Origin: Deltaproteobacteria bacterium
GTDB taxonomy: Bacteria > Desulfobacterota > Dissulfuribacteria > Dissulfuribacterales > QOAL01
DNA: 64,000 nucleotides
Assembly (NCBI GenBank): GCA_026986785.1
Contig: JALSNW010000014.1
Coordinates: 1-64,000 of the forward strand
Direction: 5' to 3'
Shown here one piece after another: positions 1 through 64,000 of the stretch. Below the pieces are notes generated by a model. It did no database searches. It saw only the letters and a list, made by a program, of their open reading frames with translations, and had not been told where the DNA came from. The position numbers and the translations under genes were made by a program. The stretch's first letter is position 1, and every line of letters begins with the position of its first letter.

Positions 1-128
1 CAGGGGACAACGTGAAGATAAAGGCAGAGTTGATCCAGCCCATCGCCATGGAAGAAGGTCTCAGGTTTGCCATAAGGGAAGGCGGCCGTACAGTGGGGGC
101 CGGTGTCGTAAGTAAGATTATAGAATAA
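1..128 (+). CDS. tuf: Elongation factor Tu, C-terminal end (partial)
   Basis: The window opens inside this gene; codons begin at base 3 and the last 41 residues plus the TAA stop are visible. They match the end of EF-Tu domain III, including the motifs [20 protein letters not shown] and a terminal KIIE. EF-Tu delivers aminoacyl-tRNA to the ribosome as a GTPase; its GTPase domain lies outside the window. Position directly upstream of rpsJ is the classic str/S10 arrangement and suggests cotranscription with the ribosomal genes that follow. Confidence 0.96.
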
Positions 129-152
129 GTTTCAAAGAGGGGTGCTAACGGG

Positions 153-467
153 ATGATGGTCCCTACACAGAGAATACGAATACGCCTAAAGGCCTATGAT
201 CATAAACAGCTTGACAGGTCTCTCAGCGAGATCGTGGATACGGCAAGGAGGACTGGGGCAAGGATCGCTGGCCCCATCCCACTGCCCACCAAAATCAGCC
301 GCTATACTGTTCTCAGGTCTCCACATATTGACAAGAAGTCCAGGGAACAATTTGAGGTGCGTACGCACAAGAGGCTTGTTGATATACTTGAACCTACTCA
401 GCAGACTATTGATGCCCTCATGAAACTCGAACTGTCTGCTGGTGTGGATGTAGAAATAAAATTGTAG
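153..467 (+). CDS. rpsJ: 30S ribosomal protein S10
   Basis: Product of 104 residues, the normal S10 length, with the hallmark N-terminal [12 protein letters not shown] and the central [16 protein letters not shown] loop. S10 sits in the head of the small subunit and in many bacteria also binds NusB in antitermination. Two adjacent ATG codons (153 and 156) are possible starts after a GAGGGG-type ribosome binding site near 137-141; the second would remove only one methionine. First complete gene of the S10 cluster. Confidence 0.98.
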
Positions 468-483
468 ACGGGGACTATAGAAG

Positions 484-1113
484 ATGGGTAGCGTCAAGGC
501 CCTTATGGGTAAAAAGCTGGGTATGACCCGGGTGTTTTCAGAAGACGGCAGATCCTTGCCTGTGACAGTACTTGAAGTTGGCCCATGTGTGGTGCTCCAA
601 AAGAAGACCTTGGAAAAAGAAGGTTACAATGCCCTCCAGATAGGGTTTGAGAAACGGCCATTGAAAAGGTTCAACAAGCCCATGAGAGGTCACATAGAAA
701 AGGCTGGAGCAGATACAGGGTTTCGATATATCAGGGAAGTTCCTGTGGACAATCCTGAAGATTTTACTTTGGGGCAGGAGTTGTCTCTGCAAGACGTGGA
801 GCTCGGACAGCTCGTAGATATCGTAGGTATAACCAAGGGTAAGGGTTATGCAGGAACGGTAAAGCGCCATGGATTTTCCCGAGGTCCCATGGGGCACGGA
901 TCCAAGCATCATAGGGCTGTGGGTTCTACTGGTATGAGTGCCTATCCCTCCAAGGTGATAAAGGGTAAAAAGATGCCTGGTCGAATGGGGGGTAAAAGGG
1001 AAACTGTGAAAAATTCACTCATCATAGATGTCAGACCTGGAGAAAATCTCCTACTCGTTAGAGGTGGAGTAATAGGTGCTGTCAATCAGATGGTATTGAT
1101 ACATTTTAAATAA
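484..1113 (+). CDS. rplC: 50S ribosomal protein L3
   Basis: 209 residues, full length for bacterial L3, which helps nucleate 23S rRNA folding and reaches the peptidyl transferase centre. The N-terminus KALMGKKLGMTRVF and the loop KVIKGKKMPGRMGG are diagnostic. The loop reads GSTGMSAYPSKV, so the glutamine that PrmB methylates in E. coli L3 is not present at that site. It starts 16 bases after rpsJ and precedes rplD in the standard order. Confidence 0.98.
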   Translation: MGSVKALMGKKLGMTRVFSEDGRSLPVTVLEVGPCVVLQKKTLEKEGYNALQIGFEKRPLKRFNKPMRGHIEKAGADTGFRYIREVPVDNPEDFTLGQELSLQDVELGQLVDIVGITKGKGYAGTVKRHGFSRGPMGHGSKHHRAVGSTGMSAYPSKVIKGKKMPGRMGGKRETVKNSLIIDVRPGENLLLVRGGVIGAVNQMVLIHFK

Positions 1114-1136
1114 CAAGCAGGAGACAGGGCAAAATT

Positions 1137-1760
1137 ATGGCTACCCTGGCAATCTATAATTCAAAAAAGGAAAAGGTCGGCGACATTGATGTGGACGACT
1201 CTGTTTTTGGTGTCGAACCCAAGGTGGGGTTGCTCCACGAGGTTGTAAAGTGGCAAATGGCCAAAAGGAGAGCAGGAACGGCTTCCACCAAAACCAGGGC
1301 AGAAGTCAGGGGTGGAGGCAGGAAACCCTGGAGGCAAAAAGGGACAGGACGTGCCCGAGTGGGTAGTATTCGTTCACCTCTTTGGAGAAAGGGTGGTACG
1401 GTTTTTGGGCCCAAACCCCGGGATTACAGCTACAATCTTCCTAAAAAGGTGCGGAAACTGGCCCTTAAGATGGCCTTGAGTGACAAGGTTGCCTCCAAGA
1501 GGTTGTATGTCTTGGATGATTTTGGTCTCGAGGAGATCAAGACCAAGGTGATGGCCTCGCTGTTGGATCTTTTCGATGTTGAAAAGGCAGTAATTGTTAC
1601 AGTGGACCGAGATAAGACCGTAGAGCTTTCCGCAAGGAATATTCCCGGTGTGAAGGTCCTGGCTCACGAAGGGCTCAATGTCTATGACCTCTTGAGACAT
1701 GAATACCTGATAATCCATGAATCAGCTGTCAAGGCCGTAGAAGAGAGGCTCAAGAGATGA
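1137..1760 (+). CDS. rplD: 50S ribosomal protein L4
   Basis: 207 residues with the long internal tunnel-lining loop of L4 (about residues 43-100: KTRAEVRGGGRKPWRQKGTG followed by ARVGSIRSPLWRKGG). L4 binds 23S rRNA early in assembly and its loop lines the exit tunnel; in gammaproteobacteria it also autoregulates the S10 operon, which cannot be judged here. Its stop overlaps the rplW start in an ATGA (1757-1760), indicating translational coupling. Confidence 0.98.
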   Translation: MATLAIYNSKKEKVGDIDVDDSVFGVEPKVGLLHEVVKWQMAKRRAGTASTKTRAEVRGGGRKPWRQKGTGRARVGSIRSPLWRKGGTVFGPKPRDYSYNLPKKVRKLALKMALSDKVASKRLYVLDDFGLEEIKTKVMASLLDLFDVEKAVIVTVDRDKTVELSARNIPGVKVLAHEGLNVYDLLRHEYLIIHESAVKAVEERLKR

Positions 1761-2047
1761 AAGATCTTTATTCCATAATCAAGTCACCAGTTATCACTGA
1801 GAAGGCTACACTCCACAATGAAGTTAACAATCAGATATTCCTGGAGGTGGACCCAAGGGCCAACAAAATAGAGATCAAGGCAGCGGTGGAAAAGCTTTTG
1901 AACAAAAAGGTCCTTGCAGTACAGACGCTCAACCGCAAGGGTAAAAAGAAGAGAAGTGGCCGCTTTGTGGGCAGGAGGCCCAATACAAAAAGGGCTATCG
2001 TCAGGTTGTATCCTGGTGAAAAATTTGATCTTTTTGAGGGAGCATAA
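1757..2047 (+). CDS. rplW: 50S ribosomal protein L23
   Basis: 96 residues, normal for L23, with the conserved start [14 protein letters not shown] and the basic segment [21 protein letters not shown]23 lies at the tunnel exit and docks trigger factor and the signal recognition particle. Both ends are coupled to the neighbours: four bases shared with rplD and a TAATG overlap (one base) with rplB. Confidence 0.98.
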
Positions 2048-2874
2048 TGCCTGTAAAAAAATATAAGCCAACATCACCTGGACGGCGCTTTATGAGTGTC
2101 CTCCACGATGAAGAATTGAGCAAAAAAGATCCGGAGAAGAGTCTTCTCAAGTCCCTCAGCAAGACTGGAGGGAGGAATGCCCGGGGCAGGATAACAGCCA
2201 GGCATAGAGGCGGTGGACATAAAAGGAAATATCGTATTATCGATTTCAAACGCAACAAACTTGGTATACAGGCCAAGGTTGCTGCTATTGAGTATGATCC
2301 TAATCGGAGTGCACGGATTGCACTTTTACACTATGCAGACGGGGAAAAACGGTATATACTTGCGCCCCTTGGGCTCAAGACCGGGGATATTGTGATCTCG
2401 GACGAGGTCACGGATGTGAAGCCTGGTAACAACATGCCCCTCAAGAATATCCCCTTGGGTACATTGCTTCATAATATCGAAATGAGGCCAGGCAAGGGGG
2501 GGCAAGTTGTCAGGAGCGCAGGTGGAGCAGCCCAGCTCATGGCAAAAGAGGGTAAGTATGCCCAGATAAGGCTTCCTTCTGGGGAGGTCAGGATGTTTCT
2601 CCAGGAGTGTAGGGCGACTATTGGCCAGGTGGGCAATCTGGAACACGAGAATGTCTCCATAGGTAAGGCCGGAAGGAGCCGTTGGCTTGGAAGGCGTCCA
2701 AGGGTTAGGGGTGTAGCCATGAACCCGGTGGATCATCCAATGGGTGGTGGTGAGGGCAAGTCCTCTGGTGGACGTCATCCTTGTAGTCCATGGGGGTGGC
2801 CAACCAAGGGCTATAGGACCAGGCGCAAGAAACCTAGCGATGCCTTTATCGTGCGCAGTAGACATAAGAAGTAA
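2047..2874 (+). CDS. rplB: 50S ribosomal protein L2
   Basis: 275 residues, full-length L2, which holds the subunits together and supports peptidyl transferase activity. The N-terminal [11 protein letters not shown], the GGGHKRKYR segment and the C-terminal [20 protein letters not shown] are all present. In the conserved functional loop the sequence is [12 protein letters not shown]: the first histidine is kept while the second, usually DHPHGGG, is methionine. The first half of the gene follows rplW with a one-base overlap. Confidence 0.98.
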
Positions 2875-2902
2875 TCGGCTGTAATCAAAGGAGAACAGGC
2901 TG

Positions 2903-3187
2903 GTGCCAAGATCAATAAAAAAAGGACCATTTGTAGACGAACATCTATTGAGGAAGGTCAGGAGGGCCATTGATACCAATGACCGGAAGGTGATCAAGAC
3001 ATGGTCAAGGCGGTCAATGATTATCCCTGAAATGGTGGGCTTAACTTTCGCTGTTCATAATGGTAGAAAGTTCATCCCTGTATTTGTGACAGAGAACATG
3101 GTCGGACACAAATTGGGAGAGTTTGCACCGACTCGTACATTTTATGGCCATGCAGCTGACAAGAAATCCAAGGTAAAGAAGAAATAG
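2903..3187 (+). CDS. rpsS: 30S ribosomal protein S19
   Basis: 94 residues beginning [15 protein letters not shown] and containing the typical [21 protein letters not shown]19 forms the head of the small subunit with S13 and contacts the A-site tRNA region. The start is GTG at 2903, supported by an AAGGAG box at 2888-2893 and by the family N-terminus; no ATG lies nearby in frame. Confidence 0.97.
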
Positions 3188-3198
3188 GAAGGTTGATC

Positions 3199-3531
3199 AT
3201 GGAGGCCAAAGCAGTAGCCAAGTTCAGACGGATATCGCCGCAAAAGGCGAGGCTCGTGGCGGATCTCATCAGAAATAAGCCTGTTGATGAGGCCATGCAG
3301 ATTGTCAGCCTTTCACCCAAAAAAGGTGCAAGGATAATAAAAAAGGTATTGGAATCAGCCCTGGCCAATGCATCTGAGAATATGAATCTTGATCTGGACA
3401 GTCTTTATGTCAAGGAGATTTATGTAGATCAGGGGCCACAGCTCAAACGCTGGCATCCCAGGGCGATGGGTAGAGCCTATGGCATACGCCATAAATTGTC
3501 ACATATAACCATAGTGCTTGATGAATTTTAG
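3199..3531 (+). CDS. rplV: 50S ribosomal protein L22
   Basis: 110 residues from the ATG at 3199; an in-frame TTG at 3193 would add two residues, but the AGGAAGG box at 3187-3192 fits the ATG better. The motifs [20 protein letters not shown] and [20 protein letters not shown] identify L22, whose beta-hairpin narrows the exit tunnel. It lies between rpsS and rpsC as in the S10 operon. Confidence 0.97.
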
Positions 3532-3554
3532 ACAGCTTATTTGGGGAGGCGATT

Positions 3555-4214
3555 TTGGGTCAGAAAGTTAATCCAATAGGACTTAGATTGAAGATTACCC
3601 GGACATGGGATTCTAAATGGTTTGCCAACAAGGAATATCCCAAATACGTGCAAGAGGATCATAAGGTTCGCAAGCACGTTAAAAAACGCATGTACCATGC
3701 GGGGATTTCAAAGATAGAGATAGAGAGGGCTGCCAACAGACTCCGGGTGAGGATTCATACAGCTCGGCCTGGAATCGTCATTGGAAAGAAGGGGGTAGAG
3801 ATAGAGTCCCTCAAGAAGTCCTTGGAACAGCTTACCAAGTCCCCTGTGCTTATAGATATTACAGAGGTCAGGAGGCCTGAACTCGACGCCCAGTTGGTTG
3901 CTGAGAATGTTGCTGCCCAGCTGGAAAGAAGGGTTTCCTTCCGCAGGGCGATGAAGCGTGCAGTAGGGATGGCACTTAAATTTGGGGCCCAGGGCATAAG
4001 GATAGCCTGCTCTGGACGCCTTGGTGGTGCTGAGATGGCCAGAAGAGAGTGGTATCTCGAGGGCAGAGTGCCTCTTCATACTCTAAGGGCAGATATAGAT
4101 TACGGATTTGCACAGGCCCTGACTACCTATGGTGTTATTGGTGTAAAGGTTTGGATCTTTAAAGGAGAAGTTTTGCCAGACAAGGATTCAGAGCTTCTTT
4201 CCATAGATATTTAA
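3555..4214 (+). CDS. rpsC: 30S ribosomal protein S3
   Basis: 219 residues. The start is TTG at 3555 (encoding the family N-terminus [12 protein letters not shown]), preceded by GGGGAGG at 3543-3549. A KH RNA-binding domain is visible around [18 protein letters not shown], and the C-terminal domain carries [21 protein letters not shown]3 lines the mRNA entry tunnel and contributes to helicase activity with S4 and S5. Confidence 0.97.
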
Positions 4215-4237
4215 AAGACTTGAGCAGGTAGAAAGAA

Positions 4238-4654
4238 ATGTTAGCTCCTAAGAAAGTAAAATACCGCAAACGTCAAAAAGGAAGGATCAAAGGCGTAGCG
4301 CAGCGCGGCAACACCCTCAATTTTGGTGATTATGGGTTGAAGGCCTTGGGTAAGGGCAGGATCACGGCCCAGCAAATAGAAGCGGCTCGTATAGCCATCA
4401 CCAGACATGTCAAGAGGAAGGGCAAGATATGGATCAGGATTTTTCCTGATAAACCCATCACCAAGAAACCTGCAGAGACCCGCATGGGAAAAGGTAAGGG
4501 TGGAGTAGAGTATTGGGTGGCACCAGTCAAGCCGGGACGAATTCTGTATGAGATGGAAGGCGTTGATGAAAAGGCAGCACTGGAGGCCCTTAGGTTGGCT
4601 TCTCATAAGTTGCCTATCCCAACCAAGATTGTTTGCAGGAGTCCAGGCGTATGA
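4238..4654 (+). CDS. rplP: 50S ribosomal protein L16
   Basis: 138 residues, the usual L16 length, starting [16 protein letters not shown] and containing the loop [13 protein letters not shown]16 organises the A-site side of the peptidyl transferase centre. The stop overlaps the following rpmC start as ATGA (4651-4654). Confidence 0.98.
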
Positions 4655-4857
4655 AGACTGTAGAAAAATTGAGAGATCTTAGCATACATGAACTGCATGA
4701 GAAGGATATAGAGCTGAGAAAGGAGTTGTTCAACCTCAGATTTCAGCATGCGAGCCACCAATTGGAAAATACAGCCAGGCTCAGGTTGGTGCGTCGTGAT
4801 ATTGCTCGTGTAAAGACAATCATAAAAGAAAAGAAGATGCAGGGTGCTGAGGATTGA
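4651..4857 (+). CDS. rpmC: 50S ribosomal protein L29
   Basis: 68 residues from the ATG at 4651 ([11 protein letters not shown]), chosen over an upstream in-frame ATG at 4633 because it gives normal L29 length and an ATGA overlap with rplP. The segment [20 protein letters not shown] and ending [11 protein letters not shown] are typical. L29 lies next to L23 at the tunnel exit. Confidence 0.97.
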
Positions 4858-4858
4858 T

Positions 4859-5119
4859 ATGGAAACAGCTAAGGGATTACGAAGGACACTGACTGGAGTG
4901 GTGTCCAGCGATAAAAATGATAAGACAGTCACTGTAGTTGTATTTAGGAGATTCAGACATCCCATCTATGGCAAGTTCGTGCAGAAGAGAAAAAAATACA
5001 TGGCTCACGATCCCAAGAATGAGTGCCGGGTAGGGGATACCATTACCATAGAGGAACACCGGCCTCTCAGCAGAAGGAAGCGCTGGATTGTAAAAGAGAT
5101 CGTGGAGAGAGCCGTCTAA
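4859..5119 (+). CDS. rpsQ: 30S ribosomal protein S17
   Basis: 86 residues from ATG 4859 ([15 protein letters not shown]), one base after the rpmC stop; an in-frame ATG at 4844 lies inside rpmC and would add five non-conserved residues. S17 features [30 protein letters not shown] and [10 protein letters not shown]-like [10 protein letters not shown] are seen. S17 is a primary 16S rRNA binder of the OB-fold type. Confidence 0.97.
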
Positions 5120-5141
5120 ATAAAGTTTGAGGTATTGATCA

Positions 5142-5510
5142 ATGATCCAGCAGGAAACCAAACTAAATGTTGCTGATAATTCAGGTGCTAAAAAGGTCTT
5201 GTGTATCAGGGTCCTTGGAGGGACCAGGCGACGTTATGCTAAAGTGGGAGACACCATAGTGGTTACGGTCAAGGAGGCCATTCCAAATTCCAAGGTGAAG
5301 AAGGGGGATGTTACCAGGGCTGTGGTGGTGAGGACCAAGAAGGAGATACCCAGGCCAGACGGGTCCCTGATTCGCTTTGATGAAAATGCGGCAGTGCTTA
5401 TCAATCAGTATGGTGAACCTGTGGGCACTCGAATTTTTGGACCTGTTGCAAGAGAGTTGAGGGCCAAGAGATACATGAAGATAGTATCCTTGGCACCTGA
5501 GGTCCTTTAG
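5142..5510 (+). CDS. rplN: 50S ribosomal protein L14
   Basis: 122 residues, exact family length, beginning [19 protein letters not shown] and ending with [21 protein letters not shown]14 forms intersubunit bridges and is the docking point of the silencing factor RsfS. First gene of the spc-type section here, 22 bases after rpsQ. Confidence 0.98.
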
Positions 5511-5531
5511 GATATCGGAGTTATACCGGAA

Positions 5532-5867
5532 ATGAAGACGATTAAGACGTATCTAAAGAAAAATGACCGGGTAATGGTCATGGCGGGCAGAGACCGGGGA
5601 AAAGTCGGAAAGATCAAACTCTTGTTACCCAATAAGTATCGCGCCATAGTAGAGGGTGCCCAGATGGTCAAGAGGCATATGAAACCCGGGCCCCAGTCTT
5701 CCGGTGGAATAATAGAGAAAGAGGCTTCCATACATATCTCCAATCTCCAGCTGATCTGTCCCAAGTGCACAGATCCAGTCAGGATCTCAAAAAAGGTCCT
5801 GGAGGATGGAACCAAGGTCAGGATTTGTAAGAAATGCGGGGAAGTCATTCCAACCGAGAGTAAGTAG
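5532..5867 (+). CDS. rplX: 50S ribosomal protein L24, zinc-ribbon form
   Basis: 111 residues. The N-terminal KOW region (KKNDRVMVMAGRDRGKVGKI) starts L24, an assembly initiator of the large subunit near the tunnel exit. The C-terminus carries two CxxC knuckles (Cys76/Cys79 and Cys99/Cys102, in LICPKC and ICKKCG) expected to bind zinc. This longer cysteine-containing form is common in Desulfobacterota and several other phyla and is absent from E. coli L24. Confidence 0.97.
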   Translation: MKTIKTYLKKNDRVMVMAGRDRGKVGKIKLLLPNKYRAIVEGAQMVKRHMKPGPQSSGGIIEKEASIHISNLQLICPKCTDPVRISKKVLEDGTKVRICKKCGEVIPTESK

Positions 5868-5888
5868 CCTTGGGGAGGCATATATCTG

Positions 5889-6428
5889 ATGTTGCAAGTT
5901 GATGAGAAATACCAAAAAGAAGCTGTTCCCAAGCTCATAGAAGAGTTTGGGTATAAGAATAAAATGCAGGTGCCCAAACTGGGGAAAGTGGTTTTGAATA
6001 TGGGCCTTGGCGAGGCTATACAGAATCCCAAGATACTTGATTCAGCTGTTGAGGAATTGGCCCAGATAGCTGGACAGAGGCCTGTCATTACAAGGGCTAG
6101 AAAATCTATAGCAGCCTTCAAGCTCCGGGCGGGCATGCCCATTGGGTGTATGGTCACACTCAGGGGCAGGCGTATGTATGATTTCCTCACCAAGCTTATC
6201 AATATCGCCATCCCTCGCATTCGAGATTTCAGGGGGATATCTCGTAAGGCATTCGACGGCAGGGGCAACTACAGTCTTGGTATCCGGGAACACATAATAT
6301 TTCCTGAGATCGACTATGATAAGATAGACAAAATAAAAGGTCTCAATGTCACCATAGTTACAACTGCCAAAACGGATAAGGAAGCCCTGGTGCTGTTGGA
6401 AGCCATAGGGATGCCATTCAGGAAGTAA
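5889..6428 (+). CDS. rplE: 50S ribosomal protein L5
   Basis: 179 residues, standard L5, with [19 protein letters not shown] and [21 protein letters not shown]5 binds 5S rRNA and contacts the P-site tRNA elbow. GGGGAGG at 5873-5879 serves as ribosome binding site. Followed immediately by the gene for the zinc form of S14. Confidence 0.98.
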
Positions 6429-6443
6429 TAACAGGAGGGAGAA

Positions 6444-6629
6444 TTGGCCAGAAAATCTTTAATGGAAAAGGCTAAAAGAGAACCCAAGTTCAAGGTGAGA
6501 CGTTACAATAGATGTCCTATTTGTGGTAGGCCGCGTGCCTTTCTGAGGAAATTTGGGCTATGCAGGATATGTTTTAGGAATATGGCCTCTCATGGTCTTC
6601 TTCCAGGTGTTACAAAATCCAGTTGGTAA
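6444..6629 (+). CDS. rpsZ: 30S ribosomal protein S14, zinc-binding type Z
   Basis: 61 residues starting at TTG 6444, with GGAGGGAG directly upstream (6432-6439). Four cysteines at 24, 27, 40 and 43 (RCPICG and LCRICF) form the zinc knuckle that defines the short C+ S14 type. S14 is a late-binding protein of the small-subunit head. Position between rplE and rpsH is standard. Confidence 0.97.
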
Positions 6630-6653
6630 TTTAAGAAGAAAAGGTACTTTGTT

Positions 6654-7049
6654 ATGTCAATGACAGATCCCATAGCAGATATGCTGACGAGAATCAGAAA
6701 TGCAGTCAGGGCAGGTCACGAAAAGGTCGATATCCCGGCTTCGAAACTCAAGTTGAATATTGCCAATCTTCTCAAGGAAGAAGGTTTTATTAATAGCCAT
6801 AGGCTTATCAAGGACGGCAAGCAGGGTATCATCAGGATTACATTGAGGTATCACAAGGGTACGCCTGTCCTTACGGATCTGCAGAGAATCAGCAGGCCTG
6901 GCAGAAGGATTTATGCAGACAAGGATGAATTGCCAGTCATTAGAGGCGGGCTTGGAGTGGCTATAATTTCTACCTCAAAGGGAGTTATGACAGATTCTAC
7001 TGCCAAAGCGCAGGGCATCGGCGGCGAGGTCGTATGTGCTGTTTGGTAA
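6654..7049 (+). CDS. rpsH: 30S ribosomal protein S8
   Basis: 131 residues with the start [15 protein letters not shown] and the C-terminal [20 protein letters not shown] characteristic of S8, a primary 16S rRNA binder. An ATG at 6660 would remove two residues (MSMTDP versus MTDP). In E. coli S8 represses the spc operon by binding near rplE; no clear copy of that site was recognised here. Confidence 0.98.
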
Positions 7050-7063
7050 TCTGGAGATAAGTT

Positions 7064-7609
7064 ATGTCTCGAATAGGAAAGTTACCCATTAAGGTCCCAA
7101 GTGGTGTAAAGATAGAGATCAAGGGACAAAATATCACGGTCCAGGGGCCGAAAGGTAAATTGACAAGGGCAATAAACCCCAAGGTCAGCTTGGAATTAGA
7201 CGGTGATACACTTCATGTGAAGCGTAGCGATGATTCAAGGCCAGTGCGTGCCCTACACGGCCTCACAAGGGCCTTGGTTGCCAACATGGTCGAAGGTGTG
7301 AGCAACGGTTTCAAGAAGGAGTTGATAGTGACAGGTGTCGGCTACAAGGTGGAAGAAAAGGGACGACAACTGGTCCTTCACCTTGGCTTTTCCCATCCTG
7401 TAGAGTTTCCTCTTCCAGAAGGAATAACGGCAAAGGTGGAGAGGCAAAAAGAGATCAGTATAGTCTTAGAGGGCTATGATAAGGAAACCTTAGGTCTTAC
7501 TGCTGCCAGGATAAGGTCCTTTAGGCCTCCTGAGCCTTATAAGGGCAAGGGGATTCGTTATGTAGATGAGGTGATAATACGGAAAGCAGGTAAGGCTGCA
7601 GCAAAGTAG
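7064..7609 (+). CDS. rplF: 50S ribosomal protein L6
   Basis: 181 residues, beginning MSRIGKLPIKVPSGVK and ending with the conserved IRSFRPPEPYKGKGIRYVDE. L6 sits near the sarcin-ricin loop and supports factor binding. It follows rpsH by 14 bases and precedes rplR as in other spc operons. Confidence 0.98.
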   Translation: MSRIGKLPIKVPSGVKIEIKGQNITVQGPKGKLTRAINPKVSLELDGDTLHVKRSDDSRPVRALHGLTRALVANMVEGVSNGFKKELIVTGVGYKVEEKGRQLVLHLGFSHPVEFPLPEGITAKVERQKEISIVLEGYDKETLGLTAARIRSFRPPEPYKGKGIRYVDEVIIRKAGKAAAK

Positions 7610-7628
7610 ATAATCGGGTATTTGAGAT

Positions 7629-7997
7629 ATGGGAAAAACTAATCCAAGGCAAAAGGCTCGGTTCAGGCGCAAGCTACGTATCCGCAAGAAGGTATTTGGA
7701 ACCAAGGAGCGTCCGCGCCTGTCAGTGTTCAGGAGCAATCGTTATATAGTGGCCCAAATCATAGATGATGAACAGGGCATGACTATCGTTGCTGCCTCAT
7801 CCATGGCTTCCGATCTGAAGGATAAGACTGTAGAAGGCGGGAAAACCGCTGCTGCCAAGGAGGTAGGCAAGTTGATAGCTGCCCGGGCGAGGGAGAAAGG
7901 TATAGAGCAAGTCGTTTTCGATAGAGGAGGCTATCTATATCACGGTAGGGTAAAGGCCTTGGCTGAAGGGGCCAGGGAAGGCGGGCTGGTCTTTTAA
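7629..7997 (+). CDS. rplR: 50S ribosomal protein L18
   Basis: 122 residues with the L18 signatures [20 protein letters not shown] and [21 protein letters not shown]18 binds 5S rRNA together with L5 and attaches it to the large subunit. The start ATG at 7629 is the only one that gives the family N-terminus. Confidence 0.98.
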
Positions 7998-8032
7998 CCA
8001 GCTACTCTTTTTGAGTCGATTTTATAAGGGGT

Positions 8033-8560
8033 TTGAGTTTGCAAGCATATAACGAACAAAAAGATCTGGAACTGATTGAAAAAATAGTTTTCATCAACCG
8101 TGTTGCCAAAGTGGTAAAGGGAGGAAGACGGTTTTCTTTCAGCGCCTTGGCAGTTGTAGGCGATGGCAAGGGTGGCGTCGGTTTCGCCATGGGAAAGGCA
8201 AAAGAAGTACCTGATGCCCTTAGAAAGGCCACTGAGAAGGCTAGGAAAGCAATGGTTACCATACCCATGGTAGGTACAACCATACCCCATGAGATAATAG
8301 GCCATTTTGGTGCTGGTAGGGTTCTTTTGAAACCTGCGCCTCCAGGTACAGGTGTTATCGCTGGTGCCGTGGTCAGGGCAATCATGGAGGCTGCCGGGAT
8401 TCATGACGTGCTTACAAAATGTATTGGCAGTAATAATCCCCATAATGTTATACGCGCCACATTCAATGGTCTGAATGAGATAAAAGATTCTGTGGCCAGG
8501 GCAAAACTCAGAGGAAAATCCATCGATACCTTGAGAAAAGATGTGGGATCGCAAAGATAG
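8033..8560 (+). CDS. rpsE: 30S ribosomal protein S5
   Basis: 175 residues; the start is TTG at 8033 with AAGGGG at 8026-8031. The double-stranded RNA-binding motif ([18 protein letters not shown]-like region) and the C-terminal [16 protein letters not shown]-type loop ([17 protein letters not shown]) are present. S5 helps control decoding accuracy and mRNA unwinding. Normally rpmD follows; here the next gene is rplO after 67 bases. Confidence 0.97.
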
Positions 8561-8627
8561 GGTTCTGGCTGGGTGTTAGATCGAGAAGTTACAAGATAGT
8601 ACCAGCTTGTGGTTAGTGGAGAACTAA

Positions 8628-9074
8628 ATGATTACGTTAGATTCATTGGTGCCTTTCGAGGGTGCTAAGAAGAAAAAAAAGAGAATAGGTCGGGGGCCTG
8701 GCAGTGGGCACGGTAAGACAGCTTGCCGAGGGTCCAAGGGGCAGAAATCGCGCTCAGGGGCCTCGATACCTGCTGGCTTTCAGGGTGGTCAAATGCCTAT
8801 ATATAGGCAGCTTCCCAAACGCGGCTTTAAGAATCCCTTCAGAAAGCATTATGGCGTGCTCAATGTATCTACATTGAATGCAATTGACTATGAAGGTACC
8901 ATAGATATAGGATTTTTACAGGGCAAAGGACTCATCAGGAAGAGAGACAGATTCGTAAAGGTCCTGGGTGATGGAGACATCACGCGGGCAGTGAAGATCA
9001 GGGTTCATGCTGTAAGCCGCACAGCCAGGGAAAAGATTGAAAAGGCCGGTGGCAGCATAGAGATTATTGATTAG
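8628..9074 (+). CDS. rplO: 50S ribosomal protein L15
   Basis: 148 residues, with the glycine-rich KKKKRIGRGPGSGHGKTACR start and GFQGGQMPIYRQLPKRGF. L15 is a late assembly protein of the large subunit. The preceding 67-base spacer is too short to hold rpmD, and no L30-like peptide can be read in it. Confidence 0.98.
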   Translation: MITLDSLVPFEGAKKKKKRIGRGPGSGHGKTACRGSKGQKSRSGASIPAGFQGGQMPIYRQLPKRGFKNPFRKHYGVLNVSTLNAIDYEGTIDIGFLQGKGLIRKRDRFVKVLGDGDITRAVKIRVHAVSRTAREKIEKAGGSIEIID

Positions 9075-9113
9075 CAATATCCTATTGCTGTCTTGATAAT
9101 CAGGAGATCATAA

Positions 9114-10421
9114 GTGCTCAAAGGTGTAGAAGGTTTAGGCAATGTTCCTGAACTAAGAAAGAGAATAATATTTACTCTTCTCATGCTGGCGGTTTACAGG
9201 GTTGGTGTACAGATACCCACGCCGGGGATTGATGCCCAAGCCCTTGCATCGTTTTTTGCCAGGGCCCAAGGGACCTTGTTTGGCATGTTTGACATGTTCT
9301 CTGGTGGAGCACTGAAGAAGTTCTCCATCTTCGCCCTTGGGATCATGCCATACATAAGTGCCTCCATTATCATACAACTTTTACAAGTAGCTGTACCACA
9401 ATTGGAGCAATTGAAAAAGGAAGGGGAGGCAGGAAGGAAGAAGATAAGCCAATACACTAGATATGGCACTGTTGGGTTAAGCCTTTTGCAGGGATTTGGT
9501 ATTGCCATAGGGCTTGAAAGCATGATGGCTCCTGGTGGTCTTCCGGTTGTAGCACATCCTGGATGGTCTTTTCGGATACTCACCGCCCTTACACTCATGT
9601 CTGGGACAGTGTTTCTGATGTGGCTCGGTGAGCAGATCACGGAGAGAGGGGTTGGTAACGGTATCAGCCTGATAATCTTTGCAGGTATCGTGGCCAGGAT
9701 GCCATCGGCAATTATCGATACGTTTAGGCTCATGAAGACAGGTGAAATCAATGCCGCCTTCATGCTCTTCATGTTGGTGATGATGATAGCTGTTGTGGCA
9801 TTTATATGCTTTATGGAAAGAGCCCATAGACGTATCCCCATACATTATGCCAGGAGGGTAATTGGCCGTAAGGTTTACGGTGGACAAAGTACCCATTTAC
9901 CCTTAAAGGTGAATACGGCTGGTGTTATACCGCCAATCTTTGCATCATCGATAATCATGTTTCCCGCTACCATAGCCAATTTCATACAAATACCTTGGAT
10001 GCAGTCTGTTGCTCAGGCCTTGAGGCCAGGCAGTTTCATATATGAGTCCATTTATGTAGCCTTGATAGTATTTTTCTGCTATTTCTATACAGCCATAATC
10101 TTCAATCCTACGGAAATAGCAGAGAATCTTCAGAAAAATGGTGGATACATACCAGGTATCAGGCCGGGCAGAAAGACAGCAGAGTTTATCGATAATATTT
10201 TGGGTCGTCTTACCCTTATAGGCGCTGTATATGTGGCGGTGATCTGTGTACTTCCGAGTATCTTGATTTCCAAGTTCAATGTACCATTCTATTTTGGTGG
10301 TACTGCCCTATTGATTGTGGTCGGAGTTGGCATGGATACCCTGGCACAGATAGAATCTCACTTGATAACCAGGAACTACGAAGGGCTTATACAGGGTGCA
10401 AAGATGAGAGGACGACGCTGA
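9114..10421 (+). CDS. secY: Protein translocase subunit SecY
   Basis: 435 residues, full length, with about ten transmembrane helices forming the protein-conducting channel of the inner membrane. Recognisable parts are the N-terminal RKRIIFTLLMLAVYRVGVQI, the plug-region FSIFALGIMPYISASIIIQL and the cytoplasmic loop ARRVIGRKVYGGQSTHLPLK. Start codon GTG at 9114 with AGGAG at 9102-9106. Located between rplO and map, as in the spc operon. Confidence 0.98.
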   Translation: MLKGVEGLGNVPELRKRIIFTLLMLAVYRVGVQIPTPGIDAQALASFFARAQGTLFGMFDMFSGGALKKFSIFALGIMPYISASIIIQLLQVAVPQLEQLKKEGEAGRKKISQYTRYGTVGLSLLQGFGIAIGLESMMAPGGLPVVAHPGWSFRILTALTLMSGTVFLMWLGEQITERGVGNGISLIIFAGIVARMPSAIIDTFRLMKTGEINAAFMLFMLVMMIAVVAFICFMERAHRRIPIHYARRVIGRKVYGGQSTHLPLKVNTAGVIPPIFASSIIMFPATIANFIQIPWMQSVAQALRPGSFIYESIYVALIVFFCYFYTAIIFNPTEIAENLQKNGGYIPGIRPGRKTAEFIDNILGRLTLIGAVYVAVICVLPSILISKFNVPFYFGGTALLIVVGVGMDTLAQIESHLITRNYEGLIQGAKMRGRR

Positions 10422-10441
10422 GCTTTGTAGGCAGAAAGTCT

Positions 10442-11224
10442 GTGAAAAAGAAAAAAGGGCCCAGGCGGATTATTCTCAAGGCTCCCTGGGAGATAGAAAA
10501 GCTCAGGGCTGCCAATCAGATTGTTGCAGAGATATTGGCAGGGCTCAGACAGCATTTGACAAGTGGAATAACAACAGCCGAAATTGACCGGATCGCCAGT
10601 GAAGAGATAGAAAAGAGAGGCGCAAAACCAGCATTCAAGGGCTATCATGGCTATCCGGCAACAACATGTATTTCAGTTAACCACGAGATAGTCCATGGCA
10701 TCCCTTCGGACAAAAGGGTTTTGGCCCAAGGAGATCTGGTAAGTATTGATCTCGGTGTAATACTGGATGGCTATTTTGGTGATGCCGCCTTTAGTCAAAT
10801 AGTTGGTCAGAGTGGTTCTGACTTGGCTAAAAGGCTTTTAAGTGTTACAAAGGAATCCCTCTATAGGGGAATAGCCCAGGCTAGGGCAAAAAGACGCCTT
10901 GGTGATATATCTTCTGCAATACAGAGATATGTCGAATCCCAAGGGTTTAGTGTTGTACGGAAATTTGTCGGTCATGGTATAGGGACCCAGCTCCATGAGC
11001 CACCTGAAGTGCCAAATTTTGGTGCCAAAGGTACTGGGCCGATACTAAAACCTGGTATGGTCTTGGCCATTGAGCCCATGGTTACAGCCGGCTCCTATGA
11101 CATAAGGGTCCTTGATGACGGGTGGACAGCGGTTACCATGGATGGGTCGTTGGCTGCCCATTTTGAACATACTGTGGCCATAACGGATAAGAAGGCAGAA
11201 ATCTTGAGCGACGGCTTTATGTAG
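10442..11224 (+). CDS. map: Methionine aminopeptidase, type I
   Basis: 260 residues. Removes the initiator methionine from nascent proteins. The metal site of the pita-bread fold is complete: two aspartates in SIDLGVILDGYFGDAAF, a histidine in FVGHGIG, glutamates in LAIEPMV and AHFEHTVAI; the substrate-site GYHGYPATTCISVN is also present. Start is GTG at 10442 with AGAAAG upstream, giving a lysine-rich N-terminus slightly longer than E. coli Map. Confidence 0.97.
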   Translation: MKKKKGPRRIILKAPWEIEKLRAANQIVAEILAGLRQHLTSGITTAEIDRIASEEIEKRGAKPAFKGYHGYPATTCISVNHEIVHGIPSDKRVLAQGDLVSIDLGVILDGYFGDAAFSQIVGQSGSDLAKRLLSVTKESLYRGIAQARAKRRLGDISSAIQRYVESQGFSVVRKFVGHGIGTQLHEPPEVPNFGAKGTGPILKPGMVLAIEPMVTAGSYDIRVLDDGWTAVTMDGSLAAHFEHTVAITDKKAEILSDGFM

Positions 11225-11262
11225 CCGTTACAGAGACGGAATCTTAAAGGAAAAGGAGTGAC

Positions 11263-11481
11263 ATGCCCAAGGAAGATGCCATACAGGTAGAAGGTAAAGT
11301 ACTGGAGACCCTGCCCAATGCAATGTTTAGGGTAGAGCTCGATAATGGGCACAAGGTCTTGGCTCATATCTCAGGAAAGATGAGGATGCATTATATACGT
11401 ATCCTTCCTGGTGATAGAGTCACGGTTGAATTATCACCATATGATTTGAGTAGAGGAAGAGTTATCTTCCGTTCTAAATAG
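11263..11481 (+). CDS. infA: Translation initiation factor IF-1
   Basis: 72 residues, exact IF-1 size, a single OB-fold that occupies the A site during initiation. [39 protein letters not shown] and [10 protein letters not shown] are diagnostic. AAGGAG at 11251-11256 precedes the ATG. Lies between map and rpmJ. Confidence 0.98.
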
Positions 11482-11499
11482 AGCGAGGAAGATCATGCC

Positions 11500-11613
11500 A
11501 TGAAGGTAAAGGCTTCAGTGAAAAAGAGGTGTAAGGATTGTCGTATCATCAGGCGTAGAGGTATTGTGAGGGTCATCTGCAAGAACCCGAGGCATAAGCA
11601 GCGCCAGGGATAA
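11500..11613 (+). CDS. rpmJ: 50S ribosomal protein L36, zinc form
   Basis: 37 residues from the ATG at 11500; an ATG at 11495 runs into a stop after two codons. Sequence starts [20 protein letters not shown] and ends NPRHKQRQG. Zinc ligands Cys11, Cys14, Cys27 and His32 are all present, so this is the C+ form. Between infA and rpsM, its standard place. Confidence 0.97.
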
Positions 11614-11629
11614 TAATAGGGGGTAGCAA

Positions 11630-12001
11630 GTGGCACGAATTGCAGGGGTTGATTTACCCAAAAACAAGCGTCTGGAGATAGCTCTGACGTACATATACGG
11701 AATAGGACGGACTTCTGCCCAGAAGATATTGGATAAGGCGGGTATCAGCTGGGACAAGAAGACGGATGAGATGACGGATGAGGATATCACCGCCATCCGC
11801 AAGATCATCGATTCAGAATACAAGGTAGAAGGAGACCTTCGTAGAGAGGTCTCCATGAATATAAAACGTCTCATGGACCTTGGATGCTACAGGGGCCTGA
11901 GGCACCGGCGTGGTTTGCCGGTCAGGGGTCAAAGGACCTGTACCAATGCGAGAACAAGAAAAGGCCCCAGACGAGCAGCTGTGAAAAAGAAAAAGAAATA
12001 G
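11630..12001 (+). CDS. rpsM: 30S ribosomal protein S13
   Basis: 123 residues starting with GTG at 11630 ([20 protein letters not shown]) and ending in the basic [14 protein letters not shown] tail that reaches the P site. S13 forms head-to-50S bridges. It begins the alpha-operon section rpsM-rpsK-rpsD-rpoA-rplQ. Confidence 0.98.
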
Positions 12002-12018
12002 TTTTCCGGAGGATCTAA

Positions 12019-12405
12019 ATGGCATCACCCAGACGTGGCGGGAAAAAGGTAAAGAAGAATATACCAGAAGGTATTGCACATATTCAGGCCACATTCAATA
12101 ATACCATAGTGACTATTACGGATAAGGCAGGCAATGCCATATCATGGTCGAGTGCAGGTGCCAATGGCTTCAAGGGTTCCAGGAAGGGTACGCCTTTTGC
12201 GGCACAGGTAGCGGCTGAAAACGCTGCGAAAAAGGCCATCGAACATGGTGTCCGTAGCGTGGAGGTCCATGTGAAAGGTCCTGGCTCGGGTAGAGAAGCT
12301 GCATTAAGGGCCCTGCAGATGGCAGGTATACAGGTAACTGTTATCAAGGATGTTACGCCGCTTCCACACAATGGCTGTCGCCCTCCCAAAAGAAGGCGTG
12401 TATAA
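12019..12405 (+). CDS. rpsK: 30S ribosomal protein S11
   Basis: 128 residues with [20 protein letters not shown] and the C-terminal [18 protein letters not shown], diagnostic of S11 on the small-subunit platform. The conserved HNGC motif includes the asparagine-glycine pair known to form isoaspartate in E. coli S11. Confidence 0.98.
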
Positions 12406-12410
12406 ATTTT

Positions 12411-12450
12411 ATTGTGTCAGTTTTTTAACTGTCTTGATATTTAACACAAT
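12411..12450 (+). promoter_or_regulatory. Nested inverted repeat in the rpsK-rpsD spacer
   Basis: ATTGTGT (12411-12417) pairs perfectly with ACACAAT (12444-12450) and encloses CAGTT-TTTT-AACTG (12418-12431). In RNA this makes a two-level hairpin about 40 bases ahead of rpsD. S4 is a known autoregulator in other bacteria through structured leaders, so an S4 site is possible, but the structure was not matched to a known class. No convincing promoter was found beside it. Confidence 0.35.
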
Positions 12451-12492
12451 TGAAAATCGTAATAAATTTTCGAACTAACCGGAGGAAAAACA

Positions 12493-13119
12493 GTGGCAAG
12501 ATATACAGGTCCTCGGTGCAGGCTGTGTAGGCGCGAGGGTAGCAAGTTGTTTCTCAAAGGCGATCGTTGTTTTACAGAAAAGTGTGCCTTTGAAAGGAGA
12601 AGTTATGCCCCTGGCCATCACGGTCAAGGTAGGATCAAGGTCTCGGATTACGGAATCCGACTGAGGGAGAAACAAAGGGTCAGGAGGATATACGGCGTAA
12701 ACGAGTCCCAGTTCAGGCGATATTTTGAGATGGCCGATAGGCAGAAGGGGGTAACAGGGACCAATCTCCTTGTACTCTTGGAAAAGAGGCTGGACAATGT
12801 GGTTTACAGACTTGGTTTCGCTGAATCCAGGTCCCAGGCGAGGCAATTGGTCAAACATGGTCATTTCCTGGTAAATGGAAGAAAGGTGGATATTCCATCC
12901 TTCCAAGTGAAGGTAGGGGATGAAATAACGGTCAGGGAGAAGAGCAAGGACATCGTGCCGATAACTCAAGCCCTTGAGGCTGTGGCCAGACGGGGAATTC
13001 CTGATTGGCTCGAATTGGATGCTGACAACAAGAAAGGGACAGTTAAGTCCATTCCCGAAAGGTCTCATATCACAATGCCAATACAGGAACAATTCATTGT
13101 GGAGTTCTATTCCAAATAG
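12493..13119 (+). CDS. rpsD: 30S ribosomal protein S4, zinc form
   Basis: 208 residues; GTG start at 12493 with GGAGG at 12481-12485. Cysteines 9, 12, 26 and 31 form the N-terminal zinc site of C+ S4 proteins, and an S4 RNA-binding domain follows ([20 protein letters not shown]). S4 nucleates 16S rRNA assembly and is a classic translational repressor of its own operon. An 87-base spacer with an inverted repeat separates it from rpsK. Confidence 0.97.
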
Positions 13120-13155
13120 ACCTTAATATACAATTTGATTACCAAGTAAAGGATT

Positions 13156-14196
13156 ATGGCTACAGAACAGCAGCAACCATTTTATAGAAACTGGCGGGAG
13201 CTCATCAAACCGAAACGCCTGGAGATTAATCAGGATTCCCGTACCGATTATTATGCCAAATTTACCTGTGAACCCCTTGAAAGAGGATATGGTATAACTC
13301 TTGGTAATGCACTTCGTAGGGTTCTACTCGCCTCTCTTCAGGGAGCCGCCATCATTGCCGTGAGGATAGACGGGGTGCCCCATGAATTGGCGACTATTAC
13401 CGGGGTCATAGAAGATGTGACAGCCATAATTCTCAATCTGAAAGGGGTGAGGCTGAGACTCTCAGTGGATGAAGAGAAAAAGCTGGTGCTTGAAAAGAAG
13501 GGGCCAGCTACGGTCACTGCTGCAGATCTCAATGCCCCAGAGGGTGGACTTGAGATCCTGAATCCAGACCATGAGATAGCCCATCTCACAGAAGACGGCG
13601 AACTCCGCATGGAGCTTATTGTCAGATGGGGCAAGGGATATGTATCAGCAGAGGAGAATGCCAAGTTTATTGAAGACGAGCCCGTGGGGACCATTGCCAT
13701 TGATTCCCTGTTTTCTCCGGTAAAAAAGGTTAATTACAAGGTGAGTCAGGCCAGGGTTGGGCAAATGACAGATTACGATAAGCTTGTCATGGAGATATGG
13801 ACCGATGGTAGTCTCATACCCGAGGACGCCTTGGCCTATGCCGCAAAGATCCTCAAGGAACAAGTCAGCGTCTTTATCAATTTCGATGAAACCGAAGAGC
13901 CTGTAGAGGAGGCTGAAGGACCTCCGTACCTTGATAAGTTGAAAGATCTGAACAAGAGGATCGACGAACTCGAATTTTCCGTGCGTTCTGCCAACTGCCT
14001 CAAGAATGCAAACATCAATTACATAGGCGAGCTTGTACAGAAGACAGAACAGGAGATGCTCAAGACCAAGAATTTCGGCCGCAAGTCTCTGGAAGAGATC
14101 TTGAGAATCCTTGATACCATGGGCCTATCCCTGGGCATGAAATTGGAAGGTTGGACACCACCGGAGAAAGAGGAAGACAAGGAAGGTGATAAATAA
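13156..14196 (+). CDS. rpoA: DNA-directed RNA polymerase alpha subunit
   Basis: 346 residues. The N-terminal domain ([20 protein letters not shown] and the later [12 protein letters not shown]-like [18 protein letters not shown]) dimerises and assembles polymerase; after a linker near residue 250, the C-terminal domain ([20 protein letters not shown] and FGRKSLEEI) binds UP elements and activators. Its stop and the next start overlap by one base (TAATG). Confidence 0.98.
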
Positions 14197-14948
14197 TGAG
14201 GCATCGGAGAAAGGCTAAATATTTTGGAGTAAAAACAGCCCATCGAAAGGCCATGTTCAGAAACATGGTGACCTCCCTTTTCAGGCACGGGAGGATTACG
14301 ACTACCGTCACTAGGGCTAAGGAGTTGAGGCGCTTGGCAGACAAACTCATCACCTTGGCAAAGGATGGCTCTCTCCACTCAAGGCGCCAGGCATTGTCGG
14401 TGATAATGGACAAGGCAGTAGTCGCCAAGCTTTTTTCTGAAATCGCCGATCAGATGGCGAACAGAAAAGGCGGATATACCAGAATAGTCAGGATAGGGCC
14501 CAGGCGTGGAGACGGGGCCATGATGTGCATAATAGAACTGGTGAAAGAGTCCATCAGGCCACTCAAGGCAAGGAAGGCAAAGTCTGTCAAGCCTCAAGAG
14601 GTGGCTCCGACGGTAATACCGACTGCTGTAGAAAAGGGGGATGAACAACCTGTTGCAGAAACCGAACAGGTTGCAGAGGCCTTTGCAGGAGACGGGGCAG
14701 CAGGGTCTGAGGCTACGGAACAGGCTGGCGGCGACAAGGAAGTGTCATCTTCTGCTGAGGAGGCTGCTGAAGGCCTGGAACAAGAAAGAGCTCTTGAAGA
14801 ATCCACTGAAATCGAGAAGGAATCGGTTGGATCTGATGCAGAGGCAGCCAGTTCATCAGAGGAGGAAGTGGCTGGAAATATCGAGATCCAGGATGATGAC
14901 AAGCCCAATGAATCAGACGAATCTACAGAGCAGGTAAAAAAGGAATAG
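14196..14948 (+). CDS. rplQ: 50S ribosomal protein L17 with long acidic C-terminal extension
   Basis: 250 residues. The first about 125 are ordinary L17 ([40 protein letters not shown]). From about residue 130 a low-complexity tail rich in Glu, Ala, Ser, Asp and Gly continues to the end (for example [20 protein letters not shown]), with no predicted fold. Bacterial L17 is normally 115-130 residues, so the tail nearly doubles the protein. There is no stop or frameshift between the parts; codon use looks similar throughout. Its function is unknown. Confidence 0.95.
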
Positions 14949-15030
14949 GTTTTGAGATAGTGGTTGACAGAAAATGGATTTTTTGTTAATGATCTAAATC
15001 ATGAATAGGTTGAGTATTTTTGGCTATGAT

Positions 15031-15066
15031 AGCCCTTTCACCAACAGGTGAAGGGGCTTTTTTATT
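15031..15066 (+). terminator. Rho-independent terminator after rplQ
   Basis: Arms AGCCCTTTCACC (15031-15042) and GGTGAAGGGGCT (15047-15058) pair over 12 positions with one G-U, closing an AACA loop, followed by a run of T. It ends the ribosomal-rpoA transcription unit. Confidence 0.9.
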
Positions 15067-15106
15067 TTTGACAAAATGGTGGTAGGGGCTGTTGGAGTAT
15101 GGGTTC

Positions 15107-15135
15107 CCCCGGTTGTTTCTAACCGGGGATTTTTT
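15107..15135 (+). terminator. Second, tandem terminator
   Basis: CCCCGGTT (15107-15114) and AACCGGGG (15121-15128) form a perfect 8-bp stem followed by ATTTTTTG. The T run is on the + strand, so this backs up the rplQ terminator rather than ending the opposing CLC gene whose stop lies at 15139-15141. Confidence 0.75.
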
Positions 15136-15138
15136 GTT

Positions 15139-16953
15139 TCAAAACGGGATTTGAATCTGTTCTTCTCTGGAATCCTTCAGCTGATTGAGGGATTTATTGT
15201 AAAAATCTATCACTTCCCTCCGGCTTATCATGCCGAGAAATCTTGTTGGGTCATCGTCGGCTACTACTGGGATCCTGTCGATATTTCTGATAGTAAATTT
15301 CTTTAAAAGCGTGTTGATGTCTTCCGAAGGGGTCGTCGTTATAACATCTTTTCTGGCAATATCCTTGGCTATGACCAAGGGACCCAATTCTTCATTGAAG
15401 AGGCAGTGGCGTATATCATTTATGGAAAAAATCCCTGAAAGACGTCCCTGGCTGTCCACTACAGGAAAGTAGTGCTGATCCGTGGCGCTGAAAAATTTGC
15501 AGAATTGGGCAAAGGTCATATCTTCAGGAATGACAGCAAAGACCCTGTTGGGATTAAATATGTCCTTTACCTTTATCCCTTCCAATATATCGTGGAAGAA
15601 GTCTCCCTTGTGAACAGGGCTATCAATTTTACTCTTGACCTGTGCCCTGTATAGGTTCCATCTCCTGCTGAGGAAGTAGCTAAGGCTGCAGACCATCATA
15701 CTTGGTAGTAGGAGATGATAAGAACTGGTTATTTCACTCACAACTATGACAGCTGTGATTGGGATATTGGAATTTCCAGCCAGGAAACCCGCCATCCCTA
15801 CAATAATGAATGGTGCAGCGCTTGGTACAACGTCTGGCATCAAACCGTGAAAAAACAGGCCAACTGCCCCACCAATGGCCCCCCCTATCACCACAGATGG
15901 TCCAAAGACTCCTCCACTGCCCCCTGAACCTATGGAGAACGTCGTGGCCAGAATCTTTCCAAGGGCAACTGCCACGAAGAGGCTTAGAGAGATCTTGCCA
16001 TAGAGTCCATCTTGTATGAACCCATAGCTGAATCCCAATACCTGGGGGAGGAAGATACCTATGGTGCCTGTCATCAGTCCTCCAACAGCCGGTTTGAACC
16101 AGATGGGGAGATTCACATTCTTTTGAAAGAAGTCATGGAATCCCCAAAAGATCTTTACAAAGAGAAAAACCCCGGCAGCCAAACATATGGCAAGCACTGC
16201 ATATGGACCAAGGGCCAATACATTGGTGAATCTGTAGTCCTCGGCCCTGAACATGGATCCCCAACCATATACAGAACAGAAGAGGCTGTAGGCTATGGTA
16301 GATGCTATAGCAGTAGGTATTATGACATCTGCCTCAAATTCCGGGTCTCTATAGAGTATCTCCGAGGCGAAGAGGGCGCCAGTCAAGGGGGCGCGGAAGA
16401 TACTGCCTATGCCTGCCCCAAGGCCTGCTGCCATGAGGATCCTCATCTCTCTTGGAGGGACCTTTAATGCCTGGGCAAGAAGAGAGCCAAGCCCTGCCCC
16501 TATTTGACATATGGGGCCTTCGCTGCCGCCAGACCCACCAGAACCCAGGGTGAGAAACGAGGCGATTGTCTTTACAAAGGGGACCTTTGCTGATATCAGC
16601 CCATTCTTTTTGTGATAGGCCTCGATTGCTGAATCCGTGCCATGCCCTTGGGCCTCGGGACAGAATAGCGCCACTATCAATCCGCTTAGCAGTCCACCAA
16701 CGGCAGGGACCAGCCATAGTACCCATCTTCTGAATTCATGATCGGTATGGTAAAACAGTGGAGGATCACCTGCTGGATGGCTGGGGCGATAGCCAGCTAG
16801 CCAGTCTAAAAAGAAGAAATGACCCCAATGGCATAAAAAGTGAAAGATGACAGCCCCTATCCCTGCCATAAGGCCCACAGTGATACAAAGTATGAGCCAC
16901 CTTCCAGCCCTCCTTGCAGGGCTTTTAAAATAAATAGATCGTATATCTGCCAT
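15139..16953 (-). CDS. CLC-type chloride channel/H+ antiporter with CBS domains
   Basis: 604 residues: about residues 20-440 are a CLC membrane domain, followed by two CBS domains (about 460-590; VKDIFNPNRVFAVIP and DVITTTPSEDINTLLKKF) that in the family bind adenine nucleotides. The second signature GSGGSGGSEGP keeps the gating glutamate and the third GSGGSGGVFGPSVVIGG is intact. In place of the usual first filter motif GSGIP the sequence is GHGTDSAIEAYH, so anion selectivity may differ. Stand-alone gene on the minus strand with its own upstream region towards ilvB; transport direction and ion are not deducible. Confidence 0.92.
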   Translation of the reverse strand: MADIRSIYFKSPARRAGRWLILCITVGLMAGIGAVIFHFLCHWGHFFFLDWLAGYRPSHPAGDPPLFYHTDHEFRRWVLWLVPAVGGLLSGLIVALFCPEAQGHGTDSAIEAYHKKNGLISAKVPFVKTIASFLTLGSGGSGGSEGPICQIGAGLGSLLAQALKVPPREMRILMAAGLGAGIGSIFRAPLTGALFASEILYRDPEFEADVIIPTAIASTIAYSLFCSVYGWGSMFRAEDYRFTNVLALGPYAVLAICLAAGVFLFVKIFWGFHDFFQKNVNLPIWFKPAVGGLMTGTIGIFLPQVLGFSYGFIQDGLYGKISLSLFVAVALGKILATTFSIGSGGSGGVFGPSVVIGGAIGGAVGLFFHGLMPDVVPSAAPFIIVGMAGFLAGNSNIPITAVIVVSEITSSYHLLLPSMMVCSLSYFLSRRWNLYRAQVKSKIDSPVHKGDFFHDILEGIKVKDIFNPNRVFAVIPEDMTFAQFCKFFSATDQHYFPVVDSQGRLSGIFSINDIRHCLFNEELGPLVIAKDIARKDVITTTPSEDINTLLKKFTIRNIDRIPVVADDDPTRFLGMISRREVIDFYNKSLNQLKDSREEQIQIPF

Positions 16954-17037
16954 GATGCATAATTAACTTATTTTTGTCAGATAATGAATAGCAATTTAAC
17001 GAGAATATTTTTTATATGTGTTAATTTCTACCTATCG

Positions 17038-17066
17038 TTGACAACCAATATGAGTGGGAATATGCT
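17038..17066 (+). promoter_or_regulatory. Sigma70-type promoter of the ilv-leu operon
   Basis: Perfect -35 TTGACA (17038-17043), 17-base spacer, -10 TATGCT (17061-17066; 4 of 6). Transcription would begin near 17073, leaving a leader of only about 34 bases before ilvB, so no room for a leader peptide/attenuator of the enterobacterial kind. Confidence 0.65.
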
Positions 17067-17106
17067 GTTACTTCACTTTAAAATCGTATCGCTGAGGTAG
17101 AATCTT

Positions 17107-18807
17107 ATGACAAAGATACCAGGAAAACAGATGGTTGTTGAAGCCTTGAAGAAGGAAGGCGTGGATGTAGTATTTGGTTTTCCCGGCGGTGCCATAATAG
17201 ATGTTTATGATGCTCTTGAAAAAGACGGTACCATAAAACATGTACTGGTAAGGCACGAACAGGGAGCTGCTCATGCAGCAGACGGTTATGCGAGGGCTTC
17301 TGGAAAGGTAGGGGTTTGCATTGCTACTTCCGGCCCTGGAGCAACCAATACAGTTACGGGTATAGCCACTGCCTATATGGACTCTATACCCATTGTCGTC
17401 TTTACTGGACAGGTCCCAACTGGTTTGATCGGTAACGATGCCTTTCAAGAAGTGGATATAGTGGGTATAACCCGTCCATGCACAAAGCACAACTATCTCG
17501 TTAAGGATGTGAAGGACCTACCACGCATATTGAAGGAGGCCTTTTATCTGGCACGTTCCGGCAGACCCGGGCCTGTTTTGATAGATCTTCCAAAGGATGT
17601 CCAAAACGCGAAGGCCGAATTCAATTATCCTGAAAAGATAAAGCTTCGTTCTTACAATCCTGTTGTAGAGCCCCACAGTAAACAGATAGAGAGGGCCTTC
17701 AAGTTGATAGAGCGCGCAAGGCAGCCTGTTATATATGCAGGTGGAGGGGTAATAATAGCAAATGCCCACAAGGAACTTAGAAAGTTGGCAGAGTACATCC
17801 ATGCCCCTGTAACCATGACCCTCATGGGGCTGGGCTGTTTCCCTGGCACCAGTGAATTGAGCCTCGGGATGTTGGGTATGCATGGCACTTACTGTGCCAA
17901 TATGGCAATGGCCAATACGGATTTGATCATTGCTGTTGGTGCCAGATTTGATGACAGGGTTACAGGAAAGATCGAGGCCTTTGCACCGAATGCCTCCATA
18001 ATTCATATCGATATAGATCCCACTTCCATCCAGAAGAATGTGAGGGTCGATGTACCCATAGTGGGAGATTGTAGGCGTGCATTGAAGAAATTGGTAAAGG
18101 CGGTCGAGGTTGACGGCAGGCCTCCTGAGGTATGGAAAGAACGCGCACAGCCATGGTTTGAGCAGATACACGCCTGGCAGAAGAGACATCCTCTCACATA
18201 TAAAAAGGAGTCAGGAGTCATAAAACCCCAGGAAGTCATCGAAAAACTCTATGAGATGACAAAGGGCAAGGCGATCATCACCACTGAGGTCGGCCAAAAT
18301 CAGATGTGGACGGCCCAGTTCTACAAGTTTGACAAGCCTCGTACCCTTCTCACCTCTGGAGGGCTGGGAACCATGGGATATGGATTCCCGGCAGCCATTG
18401 GTGCCCAAATGGCCTTCCCAGACAAATTAGTAGTAGACGTGGCTGGTGATGGTAGCATCCAGATGAATATCCAGGAGATGGCCACTGCTATGGAGCAGCG
18501 TCTGCCCATCAAGATTGTGATCCTTAACAACCAGTTTCTTGGCATGGTACGTCAATGGCAGGAGCTTTTCTATGATAAGGTATATGCAGCTACCGAATTC
18601 TCCGTGACTCCAGATTTTGTCAAGCTGGCCGAGGCCTATGGGGCAAAGGGATTTAGGGCCACCAAGCCTGAGGAGATCGAAGAAACCCTCAAAAAGGGTA
18701 TAGAATCCGAAGGGCTGGCCATAATGGAGTTTGCCATTGCCAGGGAAGAAGGGGTATTCCCCATGGTTCCTGCAGGTAAGGCAACTACGGAAATGTTGCT
18801 CGTATGA
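17107..18807 (+). CDS. ilvB: Acetolactate synthase large (catalytic) subunit
   Basis: 566 residues. Condenses two pyruvates, or pyruvate and 2-oxobutyrate, in the first common step of valine, leucine and isoleucine synthesis. The ThDP-activating glutamate is in [20 protein letters not shown], the FAD-domain region [18 protein letters not shown] follows, and the ThDP/Mg motif runs from [11 protein letters not shown] to [13 protein letters not shown]. First gene of the operon; the regulatory subunit ilvN follows after an inserted 256-bp repeat element that begins one base after the ilvB stop codon. Confidence 0.97.
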
Positions 18808-18808
18808 A

Positions 18809-19064
18809 CCCAAATTATGCAATTGGCGAGTTTGCTCAAGATTTGAGGCGCGAGGGGCAAAGACGTACTTAGGTACTTCGAGCCCCGAGCAACAAAGAAG
18901 ATTGGGCAAGATCGCCAATCCCGAAGGGCTGAGAAAGAGGGCAAAAACAGCATGAATTTTGCGGCACCAAAAAAGTGAATGTTCAGCAATAGGTTGCAAT
19001 GAGGCAATTACTTGATATAAAAAGAAGATTCATTTTTGCCCTCTTACGCAGTGCATAATTTGGG
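18809..19064 (+). mobile_element. MITE-like repeat, copy A, between ilvB and ilvN
   Basis: A 256-bp non-coding element bounded by perfect 13-bp terminal inverted repeats, CCCAAATTATGCA (18809-18821) and TGCATAATTTGGG (19052-19064). It is flanked by a 5-bp direct repeat ATGAA (18804-18808 and 19065-19069), consistent with a target-site duplication; the left copy contains the ilvB stop TGA. Inside are an imperfect 21-bp inverted repeat (18822-18842 with 18899-18919), a GTAC-TTAG-GTAC hairpin near 18866, and another perfect 13-bp inverted repeat, AAGAGGGCAAAAA (18935-18947) with TTTTTGCCCTCTT (19033-19045). Related to the copies at 27818 and 31191. No transposase is encoded. Confidence 0.85.
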
Positions 19065-19156
19065 ATGAAAGAGATGAATATTGCCTGAAAATCTTGACAG
19101 GCCCTGGGTTAAAAGGACCTGTATATCATAAAAAAAGAACCAGGAGTTTTAAACCA

Positions 19157-19642
19157 ATGAAACATACCCTATCTGTTCTGGTGGAAAATGAACCGGGGGC
19201 ACTCTCTAGAATAACAGGACTGTTCAGCGGCCGTGGTTTCAACATCGAAAGCCTTTGTGTGGCTCCCACCCTGGACAGGACCATGTCTCATTTGACTCTT
19301 GTCACCAATGGAGACGAGTCGATCATAGAGCAGATTATCAAACAGTTGAACAGGCTTGTTGATGTCTACAAGGTAGTGGATGTCAGCGAAGGAGAATTTG
19401 TTGAAAGGGAGATGGCGCTCATAAAGGTGAGGGCTGAAGATGAGACCAGGGCAGAGGTCCTGAGAATGTGCGATATCTTCAGGTGTAAGGTTGTTGATGT
19501 AAGTCCAAAGACCTATACCATTGAGGTGACAGGCCCGGAATCCAAGTTGAAGGCCGTAACCGAGTTGTTGAACCCTCTTGGCATAAAGGAGATTACCAGG
19601 ACCGGGACAATTGCTATCCAGCGTGAAAAAAAGACTATCTGA
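19157..19642 (+). CDS. ilvN: Acetolactate synthase small (regulatory) subunit
   Basis: 161 residues from ATG 19157 (MKHTLSVLVENEPGALSRIT), with AGGAG at 19142-19146; an upstream in-frame TTG at 19094 would add a non-conserved extension. An N-terminal ACT domain (about 3-78) with GRGFNIESLCVAPT binds the feedback inhibitor valine in the family; a C-terminal ALS_ss_C domain follows (IKVRAEDETRAEVLRMCDIF). Works with IlvB upstream; the insertion of element A has pushed the two genes about 350 bases apart. Confidence 0.97.
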   Translation: MKHTLSVLVENEPGALSRITGLFSGRGFNIESLCVAPTLDRTMSHLTLVTNGDESIIEQIIKQLNRLVDVYKVVDVSEGEFVEREMALIKVRAEDETRAEVLRMCDIFRCKVVDVSPKTYTIEVTGPESKLKAVTELLNPLGIKEITRTGTIAIQREKKTI

Positions 19643-19657
19643 CAGGAGCCTTAAAAG

Positions 19658-20647
19658 ATGAAGATATATTATGACAAAGACGTACCCCAGGGCATACTCG
19701 AGGGAAAGACTGTAGCAGTCATAGGTTATGGGAGTCAGGGCCATGCCCATGCCCAAAATCTCAGAGATAGTGGTATCAATGTAATCGTTGGGCAGAGGCC
19801 AGGCTCTCCAAATTATGATCTGGCGGTCAAACATGGTTTTGAGCCTGTAAGTGCGGCAGATGCGGCAAAACAAGCAGACGTCATCATGGTGCTTGTGCCT
19901 GACCATGTCCAGGCTGATCTTTACAGGCAAGCCATTGAGCCCAATCTTGAACCTGGTAATATGCTCATGTTCTCCCACGGTTTCAATATCCATTTTGGAC
20001 AGATTGTGGCCCCCAAAGACGTGGACGTGACCATGGTGGCTCCAAAGGGGCCCGGGCATCTGGTAAGAAGGGAATACGAGATTGGTAGAGGTGTACCATG
20101 TCTTGTTGCAATTCATCAGGATGCTACTGGTCAGGCCCTTGAAAAGGCCCTTGGTTATGCCCAAGGAATTGGGGGGACCAGAGGTGGAGTCATTGAGACC
20201 ACCTTCAAGGAAGAGACAGAGACAGACCTCTTTGGCGAACAATGCGTGCTCTGTGGGGGTGTTAGTGAACTGATCAAGGCAGGTTTCGAGACATTGGTAG
20301 AGGCAGGTTATCAGCCTGAGATCGCCTATTTTGAATGTTGTCACGAGTTGAAACTCATTGTGGATCTCATCTATGAAGGTGGGCTGTCCAGGATGCGCTA
20401 TTCTATCAGTGATACAGCCGAATATGGTGATCTCACCAGGGGAAGGCGGATAATCACCCAGGAGACCAGGAAAGAGATGCGCCATATCCTCGACGAGATC
20501 CAGACAGGCAGCTTTGCAAAGGAATGGCTGTTGGAAAACAGGGTCAACCGTCCACAGTTCAATGCGCTGAGAAACAGGGAAAGGGAACATCTACTCGAAG
20601 AGGTAGGCTCCCGCCTCAGGGATATGATGAGCTGGCTCAAAGAATAG
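19658..20647 (+). CDS. ilvC: Ketol-acid reductoisomerase
   Basis: 329 residues, the short class I form. Isomerises and reduces acetolactate or acetohydroxybutyrate. The Rossmann motif [20 protein letters not shown] is followed by the coenzyme-choosing loop [10 protein letters not shown]; metal ligands and active site are in [19 protein letters not shown] and [19 protein letters not shown]. Fifteen bases after ilvN. Cofactor preference (NADPH or NADH) cannot be decided from reading alone. Confidence 0.98.
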
Positions 20648-20657
20648 AGACATAATT

Positions 20658-21311
20658 ATGTTGCCAGCAAGAATCCCTGTGGCCAAGGAGGGCCTGCCCT
20701 TTATCGGCATGTCAGCCTTGGCTACAATTGTTTTTGCCATGCTCGGTATGAAAGGGCCAGCACTTGCTGCTCTTATTTTTACTGGGTTTGTCCTGTATTT
20801 TTTCAGGGACCCTGAACGTGTAGTACCCCATAGGGCAAATTTGATTACTTCACCTGCTGATGGTAAGGTTATAGATATTTCAGAGGTGGAGGAGCCCTGG
20901 TTCCATAGTGGAGAGACATTGAGAATAAGCATATTCATGAATGTGTTTAACTGTCATGTAAATAGGGCGCCCATCTCGGGTGCAGTAATGGATATGCAAT
21001 ACAGGCCAGGAATTTTTGTCTCTGCCAATAAGGCGCGGGCCATTTCTGACAACGAGGCCAATGCCATGCTTCTGCAGGATGATGCTGGTAGGAGGGTAAC
21101 CGTTGTCCAGGTCGCTGGCCTTATCGCCAGGAGGATAGTCTGCCATGCTCAAGTAGGCGACACCCTCGAAAGGGGCCAGCGTTATGGCATGATAAGGTTT
21201 GGTTCCAGGCTCGACGTATATGCTCCTGCAGACAGCCTGATCCTCATAGAGAGAGGGGATCGTGTTGTGGCAGGGCAGTCGGTGCTTGCGGAGATGAAGG
21301 AACAGTCATGA
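20658..21311 (+). CDS. psd: Phosphatidylserine decarboxylase, short type
   Basis: 217 residues. Makes phosphatidylethanolamine from phosphatidylserine at the inner membrane. The N-terminus has a membrane hairpin (about 12-50, ATIVFAMLGMKGPALAALIF), then the conserved DGKVIDI and FMNVFNCHVNRAPISG segments. The self-cleavage site that yields the pyruvoyl group is the Gly-Ser of RFGSRLDVY near the C-terminus. It overlaps pssA by ATGA (21308-21311), pairing the two steps of phosphatidylethanolamine synthesis. Confidence 0.95.
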   Translation: MLPARIPVAKEGLPFIGMSALATIVFAMLGMKGPALAALIFTGFVLYFFRDPERVVPHRANLITSPADGKVIDISEVEEPWFHSGETLRISIFMNVFNCHVNRAPISGAVMDMQYRPGIFVSANKARAISDNEANAMLLQDDAGRRVTVVQVAGLIARRIVCHAQVGDTLERGQRYGMIRFGSRLDVYAPADSLILIERGDRVVAGQSVLAEMKEQS

Positions 21312-22084
21312 AGATTCGAGATCCAAAGGTGAACAGAACCCCTATCAGGGGTGCCTATATACTTCCAAATCTTCTTACTTCTGCCAGCCTGTTTGCCGGC
21401 TTTTATTCACTGGTGGCAGCAATAAATGGGAACTACCTCGCCGCTGCCTGGGCAATCCTCGTATCAGGTATTTTCGACGGCCTTGATGGCAGGGTTGCAC
21501 GTATCACTGGGACCACCAGTAAGTTTGGCCTTGAGTATGATTCATTGGCAGATTTGGTGGCATTTGGGGTGGCCCCTGGGATACTTGCCTTTACTTGGGG
21601 GCTTCAAACCTATGGCAGGCTTGGCTGGCTTGCGGGTTTTCTCTATGTGGCCACCACCGCCTTGAGGCTTGCAAGATTCAATACCCTCGGTTCGTCTGGA
21701 CCGGGTTCAAAACATTTTTTCACAGGTCTCCCCTGTCCCTCTGCAGCAGCAATGGTTGCTACCACAGTGCTTCTTTGTCATCATTTTGGCATCCTTGGCC
21801 CTGTTCGTCATTATGGCGTGCTTCTGCTCATATACAGCTTATCCTTTCTAATGGTGAGCAATGTGCGTTATCATAGTTTCAAGGAGGTGAAGTGGTTTAA
21901 TCAGCACCCATTCAGGGGAATCATAGCATTTCTGCTGACTATGGTTGTCATAGCCATAGAACCCAAGGTCACCCTTTTCCTTATCTTCTTTGCCTATGTC
22001 TTTTCCGGGCCTCTACTACATTCCTTGAGCCTATTGAGGGCCAGGAGAAAAGAGGCTGGAATCGTAGAGAAAAGAGAATCGTAG
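21308..22084 (+). CDS. pssA: CDP-diacylglycerol-serine O-phosphatidyltransferase
   Basis: 258 residues, integral membrane protein with about seven hydrophobic helices. The CDP-alcohol phosphotransferase motif D-G-x2-A-R-x8-G-x3-D-x3-D is visible as DGLDGRVARI and continues with GLEYDSLADLVAFG. Produces phosphatidylserine for the adjacent Psd. Start overlaps psd. This psd-pssA pair inside the branched-chain operon is a known arrangement in Desulfobacterota and relatives. Confidence 0.95.
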   Translation: MKIRDPKVNRTPIRGAYILPNLLTSASLFAGFYSLVAAINGNYLAAAWAILVSGIFDGLDGRVARITGTTSKFGLEYDSLADLVAFGVAPGILAFTWGLQTYGRLGWLAGFLYVATTALRLARFNTLGSSGPGSKHFFTGLPCPSAAAMVATTVLLCHHFGILGPVRHYGVLLLIYSLSFLMVSNVRYHSFKEVKWFNQHPFRGIIAFLLTMVVIAIEPKVTLFLIFFAYVFSGPLLHSLSLLRARRKEAGIVEKRES

Positions 22085-22111
22085 GATAGAAGAAGAAAGG
22101 AAATATCCATC

Positions 22112-23623
22112 ATGGAAAACAATAGAATAATAATCTTTGACACAACCCTCAGGGACGGAGAACAATCACCAGGGGTTTCTCTCAACATGGAAGACAAGAT
22201 CCAGATAGGCCGTCAACTGGAGAAGTTGGGTGTTGATGTACTCGAGGCGGGTTTCCCCGTGGCTTCGCCAGGAGACTTCAAGGGTGTCCAACTCCTTGCG
22301 ACAGAGCTGAAGAATCTCCAGGTAACCGCACTTGCAAGGGCTACGAAGAAGGATATAGATACGGCTTGGGAGGCTATAAAAAAAGGTGCCAATCCCAGGA
22401 TTCACACCTTTTTGGCTACCTCGGACATACATCTCAAGTACAAGCTCAGAAAGACCAGGGAAGAGGTCCTGGAGATGGCTGCAGAGGCGGTGAAATATGC
22501 CTCTGGTTACACATCGAACATTGAATTTTCCGCAGAAGATGCAAGCCGCACTGATCTTGATTTCCTCTGTAAGGTATTCGAAAAGGTAATAGATGCTGGT
22601 GCGACAACTGTCAATTTCCCAGATACAGTAGGGTATGCCATCCCCTGGGACTTTGGCCGAATGGTTCGTTACATCATGGAAAATACGCCCAATATCCACA
22701 AGGCTGTATTGAGCGTTCACTGTCATAACGACCTGGGCCTTGCCACTGCCAATGTGCTCTCTGCCGTAAAGGAGGGTGCCAGACAGGTGGAATGTACCGT
22801 GAATGGCATAGGAGAACGTGCTGGCAATACCGCCATGGAAGAGGTGGTGATGGCAATTCGTACAAGACATGACTGCCTGCCCTATGAAACCGGTATAAAC
22901 ACACGGCATATATCCTCGACCAGCCGCATGGTGAGCACCTTGACCGGCATGCCTGTCCAACCCAACAAGGCAATAGTTGGGGCCAATGCCTTTGCCCACG
23001 AGTCTGGCATTCATCAGGATGGCGTACTCAAGGAGAGGACTACCTATGAGATCATGGACCCAAAGGACATAGGATTGTCCCATGGACGCTTGGTGCTCGG
23101 CAAGCACTCAGGACGCCATGCCATGAAGGCAAAGCTCGAAGAGATGGGCTATGATCTCTCTGAGCAGGAGATAGACCGGGTGTTCATCAGGTTCAAGGCC
23201 TTGGCGGACAAAAAGAAGGAGATCTTTCCTGAGGACCTGGAGGCCATAGTTGCAGAAGAGATACTCAGGATACCTGAGACATACAAGTTGACCTATCTTC
23301 ATGTGGCAGGTGGAAGTGGGATTAGGCCAACGGCCACAGTTGGAATCGCCATAGAAGGTGAGGAGAGGATAGGTGTTTCCATTGGGGCTGGTCCAATAGA
23401 TGCAGCTTTCAAGGCAGTGGCCAAGCTCATCGAGACCAAGAGCAAGCTTTTGAGATTCACCGTCAACTCCATAACAGGGGGTACTGATGCTCAGGGCGAG
23501 GTGACTGTCAGGCTTCAAGAAGGGGACAGGGTTGTCATAGGCCAGGGTGCAGACCCTGACATCATTACCGCAAGCGTAAGGGCTTATCTGAATGCCCTGA
23601 ATAGGCTTGCATACAAGAAATAA
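22112..23623 (+). CDS. leuA: 2-isopropylmalate synthase
   Basis: 503 residues. Condenses 2-oxoisovalerate with acetyl-CoA, the committed step to leucine. TIM barrel begins [20 protein letters not shown]; the metal-binding HxH is in [20 protein letters not shown], and the lid region [20 protein letters not shown] follows. From about residue 390 a LeuA dimer (allosteric) domain ([30 protein letters not shown]) provides leucine feedback in the family. Start ATG 22112 with AAAGGAAA upstream. Confidence 0.97.
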
Positions 23624-23631
23624 AAACGCAT

Positions 23632-23647
23632 GGGCCTAAAAAGGCCC
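23632..23647 (+). other. Small hairpin between leuA and leuC
   Basis: GGGCCT-AAAA-AGGCCC forms a perfect 6-bp stem with an AAAA loop. No T run follows, so it is not a typical terminator; it may only stabilise or process the mRNA. Confidence 0.3.
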
Positions 23648-23678
23648 TGAAAACCAAATAGGAATGAGGTATGCGACA

Positions 23679-24944
23679 ATGAGTCGTCCAATGACAATTG
23701 CCGAGAAGATTCTGGCTGCTCATGCCGGGCTCGATTCAGTAGAGCCGGGGCAGCTCGTGGATGTAAGGGTTGACATGGCCCTTGGAAATGATATCACGGC
23801 CCCAATATCCATAGAGGTTTTTCGAAAGGCAGGGGCAAAGGATGTCTTCGACAGGGAAAAGATCGCCTTGGTGGCCGATCACTTCACGCCCAACAAGGAT
23901 ATCAAGAGTGCAGAACAGGTACGGATGCTGAGGGAATTTGCCCAGGAGCAGGCCATTGTCCATTTTTACGAAGGTGGCAAGGTCGGGGTGGAACATTGCC
24001 TCCTGCCTGAAAAAGGCATAGTCCTTCCCGGGGACGTGGTCATAGGGGCTGACAGTCATACATGTACCTATGGAGCCCTTGGGGCCTTTGCTACAGGGGT
24101 TGGGAGTACTGATCTGGCCGCAGCCATGATAACAGGCAGGACATGGTTCAAGGTACCCGAAAGTATAAAGATAGTGTACAACGGCCAGCTTCAGCCCTGG
24201 GTGAGTGGAAAGGATCTCATACTCTATACCATAGGAGATATAGGGGTGGATGGGGCCCTGTACATGGCAATGGAGTTCACAGGTCCTGTTATCGAAAGAT
24301 TGCCAATGGCAGACAGGTTCACCATGTCCAATATGGCCATTGAGGCAGGAGGCAAGGCTGGGCTTGTAAACCCTGACGCTACAACAGAAGAATTCGTCTC
24401 AGGCAGGGCACAGCGGGCCTACAACGTCTTCACCAGTGATGATGATGCCCAGTATGCAAGGGTGATAGAATATGATTGTGCAGAGATAGAGCCCCAGATT
24501 GCCTTTCCTCACCTTCCCGAAAACACGGTTGGTATTTCAGAGGTGGCAACTGTCGAACTCGATCAGGTGGTAATAGGTTCTTGTACCAATGGACGGATAG
24601 AGGATTTGGCCATAGCCGCAGCCATACTGGAGGGAAGGCGGGTTGCAGAAGACCTGAGGCTCATAGTACTGCCTGCTACACCTACCATTTGGGCAGAGGC
24701 CCTTGAAAAAGGTTTTCTCAAGATCTTTTCAGATGCTGGGGCAGTCATCGGCCCACCAACATGTGGCCCTTGTCTCGGAGGGCACATGGGGGTATTGGCA
24801 AAGGGGGAGCGAGCTCTTTCCACGACCAACAGAAATTTTGTGGGCAGAATGGGTCATCCGGAGAGTGAGCTCTACCTGGCAAGCCCTGCTATAGCTGCCG
24901 CAAGTGCGATATTGGGTAGGATTGGAAGCCCTGAAGAACTTTGA
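23679..24944 (+). CDS. leuC: 3-isopropylmalate dehydratase large subunit
   Basis: 421 residues from ATG 23679, preceded by GAGGT at 23666-23670; ATG 23664 and 23691 are alternatives. Aconitase-type enzyme that isomerises 2- to 3-isopropylmalate with LeuD. The [4Fe-4S] ligands are the cysteines in [13 protein letters not shown] and [31 protein letters not shown] marks the substrate region. The length (about 420) is that of the two-subunit archaeal/anaerobe type rather than the 465-residue E. coli form. Confidence 0.96.
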
Positions 24945-24959
24945 GGTGAGGAACAAGCA

Positions 24960-25457
24960 ATGAAGATACGAGGCAAGGTGTGGAAATTTGGAGACAACAT
25001 TGACACTGATGCAATCATTCCTGCACGTTACTTGAATACATCTGACCCCAAGGAACTGGCAAGGCATTGTATGGAGGATGCAGATGCGGAGTTTCCCCAA
25101 AAGGTGACTCCTGGAGACATCATCGTTGCAGGGAAGAATTTTGGCTGTGGCTCATCCAGGGAACATGCACCTATTGCCCTCAAGGCTGCTGGTATCTCTT
25201 GCATCATAGCCCCGAGTTTTGCCAGGATATTTTATCGTAATGCCTTCAACATGGGCCTGCCTATATTCGAGAGTGCCGAGGCTGCCAAAGAGATAGAAGA
25301 GGGGCACGAAGTGGAAGTAGATGCCGACTCTGGCATTATAAAAGACCTTACAACAGGCAAGGAGATGAGGGCACAGCCCATTCCTCCGTTCATGCAGGAA
25401 CTCATCGCTGATGGTGGCTTGATCGAGCATATCCTGAAAAAATTTCAAGAAAAATGA
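24960..25457 (+). CDS. leuD: 3-isopropylmalate dehydratase small subunit
   Basis: 165 residues, the short LeuD type that pairs with the 420-residue LeuC upstream. The swivel-domain motifs [20 protein letters not shown] and [20 protein letters not shown] are present; the serine-arginine pair of GSSREH contacts substrate. Fifteen bases after leuC, AGGTGAGG at 24943-24950. Confidence 0.96.
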
Positions 25458-25526
25458 TTTGTATTCATATTGGTGCATGCTGTAATAATCAAAAAATCTT
25501 TTTAATTGACAAGGAGAGGAAGACAC

Positions 25527-26594
25527 ATGGCAAATAGATACAAGATAGCGGTTATTCCCGGTGACGGTACTGGCCCTGAAGTTGTAAGGGAGGGGGTCAA
25601 AGTGCTCGAGGTTGCTGCATCGAGGTTTGGCTTCGAGTTGGATATGACGTGGTATGATTATGGTGGTGACAGGTATCTCAAGACCGGTGAAGTTCTACCT
25701 GAAGGGGCCGTAGAGGATCTCAAGCAGTACAAGGCTATATATCTTGGTGCCATAGGTCATCCCGATGTAAAACCAGGTATCCTGGAGAAGGGGATTTTGC
25801 TGGCCTTGAGATTTGCCCTGGATCAGTACATAAATTTGCGACCTGTGATCCTTTATCCGGGTGTTGATACACCATTGAAAGACAAGGGGCCAGAAGACAT
25901 AAATTTTGTGGTGGTCAGGGAGAATACCGAAGGTCTCTATGCAGGAGCAGGCGGGGTGCTCAAGAAAGGCACCTCTGATGAAGTGGCTGTTCAGGAATCC
26001 ATAAATACGAGAAAGGGCGTGGAACGATGTATTCGTTTTGCCTATGAATACTGCAGGAAGAGAAACCAGAAAAAGACCCTTACCCTCTGCGGCAAGACCA
26101 ATGTTTTGACCTACGCCTTTGATCTATGGGAAAGGGCTTTTTACGAGATCGGCGAGGAATACCCGGATATAAAGAAGGAGTATGCCCACGTGGATGCCAC
26201 ATGTATGTGGATGGTCAAAAATCCCGAATGGTTCGATGTGATCGTTACAGATAATATGTTTGGCGATATTATTACTGATCTTGGTGCCATGATTCAGGGA
26301 GGAATGGGTATCGCCGCTGGTGGAAACATCAATCCAGAAGGGGTCTCCATGTTCGAACCCATTGGGGGATCTGCACCCAAATATACCGGCAAGAATGTCA
26401 TAAATCCCCTTGCGGCCATATGTGCTGGACAGATGATGTTGGATTACTTGGGAGAGGAAGAGGCTGCAAAGGCCGTGGAAGATGCAGTAAAGAAGGCGGT
26501 GAGTCAAGATCTCAAGAGCCTTTCTGCTGGTAAGATGGGCTATTCCACGACAGAGGTTGGAGATCTTGTTGCCAGATACGTAAAAGAAGTCTGA
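25527..26594 (+). CDS. leuB: 3-isopropylmalate dehydrogenase (isocitrate/isopropylmalate dehydrogenase family)
   Basis: 355 residues from ATG 25527 ([20 protein letters not shown]), chosen because AAGGAGAGG at 25511-25519 precedes it. Oxidatively decarboxylates 3-isopropylmalate. Active-site pieces: [28 protein letters not shown] with the catalytic lysine, and the metal aspartates in [20 protein letters not shown]. The loop after the first strands ([12 protein letters not shown]) resembles the tartrate/D-malate dehydrogenase branch, so side activities are possible, but its place after leuCD makes the leucine role by far the most likely. Confidence 0.92.
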
Positions 26595-26673
26595 AAAGCT
26601 TAGAGAGTGTGTTTATTATGATGGGATACTGGTATATATTTCCCAAAAAAGATACTGGAAGGTTTAGGGAAAG

Positions 26674-27732
26674 ATGAGTAGGGAATATTGTGTGGCAGTT
26701 GCAGGGGCAACGGGAGCAGTTGGCAAGACCATGATAAAGGTCCTGGAGGAGAGGTCTTTTCCTGTCTCAGAGATCCGTCTCCTTGCCTCTGAGCGTTCTG
26801 AAGGGAAGGAATTGATGTTTCGCGGGCAGAAGGTGGTGGTTCACAAGATGGATCACGATTCCTTTGACGGGGTCGATATTGCCCTGTTTTCTGCAGGTGG
26901 TTCCAGAAGCCGTGAATTTGCACCTTCTGCTGCCAAGGCAGGGGCAGTCGTGGTTGACAATTCGAGTGCCTGGCGTATGGATCCAGACGTCCCGTTGGTG
27001 GTCCCTGAGGTAAACCCTCATGCAATAGCAGGTTATAAGAAAAAAGGTATTATTGCCAATCCCAACTGCTCCACCATACAGATGGTGGTGGCCCTCAAGC
27101 CACTATATGACTATGCCCGGATAGAACGGATAGTGGTTTCCACCTATCAGGCTGTCTCAGGAACAGGCCAGCAGGCTATTGCTGAATTGGAGGAAGAGAT
27201 AAGGCAGTGGGTGATAAAGGGCTGTGGCAGTGAGCCAGGAAAGTCAAAAGGCTGGGTGGGTGAGTATGACTATAAGGCCTATCCCCATCAGATCGCATTC
27301 AATTGTCTGCCTCATATAGATGTATTCACTGAAAATGGCTATACGAAAGAAGAGATGAAGATGGTCAATGAGACCAGGAAGATCCTGGAGGACGATTCCA
27401 TCATGGTCTCAGCCACGGCCGTGAGGGTACCTGTCTTTTTTGGCCATTCAGAGGCAGTCAATATCCGATTCGAACAGCCTGTCACTGCAGAACAGGCCAA
27501 GAAGTTGCTGGAAGATGCCCCAGGGGTAAAGGTGGTGGACGACCCTTCTGAAAATCGTTACCCCATGGCCATAGAGGCGGAGGGGAAGGATTTGACCTTC
27601 GTGGGTAGGATCAGAGAAGACATCTCCCAGGAAAACGGTCTCGACTTGTGGATAGTGGCTGACAACATCAGAAAGGGTGCAGCAACCAATGCCGTGCAGA
27701 TAGCCGAGAAGTTGGTGGAGTCTTATCTGTGA
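26674..27732 (+). CDS. asd: Aspartate-semialdehyde dehydrogenase
   Basis: 352 residues. Reduces aspartyl phosphate to aspartate semialdehyde for lysine, threonine, methionine and isoleucine. Dinucleotide motif VAVAGATGAVGKTMIKVL at the N-terminus; catalytic Cys132 in NPNCSTIQMVVALKP; downstream histidine in AVRVPVFFGHSEAVNI. Last gene of the ilv-leu operon, followed by a strong terminator. Supplying the isoleucine precursor branch makes the placement sensible. Confidence 0.97.
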   Translation: MSREYCVAVAGATGAVGKTMIKVLEERSFPVSEIRLLASERSEGKELMFRGQKVVVHKMDHDSFDGVDIALFSAGGSRSREFAPSAAKAGAVVVDNSSAWRMDPDVPLVVPEVNPHAIAGYKKKGIIANPNCSTIQMVVALKPLYDYARIERIVVSTYQAVSGTGQQAIAELEEEIRQWVIKGCGSEPGKSKGWVGEYDYKAYPHQIAFNCLPHIDVFTENGYTKEEMKMVNETRKILEDDSIMVSATAVRVPVFFGHSEAVNIRFEQPVTAEQAKKLLEDAPGVKVVDDPSENRYPMAIEAEGKDLTFVGRIREDISQENGLDLWIVADNIRKGAATNAVQIAEKLVESYL

Positions 27733-27782
27733 GACCTGGTCTTTGACTTGGATTACCTCTTTTATAAAAATCAAGGATTGTG

Positions 27783-27815
27783 GGGCGGGACCTTTTGGTC
27801 CCGTCCTTTTGTTTT
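27783..27815 (+). terminator. Terminator of the ilv-leu-asd operon
   Basis: GGGCGGGACC (27783-27792) and GGTCCCGTCC (27797-27806) form a 10-bp stem with one G-U pair and a TTTT loop, followed by TTTTGTTTT. Orientation matches the + strand operon. Confidence 0.92.
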
Positions 27816-27817
27816 AT

Positions 27818-28085
27818 CCCAGATTATAAATATTATGCACTTCAAATGCTTGGGTAAAGATTTTCTATAAAAAAATCAAACAGTTATTTGCATTTTTTGG
27901 ATGAATACTTTCATCCAAAAGGTGAAGATTTTTCTGTTCTGAAAACTCAGCCATTTGAAGCCGCAAGGGGGCTTGCAATTTTACCGAATCTGCTTTGGTG
28001 TCGGGTAGTTGAAGTAGTACAGGGTATATTATACGAGCACCTCCTCTTCACATCTTTGGCAAGCCTGTACACTGCATAATCAGGG
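27818..28085 (-). mobile_element. MITE-like repeat, copy B (inverted), upstream of the C25 peptidase gene
   Basis: A 268-bp non-coding element in the opposite orientation to copies A and C. Its head end on the minus strand reads CCCTGATTATGCA (28073-28085) and the other end carries ATTATGCA (27832-27839) after CCCAGATTAT. The core shared with copy C is at 27967-27997 (25 of 31 bases identical), with AGATGTGAA and GTACT blocks nearby. A perfect 11-bp hairpin, TTTTGGATGAA with TTCATCCAAAA (27895-27920), lies inside. No flanking duplication is obvious. It begins directly behind the asd terminator. Confidence 0.75.
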
Positions 28086-28133
28086 TTCTTCTAACATCAT
28101 CAATGGGGTTGGTCTACTGGTTCAGTTTTTATC

Positions 28134-28161
28134 TTGACATTGTTAATTATATCGCTATAAA
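28134..28161 (+). promoter_or_regulatory. Sigma70-type promoter of the C25 peptidase gene
   Basis: TTGACA (28134-28139), 16-base spacer, TATAAA (28156-28161; 5 of 6). It lies in the AT-rich stretch between repeat copy B and the gene, with an expected leader of about 65 bases. This is the strongest promoter match in the window. Confidence 0.75.
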
Positions 28162-28235
28162 ATTAATCTTATCTAATTATATACCTGGCATGTGTTTTGA
28201 CCTTTCAAGTTTTAATAGTTGGAAGGAGGTAAGAC

Positions 28236-31184
28236 GTGGCATGGAACTCCTTTTTAAGACGACATATTACTGAATGTCTTTATGGGATATTCTTTCAGTT
28301 TGTTTTTATCCTTTTTTCCCCAACTGTAATACTATCTGCCCCTTTTTTCATTGATCCAGATCTGCTGATAAATCCGGATTGGTCTGTTCTCTCCAATATC
28401 TTGCCAGAATATACAATAGATTTCGAAGACGTAGCCTCTGGAACGGAAATATACAATCAGTATGCAGATCAGGGGGTCCTTTTTTCATCAGTGCCACTGG
28501 CTGTCATACCAAGCGTACAAACTGTTTCAGGTTCCAAGGTCATCACCAATAGGCATCCAGGAGAAGAATTTCCAGGGGCCATAGAAGTAGAGTTCACCAC
28601 AGGGCAGTCAGAGGTAAGTGCCTATATCGGTACGGATGAAGACACCAATGGACACAACCTCCTGGTCTATGTAAATGCCTATGACCAAAACGGCCAACTC
28701 GTCCAGTCCATAGCCCCAGCAAACATAGGCCCAGGTCCATGTGATGTAAGCCATTTTGTCTATGTAGCCTCGAATGAGAAAAACATCTGGAAAGTAGAAT
28801 TCAAGGTTGGGCCAGGTTATGGATTTTATCTCGATGACCTCGGTTTCTCCGATATAGGGCCTGTCCCAGCAAGTACAAGCCGTTCGCCAGTAGTCCGTAT
28901 CAAAAAGCCTACGGAAGCCCATAGGTTTTACTTTGATTCCTTTGTAGATCCAGGTGGAAATTGTGGTGTTTTCGGTGGAGATATCATCTCTGAAAACCGC
29001 TTGAAAAGCGTAACCCTGGTGTTGCAATCCGGTAATAACATCAAGACATTCGATATAGGTTTTGGACGTATCGATGAGACGAGATACTCCTTTGGTGGTT
29101 TTTCCAACATCTGTTCATTCCTATCAGAAGGAGAAAATCTTGTGACTGTGCGGGCTGAAGACTGGGAGGGAAACACAGGGACAGATTTTATCAACCTGGG
29201 TTATTATCCCATAAAAACCAGATCTCTATTGCTTATAATGACACCGGCAGATTTCAGGGAGGCCCTCGTACCCCTGATGAATCACAAAAAGGCCTCTGGT
29301 ATGGATGCCAACATCATAACGATAGAGGCAATTTCACAGGACAGCAGGTTTTCCCCCTCCAGAGATCTACCTGAAAAGATAAAGAAGGCAATAGCTTATG
29401 CACATGAGCATTATCAGACCAAGTATGTGATGTTGGTTGGTGACAGTGACAAATTCCCAGTGCGTTATTGTAGGCATGTACCTGGACAGAGACATGCTGG
29501 TTATGGAGAATTCTACATGCCAGCCGACCTCTATTACGCTGACCTGTACAGATATGAGAATGGACAGCGTGTCTTTGACAATTGGGATGAAAATGGCAAT
29601 GGCTACATGGGTGAGATGACCTGTGAAGGCTCCTCCTGTGATCAATACCTACTTGATCAAGTGGATTCCATACCAGACGTGGCTGTTGGGCGCATACCAG
29701 TTTCTAAGGTGGAGGATCTCAGGACCTATGTCGCAAAGATAATAAAATATGAAAATAATTATCATCCTGGCTGGTTTTTCAATGTCCTGCTCGTAACAGG
29801 AGGCTATCCTGGAGATACCACAACAAACGACTGGATAGCAGACAATACATTGTCGGCGTTTAATAAGACAAGACACTATAGCAACTCTGGGCATCCCAAT
29901 TTCGTGCAACAGCTTACAGATTATTTGAACCAAGGACAGGGCTTTGTCAGTTACATTGGACACGGAGGCCCCTGTGAATGGGCAAGCTACCCGGTCTGTG
30001 CCTCTATCCCTGATCTTCACAATGAGAATATGCTGCCGGTCATTTTTGCAGCGGCCTGTTATACGGCACAGTTTCATACAAGGGAAGGCCAGTATTTGAG
30101 TATCGACGGCAGGGATCCTCCTGGACAGATATGGCCGAGTCCAGCACCAGAACCAGCTGCCATACAGCCGCCAAGATATGATACAAGCTCCTGTGCAGAA
30201 CATCTCTTGTTCAGGTCTTCGGCAGGGGCCATCGCCTATATAGGGTGCTACACTGGAAGTCAAAGCTGGGCATTGATCCTGGCAAAGAAATTTTTTGCCG
30301 CCTATGATCACCTGTCTGACATCTCTCCAGATCCGGTCATCCTGGGGGATATGTGGAACCAGGCCCTGGTTGATTATTATTATGACCAGATAAAAAATCC
30401 TGTAACAGGCGAATGTCTCACAGAACGGGTCAATGCATCGGGTAGCCTATACTGGATCCCCAGCACCATTTATCACCATATCAGAAAATACATGTTATAT
30501 GGAGATCCGTCCCTGCGTCTCGGTGGCAGCAGAACCCCATCCTATATATTCTTGCCTGTTTCATATACTCAGCTCTTTACCTGGGATGTTTCCCAGACTG
30601 GCCAACAGGGTGACCATGCCAAGCTTTCTGGTCGGGTTTTTTCTCCCAGTACACTGGAGATATACGAAGGCTCTCAGCTTTTGGGCACCTTTGAAGTCAA
30701 TGGGGCCTTTGAGATAGTTCTACCTTCAATGGATGAAGGAATACATCATTTGACCCTCTACATTCGTAACCAGGAAGGAAAAGTGATGGACAGCAGAGAA
30801 TTGAACATCACCATGGATACCACTCCTCCTGTCATAGAGGTGACCAGCTATACCCCATTTGCAGTATCTGGACAGGTTGCAATAAGTGGATTGAGTGAAA
30901 ACCTTGCCAGGGTGGAATTGTACGAGGGAGACAGGCTATTGGCATCCACCTTTGCCGAGCCCCAGTTTGCCAACGAAGCTGAGGAGCAGCCATTCACGAT
31001 CCAGATTACCCAGCCCCTGGAAAAGGGTCTGCATAGTTTTACCCTCAGGGCTGTGGATCAAAGTGGCAATCAGGCAGTCTTCTATCGCAATATCGTCATA
31101 GAGGTCGTGGATGACTACTGTTGTCCCACTATGATAAAGTGGGATCAGCTCTTCAATGGTACATATCACTTTGGGGGTCTTTAG
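28236..31184 (+). CDS. Secreted gingipain-like cysteine peptidase (family C25)
   Basis: 982 residues. Start is GTG 28236, with AGGAGGT five bases upstream; the ATG at 28241 is out of frame. Residues about 15-36 form a hydrophobic signal segment. A beta-rich region (about 50-310) precedes the C25 domain (about 325-760), whose catalytic pair is seen as His576 in YIGHGGP and Cys608 in FAAACYTAQF, the HGG...AAC pattern of gingipains; another typical block is YVMLVGDSDKFPVRYC. An Ig-like region fills about 800-970. The C-terminus is short and ends YHFGGL: no PEP-CTERM, LPXTG or recognisable type IX sorting domain. Flanked by inverted repeat copies B and C. Secretion route and substrate are unknown. 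Confidence 0.85.
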   Translation: MAWNSFLRRHITECLYGIFFQFVFILFSPTVILSAPFFIDPDLLINPDWSVLSNILPEYTIDFEDVASGTEIYNQYADQGVLFSSVPLAVIPSVQTVSGSKVITNRHPGEEFPGAIEVEFTTGQSEVSAYIGTDEDTNGHNLLVYVNAYDQNGQLVQSIAPANIGPGPCDVSHFVYVASNEKNIWKVEFKVGPGYGFYLDDLGFSDIGPVPASTSRSPVVRIKKPTEAHRFYFDSFVDPGGNCGVFGGDIISENRLKSVTLVLQSGNNIKTFDIGFGRIDETRYSFGGFSNICSFLSEGENLVTVRAEDWEGNTGTDFINLGYYPIKTRSLLLIMTPADFREALVPLMNHKKASGMDANIITIEAISQDSRFSPSRDLPEKIKKAIAYAHEHYQTKYVMLVGDSDKFPVRYCRHVPGQRHAGYGEFYMPADLYYADLYRYENGQRVFDNWDENGNGYMGEMTCEGSSCDQYLLDQVDSIPDVAVGRIPVSKVEDLRTYVAKIIKYENNYHPGWFFNVLLVTGGYPGDTTTNDWIADNTLSAFNKTRHYSNSGHPNFVQQLTDYLNQGQGFVSYIGHGGPCEWASYPVCASIPDLHNENMLPVIFAAACYTAQFHTREGQYLSIDGRDPPGQIWPSPAPEPAAIQPPRYDTSSCAEHLLFRSSAGAIAYIGCYTGSQSWALILAKKFFAAYDHLSDISPDPVILGDMWNQALVDYYYDQIKNPVTGECLTERVNASGSLYWIPSTIYHHIRKYMLYGDPSLRLGGSRTPSYIFLPVSYTQLFTWDVSQTGQQGDHAKLSGRVFSPSTLEIYEGSQLLGTFEVNGAFEIVLPSMDEGIHHLTLYIRNQEGKVMDSRELNITMDTTPPVIEVTSYTPFAVSGQVAISGLSENLARVELYEGDRLLASTFAEPQFANEAEEQPFTIQITQPLEKGLHSFTLRAVDQSGNQAVFYRNIVIEVVDDYCCPTMIKWDQLFNGTYHFGGL

Positions 31185-31190
31185 GTCACA

Positions 31191-31442
31191 CCCGGATTAT
31201 GCAGCTTAAAGCTCACCGAAGATGTGAATAGGATGCGGAAGGCGTAACTTTGGTACTTTAACTGCCCGAAACAAAGCAGATTCAGTAGGCTTGTGAGCCC
31301 CCTGTGGCTTTAAATGCCCGAAGACTTATCGCAAAGCGGCCTTCGCTTTTAGGTGAAAATACAAAGGGATCAGCTGGTTGCCGCCCATGTGATCATTCAA
31401 AGAAATCGTCTTTTCCTTGCGTTTGAAGTGTATAAATCTGGG
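31191..31442 (+). mobile_element. MITE-like repeat, copy C, downstream of the C25 peptidase gene
   Basis: A 252-bp non-coding element starting 7 bases after the C25 stop. Left end CCCGGATTATGCA (31191-31203); right end TGTATAAATCTGGG (31429-31442) is an imperfect inverted copy and is preceded by TTTGAAG as in copy B. Core at 31272-31302, CAAAGCAGATTC onward, matches copy B. An AAAGCG-CGCTTT hairpin sits near 31332-31348. No target duplication is seen, so this copy is probably older or decayed. Confidence 0.75.
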
Positions 31443-31470
31443 TTAAAAATCCATGTGCCCCATTTTTTGA

Positions 31471-32460
31471 TCAGGGTAGCCGGTTTAGACCTACAAAGCA
31501 GCCCCCATTTTCCTCTGCAAGTCTTCTCATCAGGTTTGAAAAACGATAGATATTTTCAGAGTTGGGGGCCTCTTCGAGCAGCACAGGAAAACCTATGGCA
31601 TGGATGCGTACCCTGCGTCTGCCAGCCCTCAGGTTGAGCCTTTTGACCTGGTCCAGCACTCCCTGGATGGATCCTGTAGAAAAATCATCCCCGAGGACAT
31701 AGATGGATATCCTTTTGTCCCCGGCATAGAAGCGGCGTATGGCCGCGGTTATGCCCTCTGCCGGGCTGGAATTAGAAAAGGGCGCCCATGTGGTGAGCAT
31801 GGACAGTATTGCGCGTCTCCTGGCAGGGCTGTCAGGTATCCACCTGCCCTCGTAACGGGAGAACATATAGTTCCCCATGTCGTTCATGACCTGTATCCCC
31901 TTGACCCTGGGATAGATGCGGAGTACCTCGGCCATCTTTTTCCTGACCAGAGGCCAGGCAAAACGCTGCATGGACCCGGAGGTGTCTATAACGAATATGA
32001 TGTATTCGCTGTCCACGGGGATGCCACCTATGGGTGAACGGGCCCGGGCCGGCGGGGCTGCCTTCTGGAGGCGCTTCATCTCCAAGGTGAGTTTCTGCCT
32101 TGCTGATTGGAGTTGTTTGGCAATGATCTTCTGGGCCTCCTGATCCGTCCTCTGGGCCTGGTATCTTCCCTCAGTGGTCCTGAGCTCACCTTGGAGGCGA
32201 CCGATCTGTTGTCGAAGCCTTGCCAGTTGCTCCTTTCTTGAGGCAAGTTGGCTTTTCATGTGCTCGGTTTCTTCTTTCAAACTTTGTTTTTCAAGTTCGA
32301 GGGATGCGATTTGCTCGTTCAATTTCCTGCCCTCTTGTTCGATCACCCGTGGTTCAGAGAACTGGGAGATCACAAGGAGCAGGATTATTGCCCCAAACCC
32401 ACATGAGACCACGTCAAGAAAGGAAAGGGTGAATATCTCGAACCCCCTTCGCTGTCTCAT
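31471..32460 (-). CDS. VWA-domain protein with ExbD/MotB-like N-terminal helix (second VWA subunit)
   Basis: 329 residues from ATG 32460, which overlaps the upstream stop as ATGA (32457-32460); a TTG at 32466 would add two residues. A single membrane helix (about 12-32) reads LSFLDVVSCGFGAIILLLVI with Asp16 at its start, then a coiled coil (about 40-135) and a von Willebrand A domain with the MIDAS motif DTSGS (159-163). Predicted inner-membrane protein with the coiled coil and VWA in the periplasm. Last gene of the eight-gene operon. It is clearly a diverged paralogue of the gene just upstream. Function not known. Confidence 0.85.
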   Translation of the reverse strand: MRQRRGFEIFTLSFLDVVSCGFGAIILLLVISQFSEPRVIEQEGRKLNEQIASLELEKQSLKEETEHMKSQLASRKEQLARLRQQIGRLQGELRTTEGRYQAQRTDQEAQKIIAKQLQSARQKLTLEMKRLQKAAPPARARSPIGGIPVDSEYIIFVIDTSGSMQRFAWPLVRKKMAEVLRIYPRVKGIQVMNDMGNYMFSRYEGRWIPDSPARRRAILSMLTTWAPFSNSSPAEGITAAIRRFYAGDKRISIYVLGDDFSTGSIQGVLDQVKRLNLRAGRRRVRIHAIGFPVLLEEAPNSENIYRFSNLMRRLAEENGGCFVGLNRLP

Positions 32461-33557
32461 GGCCAATCCCTGCTTGGTGTGAGAAATGAGCCCCTGGTAT
32501 CAACGGCCAGCTTCCAGAAGAGGCCTGCTGCCATCGGGTCTCCTTCCAGTGGAAAAAGAATGGTATTGACCGGTATTGCCTTGGGGAGTCTTGAAACTGC
32601 TTGCCTGAAAAGCTTCACCCTCTCCTTGGATGATACCTTGCCCTGGCTTGTAGGCTTGGCCCCCATCGTTGGCAGACCATCGGTGAGCAGGATGATATTG
32701 TCCGGCCTGGGGGAAAGGATGGCCGCAGCAGAAAATGCCCAGGAGAGGCTGGTGCCGTGTGCCGGAACCCTCTTCTCCAGTTCGTCCACCATATCGTTTA
32801 TCTGCTGCCTGCTGGTAACAGCTACCCATCTGCGTGCAGATTCACCCAAAAAGACGATCCTGGTGTCAAATACGGCTACTTTGATAGTGGAGCTTGGAGG
32901 GACGTTTGCAAGAAGCCACTTGAATGTACGTATTACCCTTTGCCACTTGGTGGATTGCAGCCTGGTAGTGCGGGAAAGATTGCGTCTTCTTATTATACCA
33001 AGGATCGTTTGGTGGAGCATGGAGGCAGATGCATCTATGAGAAAGAGGATCCGTTTGCCTCCAAGGCGCAGGCCGGTAAGATACTGCCGATTCCCTTCAC
33101 CAGAGAAATATCGCACCTTCTCGCCTGCATCCTGGTCCCTTCTCTTTTTTGCAAGGAGCCTCTTCCTTTCTGCATCCATGGATTTCAAGTCACTTTCCAG
33201 TTCCTTCAAGGATCTTCTTGTTGCAAGGGAAGCATTTTCAAACAGTGAAATCTTGGCCCTGGTCCTTTTTATCTTTTCTGCGAGGACAGCAGATTTTTCT
33301 TTGGCAGTAGCAATCTGGGAATCTGTCACCTCCAGGCTGTTTTTCAGCTCGGACAAGAGCCTTTCCCTTGCCTGGACCTCGAGTTTGAGGGCCATGAGCT
33401 TGGTTCTCAGGTCTTGATCTCTTTCCCTCCTGTGACGTACCGTGTTGCTGTTTACTATGAGCACCAGGAGTACTACGGCCCCAAAACCACAGAACATGAT
33501 ATCGAGGAAAGAGAGATTGAAGGTTGGCTGCTGGCCTTTTCCCTTTTTTGGTGCCAT
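32457..33557 (-). CDS. VWA-domain protein with ExbD/MotB-like N-terminal helix (first VWA subunit)
   Basis: 366 residues. Short basic N-terminus, one membrane helix at about 15-37 (LSFLDIMFCGFGAVVLLVLI) with Asp19, a long coiled coil (about 45-140) and a VWA domain starting near 165 with MIDAS residues Asp175, Ser177 and Ser179 (DASAS), a threonine in HGTSLS and an aspartate in LLTDGLP. The helix matches that of the downstream VWA protein nearly residue for residue. Lies 20 bases downstream of a MotA/ExbB-type gene, which suggests the three form one membrane complex. Function not known. Confidence 0.85.
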   Translation of the reverse strand: MAPKKGKGQQPTFNLSFLDIMFCGFGAVVLLVLIVNSNTVRHRRERDQDLRTKLMALKLEVQARERLLSELKNSLEVTDSQIATAKEKSAVLAEKIKRTRAKISLFENASLATRRSLKELESDLKSMDAERKRLLAKKRRDQDAGEKVRYFSGEGNRQYLTGLRLGGKRILFLIDASASMLHQTILGIIRRRNLSRTTRLQSTKWQRVIRTFKWLLANVPPSSTIKVAVFDTRIVFLGESARRWVAVTSRQQINDMVDELEKRVPAHGTSLSWAFSAAAILSPRPDNIILLTDGLPTMGAKPTSQGKVSSKERVKLFRQAVSRLPKAIPVNTILFPLEGDPMAAGLFWKLAVDTRGSFLTPSRDWP

Positions 33558-33577
33558 CTACAAAAAACCAAGTGGTG

Positions 33578-34384
33578 TCAGGGCATGGGCCTTATCCTTA
33601 GCCGTGAGATCAAGTGGGTGTTGCAATATTCCTCTGTATCGAGCACCAGGCGTTCCTGCATGAGTTGGAGTTGATGGATGAAGAACATGAGTACTATGGA
33701 GATGACAAGTGCTATGAAGGTAGAATTGAATGCTACACCCAGGCTTTGGGTCACGCCAGTGATATCTCCCTCTACTGCCTTGTTGGCTTGGGAGAGTGCA
33801 GCACCGATGCCACGTACCGTACCGATGAAGCCCACCGAGGGTATGGCCCATGCAATATAGCGGATGACCGAGAGCTCTGCTTCCTGGCGTTCTCCTTCGG
33901 ATTCACAAAGGCTCCTTACTGCAGTTGCTGCATCCTGCACGTTTCTCGTGGCTGCAAATCTCTGGATGGCTGTTCTGAGCGCCTTTGGTAGTAAAAAACT
34001 TTGCATCTTTGGAGGGACTTCTTCCAATCTTCTCAAGAGCTCTTTGGTGTCTTCCAGGCCCACAGGAAGGCCGTGGGGCAGTTTGAGGAGATCCATGGAG
34101 AGCTGTTGTTGCTGTCTCCATGTGAATACGGCCTTGTAGCCCATTATGGCAAAGGCCCAGAACATGAGGATGATACAGGCCTCCTGCTCGTAGTCCTTGA
34201 GTACGACGTAAAAATTTCTTTGTTGCTCATATCTCTTGTCTTGGGCCGTGAGGTCATGCTGTCTTTGAAGAAACGCCTCTGCCTTGGGCCGTATTGTTGC
34301 AACATATGCAGCGTGAACGATTATAAAGGCGATCAATAGGGAAAATACCTGGAATATTAGTTCTACTGGCAGTTTTTTTTGCAT
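33578..34384 (-). CDS. MotA/TolQ/ExbB-type proton channel subunit
   Basis: 268 residues with about four hydrophobic segments (about 8-30, 68-88, 170-190 and 212-236), closer to MotA than to three-helix ExbB. The family core is IPSVGFIGTVRGIGAALSQA followed by VAFNSTFIALVISIVLMFFI. Members use ion flow to drive a partner protein; here the natural partners are the two VWA proteins encoded next, whose N-terminal helix resembles ExbD/MotB. There is no ordinary ExbD, TonB or OmpA-like MotB in this operon. A 102-base gap, without an obvious terminator, separates it from the small gene upstream. Confidence 0.85.
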   Translation of the reverse strand: MQKKLPVELIFQVFSLLIAFIIVHAAYVATIRPKAEAFLQRQHDLTAQDKRYEQQRNFYVVLKDYEQEACIILMFWAFAIMGYKAVFTWRQQQQLSMDLLKLPHGLPVGLEDTKELLRRLEEVPPKMQSFLLPKALRTAIQRFAATRNVQDAATAVRSLCESEGERQEAELSVIRYIAWAIPSVGFIGTVRGIGAALSQANKAVEGDITGVTQSLGVAFNSTFIALVISIVLMFFIHQLQLMQERLVLDTEEYCNTHLISRLRIRPMP

Positions 34385-34486
34385 GATTGAATAAATCCTA
34401 TGTGTTTCAAGGTATATCAGTTATTCTGCTTTTTTTGATGTCGTGTTTTTTCGATTGGATGCAATCCCTTTTAAGCAGAGCTCTGT

Positions 34487-34756
34487 TTAGATATCCACAG
34501 GGAAGGCAACTGCCTGGTCTGCTGTGATCCTTTCCTTGGGGGTGTACCATCTCTGTGATTTCTTTTTTTTCTTCTTTTTCAACCTGTGAGCTTGGCCCTT
34601 GGCCGTCTCATCTGTAGTCATATCAGATTTTTTAAGATCGACCTGGAGATGGTGTTTGGCGCAAAGGGCCATCCTTCCAGCCAACAGGACGGAGCACATG
34701 AAAAAAAGGCCTAAGATGGATGTTCGAACAAGTTTTTTTATGGTCTCTGTTTTCAT
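34487..34756 (-). CDS. Small secreted lysine-rich protein, unknown
   Basis: 89 residues. Residues 1-33 look like a signal peptide (LGLFFMCSVLLAGRMALCA, possible cut after Ala). The mature part is short and basic with seven consecutive lysines encoded by an A-rich run that includes eight adenines in the mRNA (34563-34570), a place where slippage could occur. The start overlaps the stop of the large upstream gene by ATGA (34753-34756), which argues that it is real. No family recognised. Confidence 0.7.
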   Translation of the reverse strand: MKTETIKKLVRTSILGLFFMCSVLLAGRMALCAKHHLQVDLKKSDMTTDETAKGQAHRLKKKKKKKSQRWYTPKERITADQAVAFPVDI

Positions 34757-37128
34757 TTTACATACCTGGCAATCCTGAAACCAAGATCGTCTTCAGGTTT
34801 TCTGCTATAGCCCCTATAGCTCAATCTCAGCTCTGTCACTGAGCTGTCTTTCCAGCTTGCACCCCGTACAACATGATGAGTCCCTACAGATGGGCCAAGG
34901 GGGTCTTGTTCGAGGCCAGGCCTGAGAAGGACAACCGGCGAGTAGAGGTCATGGCACCATTCTGATACATTGCCTCCAATATCGAAAAGCCCAGCAGGAT
35001 TGGCCTGAAAGTTACCCACTGGTCCACTTACAGGAAATCCATCATTATAACCCCTCATGATCACAGGCAGTATGCCCCTGGCGGATTCATCAGCAAAGTT
35101 TCCACTCCTATCTGGTGGCGGAAAGGTTCCAGGCCATGGGTACTTGGAAGCCCTGGTTCTCTTGGCAAATCGTGCAGCACATGCCCATTCAGCCTCTGTA
35201 GGGAGTCGATAGCCATTTGTAAGCGGGTGGACGACCTCGATCTGTCCAGCAGTTATCTTGTAGAAGGGCTCTATCCCCTCTCTGATGGAGAGCCAGTTGA
35301 GGTAGCGTACCGCGTCTGCCCAGCTCACTTGTACCACAGGCTGGTTTGAGCCATCGAGGTTGATCCCCTTGAAGCTGCCTGAGGAATGATCTTTTTCAAA
35401 CCTTCGATACTGGGCATTGGTGACCTCATGGGCAGAGATGTAAAAAGGCCTTGTAAGCCTTACCCGCCTCTTTATTTCATTGGTGCGTCTGCCAGCCTCT
35501 CTGCGAGACGATCCCATGGTAAACGTGCAAGGTTTGATGAGGATGAGGATATGGCCCTGGCTGGTATGGAGCCTGGGAGGTATTTCCCTTTTTGAAGTCT
35601 TTATGCGCATGTCAATCTTGAGGGTACTACCAGGCAATGGGGTAATCTTTCTCTGTTGTTTATCTCCTCCTGATGTCCGGATTTCAAGGATATGGGGCAT
35701 GGCTGAGAGCCTGAACCGGCCAGTATTTTTTTTCTGAATCATGCCGTCTATGAAAAGGGCGGTATTGGCAGGTGAGGAGATGAATACGGTACAGAATTGG
35801 GGTGTAAGCCGCAGGGTGAGATCCGTGGTGGAACCTGCTTCAGGCCTAATCTTTTTAGTTACACTCTTGTGACCCAGGGCAGTTGCTGTGATCTTGTGGG
35901 ATCGGTTGGAGCTTAGTCTAAGTCTCAAAGGGGCCTTACCCCTGAATACTCCATCTACTGTCACAATTGCACCTTTTGGTATGCTTTTCAATTGGATCAG
36001 GGCAGGAGGCCTTTGCAGGATGGCGGTTTCGGGTTTTATTTCGAGGCCCGATTGCACCCTTACATCCTTTTGCCATGGTAGGAAACCCGAAAGCCTGAGG
36101 GTGAGCCTTCGTATCCCTTCGGAGAGTTCAAGACTGGCAGGGGTCTTTTGCCCCGTCTCCTGCCCATCTACCAGGATTTCAGCCCCTGGTGGCCTGGAAG
36201 TAAGATGTATAGTACCCCATGCCGGCTCGAGCCTGAAATCAAAATATTGGTGGAGCCCCTTTCCTTCCACTACGATATCCTGCTTGGCCTTTCTGTAACG
36301 TTCTTTAATCACCAGGATGGTATGATTGCCAGCTTCGATCTCCATCTCCCTGATGGGAGTGGGACCAAGGTGTTTTCCATCCAGCATGATACTGGCTCCT
36401 GCCTCTGGGCTTGTGGTCAGATCCACTATGCCTGGAAGGGGAGCCAGGGAAAATGTAAATGAGCGCTTGTGCTTGGAAGGCGTTATCTCTACCTGGAGTT
36501 TTCTATAGCCAGTCTTCATGGCAGTAACCGTATACCTGCCTGGCAGGATCAGGAAACGTTTCCCTATCTTGATTGATGGAAAGAGACCTGAGACAGAAAG
36601 GGATTCGGGTGTAGGTGATACATCTATCCCGATACTTATGCATGAAAGGAGGAATAGGGCAACGCATGTAAGAATCACCAGGAGAGGGAGGCTGATCTTT
36701 ATCCAGGTGGGAGAACGCTGTTTACCGATCTCATCCCCGGATGTCATGGGAAGGGGATTGGGTGATTCATGGGTCTCTTCTCTAATGAGCTGTGACCCTT
36801 CTATTTTCGGGGATGCGGTCTTTTCCACGGTTATATCTACAATATCTCCTGAAATCACATAAAAAATGGCATACTTCCCGATCCTGGTCTGGTCTCCAGA
36901 TTTGATCCAGCAAGAACCCTCGATTATCTCGTGGTTGTGCAATACGCGGATCTCACTGGAGATTGGCTGGAGGAAGAGGTATCCGTCAATCTCACCTATT
37001 AGGCAGATGTCCTGGCGAAATCCTGGAATGGGTATGTGAGAGCCGGCCCCGCCTATCCTTAGCGGCAAGTCTTTCTGGGAAAAGGAGGAGATCCTTTGGC
37101 CGATGATTATCTCAAAGAGCCTGTTCAT
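34753..37128 (-). CDS. FHA-like / TM / PEGA-repeat / FGE-like fusion protein
   Basis: 791 residues. About 1-115 resembles a forkhead-associated fold (RIGGAGSHIPIPGFRQDICL, RVLHNHEIIEGSCWI), probably cytoplasmic. A membrane helix lies near 145-170 (LPLLVILTCVALFLLSC). Four to five PEGA-type beta modules follow (about 175-500; for example VDLTTSPEAGASIMLDGKHL). The C-terminal about 270 residues are an FGE-sulfatase/SUMF1 domain (YISAHEVTNAQYRRFE, YRLPTEAEWACAARFA, GGNVSEWCHDLY, DDLGFRIARYVK). The block RGASWKDSSVTELRLSYRGY lacks both cysteines used by true formylglycine-generating enzyme, so that activity is unlikely. ATGA overlaps on both sides. Confidence 0.85.
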   Translation of the reverse strand: MNRLFEIIIGQRISSFSQKDLPLRIGGAGSHIPIPGFRQDICLIGEIDGYLFLQPISSEIRVLHNHEIIEGSCWIKSGDQTRIGKYAIFYVISGDIVDITVEKTASPKIEGSQLIREETHESPNPLPMTSGDEIGKQRSPTWIKISLPLLVILTCVALFLLSCISIGIDVSPTPESLSVSGLFPSIKIGKRFLILPGRYTVTAMKTGYRKLQVEITPSKHKRSFTFSLAPLPGIVDLTTSPEAGASIMLDGKHLGPTPIREMEIEAGNHTILVIKERYRKAKQDIVVEGKGLHQYFDFRLEPAWGTIHLTSRPPGAEILVDGQETGQKTPASLELSEGIRRLTLRLSGFLPWQKDVRVQSGLEIKPETAILQRPPALIQLKSIPKGAIVTVDGVFRGKAPLRLRLSSNRSHKITATALGHKSVTKKIRPEAGSTTDLTLRLTPQFCTVFISSPANTALFIDGMIQKKNTGRFRLSAMPHILEIRTSGGDKQQRKITPLPGSTLKIDMRIKTSKREIPPRLHTSQGHILILIKPCTFTMGSSRREAGRRTNEIKRRVRLTRPFYISAHEVTNAQYRRFEKDHSSGSFKGINLDGSNQPVVQVSWADAVRYLNWLSIREGIEPFYKITAGQIEVVHPLTNGYRLPTEAEWACAARFAKRTRASKYPWPGTFPPPDRSGNFADESARGILPVIMRGYNDGFPVSGPVGNFQANPAGLFDIGGNVSEWCHDLYSPVVLLRPGLEQDPLGPSVGTHHVVRGASWKDSSVTELRLSYRGYSRKPEDDLGFRIARYVK

Positions 37129-38639
37129 GGTTTGATTGCCCCTATTTTCTCACTACAGGAGACGAAAAATTTCACGCCCTGGCTCCCTGGTGTCAGGGTG
37201 ATCTGTTTCAAGACATCCCTGTAGCCCCACCTTTTGCCTGAAATCGTGTATCTTCCAGGCAATAGTGAAATCATCTTGGTTTTGAATCTACCAAGTCTTC
37301 CCACATGATAAATGGTTACCTCTGTCTCACCGTCTGAGACAAACTTGACAGGTAGAGGCGTGCTATATTGGTTGATGATAAGGGAAGCCCCCTGTATCTT
37401 GTTCTCAAGAGTAGCCCCTGGATGTTTTAGACCTTTGGCAACAAGAAGGGTTTTTCTTGCGTCTTCGAGTGGGCCTTTCTGGTTCAGTCTTTCAGGATGC
37501 TTGATTATCTTTAGGAGTGCATGATCTATGGCCCTGAGCCTTTCCTCCCTTTCCATGCCCTCGAGTGCTACAAGATTCTGTCCGTCAATGGCAAGGGCCT
37601 TTTGGTACCAGTCAACTGCCTCTTCCCATCTCCCCTCGTGTTCTGCCTGCCCTGCCTTTGAAAAGATGAGATCAAGTCTTTTCACTTTTTTAGCCTCCCT
37701 GATGCCTTCAGCAAGCTGTCTTACTTCAGGGGCATGGGGGAATACGGCAGCGGCGATTTCCAGGGCCTGCCGGCTTTTTTCAAACCTCTTTTCTGAAAAG
37801 GCCGTAATGGCACGTCCCATGGCCTGTTGGAAAGTGTGTTTCTTGAGCGCGAGTCTGTATTTTTCCAATAGCCTGGCAGCCTGCCCGAGACGAGGATCTA
37901 AAGAGAGTGCCTTTCTTAGGGTGTCGATCGCCTCGTGCACTTGACCATCATTAAACTGTCTTTCTGCCTGACCAACCATTTGAAGGGCAGTGCTGATGTT
38001 GGCAGAACGTCCCAAGCCAATTTTGGCCTGCTGATTTTCTGGATCTATCCGTAGGGCAAGTTGGAATTTCTCCATGGCCTGTTCTGCCAGACCTTCTTCA
38101 AGGGCATTTTCTCCTTCTTCTATGGCACTACGAAGCGTTGGGCCCCTATTTTTCTCAATCCCCAAAAGGATATCCGTTGCCTGGTTGAATAAAGTAGTTG
38201 CCCTTGCCAGATCTCCCTTGGCCAAAAGATCCTGGCCTTTTTGTGAAAGGTCCAATGCCTCCTGATACCTTCGGCCTGCCCATTCATATATCTTATGAAG
38301 TTCAGCCTTGGCCTTTTGCTTGAACCATTTTTCCTGGGCTTCCATGACAGATCTTTTGAGATCTCCAGATTCAGGGGATGGATTCCCCAGATAGGGGAGG
38401 CTTCGCTCTGGGGCGTGTCCTTTTTTTGGAGCCAAGGAGGCAACATTGGAGTCAGGGGATTTTTGTATGTTGGGAAGCGCCCACACCACCAGGACTATAA
38501 GGCCCAGTAGCAGGATAAATGCGGCAAATATGGCCCAAATCGTCTTTTGCCTGGTCCCTGTCCCTTTTCCCGAATTGCCAGTGCATCCAGGGGGAGAGAG
38601 ATCTGGACCGACTGGGGGCTTCATAATCGGAGCTGTCAT
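37125..38639 (-). CDS. Membrane-anchored TPR protein with C-terminal PEGA-like module
   Basis: 504 residues. A cytoplasmic proline-rich start is followed by a helix at about 33-54 (WAIFAAFILLLGLIVLVVWA), a long series of helical tetratricopeptide-like repeats (about 85-400; ALEEGLAEQAMEKFQLALRI, AIDTLRKALSLDPRLGQAAR), and a beta domain near 415-500 ending LPGRYTISGKRWGYRDVLKQ, similar to the PEGA modules of the next gene. Probably a periplasmic scaffold. Overlaps both neighbours by four bases. Confidence 0.8.
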   Translation of the reverse strand: MTAPIMKPPVGPDLSPPGCTGNSGKGTGTRQKTIWAIFAAFILLLGLIVLVVWALPNIQKSPDSNVASLAPKKGHAPERSLPYLGNPSPESGDLKRSVMEAQEKWFKQKAKAELHKIYEWAGRRYQEALDLSQKGQDLLAKGDLARATTLFNQATDILLGIEKNRGPTLRSAIEEGENALEEGLAEQAMEKFQLALRIDPENQQAKIGLGRSANISTALQMVGQAERQFNDGQVHEAIDTLRKALSLDPRLGQAARLLEKYRLALKKHTFQQAMGRAITAFSEKRFEKSRQALEIAAAVFPHAPEVRQLAEGIREAKKVKRLDLIFSKAGQAEHEGRWEEAVDWYQKALAIDGQNLVALEGMEREERLRAIDHALLKIIKHPERLNQKGPLEDARKTLLVAKGLKHPGATLENKIQGASLIINQYSTPLPVKFVSDGETEVTIYHVGRLGRFKTKMISLLPGRYTISGKRWGYRDVLKQITLTPGSQGVKFFVSCSEKIGAIKP

Positions 38640-39961
38640 TTTGTAGATGTATCTGACTCTTCGACTACGGTGTCTTGTGCCTGCCCTTCGTCTTCAGAAC
38701 TGGTTTGTGGATTGTCCTCTTGCTCGATACCCATGATGACAGGAAGGCCTTGGTCAAGGCCGGTTTCCGAAAGGTAGATCTTTCTGAGCAGTTCCTGCCA
38801 CTTTACATATTGCTCCTTCGCAGTGCCACTGAGTCGGACGGTCTCACCCTGGACCTTCACGACAAGGGGCCTTGATTCAGAGGCAAAGGATTCACCAAGT
38901 TCCTCTATGACCTCCTTGTTCATCTTCGTCTCCTTACGCATCTGATAGCCACTATATACTGCTGCTGTTCCTCCTGCCGCCAATACGCCGCGTACAGGAT
39001 CGATACTCCTTTGCACGTCTTGATCCGAGATTGCACCCAGTGCTACAGCAGCTACTATTGCTGCAATGCCCAGGGCTTGGCGCGTGAATGCCTCATGCTC
39101 TATCCCATGCATGGTTCTAAGTTCATCTGCCCTGAATCTGCGCCAGTTATGGTAGGCCTCCCACAACTGGAGATAATAATTGTCATACATGCCTGTAAAT
39201 GTGTCCAAGAGCATCTGGTCCCTACTTCTCACAGCCTTTATTCGTCGAATCATTGGGTCATTTTGTGCAGGAAGATGGGTGATGATGAAGTGATCTTTTT
39301 CGTCTCGGATAAAATAGTCCTTGAATGGCTCTGGTGAGACCTCTGCCCCATACCTCAACATTGTCACCTGACGTATTTGTGTGATCTCAGCCCGAGAGAG
39401 GTGATTTCTCAACCCAACAAGATCGTTGGAAATAGCATTGTAGAGATCCTGGAAGGCATCCTTTTTTTCAGGCTCGGTATCTTTTTGTTCATCTGGGGTG
39501 CAGGTTTCCGAATAGGTCTTGTCCAACCAGAGCACGTTTCTTGAGTCCACAGCCCTCACTGTGACTGTAAGTTTCTCTCCATCCGACCAGTCTATCCTTC
39601 CTGTAATCGCCAGGTCCACATCCCTGGATTCATCAGGGATGACCCAGACCGAGCCCCAGAAACCCGTATGTTGAAGGGTATATTTAAGGTGGACAGGGAT
39701 GAATCGGGCTTCCGCCTGCCTGATGTCCTGAGAAAGCCCCTGCCTTTCATCCTTGTCTTCTGGCAGGGTGCCAGGATCAAAGACCTGAATGCCAACATTC
39801 AACAGCTCCTGCTCAGGCAGCTCTCGTGTCGCCATTGTGGGTGATATGTCTCCCTTCAGGCTTACTCTATTATGAGAGGCACACCCGAGGAGGAATAAGG
39901 ATATGAACCCACCTGTTACTGAAAGAAGGAGAATTCGCCTCACCTCTGATGTGTTGATCAC
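38636..39961 (-). CDS. Lipoprotein, unknown, part of the VWA/ExbB-like operon
   Basis: 441 residues. Signal peptide with lipobox LLGC (Cys27 modified), so anchored to a membrane on the periplasmic side. About 50-165 looks like a beta domain with the stretch LAITGRIDWSDGEKLTVTVR, reminiscent of lipoproteins that sense or assemble envelope parts; a hydrophobic glycine/alanine-rich stretch (LGIAAIVAAVALGAISDQDV) lies near 300. An acidic, serine-rich tail closes the protein. No family recognised. ATGA overlaps tie it to both neighbours. Confidence 0.8.
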   Translation of the reverse strand: MINTSEVRRILLLSVTGGFISLFLLGCASHNRVSLKGDISPTMATRELPEQELLNVGIQVFDPGTLPEDKDERQGLSQDIRQAEARFIPVHLKYTLQHTGFWGSVWVIPDESRDVDLAITGRIDWSDGEKLTVTVRAVDSRNVLWLDKTYSETCTPDEQKDTEPEKKDAFQDLYNAISNDLVGLRNHLSRAEITQIRQVTMLRYGAEVSPEPFKDYFIRDEKDHFIITHLPAQNDPMIRRIKAVRSRDQMLLDTFTGMYDNYYLQLWEAYHNWRRFRADELRTMHGIEHEAFTRQALGIAAIVAAVALGAISDQDVQRSIDPVRGVLAAGGTAAVYSGYQMRKETKMNKEVIEELGESFASESRPLVVKVQGETVRLSGTAKEQYVKWQELLRKIYLSETGLDQGLPVIMGIEQEDNPQTSSEDEGQAQDTVVEESDTSTK

Positions 39962-40848
39962 CGGACACCTTCCTTGTATTTCCTGTATTCCTCCCAGAGT
40001 TTTTTCCTTAGCTCTGGGTCCTGTTCTCTTTCGGCCGCCTCCCGGATCTGTCTTGCAACTATGTCGTCATCCTTGGATATTGCTGGTCCTGCTTGAGTCT
40101 TCACTCCCCGTCTTTTCCCCTTGAGACCTGGCTGCTCCTGATCTTGCCCTTCTTCATTTTCCCAGGATGTAGCCTTCTCCCCCTTGATTTCGTTAGAATC
40201 TTTAGCCTCTTGACCTATTTGTGCATGTTTTTGTGGATTGCCCGCCTCGTCTCCTTCTTGTCCCTTGGCATGGATACCGTCTTGATTGTAAGGCATATTC
40301 TCCCCACTGTCAGCAGGTGGCAGAAGCTGCCTTCTATATGTGATCTTCCCCTGCTCTCTTGCAAGGATGTCATCAAATTTACCAAGTTCTTCCAAGAGCC
40401 TCCTGTCCAGTTCTCTTATCCTTTCCTCACTCGTTTTGGCAGAAGGAACCTGCCAGCCTGGAAGAAGCCCGGAAGGTGGAGGGCATTTCAGACCGGCAAC
40501 GGCCTGATAACCAGTCCTGGAAATTATGTCACCACAAAGCCTTTGAATTCGAAGATCTATGTAGCTTATGTAATATCTTAGGGCATCATGTCTGGGGTTA
40601 TTTGCCGTTTCTTTTCGAAGTTCTGTGCTGGCTGTCCGTTTAGCCTGTTCGAGTATCCTCAGCTCCTTCTTTGCTGTGGTGAGATCCCAGGCCCATGCTA
40701 TGGGATCTCCTGTGGACAAGACATTGGTATATGAGCTGAAATATATGGCGAGAAATATCAAATAGGTCCATCTGGCAATGGTGATTGCAAATTTCAGGGA
40801 CCGACTTGGAATTGAGTGGGGTGAATAAAGTTTTTTCATGGACTCCAA
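39958..40848 (-). CDS. First gene of the VWA/ExbB-like operon: membrane-anchored or secreted protein, unknown
   Basis: 296 residues (ATG 40848; ATG 40839 is an alternative). Hydrophobic segment at about 24-42 (WTYLIFLAIYFSSYTNVLST) acts as anchor or signal. A helical region with a cysteine pair (RLCGDIIS...GLKCPPPSG) follows, then a charged, low-complexity linker (about 195-260), then a conserved-looking helical end, DDDIVARQIREAAEREQDPE with ELRKKLWEEYRKYKEG. I have an impression that this C-terminal motif recurs beside similar operons but cannot verify it. Coupled by ATGA to the lipoprotein gene. Confidence 0.75.
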   Translation of the reverse strand: MESMKKLYSPHSIPSRSLKFAITIARWTYLIFLAIYFSSYTNVLSTGDPIAWAWDLTTAKKELRILEQAKRTASTELRKETANNPRHDALRYYISYIDLRIQRLCGDIISRTGYQAVAGLKCPPPSGLLPGWQVPSAKTSEERIRELDRRLLEELGKFDDILAREQGKITYRRQLLPPADSGENMPYNQDGIHAKGQEGDEAGNPQKHAQIGQEAKDSNEIKGEKATSWENEEGQDQEQPGLKGKRRGVKTQAGPAISKDDDIVARQIREAAEREQDPELRKKLWEEYRKYKEGVR

Positions 40849-41084
40849 CTATCTTGTAAATTAGCAACTTACATTGCTACATGCAAGCAGTATGCATTCT
40901 CAAAGACAGGATGGTCTGTTTCATCCACAATTGTAACCAACAGCTTGGTACAATATCAGCATATCTTTCCCCTATTTTGATCCATAGGGCCACATTGTTC
41001 TTGGTGAACCTCTCTTCCTTATAGAAGCTTCTCCCATGACAAGTTGACTGTCCTTCTATGGGAAGATCCATGAGAAGAAATATA

Positions 41085-41109
41085 CAAGAATCTATTTGAT
41101 TGATTCTTG
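41085..41109. promoter_or_regulatory. Palindrome, possible activator binding site
   Basis: CAAGAATC and GATTCTTG form a perfect 8-bp inverted repeat separated by nine bases. It lies about 155 bases upstream of the sigma54-type element, the distance expected for an enhancer-binding protein, and also upstream of the minus-strand operon. Confidence 0.4.
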
Positions 41110-41238
41110 TGAGAAATCTTTTGCCGTAAAAAAAGGAAAAGAATTGCCACTTGAGGAAAAGTTTTTCCGTTATGGCAAAATTCATCCACGAAAACCAAGG
41201 AAGATGCCGATTTTAAACACTGTTTTCGTAATAAAATG

Positions 41239-41254
41239 TGGCATGCTTTAAGCT
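41239..41254 (+). promoter_or_regulatory. Sigma54-type -24/-12 promoter of the PEP-CTERM gene
   Basis: TGGCATGCTTTAAGCT matches the consensus TGGCAYG-N4-TTGCW at the key GG (41240-41241) and GC (41252-41253) with exactly correct spacing; only the TT before GC is AA. PEP-CTERM genes in floc-forming bacteria are known to be controlled by sigma54 with PrsR, which supports the call. Start would be near 41266, 28 bases before the ATG. Confidence 0.55.
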
Positions 41255-41293
41255 TATAGTAAGAATATAGCAAAGAGATGGGGGAGTACTCAT

Positions 41294-42109
41294 ATGAATT
41301 TTATTTTTCGTTTGATATTGGGAAGTTTTTTGATAAATGTCCTTGTATGGAGTCTCTTTGTCGTGGATGTCTATGCCCTTAATCTTGGAACGAATATTAC
41401 CATTTACGATGGTCAGACCTCAAACACGTATTCGAGCAGTACCACAAAAATGGGATATGATGGAATTGGACAAGACAAGGAAGATCAAGAGACTGAACCA
41501 AATACGCTTAGGTCTGAAGATTGGGATCTTGAGGGTGTATTTTTGAATGGTACAGTCCTTTCCTTGGTGGGACAGTGGAATTTTATAAATGGAGAAGACG
41601 GGGCTTCAAGTACGTATGACAAGGATGGCGATGGGAAATACACATCAGGGGATATTTTTATCAACACAGATACGGATTCCGACTATGAATACGTTTTTGA
41701 TGTAGACTGGCTATCGAAAAAATATACTCTTTATGGAATAATCTCAGCACAGTTGATCAATCCGTCCTATAAAACTCCTGATTCAGATCCATGGAAGATA
41801 GATGTCTCAAAATCGACGTTGAAGAACTTGTCCAATGGATACCTAACACTAGGGACTGATTCTTCTGATCAATTCTATGGAAATAGTATTCACAATGTGG
41901 TAAGCGGTTTTGATCTGATGCCAATATTGTTAGATCTTGATGTTGATTCTTTGGATTTCAAGGTCCATTTTACCATGGAATGTGGTAATGATGAGATGGA
42001 AGGCCAAGGAACTGCCCCTGTTCCAGAACCGGCGACTGTAATACTAATGGGCATAGGGCTTATTGGTGTGGCTGGTTTTGGGAGGAAAAAGATCAAGAAA
42101 CAGGCATAA
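41294..42109 (+). CDS. PEP-CTERM sorted extracellular protein
   Basis: 271 residues. N-terminal signal peptide (about 1-28, RLILGSFLINVLVWSLFVVD). The mature domain (about 29-235) is Asp/Ser/Thr/Tyr-rich with calcium-site-like stretches such as YDKDGDGKYTSGDIFINTD. The C-terminus has the complete exosortase signal: VPEPAT, a hydrophobic helix (VILMGIGLIGVAGFG) and a basic end RKKIKKQA. Proteins of this kind are cut and exported by exosortase, often with exopolysaccharide genes; no exosortase lies in this window. GGGGAG at 41280-41285 precedes the ATG. Confidence 0.92.
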   Translation: MNFIFRLILGSFLINVLVWSLFVVDVYALNLGTNITIYDGQTSNTYSSSTTKMGYDGIGQDKEDQETEPNTLRSEDWDLEGVFLNGTVLSLVGQWNFINGEDGASSTYDKDGDGKYTSGDIFINTDTDSDYEYVFDVDWLSKKYTLYGIISAQLINPSYKTPDSDPWKIDVSKSTLKNLSNGYLTLGTDSSDQFYGNSIHNVVSGFDLMPILLDLDVDSLDFKVHFTMECGNDEMEGQGTAPVPEPATVILMGIGLIGVAGFGRKKIKKQA

Positions 42110-42142
42110 CCCACACCTCCTTACACATATTTTCCTCCTTCC

Positions 42143-42170
42143 AAAAGGGGCTGTTCAGGCCCCTTTTCTT
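42143..42170. terminator. Terminator between convergent PEP-CTERM and SAM-hydrolase genes
   Basis: AAAAGGGGC (42143-42151) and GCCCCTTTT (42159-42167) form a 9-bp perfect stem with a 7-base loop, followed by CTTCTTCT on the + strand and TTTT within the arm on the minus strand, so it may work both ways. The stop codon of the minus-strand gene is inside the loop. Confidence 0.8.
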
Positions 42171-42994
42171 CTTCTACATTTTATTTGTATTTTATCCCCG
42201 ATTTTTATCCCCAGCTCTTGTTGGGCACTACCACGGTTGACGGCAATCTCGATCAGGCCATAACTATTTTCCAGAAAAAGGGGCGCGTGTCTTTTGACTT
42301 GGCTATAGGTAGTATGAAATGGCAGAGGAAAGCCATGATCACTCGTTATGACAACGGGTCTTTCTCTATTGGGGCAAATGAGTTCGTCCAGTAATGACGA
42401 AGGGATGTTTGAAATCGCATTACCGAAACGGTCGATGTAGATTATCTGGCCTTCTATTGAGGTCGTTGATAGTTTGGGTTCTGGAAATACAAATGATTTT
42501 GGTTCCTTATATGGCTTTCCAATCTCTTTGGGGCCAATGCCCCGGCTCAGGAGGGCTGCAGATGGTCCGAAAAGGTCCCTGGCATGGAATGTATGGCTGT
42601 AGCCAAGTCTTACCCCAAGCCTTTCAGACTCCTGTCTGACACGTCTTGGATCTATCTTGAAACAGGTTGCCTCTCGATGGTTTTGGATGATAGGACCTAA
42701 AAGTCCATTGTCAGGTCCAAGAAAGAGGCTTTTCCTGCATTGTACAATGAGTCCCGCCCGTTGGCTTCCAACCCCAGGATCTATGACAGCCAAGAATATG
42801 CCCCCCTTGGGAAAGTCACGGTAACTATAGTTCAGGATGAAGGCCCCATGTCTTATATCCTGGGGTTGGATCTCATGGGTGAGATCGATTACCAAGACTG
42901 AGGGGGCCAGTGCATGGATGACGCCCTTTACAATGGCCACGTAAGGATCCAATAGGCCAAAATCCGACATAAATACTATTGGCTTGTCTGGCAC
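42155..42994 (-). CDS. S-adenosyl-L-methionine hydrolase (adenosine-forming), DUF62 family
   Basis: 279 residues, full length for the family of SAM hydroxide adenosyltransferases related to fluorinase. N-terminal FMSDFGLLDPYVAIVKGVI, the THEIQPQDIRHGAF block, and the Asp-Arg-His set known from the family are seen in IDPGVGSQR and THTFHARDLFGP-type HTFHARDLFGP; LFLGPDNGLLGPI is diagnostic. Such enzymes cleave SAM to adenosine and methionine. It follows speE with only two bases between stop and start, so three genes acting on SAM or decarboxylated SAM appear to share one mRNA. Confidence 0.9.
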   Translation of the reverse strand: MPDKPIVFMSDFGLLDPYVAIVKGVIHALAPSVLVIDLTHEIQPQDIRHGAFILNYSYRDFPKGGIFLAVIDPGVGSQRAGLIVQCRKSLFLGPDNGLLGPIIQNHREATCFKIDPRRVRQESERLGVRLGYSHTFHARDLFGPSAALLSRGIGPKEIGKPYKEPKSFVFPEPKLSTTSIEGQIIYIDRFGNAISNIPSSLLDELICPNRERPVVITSDHGFPLPFHTTYSQVKRHAPLFLENSYGLIEIAVNRGSAQQELGIKIGDKIQIKCRRRKGA

Positions 42995-42996
42995 TG

Positions 42997-43875
42997 CTAA
43001 AAATAGGTCTTTGTTTCTATTGGGACCTGCCCGTCATCTCTGAAATCCTCAATGAGTTTTTGCCACCAGGTCGGCAGGCAAAAGGCTGCCCTGTGGATCT
43101 CAGGGTTGTAATATCTGCCAGCATAGTCCGATCTTGGCTCGGAGATGTCTCCCGCCTCTTTCCTGGAGGCTGTGACAAAGGCGATTTCTCCTCCATAGGT
43201 AGGCATTGGTGCAAGATATGTCTTCACCTCCGGAAGGACATCAAGAAAACGTCGCCTTATGAAAGGCATCACCCTTGGCATTGTGACAGGTAGGCCTGAT
43301 TGACGTACAATCACCCCGGTCTTGCTGAGACAGGAAGCGAGATTTCTGTGAAAGGGCGGCTCGAACAAGACTATTGCAGGCCCTATTGGATCTGTTGAAT
43401 CAAGTATTATGAGGTCAAATCTTTCAGATGCCTCGGCAGCCCTTTTCACATATTCAGCCCCGTCCCCTATAACCAATTCGAGCCTTGGGTCCTTCCAGTT
43501 TCCACTGATTTCAGGGAGATATTTCCTGCACCCTACCAGGACATCCCTGTCCAGTTCAACCTGGACTATGCGTTCTATCTGTCGGTATCTCTGCACCTCT
43601 CTCAGGATGCCGCCATCTGCACCGCCGATTATCAGAACAGACCTGATCGGGTTTTCACAACCCAAGACAGGCACGTGGACCATCATCTCGTGGTATATGA
43701 ATTCGTCTCCCTGGGTTACCTGGACTATACCGTCGAGAATGAGCCCTTTACCCCATTGGGCATTTTCAAATATGACCATATTTTGAAATGGAGTCCTCTG
43801 TTCAAAGAGGAGCTCGATTTCATAACCATGGGTGTAACCTGATCCGATCCTCTCGGACCACCAGTAGCCAGTCAA
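42997..43875 (-). CDS. speE: Spermidine synthase (polyamine aminopropyltransferase)
   Basis: 292 residues. Transfers aminopropyl from decarboxylated SAM to a diamine. The N-terminal beta part (ENAQWGKGLILDGIVQVTQG, DEFIYHEMMVHVP) and the methyltransferase-like fold with IIGGADGGILREV, VIGDGAEYV and LIILDSTDPIGPA are present; the C-terminal YYNPEIHRAAFCLP is typical. Its start overlaps speD by ATGA (43872-43875). Which diamine it accepts cannot be read from the sequence. Confidence 0.95.
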   Translation of the reverse strand: MTGYWWSERIGSGYTHGYEIELLFEQRTPFQNMVIFENAQWGKGLILDGIVQVTQGDEFIYHEMMVHVPVLGCENPIRSVLIIGGADGGILREVQRYRQIERIVQVELDRDVLVGCRKYLPEISGNWKDPRLELVIGDGAEYVKRAAEASERFDLIILDSTDPIGPAIVLFEPPFHRNLASCLSKTGVIVRQSGLPVTMPRVMPFIRRRFLDVLPEVKTYLAPMPTYGGEIAFVTASRKEAGDISEPRSDYAGRYYNPEIHRAAFCLPTWWQKLIEDFRDDGQVPIETKTYF

Positions 43876-44321
43876 GTGTCCTCCAATTCCAGTAGCTGTC
43901 CACGGGTAAGTTCTATGACATGGATGTTACCAGGGTTGAGCCTGGTTTTGATGCGCTCCAGGGCAGCATGGGCCTCGTCGTGTTCTTTTGAAAATATGTC
44001 AATGGCTGCATAACCTTTTTCCGGCCAGGTATGGATTAGGATATGTATCGAGGAATTACTTGCCGTTCCAGAGACACCATAAGGGGCAAATTGGAATGTC
44101 CTGATCTGTATCTCATCACTACCATTCATGGAAAGGGTTGAACCTGCCTGTTCCAAGATGGTGCTTACACTTTCTGCATCTGCGAGGGCAGAAAATGGAG
44201 CATGCCACATTTCTACCAATAGATGGGTACTGAAACCCACCGAGATAGAGCTTGATAGCAAGTTCGTATTGTGGGAAGAGTTCTCAAGATTTTTCTGTAA
44301 CAATGGAGTAGCGATAGCCAT
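43872..44321 (-). CDS. S-adenosylmethionine decarboxylase family protein (SpeD-like), probably without pyruvoyl chemistry
   Basis: 149 residues, about 25-30 longer at the N-terminus than typical bacterial SpeD. Fold markers are clear: STHLLVEMW, FQFAPYGVSG, HTWPEKGYAAIDIF and a C-terminal HVIELTRGQL. The active site is altered: where SpeD has E-S-H ahead of HTWPE (the serine becomes the pyruvoyl group) this protein has Ser91-Ile92-His93, and where the TCG cysteine acts as proton donor it has Ser111-Lys112. His97 of HTWPE is kept. Either it is inactive, a regulatory partner, or uses a shifted serine (Ser90/Ser91). Operon with speE and a SAM hydrolase. Confidence 0.85.
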   Translation of the reverse strand: MAIATPLLQKNLENSSHNTNLLSSSISVGFSTHLLVEMWHAPFSALADAESVSTILEQAGSTLSMNGSDEIQIRTFQFAPYGVSGTASNSSIHILIHTWPEKGYAAIDIFSKEHDEAHAALERIKTRLNPGNIHVIELTRGQLLELEDT

Positions 44322-44601
44322 TATCAGCCCCCCTATAGGCAGAGACTCAGTAGAGTCTGCCCCTTGAAATTTTTCATATAGGCACTCACCGCATGATCTG
44401 CATTCGTCATTGAGTCAAGAGCAAGAACAGATACATTGAACAGCCTGCTTCACAACTGAAAGAAGTTGTAAAAGAAACAGCAAAAAATCTAACCATTTAA
44501 ATATGGAAATGTCAATATGGTAGTATTTTTTTACCCTATCCTCCCTTGTGTGGTATCCGGCTGATATTGTAGGGATATTTCCTGTCTCCTGACAGGTCTC
44601 C
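44322..44601. other. Intergenic region, no gene
   Basis: 280 bases between divergent speD-like and kinase genes. AT-rich; the only structure noticed is CCTGTC-TCCT-GACAGG (44581-44596), a 6-bp hairpin just ahead of the kinase start. Confidence 0.5.
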
Positions 44602-46221
44602 ATGGAGATGTCTTTTTCTAAGCGATATGTCTGTCTCATTGCGAAGCGTCAAGGTGAGGATTTTTTAGCATCTATTTATTTTGTTGAGAAAAGAACAAGT
44701 GAATTTTATAATGAATTTACTATGCATTCTATGCGAAGGGCTGTAGTTGACAGTTCTTATGCCCCAGAAATTCAAACTATCACAAAGCATCTTTCATGTC
44801 CGGCAATAATAGTCAGCCAGTCTGGAATGGTGCTCCATGCCAATGATCTGTTCCTGAGCCACTTCCCTCTGGACACTTCCGAGATAATGGAAAGAACCCT
44901 TGGGGAGCTACTTGGCATATTACGACAAAGAGGTATTACCGTTTTGAACTGTGTAGATGAAGATACAGATGAGGATGCACAGGTACCCGAGGGGACAGAT
45001 TATCATTACAGATGTAAATCCCTTTTACTACCCTTTGTTAAGGCCTCTTGTTCAATTTGTCTCTTTCTGGAAAAAAATCAGGTGGAGGAGGACAATTTCA
45101 CCCTATCCGACCTATACGATTTTCTGGAGCATGCCAATGACCTGATTAACGTGGTGGGCCTCGATGGTATCTTTCTCTATGTCAACAAGGCCTGGAGAAA
45201 AACCCTTGGTTATTCCATTCAGGACGTCAGGAATATGGTATTCACCGATATAATTGCAGACGATTGCCAGGACAGATTCAGGCTTTTTTTTGATAAGTTG
45301 ATTCAGGGACATGCCCACGAAGAGATAGAATTGTCCTTTCAAGCAAAAGACGGCTCTTTGATCCATGTGAGAGGCAACTGCAATTGTAGGTTTAGACAAG
45401 GCAGGCCCCACAGTATCAGGGGGATTTTTCAAGAGGTGACAGATGAGAAAAAGTCCCATGGGGAACGAAAAAGCACTGGGAAAGGTATCGAGAAGGCAAA
45501 GCTTTTTGAAAGCCTTGGATTGATGGCGGGTGGAATAGCACATGACTTCAATAACATATTGATGATTATTCTCGGCTTCACTGAGCTTTTGAAGGCCAGA
45601 ACTGATTTTTCCAAGGAGCTTAGATATTACATAAACAAGATTGAGAATTCAGCTCGAAGGGCCGAGGCATTGACCTTGGAGATGCTTGCCTTTGCTGGTG
45701 CAGGCAGTATCTATGTTGAGCAGTGGGATCTGTCCGAACTCATCAAAAATATGCAACCCCTGATATTCTCCATGATCAACCCAAAGACTGCCTTAAGGTT
45801 TAGGCTCCAAGATGATCTTTCCCTGGTAGAGATAGACCCAAATCAAGTGATGCATGCTGTCAAGAATATCGTCAAGAATGCTGCTGAGGCCATAGATCCC
45901 AATGGTGGTACGATCAAGTTAACCACAGGACAGATTGTAGCACACAAGGGGTTTTTCCACGACGCTGTATTGGATGAAGATCTTCCCCAGGGAACCTATT
46001 GCTATATTGAGATAATGGATAATGGTACGGGCATGAGACCTGAGATGCTGGACAAGGCATTTGAGCCGTTCTTCACCACCAAGTTTGCAGGAAGGGGGCT
46101 TGGACTTTCTGCAACCCTTGGTATAGTTAGGGCCCATAGGGGGGCAGTGAAGATGGTGAGCTCTCCTGAAGAAGGGACAAAAGTTACTATATTTTTGCCA
46201 GCCAAAGACAATTCGCTATAG
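44602..46221 (+). CDS. Soluble PAS-domain sensor histidine kinase
   Basis: 539 residues, no membrane segment. Two PAS-like regions (about 65-165, CPAIIVSQSGMVLHANDLFL; about 175-290, DLINVVGLDGIFLYVNKAWR) are followed by a dimerisation domain with the phosphorylated His314 in [10 protein letters not shown] and an ATPase domain with N box NIVKNAAEAI, DNGTGMRPEML and GRGLGLSATLGIVRAH. No receiver domain. The start is uncertain: ATG 44602, 44608 or 44722 are all possible. No response regulator gene is adjacent; the nearest receiver is in the hybrid kinase at 50706. Confidence 0.88.
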   Translation: MEMSFSKRYVCLIAKRQGEDFLASIYFVEKRTSEFYNEFTMHSMRRAVVDSSYAPEIQTITKHLSCPAIIVSQSGMVLHANDLFLSHFPLDTSEIMERTLGELLGILRQRGITVLNCVDEDTDEDAQVPEGTDYHYRCKSLLLPFVKASCSICLFLEKNQVEEDNFTLSDLYDFLEHANDLINVVGLDGIFLYVNKAWRKTLGYSIQDVRNMVFTDIIADDCQDRFRLFFDKLIQGHAHEEIELSFQAKDGSLIHVRGNCNCRFRQGRPHSIRGIFQEVTDEKKSHGERKSTGKGIEKAKLFESLGLMAGGIAHDFNNILMIILGFTELLKARTDFSKELRYYINKIENSARRAEALTLEMLAFAGAGSIYVEQWDLSELIKNMQPLIFSMINPKTALRFRLQDDLSLVEIDPNQVMHAVKNIVKNAAEAIDPNGGTIKLTTGQIVAHKGFFHDAVLDEDLPQGTYCYIEIMDNGTGMRPEMLDKAFEPFFTTKFAGRGLGLSATLGIVRAHRGAVKMVSSPEEGTKVTIFLPAKDNSL

Positions 46222-46520
46222 TTCGTCAAATCCCCAGATGGTATTGAAAGCTTTTCCCCAAGGCTGTCTTTAAAGATCAGAAATTTTGTTCAAGAACAAG
46301 GAACAAGGCGCATGGGAAAAATAATAGGGAGATGTTGCTGGTATTTCCAGGATTGTTCTTTGAATACAATACAGTTATTGGGCAAAAGGACAATTTTTAG
46401 AGCTGGTCCTGAGTAGACGAACCGACAAAAGCAGGTTGTCCTTATCACCTTTGTGTATAGAGATCCACATGTCATTGTTATATCTGAATATCAACACTCA
46501 GGAGGTTTTTACCAACCAGG
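46222..46520. other. Intergenic region, no gene
   Basis: 299 bases, AT-rich, between the kinase and the cysteine-rich protein gene. No gene, repeat, clear terminator or strong promoter was recognised. Confidence 0.5.
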
Positions 46521-47048
46521 ATGAAGGATGCTAACAAGGATGTTTTTTCAAAGATAGAAACGGCAAAGGGCCTATATGACAGATTTGCCCAAGCACTTCG
46601 CGAGATCCCTGGCTTTTGTATATTGTTGGAGGACTATAGGAAGGAGATAGGGCAGAGTAGGTGTATGATGGAGGAATTGGGACTGCCTGAGATATGCTCC
46701 CATTGCGCTGTTTTTGTCCCTGGTGGCGGTTGTTGTGGAACAGAGATAGCTACCTGGTACGACCCCTTTACTCTTCTCATCAATCTTTTTTGGGGCATAG
46801 ATTTTCCCACAAGGCCATATTATAAAGATTCTTGTCTATTCTTGGCAAAAGACGGCTGTATGCTCATGGCCAGATATCATTTTTGCGTGAATTATCTCTG
46901 TCACAGGATCACCTCTGCCCTTTCGGAAGAGGATCTGGCCAAGTTGACATCCCAGTCTGGAAGAGAGTTATATATTGGCTGGCGTCTTGAGGTTTTTCTC
47001 GAGGAGTTTTTCCATTCCAGGGGTGTTTTCGTTGGTATTATGGGTTGA
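46521..47048 (+). CDS. Cysteine-rich protein of unknown function
   Basis: 175 residues, no signal peptide. About eleven cysteines, mostly in ICSHCAVFVPGGGCCGTEIA, CLFLAKDGCML and FHFCVNYLC-like HFCVNYLCHRI, suggest a zinc or iron-sulfur site, and a conserved-looking WYDPFTLLINLFWGIDFPTR lies between. I do not recognise the family. The mqnB gene starts four bases after its stop, so the two are probably cotranscribed. The N-terminal 45 residues are helical and charged. GGAGG at 46501-46505 is 15 bases ahead of the ATG. Confidence 0.8.
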   Translation: MKDANKDVFSKIETAKGLYDRFAQALREIPGFCILLEDYRKEIGQSRCMMEELGLPEICSHCAVFVPGGGCCGTEIATWYDPFTLLINLFWGIDFPTRPYYKDSCLFLAKDGCMLMARYHFCVNYLCHRITSALSEEDLAKLTSQSGRELYIGWRLEVFLEEFFHSRGVFVGIMG

Positions 47049-47052
47049 TGAA

Positions 47053-47706
47053 ATGGTGCCAAGACCTTTAAATATATTAGCTATGACCCCTACCCATTTT
47101 GAACTCAGGGCAATTGAAAAGGTCATTGAAAGGTACAACTGTACCTTTGCGATCTCAGGGGTAGGGCCAGTTGAAACCGCCCACCGACTCACCAGACTCA
47201 TCGAGGCGGAAAGACCAGATGTCGTTCTCATGTGTGGCCTTGGGGGCCTTTATTGTAAAGACAATGAATTCGAGCCAGGAGTCTTTGTTGCAGAGACCGA
47301 GATATTGGCCGATCTTGGCAGATGTACGATGGATGGGCTTTTGCCCCTTGAGATAGAGGGGCAAGGGCTGGAACAGTGCTTCGACCTTTCAATGGGGTGG
47401 ACCATGCTGACCAAGGATGACCTTTTGTCCCAAGGTTTCAGCACTGCCAGGATGGCCACGGTATCTTGTGTGAGCGCAGACAGGGCCAGGGCCCAGTATA
47501 TTTCAGGCCTTTATCGTGTAAAAGTTGAAAACATGGAGGGTGCCTCGGCCGCCTTGGTGTGCAGCCATTACGATATCTGTCTTTTTGAAATCCGGGCAAT
47601 CAGTAACATAGCAGGTGAGAGCGATCATTCTACATGGAAAATAGAGACGGCACTTAACCGTCTCAGTGAAGAGGTTGACAGATTCTTGGGCTTCCTTTAC
47701 ACATAG
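47053..47706 (+). CDS. mqnB: Futalosine hydrolase
   Basis: 217 residues from ATG 47053 (MVPRPLNILAMTPTHFELRA); longer starts run back into the preceding gene. Nucleosidase of the PNP/MTA family: FAISGVGPVETAHRLTRLIE, LMCGLGGLY, VENMEGASAALVCSHYD and FEIRAISNIAGESDHSTWKI match futalosine hydrolase, which makes dehypoxanthine futalosine in the alternative menaquinone pathway. Pairing with mqnD directly downstream supports the assignment. Confidence 0.92.
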   Translation: MVPRPLNILAMTPTHFELRAIEKVIERYNCTFAISGVGPVETAHRLTRLIEAERPDVVLMCGLGGLYCKDNEFEPGVFVAETEILADLGRCTMDGLLPLEIEGQGLEQCFDLSMGWTMLTKDDLLSQGFSTARMATVSCVSADRARAQYISGLYRVKVENMEGASAALVCSHYDICLFEIRAISNIAGESDHSTWKIETALNRLSEEVDRFLGFLYT

Positions 47707-47711
47707 CTGGG

Positions 47712-48560
47712 ATGGAACTCAAGGAAATCTCTTTAGGCATATCGCCATGTCCGAATGACACCTTCATTTTCTATCATCTCCTCCATCGGAAAGATCTGCC
47801 CTTCAGGTTCAGATTGGTAATTGCAGATGTGGAGAAGCTGAACAATATGGTCCTCAAGGGCGCCCTCGACGTTAGCAAGGTATCTTATGGGCTGGCTGCA
47901 AAGGTAATGGATCGGTATCTGGTGCTGGAGAGCGGAAGTGCCCTGGGTAGAGGATGTGGCCCTCTCATCTTGGCCAGGGAGCCCATTGCCAAGACAAGTC
48001 TTCAGAGGGCCATATTGGCTGTTCCAGGTATGAATACTACAGCCACGCTGCTCTTGAGGCTGTATCTTCCTGGTGTCACAAGATTGGAGCCCATGCTTTT
48101 TTCCAGGATCCCAGGTGCTATCCTCGACAAGGAGGTAGATGCAGGCTGTGTTATTCATGAAACTAGATTTACATACAAGGACATGGGGCTTGTATGTATA
48201 GAGGATCTTGGCCTGTGGTGGGAAAACAAGACACAGATGCCCTTGCCCCTTGGAGGAATTATCGCCAAAAGGGGCCTGCCAAGAGGACTGGTAGAGGAAA
48301 TAGACCAGGGAATCAGACAGAGCATAGAATTTGCATTAAAGCACCCCGATGAGCCTTTGGGTTTTGTGCGGCAGCATGCCCAAGAGATCTCGGAGACGGT
48401 TCAAAGGGAACACATCCATCTCTATGTGAATGAATTCAGTATCTGTCTTGGTCGGGAGGGTCGGCAGGCCATCAGGGTGTTGTTTGACCTTGTGGCAAGG
48501 CAAGGCTTTTGTAGGCCTGTGGAAGACATGGGACATGATATATTTTTGACTGGAGGATGA
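47712..48560 (+). CDS. mqnD: 1,4-dihydroxy-6-naphthoate synthase
   Basis: 282 residues. Converts cyclic dehypoxanthine futalosine to 1,4-dihydroxy-6-naphthoate. GISPCPNDTFIFYHLLH at the N-terminus, DVSKVSYGLAAKVMDRYLVL and GCGPLILAREP are typical, as is the distal VIHETRFTYKDMGL. Five bases after mqnB. The window contains no mqnA, mqnC or mqnE. Confidence 0.95.
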   Translation: MELKEISLGISPCPNDTFIFYHLLHRKDLPFRFRLVIADVEKLNNMVLKGALDVSKVSYGLAAKVMDRYLVLESGSALGRGCGPLILAREPIAKTSLQRAILAVPGMNTTATLLLRLYLPGVTRLEPMLFSRIPGAILDKEVDAGCVIHETRFTYKDMGLVCIEDLGLWWENKTQMPLPLGGIIAKRGLPRGLVEEIDQGIRQSIEFALKHPDEPLGFVRQHAQEISETVQREHIHLYVNEFSICLGREGRQAIRVLFDLVARQGFCRPVEDMGHDIFLTGG

Positions 48561-48573
48561 GAGAGAAAAGATT

Positions 48574-49305
48574 ATGGGAAATAAAGCAGATATTATAAAC
48601 ATGATCTTCGGGGCAGACCCTGTAGTTCAGACGGTCCTAGTTGTTTTACTCATGATGTCGGTTCTTTGTTGGACCATCATCATCCTGAAGTCAAGACTTT
48701 TTAAAAAGGTTGCTGCAGCCAACGAGGAGTTCGACCTCTTCTTCTCAGAGGCTGTAAACCTTGCTCAGGTAGAGAGTAGGGCGCGACGGATGAAAGACTC
48801 TCCTATGGCCCAAGTCTTTCTGTCAGCCTATGCAGACTATCAAAATCTCCAGGCAGACGTAAAGTTGGACAATGTGAGACTCGTAAGGCAGGCATGGATA
48901 GACGTCCTTACGAGGAGCCTTGAAAAGGCAGTCAAGTTGGAGATTCATGACCTGGAGACTGCGGTCCCCCTTTTGGCCACAACAGGTAATTCTGCACCTT
49001 TTATCGGTCTATTTGGAACGGTCTGGGGGATCATGAGTAGTTTTCAGAATATCGGCCTTCAGGGTACGGCAAGTCTTGCTACTGTAGCGCCTGGTATTTC
49101 AGAGGCCCTGGTAGCTACTGCTGCAGGGCTTGCTGCTGCCATCCCCGCAGTGATTGCCTTCAATATGTTCATGAGCGCAGTAGCTGGCATGGAGAAGGAA
49201 CTCGAGGCATTTGGGGCAGATTTCATAAACATAGTCGAACGCGAGCTTGTGAGGCGCGAGACTCGGCACAGGGATTCGATCGATATGAATATGGGGGAGA
49301 GGTGA
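48574..49305 (+). CDS. tolQ: TolQ/ExbB proton channel subunit
   Basis: 243 residues, three membrane helices (about 15-40, 130-155 and 175-195). Conserved core: LATTGNSAPFIGLFGTVWGI and EALVATAAGLAAAIPAVIAF. With TolR it uses the proton gradient to energise the TolA-like partner, maintaining outer-membrane constriction. Follows mqnD by 13 bases. Named tolQ from its order and length; ExbB is the alternative. Confidence 0.93.
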   Translation: MGNKADIINMIFGADPVVQTVLVVLLMMSVLCWTIIILKSRLFKKVAAANEEFDLFFSEAVNLAQVESRARRMKDSPMAQVFLSAYADYQNLQADVKLDNVRLVRQAWIDVLTRSLEKAVKLEIHDLETAVPLLATTGNSAPFIGLFGTVWGIMSSFQNIGLQGTASLATVAPGISEALVATAAGLAAAIPAVIAFNMFMSAVAGMEKELEAFGADFINIVERELVRRETRHRDSIDMNMGER

Positions 49306-49309
49306 TAGG

Positions 49310-49744
49310 ATGGGTGGCTCCTCAAATGGTTGCAGAAGGCTCCTTTCAGATATCAATGTGACCCCATTAGTGGACGTGATGTTGGTCCTCCTGATCATCT
49401 TCATGGTGACGGCCCCCATGATGACCAAGGGTATTGCTGTGAAGCTGCCAGAGACAACTGCCAAGGCCCTTCCCCAGAAGAAGAAGCATATAGAGGTCAT
49501 AGTGTCTGAAGAGGGGAAGATCTTTTTGGATGGTATCCCTATTGATGAAAAGGGCCTTGGTGAAAAACTTGGCCAGTTGAAGGAAAGAGGTGCTATAGTT
49601 CAGGTCCTTTTGAGGGCAGACAAGGCCGTGGCTTATGGTATTGTGGCAAGGGTCATGGCACGGATCAGAGAGGCAGGAATAACCAATCTGGGTCTTGTCA
49701 CCGTGCCAGAAAGCGTCCATCCAGGACAGACAAGGGGCAAATGA
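49310..49744 (+). CDS. tolR: TolR/ExbD protein
   Basis: 144 residues. Single membrane helix at about 18-38 with the proton-carrying aspartate in INVTPLVDVMLVLLIIFMVT, then a periplasmic TolR domain (AVKLPETTAKALPQKKKHIE, DKAVAYGIVARVMARIREAG). The stop overlaps the next start by ATGA (49741-49744). This ordinary TolR provides an internal reference for the helix of the VWA proteins at 31471-33557. Confidence 0.94.
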   Translation: MGGSSNGCRRLLSDINVTPLVDVMLVLLIIFMVTAPMMTKGIAVKLPETTAKALPQKKKHIEVIVSEEGKIFLDGIPIDEKGLGEKLGQLKERGAIVQVLLRADKAVAYGIVARVMARIREAGITNLGLVTVPESVHPGQTRGK

Positions 49745-50676
49745 TAAAACAAGAGGGATTGGTTGGGTGGAAGCAGGCCCTTTTGCTGGCGCTTGGGCTT
49801 CACATTGCACTTTTTTCACTCTTTTTTTTCTATCCTTCTATTTGGCATAAAAAGGTCAAAATTACAACTAGTTATAATGTTCAGCTTTTTGAACCGTCTG
49901 CAATGAAAAACCTGGAGACACCTCCTGCTGTAAGACCAAAGATAGCGCAGAGGATGTCTAAACCCCTTGTTAAAAAGAGGCCTTCCAAAGCGCATGTCCC
50001 AAAGGAGTTACCAAAGAAGAGGACTGTCCAAAAACTGGTGGGAAAGAAGAAGCCTGTTGCAGAGAGGAAGGTATCCAAAAAGGCCATTTCTCTGAGGCCA
50101 AAGAAAGTCCAGAGACAGAATGCCAAGAAAAGGCCTGAAAAGAAAAAGGTGAGAAGGGTAGTAAAGAAGCAGAGGACAAGGGACGTTGATGAAGACAAGA
50201 GGCTTTCTCAGCGCCTCAAGAAGATAGAAGAAAGGGTAAGGGAAAAAGAGGAGGAAAAGATCCTTCAGGAGCGGTTGGCCAGTATCAAGAAAAAGGTACA
50301 CGAAGAGGCCTCCCCTGTTGGAGGTTCCTCTACTGCTTCAGGTGTTAAGGCCTCAGTGAGCGATGCATTGAGGCGCTACGCTGGCTCTGTCTGGATGCAT
50401 GTCAGGAAGAACTGGCATTTCCCTGAGGAGTTGCTCAAGAGAAAGGATATAGAGGCAATAGTTTCCATACGGATAGACAAGGCGGGACACATCTTGAGCA
50501 AAAGATTTGAGCAGCGTTCGGGGTTTGCTGCATTCGATCGATCTGTCATGAAGGCCGTCCAGGATTCGGATCCCCTTCCTCCACTTCCAGTACAACTTGG
50601 TTCAGGGCCAATAGAGATAGGTATCAGGTTCAACCCATCGAGGATGAACTCGCCTGGCATTTTGCAGGGTGCCTGA
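49741..50676 (+). CDS. tolA: TolA/TonB-type energy transducer
   Basis: 311 residues: short cytoplasmic start, membrane helix (about 12-33, ALLLALGLHIALFSLFFFYP), a long lysine/arginine-rich region (about 60-195) that forms an extended helix across the periplasm, and a TonB-type C-terminal domain (about 210-305, WMHVRKNWHFPEELLKRKDI, ILSKRFEQRSGFAAFDRSV). Works with the TolQ and TolR encoded just upstream. TolB and Pal are not next to it in this window. TonB is the alternative name. Confidence 0.88.
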   Translation: MIKQEGLVGWKQALLLALGLHIALFSLFFFYPSIWHKKVKITTSYNVQLFEPSAMKNLETPPAVRPKIAQRMSKPLVKKRPSKAHVPKELPKKRTVQKLVGKKKPVAERKVSKKAISLRPKKVQRQNAKKRPEKKKVRRVVKKQRTRDVDEDKRLSQRLKKIEERVREKEEEKILQERLASIKKKVHEEASPVGGSSTASGVKASVSDALRRYAGSVWMHVRKNWHFPEELLKRKDIEAIVSIRIDKAGHILSKRFEQRSGFAAFDRSVMKAVQDSDPLPPLPVQLGSGPIEIGIRFNPSRMNSPGILQGA

Positions 50677-50694
50677 GGGCTACTTCGGTGGCCC
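50677..50694. terminator. Stable cUUCGg hairpin at the convergent gene ends
   Basis: GGGCTAC-TTCG-GTGGCCC forms a 7-bp stem (one G-U pair) capped by a UUCG tetraloop directly after the tolA stop, in the 29-base gap to the opposing kinase gene. It lacks a T run, so it could be a weak terminator or a 3' end protector. Confidence 0.45.
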
Positions 50695-50705
50695 CCACTC
50701 CTGTT

Positions 50706-53498
50706 CTACCGTTTGAGTATCCTTGAAATCGTTTCATAGACCTCGCTTATCCTGAAAGGTTTGGCGAGAAAGGGGATCCCGAGCCTTCTGATCTTATCCA
50801 TGTGAAGTTTATCGCCTATGTAACCGCTCAGGAGCAATGTAGGTACGTCAGGTTTCTTGTTCAGCACCTGCTCGACAAAGTCCATACCATTTCCATCTGG
50901 TAGAATGACATCACTTACTACGAGCCCTATTTCCTGGTCGATTCCTGTCATCAGGTAGTTGGCTTCTTCAAGGCTTGCAGCCGTTACCACATTGAATCCC
51001 ATTGCCTCCAGTACATCCTTTATGATGTTTAGCACCATTGAATCATCTTCGAGTACAAAGGCAGTTTGCCCCCTGCCTATCTGTCTCGGAAACAGGTGAT
51101 CCGGGATCCCTTCATGGCCTTTATGGTCACCTGATGTCTGTTTGGTATCCCCTTCGTGTTCTGGTAAAAAGATCCTGAAAGATGTCCCCTTACCAGGTTC
51201 ACTATTGCACTGTATCCACCCACCATGCTGTTCAACAATGCCATAGGCCACGGAGAGCCCCAGTCCGGTCCCCTTGTCCATATCCTTTGTTGTAAAGAAG
51301 GGATCGAATATCCTATCCAGGATATGTTGGGCCATGCCAGAGCCCGTATCCAATATGGATAGCACCACGTATCTGCCAGGACGAAAATCCGGTGGCATGA
51401 TGGAACTGTCTGAAGAAAGCATGAGTCTTTCCACGGTTATTGCTATCTTTTTCTCCCTGCTATCAACCAGTGCATCCCTGGCATTTACCACCATATTCAA
51501 GATTACCTGGGCAATCATGTTTGGATCAGCATATATGATGGCCTTTTCTTCACTCGTGACTATGTCAAGGGTGACATCTTCTCCAATAAACCGCTTGAGC
51601 AGATTCTGCTGCTCGGTTACCAGTATGTTGAGATCTATTACGCGTTTTTCTGCCATTTGCTTTCTGCTAAATGCCAGGAGTTGACGTACCAAGGAGGCCG
51701 CCTTGTCGGCTGCATCGCGAATGCTTTTCAGTTGCTGGAGGGATCTGGCATTCCCTTTGAGATCGAATTCCAGCAGCTCTGCATAGCCTCTGACAGCAGT
51801 CAAAAGGTTATTAAAGTCGTGGGCTATGCCGCCAGCAAGAGTTCCTATCGCCTCCATTTTTTGGGCCTGCCTCAATTGTTCCTGAAATGTCTTGGCCTTT
51901 TCTTCCGCTGCCTTTCTGGCACTGACATCCCTTAAACACATTACCAGGCCCGTGATCTCGCCTTCGTGGTCCTTCACCGGTGCGGTGATATATTCTACAT
52001 GGATGGGTTGTTGATCATGGGTCAAAAATATATCTTCCTTGAATAGGTGATAGCATTCATCTTTCAGTGCTACACAGAAGGGGCACTCATCCTTTGCATC
52101 TTGGCCCTTGTCCTTTTTCAAGTAGTGAATTATGGAATGCAAGTCTTTACCCAGGAGTTCCTCACGGCTGAAACCCAAGATCCTACACGCAGAGCTGTTT
52201 ACAAAGGTGATCTTGTTCTGCATGTCTATCTCTATTATACCCTCTGCGGCATTATCGAGAATCATTTTCATTCTCGTATTGAGATCAGAGAGTTTCGCTA
52301 TTGCCTCTCGGCGTTTCAGGTCGTTGTCAATGAACTTTTTAAAGAGTTCGTTCAGGTCCTCCGCCAGCTCTACTATCTCGATGGGGCCTTTCCATTTAAG
52401 CTCTATCGCCCCGCGGCCAAGAAGGAGACCCTGAAGGGCCTCTACGAGCTCTTTTCTGTACCTGTCGACCCTGTAGGAATAATGGGCCACGATGATCAGT
52501 ACGAATATGAGTGCAACGGCTGACACGCCGGCAATCCTCGACAGGATGGTGGTCTTGAGATCCTCGGCCAAAGACTCATTTACCCGCCGTCCTGCCCAAA
52601 GATTTTCTGCAGGCTTCCGATGGGGCAGGATCGGGAACCACGCTACCTCTCCGCCATGAATGTCCTTCAAGATGACGGGCATACCAGTCTTTATGGCCTG
52701 TTTCATACCAGGAAATCTCAAGAAGAGGTCTCCATGGTCATGTAAATCCCTTTCAGGCTTACCCCCGATACTGGAGACCAGATAACCAGCACCCGTGGCA
52801 AGAAAATCAAAATGGGATTGTATCAACAGGCTGGAGATATCCATGGTAATTACAGCCATACCTACTATATTGCCGGAATAGTTCCTGACGGCTGAGGCAA
52901 TCTTGGCAATCGGTTGGTGGATGTGAAATCCATAGCCATTCCTTATGATATCTTCTATCTTGACAATGAATATATTTCTGTTTGTGGTATTTTTTTGGAG
53001 GAGCTCTTGCACGAGCTTTCTATCCCAACCAAGTTCTTCATCTGGGATTTTTTTCATGAAGCCCTTGTCGTTACGGATTAGCTTCAATTTTTCGCGTCCG
53101 TCAATGCCCAGAAGGCCGACATTCTTGACATCCATCTCATCTGCAAACCATATGTCGATAAGCCTTTCCAGCCTTTTTGCAAGGACATCTTTGGGAAAGT
53201 CTCTGTATCGCCCAGAGAGAAAATCCCTGATTCCAGGGACATCTGAAAGGAGCCTGACGCTCTCTTTTCGCTGTGTGACTCTCTTGTCAAATGCAAAATA
53301 ACTCTCTTTCAGGCTGGCAATGCCTTGCTGCCTTTGAGCTGATTCGATAATGTTCATGATCTGTGGAAGACTTATGATGAGATTGGCGGCGAATGGCAGC
53401 AGAACCATTGACATCAAGAGCAACATGAGACTGATCTTGAGAGACAAATGACCTCTGTCGTTCCTTATTGATTGTAGCATCGTTATCTTGTGTGGCAT
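50706..53498 (-). CDS. Membrane-bound hybrid sensor histidine kinase with receiver domain
   Basis: 930 residues (ATG 53498; ATG 53480 possible). Helix at about 22-45, a large periplasmic sensing domain (about 46-315, dCache-like), second helix at about 318-340, HAMP-like linker, PAS domain (about 415-535) with a CPFC pair in its insert, kinase core with His560 in [11 protein letters not shown], ATPase ([26 protein letters not shown]) and a C-terminal receiver with phospho-acceptor Asp863 in [15 protein letters not shown] and LLSGYIGD. Convergent with the tol genes. Ligand and output unknown. Confidence 0.92.
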
Positions 53499-53779
53499 AC
53501 CTTTGGGGTTATCGTTTTAGAGAGCTTGAATGAATCTTTTTGGGGTGGATGATCTGACAAAGAATACAACTCCTTTTTTATTCCTATCGGTCTATTTTTT
53601 TCTGAAAGAACTTTCCACGGTTTTTTCTACAAATCATTTTCCCAGGCAATAAATTCAAGATTACGTGTTGGATAAAATCCCCCAAAAGAAAAAAGGTAAT
53701 TTCTTGCGCCCTTGTCTTGAAGTGGAGGGCTTAAAGAAATATATCCTTACTCCAGTTAGAGGTACAGGCAGGTTTAAGA
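53499..53779. other. Intergenic region between divergent kinase and truA genes
   Basis: 281 AT-rich bases. Apart from the possible truA promoter at 53717-53745 nothing was recognised. Confidence 0.5.
53717..53745 (+). promoter_or_regulatory. Possible promoter of truA
   Basis: TTGAAG (53717-53722), 17-base spacer, TATATC (53740-53745); each hexamer matches 4 of 6 consensus bases. Leader to the TTG start would be about 28 bases. Confidence 0.35.
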
Positions 53780-54541
53780 TTGCGTAATATCAAACTTATC
53801 ATAAGTTACAATGGATCAAGATATCATGGCTGGCAGGTGCAGCCAAATGCTGTCACCATACAGGATACTATGGAGACAGCCCTCAGGAGGTTGACTGGAG
53901 AAGAACCATCTCTTATGGCCTCTGGGCGTACTGATACAGGTGTACATGCAATTGGGCAGGTAGCCAATTTTTTTACATCGACAGCGATACCAGTCCAGGG
54001 CTTTTCAAAGGGTCTGAATAGCCTATTGCCAGCCGATATAGCTGTGTTGTCTGCAGAGGAGGTGGCCAAGGATTTCCATGCCCGAAAAAGTGCCAGGGAA
54101 AAGGAATATCTCTATAGGATAGTGTTTTATGAGCAAAGGCTACCCCTGCTCCATGACCGGGCCTGGGTATTGAGACACAGGCTTGACTTGGAGGCCATGA
54201 GGCTTTGTGCGCACCATCTCGTGGGTTGTCATGATTTTTCGTCCTTCATGGCCTCGGGTTCCTCTGTCAAGACGGCTCAGAGGACTGTGAGTATGATAGA
54301 TATCAAAAGGGTGGTAAATCAGGAATATGACCTGTTGGGCCTGGAAGAGATACGAATAAGGGTAAGATCCAACGGCTTCTTGAGATATATGGTCAGGAAT
54401 TTGGTCGGTTTCTTGGTGGAGACAGGTCTTGGAAAGAGGCAGGCAGCAGAGGCCGTCCTTGTCCTTGAAAAGAGGGACAGGAGGGCCGCTGGCCCTTGTG
54501 CCCCAGCTGGAGGTCTATATCTATACAAGGTCTTCTATTGA
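53780..54541 (+). CDS. truA: tRNA pseudouridine(38-40) synthase
   Basis: 253 residues starting at TTG 53780 (MRNIKLIISYNGSRYHGWQV), the family N-terminus. Catalytic aspartate in ASGRTDTGVHAIGQVANF; DFHARKSAREKEYLYRI and the C-terminal FLRYMVRNLVGFLVETGLGK complete the match. Modifies uridines 38-40 of the tRNA anticodon arm. The preceding bases contain GGCAGG as a weak binding site. Confidence 0.95.
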   Translation: MRNIKLIISYNGSRYHGWQVQPNAVTIQDTMETALRRLTGEEPSLMASGRTDTGVHAIGQVANFFTSTAIPVQGFSKGLNSLLPADIAVLSAEEVAKDFHARKSAREKEYLYRIVFYEQRLPLLHDRAWVLRHRLDLEAMRLCAHHLVGCHDFSSFMASGSSVKTAQRTVSMIDIKRVVNQEYDLLGLEEIRIRVRSNGFLRYMVRNLVGFLVETGLGKRQAAEAVLVLEKRDRRAAGPCAPAGGLYLYKVFY

Positions 54542-54710
54542 TGTTCACAATAGAGATCTTTGGCCATGCCGTTTCCATATCCCATCACCTTGCAGCTTGT
54601 CTGATTTGGGTTTATTGGATATCTTTCGTTTGTTATCATAAGTAGATTTTGACACTATTGAAAACAGAGAGGGGGAGATCTCTCCCTTTACATCATGAGG
54701 AGGAAAAGAC

Positions 54711-55919
54711 ATGTCTTGGGATACACCGCTTGCAGACAGGGTATTGAATCTTAAGCCCTCACCAACCCTTGCAGTTGACGCTAAGGCAAAGGCGCTCAAG
54801 GCTCAGGGAGTTGATATAGTCAATCTTTCTGCAGGAGAGCCAGATTTCGATACACCGGATCACATAAAGGACGCAGCTATAAAGGCAATAAGAGAGGGTT
54901 TTACAAAATATACCCCTGTTGGCGGCATCGCAGAGTTGAAGGATGCGATAATAAACAAGATGTCAAGCCAGTATGGCCTGGACTATGAACCAGAGCAGGT
55001 TCTGGTTTCTACCGGTGGTAAGCAAGGACTCTACAATGTCATTCAGGCAATAGTAAATCCTGGTGACGAGGTCATAGTGCCTGTGCCTTACTGGGTCTCG
55101 TATCCTGCCATTATAGAGTTGGCAGGGGGGGTGCCTGTGTTTCTTCCCTCAGAGGCAGGCAATAATTTTGCCATAGACCTGGATGAGCTCACAAGATTGG
55201 TCAACCACAAGACCAAGATGATGATTTTGAACAGTCCATCCAATCCTACAGGAGCAGTTTATGACACTGATATACTAAAGGGTGTGGCCGCCCTGGCTGT
55301 AGAAAAGGGATTTTATGTCATAACCGACGACATATACGATGAGATCCGCTTTGATGGTAAATCTCCAGAAAATCCTGCTTCTGTGCTACCTGAGGCAAAA
55401 GAACATGTTATCGTGGCAAATGGGGTCTCAAAGACCTATGCCATGACTGGCTGGAGGATAGGTTATCTGGCTGGTCCTTCTCCAGTTATCAAGGCAGCCA
55501 CGAAGATCCAGAGCCAGAGTACCTCCAATGCCAATTCCATAGCACAAAAAGCCGCTGCGGCAGCACTTTCTGGCCCTCGAGACTGTATTGAGACCATGGT
55601 GAAGGCCTTTAAGGAGCGTAGAGATTATATCGTAGAAAGGCTGAACGGCATGGAAGGGGTGAGTTGTCCCATGCCTCAAGGTGCATTTTACGTGTTTCCC
55701 GATATGTCTTCCCTTATTGGCACAAAGGCAGGGGGCAAGGATATCGAAAGTTCTCTGGACCTTGCGGACTACCTCTTGGAAGAGGCAAAGATAGCCTGTG
55801 TGCCAGGGATAGCATTTGGAGACGATCGCTTTATTCGTTTTTCATACGCCACAGACAAGGCAGTAATAGAAGAGGGGATGAACAGGCTGGAAGATGCCCT
55901 GAAAAACCTTGAAAAATAA
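54711..55919 (+). CDS. Class I aminotransferase, aspartate aminotransferase type (subgroup Ib)
   Basis: 402 residues. PLP enzyme with substrate motif SAGEPDFDTPDHIKDAAIKA, ILNSPSNPTGAVYD (Asn contacting PLP), ITDDIYDEIRFDG and the Schiff-base lysine in NGVSKTYAMTGWRIGYL; the terminal arginine region is RFIRFSYATDKA. Very similar architecture to AspC of Thermus and Bacillus, which also use other acidic or aromatic substrates. ATGAGGAGG at 54695-54703 precedes the start. Preceded by a 169-base gap after truA. Confidence 0.93.
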   Translation: MSWDTPLADRVLNLKPSPTLAVDAKAKALKAQGVDIVNLSAGEPDFDTPDHIKDAAIKAIREGFTKYTPVGGIAELKDAIINKMSSQYGLDYEPEQVLVSTGGKQGLYNVIQAIVNPGDEVIVPVPYWVSYPAIIELAGGVPVFLPSEAGNNFAIDLDELTRLVNHKTKMMILNSPSNPTGAVYDTDILKGVAALAVEKGFYVITDDIYDEIRFDGKSPENPASVLPEAKEHVIVANGVSKTYAMTGWRIGYLAGPSPVIKAATKIQSQSTSNANSIAQKAAAAALSGPRDCIETMVKAFKERRDYIVERLNGMEGVSCPMPQGAFYVFPDMSSLIGTKAGGKDIESSLDLADYLLEEAKIACVPGIAFGDDRFIRFSYATDKAVIEEGMNRLEDALKNLEK

Positions 55920-55952
55920 AAATGATTTGGCCCAGTCATGAGTAAGGGGAGA

Positions 55953-56615
55953 TCATTCAGGGTTTGATCTCGTCCATCTTTCAATCTCCTCGAGGAACTT
56001 GGCCCTGGAAATCAGACGTGCACCAAAAGTTGCCAGGTGCCTGGTGGGTACCTGGCAGTCAATGAGTTTTACACCTCTTTCCTGGAGCCTCTTGACTGTT
56101 TCGACAAAGGCTACTTTGGACGCATCCCTCACGGTGGAAAACATGCTTTCACCAAAGAACACCCTACCGATTTGTACGCCATAAAGGCCGCCTACGAGCC
56201 TTCCTCTTTGCCATGCCTCTGTGCTTTTGCACCAGCCCTCTTGAAAGAGGTTTGTATAGGCATGGATCATCTCCCTTGTTATCCAGGTGCCCTGGCCAGT
56301 ATCTATCCTGGTCTTGGCACACAGATTTATCACCTCTTCAAAGGCCTGGTCGAATGTTATTTCGAACCTCTTCTGCCTCATGGTCCTCGCCAGCCTTCTG
56401 CCAACGTGGAGTTCTTTGGGATATAGCACCAGTCTGGGGTCTGGAGACCACCAAAGTATGGGCTCTCCTTCATTGTACCAGGGAAAGATGCCCTTTCTAT
56501 AGGCGGAAAGAAGCCGTGGAACCGATAGATCTCCACCTATGGCAAGGAGACCGTCCGGTCTTGCAAATTCAGGAGGCGGGAATCTTGGGGAGTCATCCAG
56601 GATGAAAAGAGGCAT
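55953..56615 (-). CDS. aat: Leucyl/phenylalanyl-tRNA-protein transferase
   Basis: 220 residues from ATG 56615 (MPLFILDDSPRFPPPEFARP); an upstream in-frame start at 56654 would run through a perfect hairpin. Adds Leu or Phe from aminoacyl-tRNA to N-terminal Lys/Arg for the N-end rule. Typical blocks: GLLAIGGDLSVPRLLSAYRK, GIFPWYNEGEPILWWSPDPR, RVFFGESMFSTVRDASKVAF, LIDCQVPTRHLATFGARLIS. No clpS or clpA lies beside it. Confidence 0.95.
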   Translation of the reverse strand: MPLFILDDSPRFPPPEFARPDGLLAIGGDLSVPRLLSAYRKGIFPWYNEGEPILWWSPDPRLVLYPKELHVGRRLARTMRQKRFEITFDQAFEEVINLCAKTRIDTGQGTWITREMIHAYTNLFQEGWCKSTEAWQRGRLVGGLYGVQIGRVFFGESMFSTVRDASKVAFVETVKRLQERGVKLIDCQVPTRHLATFGARLISRAKFLEEIERWTRSNPE

Positions 56616-56625
56616 ATCAATGGAC

Positions 56626-56664
56626 CAAATGCCCCATGTATCGAAATGATACATGGGGCATTTG
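56626..56664. terminator. Perfect 17-bp inverted repeat between trpB2 and aat
   Basis: CAAATGCCCCATGTATC (56626-56642) and GATACATGGGGCATTTG (56648-56664) pair completely around a 5-base loop. It lies after the trpB2 stop and 11 bases before the aat start on the same strand. There is no T run, so it may be a 3' end structure, an operator, or a translational control element for aat. Confidence 0.55.
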
Positions 56665-56689
56665 ACGTTGGACTCCTTTTGGGGCCTGT

Positions 56690-58057
56690 TTAGAGGCCTG
56701 TTGGAAATTTCGGTAGGTCTTTCAGTGCCTCTTGTATCTTGTCTTCTGGGTATTCGTAATCCTGAAGCCTTCCCTCGAGATAGTCGTCATAGGCTGAAAG
56801 ATCGAAATGTCCATGGCCGCTAAAGCAACACACGATGGCCTTTTCTTCTCCTGTTTCCTTGCATTTTAGTGCCTCGTCCACAAGACCTTTTATGGCATGA
56901 GACGTTTCTGGTGCTGGGATCACCCCCTCTGTGCGGGCAAAGAGTACCGCTGCCTCAAAGACAGGATTTTGTGTATATGCCCTTGGGGAGACCACTCCGT
57001 GTTTCACCAAGTTACAAAGTATGGGGGCATCTCCGTGGTACCTCAGCCCCCCTGCGTGGATCCCTGGAGGCTCGAAGGTATGCCCCAGGGTATACATGAG
57101 CATCAAAGGGGTCATTCCAGCCGTGTCTCCATAATCATATTCGTAAAGTCCCTTTGTAAGGGTCGGACACGACTTGGGCTCTATTGCAATGATCTCTATA
57201 TCCTGGCCACTGGTCTTGTCTTTTACGAATGGGAGGATCATGCCTCCGAAATTGGATCCGCCTCCCACGCATCCAACTATGATATCTGCCCTGTCTTCTG
57301 CCAGCTCCAGTTGTTTTTTGGTCTCGAGACCAATAACTGTCTGATGCAAAAGGACATGGTTCAGCACACTTCCCAGGGCATAATTGGTGTCGTCGTGGGT
57401 AGCTGCATCCTCTACCGCCTCTGAGATAGCTATACCAAGACTCCCCATGGACTCGGGGTTTTTCTCCAATATGGCCCTGCCCGCGTTGGTCCTATCCGTA
57501 GGGGATGGATAGACCTCTCCATCCCAGATGTGCATGAGCACCCTGCGGTATGGTTTTTGTTCATAGCTGATCTTCACCATGTAGACAGTACAATGCATGT
57601 CGAATAGTTTACATGCAAAGGATAGGGCACTACCCCATTGGCCTGCCCCTGTTTCTGTAGCAAGGTTGTTGATCCCAGCCTTCTTGTTGTAGTAGGCCTG
57701 TGCCACAGCAGTGTTTGGCTTGTGGCTTCCCGGCGGGCTTACGCCTTCATTTTTGTAATATAGCCTGGCTGGTGTGCCCAGGGCCTTTTCGAGTCGTCTG
57801 GCCCTTACAAGGGGTGAAGGGCGCCAGATCTTGTAGATGTCTCTCACTGCAGATGGGATCTCGATCCAGCTTTCCTGGCTGACCTCTTGCATTATCAGTG
57901 AGTCTGGAAAGATGGGTCTCAGGTCATCTGGTGTCACCGGCTGACCTGTGGCAGGATTCAGAGGTGGGGCAAGGGGCTCTGGCAGGTCTGGAAGTACATT
58001 GTACCAGGCCTCTGGCAATTCCTTTTCGCCGAGTATTATCTTGTAGCTATCTGTCAT
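56690..58057 (-). CDS. trpB2: Tryptophan synthase beta-like protein TrpB2
   Basis: 455 residues, longer than TrpB1 (about 400) and with the TrpB2 N-terminal segment ([20 protein letters not shown]). The PLP lysine is in [20 protein letters not shown], then [19 protein letters not shown] and the phosphate loop [12 protein letters not shown]. TrpB2 enzymes make tryptophan from indole and serine without needing TrpA, or salvage indole. No other trp gene is nearby. Minus strand, 11 bases upstream of an outer-membrane protein stop, so they may share an mRNA. Confidence 0.94.
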
Positions 58058-58068
58058 TGGAAGTTCTC

Positions 58069-59052
58069 CTAAAAGATATAGATTAATTTACACCATACAT
58101 TTTGAAGTTCGGGTCTGTTCTTCACAGCAAATTCGTGTTGGTATCGAAGGGTGGCCATGAAGTTTTGATGTTTATACAGGATGCCGGGGCCAAGGGCAAC
58201 GGCCCTCCCTTTGTCGTCCTCCACGTCCTTCAGGATCGGCCTGAGAGGAGCAGGGGCCTTGTCTATGTCGTCATAGTCATCGTTCGTGGTCTGCTGGTAA
58301 AAATAGCCATTGATGCCGATTCTCAGCCCTGGAGCTATGCCCCATGATGCATTGAAATCAAAGTGAAATTCCTGGCCAGGATCCCTATCCACCTGGAATG
58401 GTGGCCCAGGTTCATAGTCGTCCTGATGGGTATTGAAATCGTACATGAATTTGATAGACAGCTCCAGGGGAGGTGTTGGCAGATAGGTTATTGCGAGGAC
58501 AGGTTCAAAGGTCCAAAAATTGCGTCCTACAGAGGCAAGGTTCTTCTTGTCCTCATTGTAGAACGGGATATAGATGTCTGCTGCAGAGACGGCTACATGA
58601 AGCCTGCCCTCCTGGAGGTGCCAGCCTACCAGCAACGGGGAATAGATGATGTAGAGGGCATTGAAGTCATGATAGTGCTCCTTGAGTCTCGAGCCCACGG
58701 GTGAATTGAAGTCAAGATCTTTGTTGATGGCCCCGAAAAAGATGTGTTGGCCATAATTCCCTCCAAGGAGCTTGTACTTGGAGATCCAGATGACTCTTAT
58801 TATATCACCGCCTACGTCTGCGCTGTCCAAGAGATGGCTATCGTCACCATCGTCATCCTTGAGCTTGGAGGCGTGTCCATAGTAGGCATAGTTGATTATT
58901 GTGATCCCAGGGGGTGGCATGGCCCCTACCATGAAGGCCTCGGCGCCATTTGGATAGGCCTGTCCTCCCCCGGCCATTGCCTCTTGGCATGAGATGGTCA
59001 GAAACAAGAAAGCAAAAACACTAAAAACATGAATAAAGTAGTGATTTTTCAT
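58069..59052 (-). CDS. Outer-membrane protein of the phenol-degradation MetA / COG4313 type
   Basis: 327 residues from ATG 59052, with GGGGAGAGG upstream on that strand; ATG 59073 would add seven. Signal peptide about 1-26 ([14 protein letters not shown]; the cysteine could even be a lipobox-like site). The mature protein is an alternating beta pattern: [60 protein letters not shown], ending with phenylalanine (KLIYIF) as porins do. Likely a beta-barrel; cargo unknown. Divergent from hrcA. Confidence 0.82.
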
Positions 59053-59226
59053 ATTCCTCTCCCCATTTCCCAATTTTCCCCTAAGGACTGCATCTTCTTA
59101 CACCAGAATGAATCATGGTTCAATAGTATAGGCCTCGACCTGTAAGTATATTTGGCAAGTTGGAACGCCCTTTGGATTTTGTCACAGCATGATGGTAGTA
59201 TCTTAGTCCAGCTTTGACCTGGATGA

Positions 59227-59255
59227 TTGACATGGTTGTAGAGGATAATTATTTT
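59227..59255 (+). promoter_or_regulatory. Possible promoter of hrcA-grpE-dnaK
   Basis: TTGACA (59227-59232), 17-base spacer, TATTTT (59250-59255; 4 of 6). Transcription would start near 59262, inside the CIRCE element, the arrangement usual for HrcA-repressed operons. Confidence 0.5.
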
Positions 59256-59256
59256 T

Positions 59257-59283
59257 TTAGCACTCTCCCTTAAAAAGTGCTAA
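59257..59283 (+). promoter_or_regulatory. CIRCE operator for HrcA
   Basis: TTAGCACTC-N9-AAGTGCTAA matches the CIRCE consensus TTAGCACTC-N9-GAGTGCTAA in 17 of 18 bases with exact spacing. HrcA binding here would repress hrcA-grpE-dnaK; heat or GroEL shortage relieves it. Confidence 0.92.
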
Positions 59284-59347
59284 TTTATGACATTTTATGC
59301 AAAATTACATTCTTTGGGATTGATTGAGACAAGTGGGTCCTGAGACA

Positions 59348-60376
59348 ATGGAGGCTCCCGTTACGATTTCCGATAGAAATAAAGAGATCCTCAAGGAGGT
59401 CGTGAATTCATATATAGAGACGGCCGAACCCGTGGGTTCGAGGATTATTGCAAAGAGATCCAGTCTGGGGCTCAGCTCGGCCACCATTCGCAATTGCATG
59501 GCCGATCTGGAAGATGCAGGTCTTTTGTATCAGCCCCATACATCTGCAGGTCGTCTTCCAACCCAGGAGGGACTCAAGTTTTTCGTACAGTATATTATGG
59601 ATAAAGAGCCTTTGTCTTGGGGAGAGCAGGTGGCAATAGAGAAGGAAATGCTTCAGGAGGTGGATGCCTTCAGTGAGATATTGAGGAAGACTGCCCAGCT
59701 CCTGGCATCCCTTACAGGCCATGCTGCAATAGTAAGTGCGCCGTCTGAATTGAAAGAACAGCTTGATTTCATAGAATTCGTAAGGATAAAGCCGCACATG
59801 ATTCTTGCTGTGATCGTCTCTGCCAGTGGTACGGTACGCAACCAACTCATAAGGACTGGAAGGGATATAGCCCAGAGGACCCTGGAGAGATTCAATCAAA
59901 GAATGAATGAACTCCTCAGGGAGGCATCACTGGCAGAGATACGGGACAAGATAATTGAATCGATGGAAGAGGATAGGAGGATCTTCGAAAATATCCTATC
60001 TCAGCTCGTTCCCGAGGAGAATCAGAGGAGGCTCACTGGAAAGCTGTACATAGACGGCAAACTGAACCTGCTGGATGAGCCGGAATTTTCGCACATCCCC
60101 AAACTCAAGGGCCTGTTGGAGGCCCTTGAGGAGAAACATCTTTTACTGAGACTTCTTGACAAATGCCTTGCTGGTGACGAGATGCAGATCCTCATCGGTA
60201 CCGAGGTGGCAAGCAGCATGAATGAATGCGGCATGGTCGTGGCCCCTTATGAAGGCAATGAACATCCTGTAGGGAGCCTTGGTGTGCTTGGCCCAATGAG
60301 GATGAATTATCCGCGCGTTGTTTCCCTGGTGGAATACATAGCGGCAATACTCAGTTCAAGATGCAAGGAGATGTGA
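59348..60376 (+). CDS. hrcA: Heat-inducible transcription repressor HrcA
   Basis: 342 residues from ATG 59348 (MEAPVTISDRNKEILKEVVN); a TTG at 59324 is possible. Winged-helix domain (about 5-75, PVGSRIIAKRSSLGLSSATI and GRLPTQEGLKFFVQYI), then GAF-like and dimerisation regions ending LGVLGPMRMNYPRVVSLVEY. It represses its own operon through the CIRCE element just upstream, which makes the identification firm. Confidence 0.96.
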   Translation: MEAPVTISDRNKEILKEVVNSYIETAEPVGSRIIAKRSSLGLSSATIRNCMADLEDAGLLYQPHTSAGRLPTQEGLKFFVQYIMDKEPLSWGEQVAIEKEMLQEVDAFSEILRKTAQLLASLTGHAAIVSAPSELKEQLDFIEFVRIKPHMILAVIVSASGTVRNQLIRTGRDIAQRTLERFNQRMNELLREASLAEIRDKIIESMEEDRRIFENILSQLVPEENQRRLTGKLYIDGKLNLLDEPEFSHIPKLKGLLEALEEKHLLLRLLDKCLAGDEMQILIGTEVASSMNECGMVVAPYEGNEHPVGSLGVLGPMRMNYPRVVSLVEYIAAILSSRCKEM

Positions 60377-60380
60377 GATC

Positions 60381-60998
60381 ATGAGCAGGGATGAAAAGCA
60401 GATGGATTTAAAGGACGAAAAGGAAATAGAGGTTACAGAAGAGACAAAGGATAGAGAAAGTATGGGAAAAAATGAGGAAAACGGGCAGCAGTCTGTCGAG
60501 ACCGTTTCCCAGGAGTTGGAAGAGAAATTGAAGGAAAAGGAAGAAGAGCTGAAAAAGTGCGAGGACAAGGTCCTCAGGCTTGCAGCCGAGCTCGAGAATT
60601 TCAAGAAGAGGGTTGAGCGTGAAAAATTGGAGCACATGAAGTATGCCCTTGAGGAATTTGCCAAAGAGCTTCTTCCTTTCCTGGATAATCTGGAAAGGGC
60701 GGTTGCATCGGCCAAAGAGACAAAAGATCTGGATAAACTTGTGGAAGGTATCGACCTCACCCTTTCGGGTTATTTCAAGACCCTTGAAAAGTTCGGACTA
60801 AAGTCTTTTGCAGCAGAAGGGCATCGGTTTGATCCAAACTATCATGAAGCCCTCGGGGTTGAAGAAGTAGAGGACGTGGATGACAATGTGGTGTTGAAAG
60901 AACTCCTTAAGGGCTACACACTTCACGAACGGGTATTGAGGCCTGCCCTTGTCGTAGTCTCCAAAAAAAATAAAAAAGACAGTGGACAAACTAAATGA
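60381..60998 (+). CDS. grpE: Nucleotide exchange factor GrpE
   Basis: 205 residues. Highly charged N-terminal arm and long helix (about 1-85, VSQELEEKLKEKEEELKKCE), four-helix region LAAELENFKKRVEREKLEHM and beta wing with FDPNYHEALGVEEVED, VLKELLKGYTLHERVLRPAL. GrpE releases ADP from DnaK. Starts four bases after hrcA; AGGAG at 60366-60370 lies inside the hrcA end. Confidence 0.96.
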   Translation: MSRDEKQMDLKDEKEIEVTEETKDRESMGKNEENGQQSVETVSQELEEKLKEKEEELKKCEDKVLRLAAELENFKKRVEREKLEHMKYALEEFAKELLPFLDNLERAVASAKETKDLDKLVEGIDLTLSGYFKTLEKFGLKSFAAEGHRFDPNYHEALGVEEVEDVDDNVVLKELLKGYTLHERVLRPALVVVSKKNKKDSGQTK

Positions 60999-61069
60999 AA
61001 TGCTTAGTTTTTTGACAAAGTCACGTAGCTGAAGCGAGAATATAGACATCCAAGGAGGATTAAATAAAA

Positions 61070-62989
61070 ATGGGAAAGGTTATTGGAATCGATCTGGGTA
61101 CTACAAATTCATGCGTAGCCCTGATGGAGGGTGGGGAACCCAAGGTTCTCACAAACTCCGAGGGGGGAAGAACGACTCCCTCGGTAGTGGCCTTTACTGA
61201 AAAAGGCGAAAGACTGGTTGGGATGCTTGCCAAGAGGCAGGCTGTAACCAACCCTGAAAATACACTTTTTGCAATAAAGCGTCTTATTGGACGAAAGTAT
61301 ACCGATCCCGAGGTCCAGAAGAGCAAAGAGATAATGCCCTATAAGATTGTTGAAGGGCCTAATGGAGACGCATACGTAGAGGTAATGGGGAAGCAATACA
61401 GCCCTGCAGAGATATCCGCCATGATCCTTGGCAAGATGAAGCAGACTGCTGAGGAATACCTTGGTGAAGAGGTAAAAGAGGCTGTAATTACTGTACCTGC
61501 CTACTTCAACGACAGCCAGCGCCAGGCTACCAAGGATGCTGGTAGGATTGCTGGTCTCGACGTGCTTAGGATCATAAACGAGCCGACTGCCGCAGCCTTG
61601 GCATACGGCCTGGACAAGAAAAAGGAAGAAAAGATAGCTGTCTTCGACCTTGGTGGAGGTACCTTCGACATCTCCATTCTCGAGATAGGCGAAGGTGTCT
61701 TTGAGGTCAAGTCCACAAATGGAGATACCTTCCTTGGCGGTGAAGATTTCGATCTCAGGATAGTGGATTGGCTTGCAGACGAGTTCAAGAAAGAAAACGG
61801 GATAGATCTGAGAGAGGACAGGATGGCCCTTCAGCGGCTCAAGGAGGCTGCTGAGAAGGCCAAGTGCGAGCTGTCCTCCACTGCAGAGACAGAGATCAAT
61901 CTGCCTTTTATCACAGCAGATGCAAGTGGCCCGAAACACCTGGTGATGAAGCTCACCAGGGCCAAGTTCGAGGCAATGGTAGCCGATCTCATTGATAGGC
62001 TGGTACCTCCATGTGAAACTGCCCTGAAGGATGCAGGCCTTACCAAGGCAGACATAAACGAGGTGATCTTGGTAGGTGGTATGACCCGTATGCCAAGGGT
62101 GCAGGAAAAGGTCAAGGAGATCTTTGGCAAGGAACCCCACAAGGGCGTCAACCCGGACGAGGTGGTTGCAATCGGTGCTGCAATTCAGGGTGCAGTTTTG
62201 AAAGGAGAGGTCAAGGATGTACTCCTTCTCGATGTTACCCCTCTCTCCCTCGGTATCGAGACCATGGGAGGGGTCATGACAAAGCTCATAGAGAAAAATA
62301 CCACCATCCCTGCGAGAAAGAGTCAGATTTTCACAACAGCAGCCGACAACCAAAATGCTGTAACCATCCACGTGTTGCAGGGTGAACGGGAGATGGCTGC
62401 GGACAATAAGACCATAGGCCGTTTCGAGTTGGTGGGAATCCCTCCTGCGCCCAGGGGAGTGCCACAGATAGAGGTCACTTTCGATATAGATGCCAACGGT
62501 ATCTTGAATGTGTCGGCAAAGGATCTCGCCACAGGAAAGGAACAGTCCATCCGGATCCAGGCCTCCAGTGGTCTTTCCGAGGAAGAGATCAAGAGGATGG
62601 AGGAAGAAGCACGCCTCCATGCAGAAGAAGATCGGAAGAAAAAGGAACTCGTGGAGGCAAGAAATCAGGCCGACAGCCTTATCTATACCACTGAAAAGAG
62701 CCTCAAGGAGCTGAGTGACAAGGTGGATGCCGCCACCAGAGACCTCATCAATCAGAAGATAGATGCCCTCAAGAAGGTTATGGAAGGTGAAGATGCCGAG
62801 GCAATCAAAAAGGCACAGGATGAACTCATGCAGGCATCCCATAAGCTGGCCGAGATGATGTACCAGCAGACACAGGCCGGAGCAGGGGCTGCAGGAGGTG
62901 CTGCCGCAGGTGCCCAGGCAGGAGGAAGTTCAGGCCAAGGCGGTGGTGAAGACGACGTGGTTGACGCCGACTTCGAGGAAGTAAAGTAA
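61070..62989 (+). CDS. dnaK: Chaperone protein DnaK (Hsp70)
   Basis: 639 residues, full length. ATPase domain motifs [37 protein letters not shown] and [20 protein letters not shown]; interdomain linker [16 protein letters not shown]; substrate domain with [20 protein letters not shown]; a glycine/alanine-rich lid end and the terminal [19 protein letters not shown] at 61052-61058. Followed by a terminator, so dnaJ is not part of this unit. Confidence 0.98.
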
Positions 62990-63011
62990 GGTACAGAGAT
63001 CAGATAAGTCC

Positions 63012-63047
63012 AAGGCCGGAATGAAGATTTTCGTTCCGGCCTTTTTT
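63012..63047 (+). terminator. Terminator after dnaK
   Basis: AAGGCCGGAA (63012-63021) and TTCCGGCCTT (63034-63043) form a perfect 10-bp stem with a 12-base loop and a T run. It ends the hrcA-grpE-dnaK unit ten bases before malQ begins. Confidence 0.92.
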
Positions 63048-63056
63048 AATAGGAAC

Positions 63057-64000
63057 ATGCCATCTAACAACAGATTGATCCGGACAAGTGGTATCTTGCT
63101 CCATATCTCTTCCCTTCCAGGGCCATATGGTATAGGCCAGCTTGGCAGCGCAGCCCATGATTTCCTGGATTTTCTTCAAAACTCAGGCCAGAAGGTCTGG
63201 CAGTTTCTGCCCCTTGGACCTGTTGATGCCCCGACCAGTTATTCTCCTTATATGAGTAGTTCGGCCTTTGCAGGAAATCCTCTCTTCATATCCCCTGAGT
63301 TCTTGGTGGAAGATGGTCTGATATCCTCCAGGATACTTGACGACGTTCCCTCCTTTTCGGAATATCAGGTGGAATTTGAAAGGGTAGTGCCATTCATAGC
63401 CCGTTTGCTTGAAGAGGCATTTGAAAATTTTTTGTCAAGGCCCACCCCTGATGACTTTCATCTTTTTTGCCGGGAACACGCCTTTTGGCTCCATGATTAC
63501 TGTCTGTTTGTAACCCTAAAGGCAGTTTTCGGCCGAAAGGCATGGAACGAATGGCCTGAAGACCTTGCGAGAAGGGACAAGGATGCCCTTGAAAGGGCAG
63601 AAAAGGTCCATGGCAAAAGGATAGAGTATCACAAGTTTGTTCAATGGCTATTTTTCAGACAGTGGCAACAGCTCAAGAAGGCGGCTGCCAGAAAGGATAT
63701 TCGCCTTTTTGGAGACATGCCCATATATGTTGCTCCAGATAGTGCCGATGTCTGGGCACATCAGGACTGTTTCGAGCTCGATCCAGAGACCTTGAAGCCA
63801 CTGTTCGTTGCCGGAGTCCCTCCTGATTATTTCAGTCGTACAGGCCAGAGATGGGGTAATCCCATCTATAGATGGAAGATTGGCAAAAGGCCCAACGAGG
63901 CCCTTTACAGGTGGTGGGAGCAGAGGCTCAGGTTCACAGCAAATTTTATGGACATGGTAAGGATAGATCATTTCAGAGGGCTGCAGGCCTTTTGGAAGAT
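63057..64000 (+). CDS. malQ: 4-alpha-glucanotransferase (amylomaltase), 5' part
   Basis: At least 314 residues; the gene runs off the window. Starts MPSNNRLIRTSGILLHISSL and continues with LPGPYGIGQLGSAAHDFLDF, WQFLPLGPVDAPTSYSPYMS, IRLFGDMPIYVAPDSADVWA and GVPPDYFSRTGQRWGNPIY, the GH77 hallmarks. The block VRIDHFRGLQAFW near the edge holds the catalytic aspartate. The enzyme transfers maltooligosaccharides in glycogen or maltodextrin metabolism. The binding site is weak: AGGA lies only two bases from the ATG. Confidence 0.95.
   Translation, partial: MPSNNRLIRTSGILLHISSLPGPYGIGQLGSAAHDFLDFLQNSGQKVWQFLPLGPVDAPTSYSPYMSSSAFAGNPLFISPEFLVEDGLISSRILDDVPSFSEYQVEFERVVPFIARLLEEAFENFLSRPTPDDFHLFCREHAFWLHDYCLFVTLKAVFGRKAWNEWPEDLARRDKDALERAEKVHGKRIEYHKFVQWLFFRQWQQLKKAAARKDIRLFGDMPIYVAPDSADVWAHQDCFELDPETLKPLFVAGVPPDYFSRTGQRWGNPIYRWKIGKRPNEALYRWWEQRLRFTANFMDMVRIDHFRGLQAFWK

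Follow-up and report, generated by a model that had tools for sequence, protein, structure and literature searches.

We found that eight adjacent genes (g1 to g8) form a real and widespread operon for a probable machine of the 5:2-motor kind, whose motor core was already predicted in 2025 and whose remaining five genes seem to be new. We consider it rather likely that the eight products build one proton- or sodium-driven machine that spans the envelope and whose most probable output is force on an assembly bound to the outer membrane. A previous reading of this DNA from its sequence only had proposed a motor-driven envelope device, and a trans-envelope machine driven by the proton motive force is still the best reading. 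The tasks assigned to 5:2 motors so far are few (motility by swimming or gliding, import of nutrients, maintenance of the outer membrane, secretion and phage defence), and a conserved eight-gene machine, with more than 500 relatives of its core in a species-level genome set, is a candidate for a further one.

The genes are arranged in tandem on the minus strand, from position 40848 down to 31471 of the window (the whole stretch of 64,000 nt that we analysed; Table 1). As first described, they are one tightly coupled set, and all eight open reading frames are present at this place and on this strand. Four-base overlaps join the genes at five of the seven junctions. The five had all been given as ATGA, which is the case at g2/g3, g3/g4, g4/g5 and g7/g8 (the last one assuming that g8 starts at ATG 32460 and not at TTG 32466), while g1/g2 overlap by GTGA. 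The other two junctions are gaps of 20 bases (g6/g7) and 102 bases (g5/g6). Related loci also carry a 4-base overlap between g7 and g8 (60 of 82) and the g3/g4 overlap (32 of 52). Regarding g1, the ATG at 40839, behind a GGAG, is the likelier start, and the TTG at 40848 would then probably lie outside the gene, upstream of it. When we scanned the operon for internal promoters and terminators, sites were no more frequent than in shuffles.

Table 1. Coordinates and features of the eight genes of the operon in the window.
Gene	Position	Strand	Product and features
g1	39958..40848	-	Membrane-anchored or secreted protein, about 293 aa from the likely ATG at 40839
g2	38636..39961	-	Predicted outer-membrane lipoprotein; N-terminal alpha/beta domain (TolB N-domain-like fold), then a long helical hairpin
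g3	37125..38639	-	TM helix at the N-terminus, TPR array in the periplasm, PEGA-like segment at the C-terminus (by eye only)
g4	34753..37128	-	FHA fold in the cytoplasm, a single TM helix, PEGA repeats; FGE fold at the C-terminus, lacking the catalytic Cys pair
g5	34487..34756	-	Small secreted protein, conserved motif at the extreme C-terminus
g6	33578..34384	-	MotA/ExbB/TolQ-family pore subunit (A-subunit), 268 aa
g7	32457..33557	-	B-subunit 1: transpore helix (FLDxxxCGFGA), coiled coil and VWA with full MIDAS
g8	31471..32460	-	B-subunit 2, paralog of g7: transpore helix, coiled coil and VWA

Motor subunits and the published motor core

Pfam placed g6 in the MotA_ExbB family (E 3.8e-15). Two of its residues, T189 (within GTVRGI) and T222 (within NSTF), do not vary among 25 members and align with the Thr residues of an ordinary ExbB encoded in the same window. 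For the VWA domain, Pfam gave a weak match in g7 (1e-4) and one of 0.0024 in g8. These two proteins are paralogs with 22-25% identity, occur as a heterologous pair and begin with an ExbD-like helix (FLDxxxCGFG) whose Asp (Asp19 in g7, Asp16 in g8) is present in 153 of 153 g7/g8 sequences; the helix gave no formal ExbD or MotB match in Pfam. There is no tolR or exbD in the operon, and the ExbD genes of the genome lie elsewhere. The operon thus holds the features of the 5:2 motors MotAB, ExbBD and TolQR: an A-subunit of the family with conserved Thr, and B-subunits with a TM helix and the Asp. The VWA proteins had been presented as partners of the channel, but they are not mere partners: going by the ExbD/MotB-type transpore helix and its invariant Asp, g7 and g8 are the B-subunits (the axle) of the g6 channel and not separate clients. 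By analogy with the motor family, we infer that five g6 subunits surround a g7/g8 heterodimer (5:2).

In all the phyla sampled, the helix and the MIDAS are separated by a nearly constant distance (g7, 149-152 aa; g8, 137-141 aa), which points to a rod of fixed length in each of them. The MIDAS of g7 has the DxSxS motif, the T and the D, while that of g8 has DxSxS and the D, with SNSSP in the place of the Thr. As a test of pairing, we also looked at whether the linker lengths of g7 and g8 covary; the value obtained (r = 0.08) is uninformative because both lengths hardly vary. An axle of this sort, probably heterodimeric and with fixed-length rods, is useful for understanding how a 5:2 motor operates with two B-subunits that are not alike. 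The matches of g7 and g8 in a search against sequences of solved structures, as well as PADLOC matches to LmuB, JetC, DruC and others, were set aside as coiled-coil noise.

A motor made of a TolQ-like protein and paired TPH-vWA proteins has been predicted, without a function, in ‘Origin and Evolution of Bacterial Periplasmic Force Transducers’ (Mol Biol Evol 2025; PMC12204202). Its core is a heterologous vWA gene pair next to a TolQ-like gene, with no tolR or exbD, and is found in Proteobacteria, including an Idiomarina locus. It has a proton-binding Asp in the TPH and a threonine ring in the A-subunit, and for the vWA family of that study an AF3 model places the TPH-vWA in a TolQ-like pentamer. 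Likened by description, that motor and ours have in common the tolQ-like gene, the heterologous vWA pair, the lack of tolR/exbD, the Asp of the TPH and the conserved threonines of the A-subunit. The passages of PMC12204202 on this family deal with the motor genes only; they make no mention of the lipoprotein, TPR, FHA-PEGA-FGE, g1 and g5 partners, nor of the relocation of the FHA domain to an Hsp70/actin-like protein or of a second copy of the operon. The earlier statement that no named system has this composition therefore holds for the eight-gene set, of which we found no description in the open-access literature (subscription papers and preprints fall outside this scope), but not for the motor core; PMC12204202 was the one paper there that bears directly on it. 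The products of g1-g5 are likely to be the partners that were missing from the VWA motor core published in 2025, and with them its function becomes testable.

Envelope proteins and the FHA module

A conserved C-terminal motif, DDDIVARQLREAAEKExDPELKKKLWEEYRKYK, is present in g1, with conservation of 90% or more in C-terminal columns across 42 homologs, and g5 ends in the motif ADxAVxFPxDI, conserved in 59 homologs. The TPR of g3 was recognized by Pfam (E 6e-15), and its C-terminus is conserved. The lipobox Cys of g2 is invariant (47/47), and its +2 residue is A, V, S or G and never Asp in the 47 homologs, which predicts sorting to the outer membrane. We found no match of the g2 sequence to a known family in Pfam or in the PDB (solved-structure search). 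Its AF2 model (pLDDT 85.2), compared with the PDB by Foldseek, gave the N-domain of TolB first and LptE next (best E 1.8e-3); TM-scores to TolB are low because the match covers one domain, and the likeness is at the level of the fold only.

Regarding g4, the sequence-only reading had described an FHA-TM-PEGA-FGE-like fusion. The domain set stands, with three PEGA domains and an FGE-sulfatase domain in Pfam, but an enzymatic role of the latter is unlikely. The catalytic Cys pair after RGGSW is absent in g4, also by alignment to FGE 6muj, and none of 54 g4 homologs has a Cys within 8 residues after RGxSW; an FGE domain without its catalytic cysteines is unlikely to be an enzyme. The solved structures closest to it are those of FGE enzymes and of the T9SS ring protein PorK/GldK, the latter being the nearest that is not an enzyme. 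The PorK/GldK profile matched g4 at 4e-25. In NCBIfam, g4 scored 103 bits, below the curated GldK cut-off of 350. By cryo-EM, the FGE fold of PorK/GldK is non-enzymatic, lacks both cysteines and serves as the docking hub of a motor-driven ring (PMC12421860). Our operon would be a second case, far from Bacteroidota, in which an FGE fold with no enzymatic role sits beside a motor.

One could hence argue for a T9SS-like machine for secretion or surface assembly, in which the FGE fold of g4 would be the ring or track and the motor would power the export of cargo. A 5:2 motor driving a repurposed FGE fold is the PorK/GldK design, and both the T9SS/gliding motor (PorLM/GldLM with PorKN/GldJK) and the operon combine a 5:2-type motor with an outer-membrane lipoprotein and an FGE-fold protein that is periplasmic and non-enzymatic. 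In the window, moreover, the operon has a peptidase of the C25 gingipain family and a PEP-CTERM protein on its flanks. We nevertheless find this reading unlikely. Beyond the FGE fold, there is no match to a T9SS family in the operon, and GldL/GldM (PorL/PorM) gave none in g6-g8 in an NCBIfam scan. The B-subunits end here in VWA domains, the hosts lie outside Bacteroidota, and g4 is anchored in the inner membrane with FHA and PEGA, whereas PorK is an outer-membrane lipoprotein. As for the C25 gene, it has no counterpart near the operon in related loci, and we rejected it as a ninth member.

Of the domains named in the sequence-only reading, MotA/ExbB, VWA, TPR, PEGA and FGE were recovered by Pfam, while the FHA of g4 was recovered by modelling: Pfam saw no FHA in the g4 of the window, nor in 19 of the 20 members scanned, but the best PDB matches of the AF2 model of residues 1-135 (pLDDT 89.6) are FHA domains (best E 8e-5). 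An extra gene, gX, lies between g6 and g7 in 24 loci, mostly from Gammaproteobacteria. It encodes an Hsp70/actin-like domain (a weak match, 6e-4 to SSZ1), followed in some members by a C-terminal FHA, which Pfam detected in loci L074 (7e-13) and L076 (3e-10) and not in L080. Each of the 59 loci scored has the FHA module on g4 or has gX: 37 have it on g4, 16 have gX instead and 6 have both. The FHA of g4 is lost in 16 of the 22 scored loci with gX, and no locus lacks the two, which suggests that the FHA function has moved from g4 to gX and has not been lost.

These modules also bring to mind the Agl-Glt system of Myxococcus, which, compared by description, shares with the operon one A-subunit and two different B-subunits together with TPR, FHA and VWA modules. 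A motor of this type, serving gliding or motility on surfaces, would have adhesin-like VWA heads that travel along the cell. GltG has an FHA domain, FHA and TPR scaffolds are common to both systems, and, through gX, the operon of many gammaproteobacteria includes an actin/Hsp70-like protein. Besides, AglRQS consists of one A-type and two MotB-like B-type subunits (PMC9389320), and CglB is a VWA surface adhesin (PMC13104615). However, the VWA domain is here fused to the B-subunit that forms the axle and is periplasmic, not on the surface, and neither a Glt outer-membrane barrel nor an adhesin gene is conserved beside the operon. Most hosts of the operon are not known gliders, and we regard such a motor as improbable.

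The proposed trans-envelope machine

In the force-transmitting machine that we favour, five g6 subunits would form a pentamer with the g7/g8 heterodimer inside, and ion flow past the Asp/Thr ring would turn the pentamer against the axle, following the 5:2 mechanism. The rods would place both VWA heads at a set height in the periplasm. There, the heads might act on the PEGA/FGE domains of g4 and on the TPR/PEGA-like region of g3, either by pushing or, via the MIDAS, by gripping, and these two proteins would pass the force on to the outer-membrane lipoprotein g2 with its TolB-like domain. The g1 and g5 products may be assembly or docking proteins that act through their conserved C-terminal motifs, and the cytoplasmic FHA module (on g4, or on gX in many gammaproteobacteria) may anchor or gate the machine. 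The likeliest output would be force exerted on an assembly bound to the outer membrane, in the manner of Tol-Pal or of PorLM driving the FGE-fold PorKN ring.

With Tol-Pal (TolQRAB-Pal), the operon shares a TolQ-like A-subunit, an outer-membrane partner resembling the N-domain of TolB and a periplasmic TPR protein; in contrast, its B-subunits carry VWA domains, there is no TolB propeller, and TolR, TolA, Pal and TolB gave no Pfam matches in g1-g8. The distribution of TolB_N is neither complementary to nor correlated with that of the system, so the latter is not a simple replacement of Tol. Tentatively, and with somewhat more doubt than assurance, we propose that the operon represents a trans-envelope rotary machine of a distinct and so far undescribed class, differing from Tol, Ton, T9SS and Agl-Glt as much as these differ from one another. 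Such a class would have an obligate heterodimeric VWA axle acting on a non-enzymatic FGE/PEGA element and a TolB-like lipoprotein, cytoplasmic control by FHA and a function not assigned to any machine so far, and it would span Desulfobacterota, Gammaproteobacteria, Myxococcota and Planctomycetota.

Distribution, linkage and inheritance

Among 119 nearby genomes, a relative of g7 was found in eight, all from the window's own family, and in none of the others. We then scanned 84,980 species, each represented by one genome, with the g7/g8 alignment; at least 591 stretches were obtained, and 570 of them were confirmed. The best 80 of the at least 570 relatives come from Desulfobacterota, Gammaproteobacteria, one Betaproteobacteria, one Myxococcales and one Phycisphaerales genome. 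Cultured species such as Haliea salexigens, Chromatocurvus halotolerans and Geothermobacter hydrogeniphilus are among the carriers. Linkage, on which the idea of a single system had been made to depend, proved to be the rule when we mapped the profiles of g1-g8 onto 84 distinct loci: 41 of them, from several phyla, are complete in the g1-g8 order, and the incomplete ones are mostly interrupted by contig ends. The recurrence of eight families in one order is far beyond chance.

The expected co-occurrence of the families was also observed. In the window's class, g2 is present in ten genomes and the g7/g8 pair in eight, all of which have g2; the two genomes with g2 only stop at contig borders, one inside g6 and the other after g3. 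A sample of the phylum (395 genomes) gave g2 in eight and the pair in seven, so the system is patchy. Across 195 genomes of the gammaproteobacterial Haliea order, we detected g2 in 43 and the pair in 44, with both in 43, the pair alone in 1 and neither in 151 (Fisher p 1.3e-42, a value that overstates independence since these genomes are related). Both lie on the same contig, 4.6-6.8 kb apart, in 34 of the 43. Two genomes of this order harbor a second, strongly diverged operon with its order unchanged: all eight families were recognised in one (L121) and seven of eight in the other (L120), where an unmatched lipoprotein-like ORF takes the place of g1.

One could still suppose that two functionally separate modules share one location, with g6-g8 as a motor trio and g1-g5 as a PEGA/TPR/lipoprotein module. 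Some operons are indeed split, with the break falling between g4 and g5/g6 in L080 and G007. In L080 the halves are in opposite orientation, and in two genomes of the window's own family (G007 and G012) they are on separate contigs, in G007 clearly on different stretches of the chromosome. Orphan paralogs of g2 exist as well. Yet the broken operons of L080 and G007 retain both halves, g2 is found without the pair in none of the 195 Haliea-order genomes, all pair-bearing genomes of the class carry g2, and the diverged second copy has kept the set. The gene trees largely agree too, with 24 of 29 splits in common between g6-g8 and g1-g4 and 3 strong conflicts. Two functionally separate modules are accordingly quite improbable; from the shared order, the co-occurrence and the second copy in the same order, it follows that g1-g8 are one unit, inherited largely as a whole.

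In the plasmid collection that we searched, g8 and g2 gave no match, so the operon is not plasmid-borne there. An anti-phage motor like Zorya, with its MotA/MotB-like ZorAB core, is very improbable, since the weak profile matches of g6 to ZorA (2e-4) and of g7 residues 9-89 to ZorB (7e-4) reflect the shared motor family and coiled coils, g6 lacks a long cytoplasmic tail, neither ZorC/ZorD (PADLOC scan) nor a nuclease is found among the eight proteins, the remaining parts are envelope proteins, and the operon has no variable effector, in addition to the lack of plasmid copies.

With respect to the surroundings, no conserved neighbour genes were seen around the operon in the Desulfobacterota loci. 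In the Haliea group, an M48 peptidase and two lipoprotein genes are often located downstream of g8.

Variation within and after the operon

We found a gene for an Hsp70/actin-like protein between g6, the MotA/ExbB/TolQ-type pore subunit gene, and g7 in 24 loci. The inserted protein carries a C-terminal FHA domain in some members, and g4 lacks its FHA domain in most of the loci having the insertion. In the Haliea group, g8 is followed on the same strand by two more lipoprotein genes and an M48 metalloprotease gene (loci L077, L090, L097 and L103), which possibly constitute an extension of the operon. In the window's family, draft-assembly contigs often end within or beside the operon (loci L104, L105, L108 and L109).

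Additional copies

Two gammaproteobacterial genomes harbor, alongside the standard operon, a strongly diverged extra copy (L120 on G588:C5 and L121 on G536:C60). Besides, about ten gammaproteobacterial genomes that have the system also encode orphan paralogs of the lipoprotein g2, at sites distant from the operon.

Neighboring genes in the window

The C25 peptidase adjoining the operon shows weak PorU-type similarity, in a host outside Bacteroidota, and is not conserved at that place in related loci. The window also has its own ExbB-ExbD-TonB module, preceded by a menaquinone-biosynthesis gene; for the motor family, this module is useful as an internal control.

Features of the window and of related loci (coordinates within each)
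Feature	Location	Position	Orientation or place
C25 (gingipain-family) peptidase, 982 aa	window	28236-31184	convergent with operon
PEP-CTERM surface protein	window	41294-42109	divergent from operon
ExbB-ExbD-TonB module, ordinary type	window	48574-50676	plus strand
Lipoprotein genes and M48 metalloprotease	L077	10959-13729	after g8
Hsp70/actin-like protein	L074	7529-8914	between g6 and g7
Hsp70/actin-like protein	L076	2510-3928	between g6 and g7
Hsp70/actin-like protein	L080	7535-8917	between g6 and g7
Orphan g2 paralog	L118	9349-10491	
Orphan g2 paralog	L119	9670-10812	
Orphan g2 paralog	L122	9682-10836
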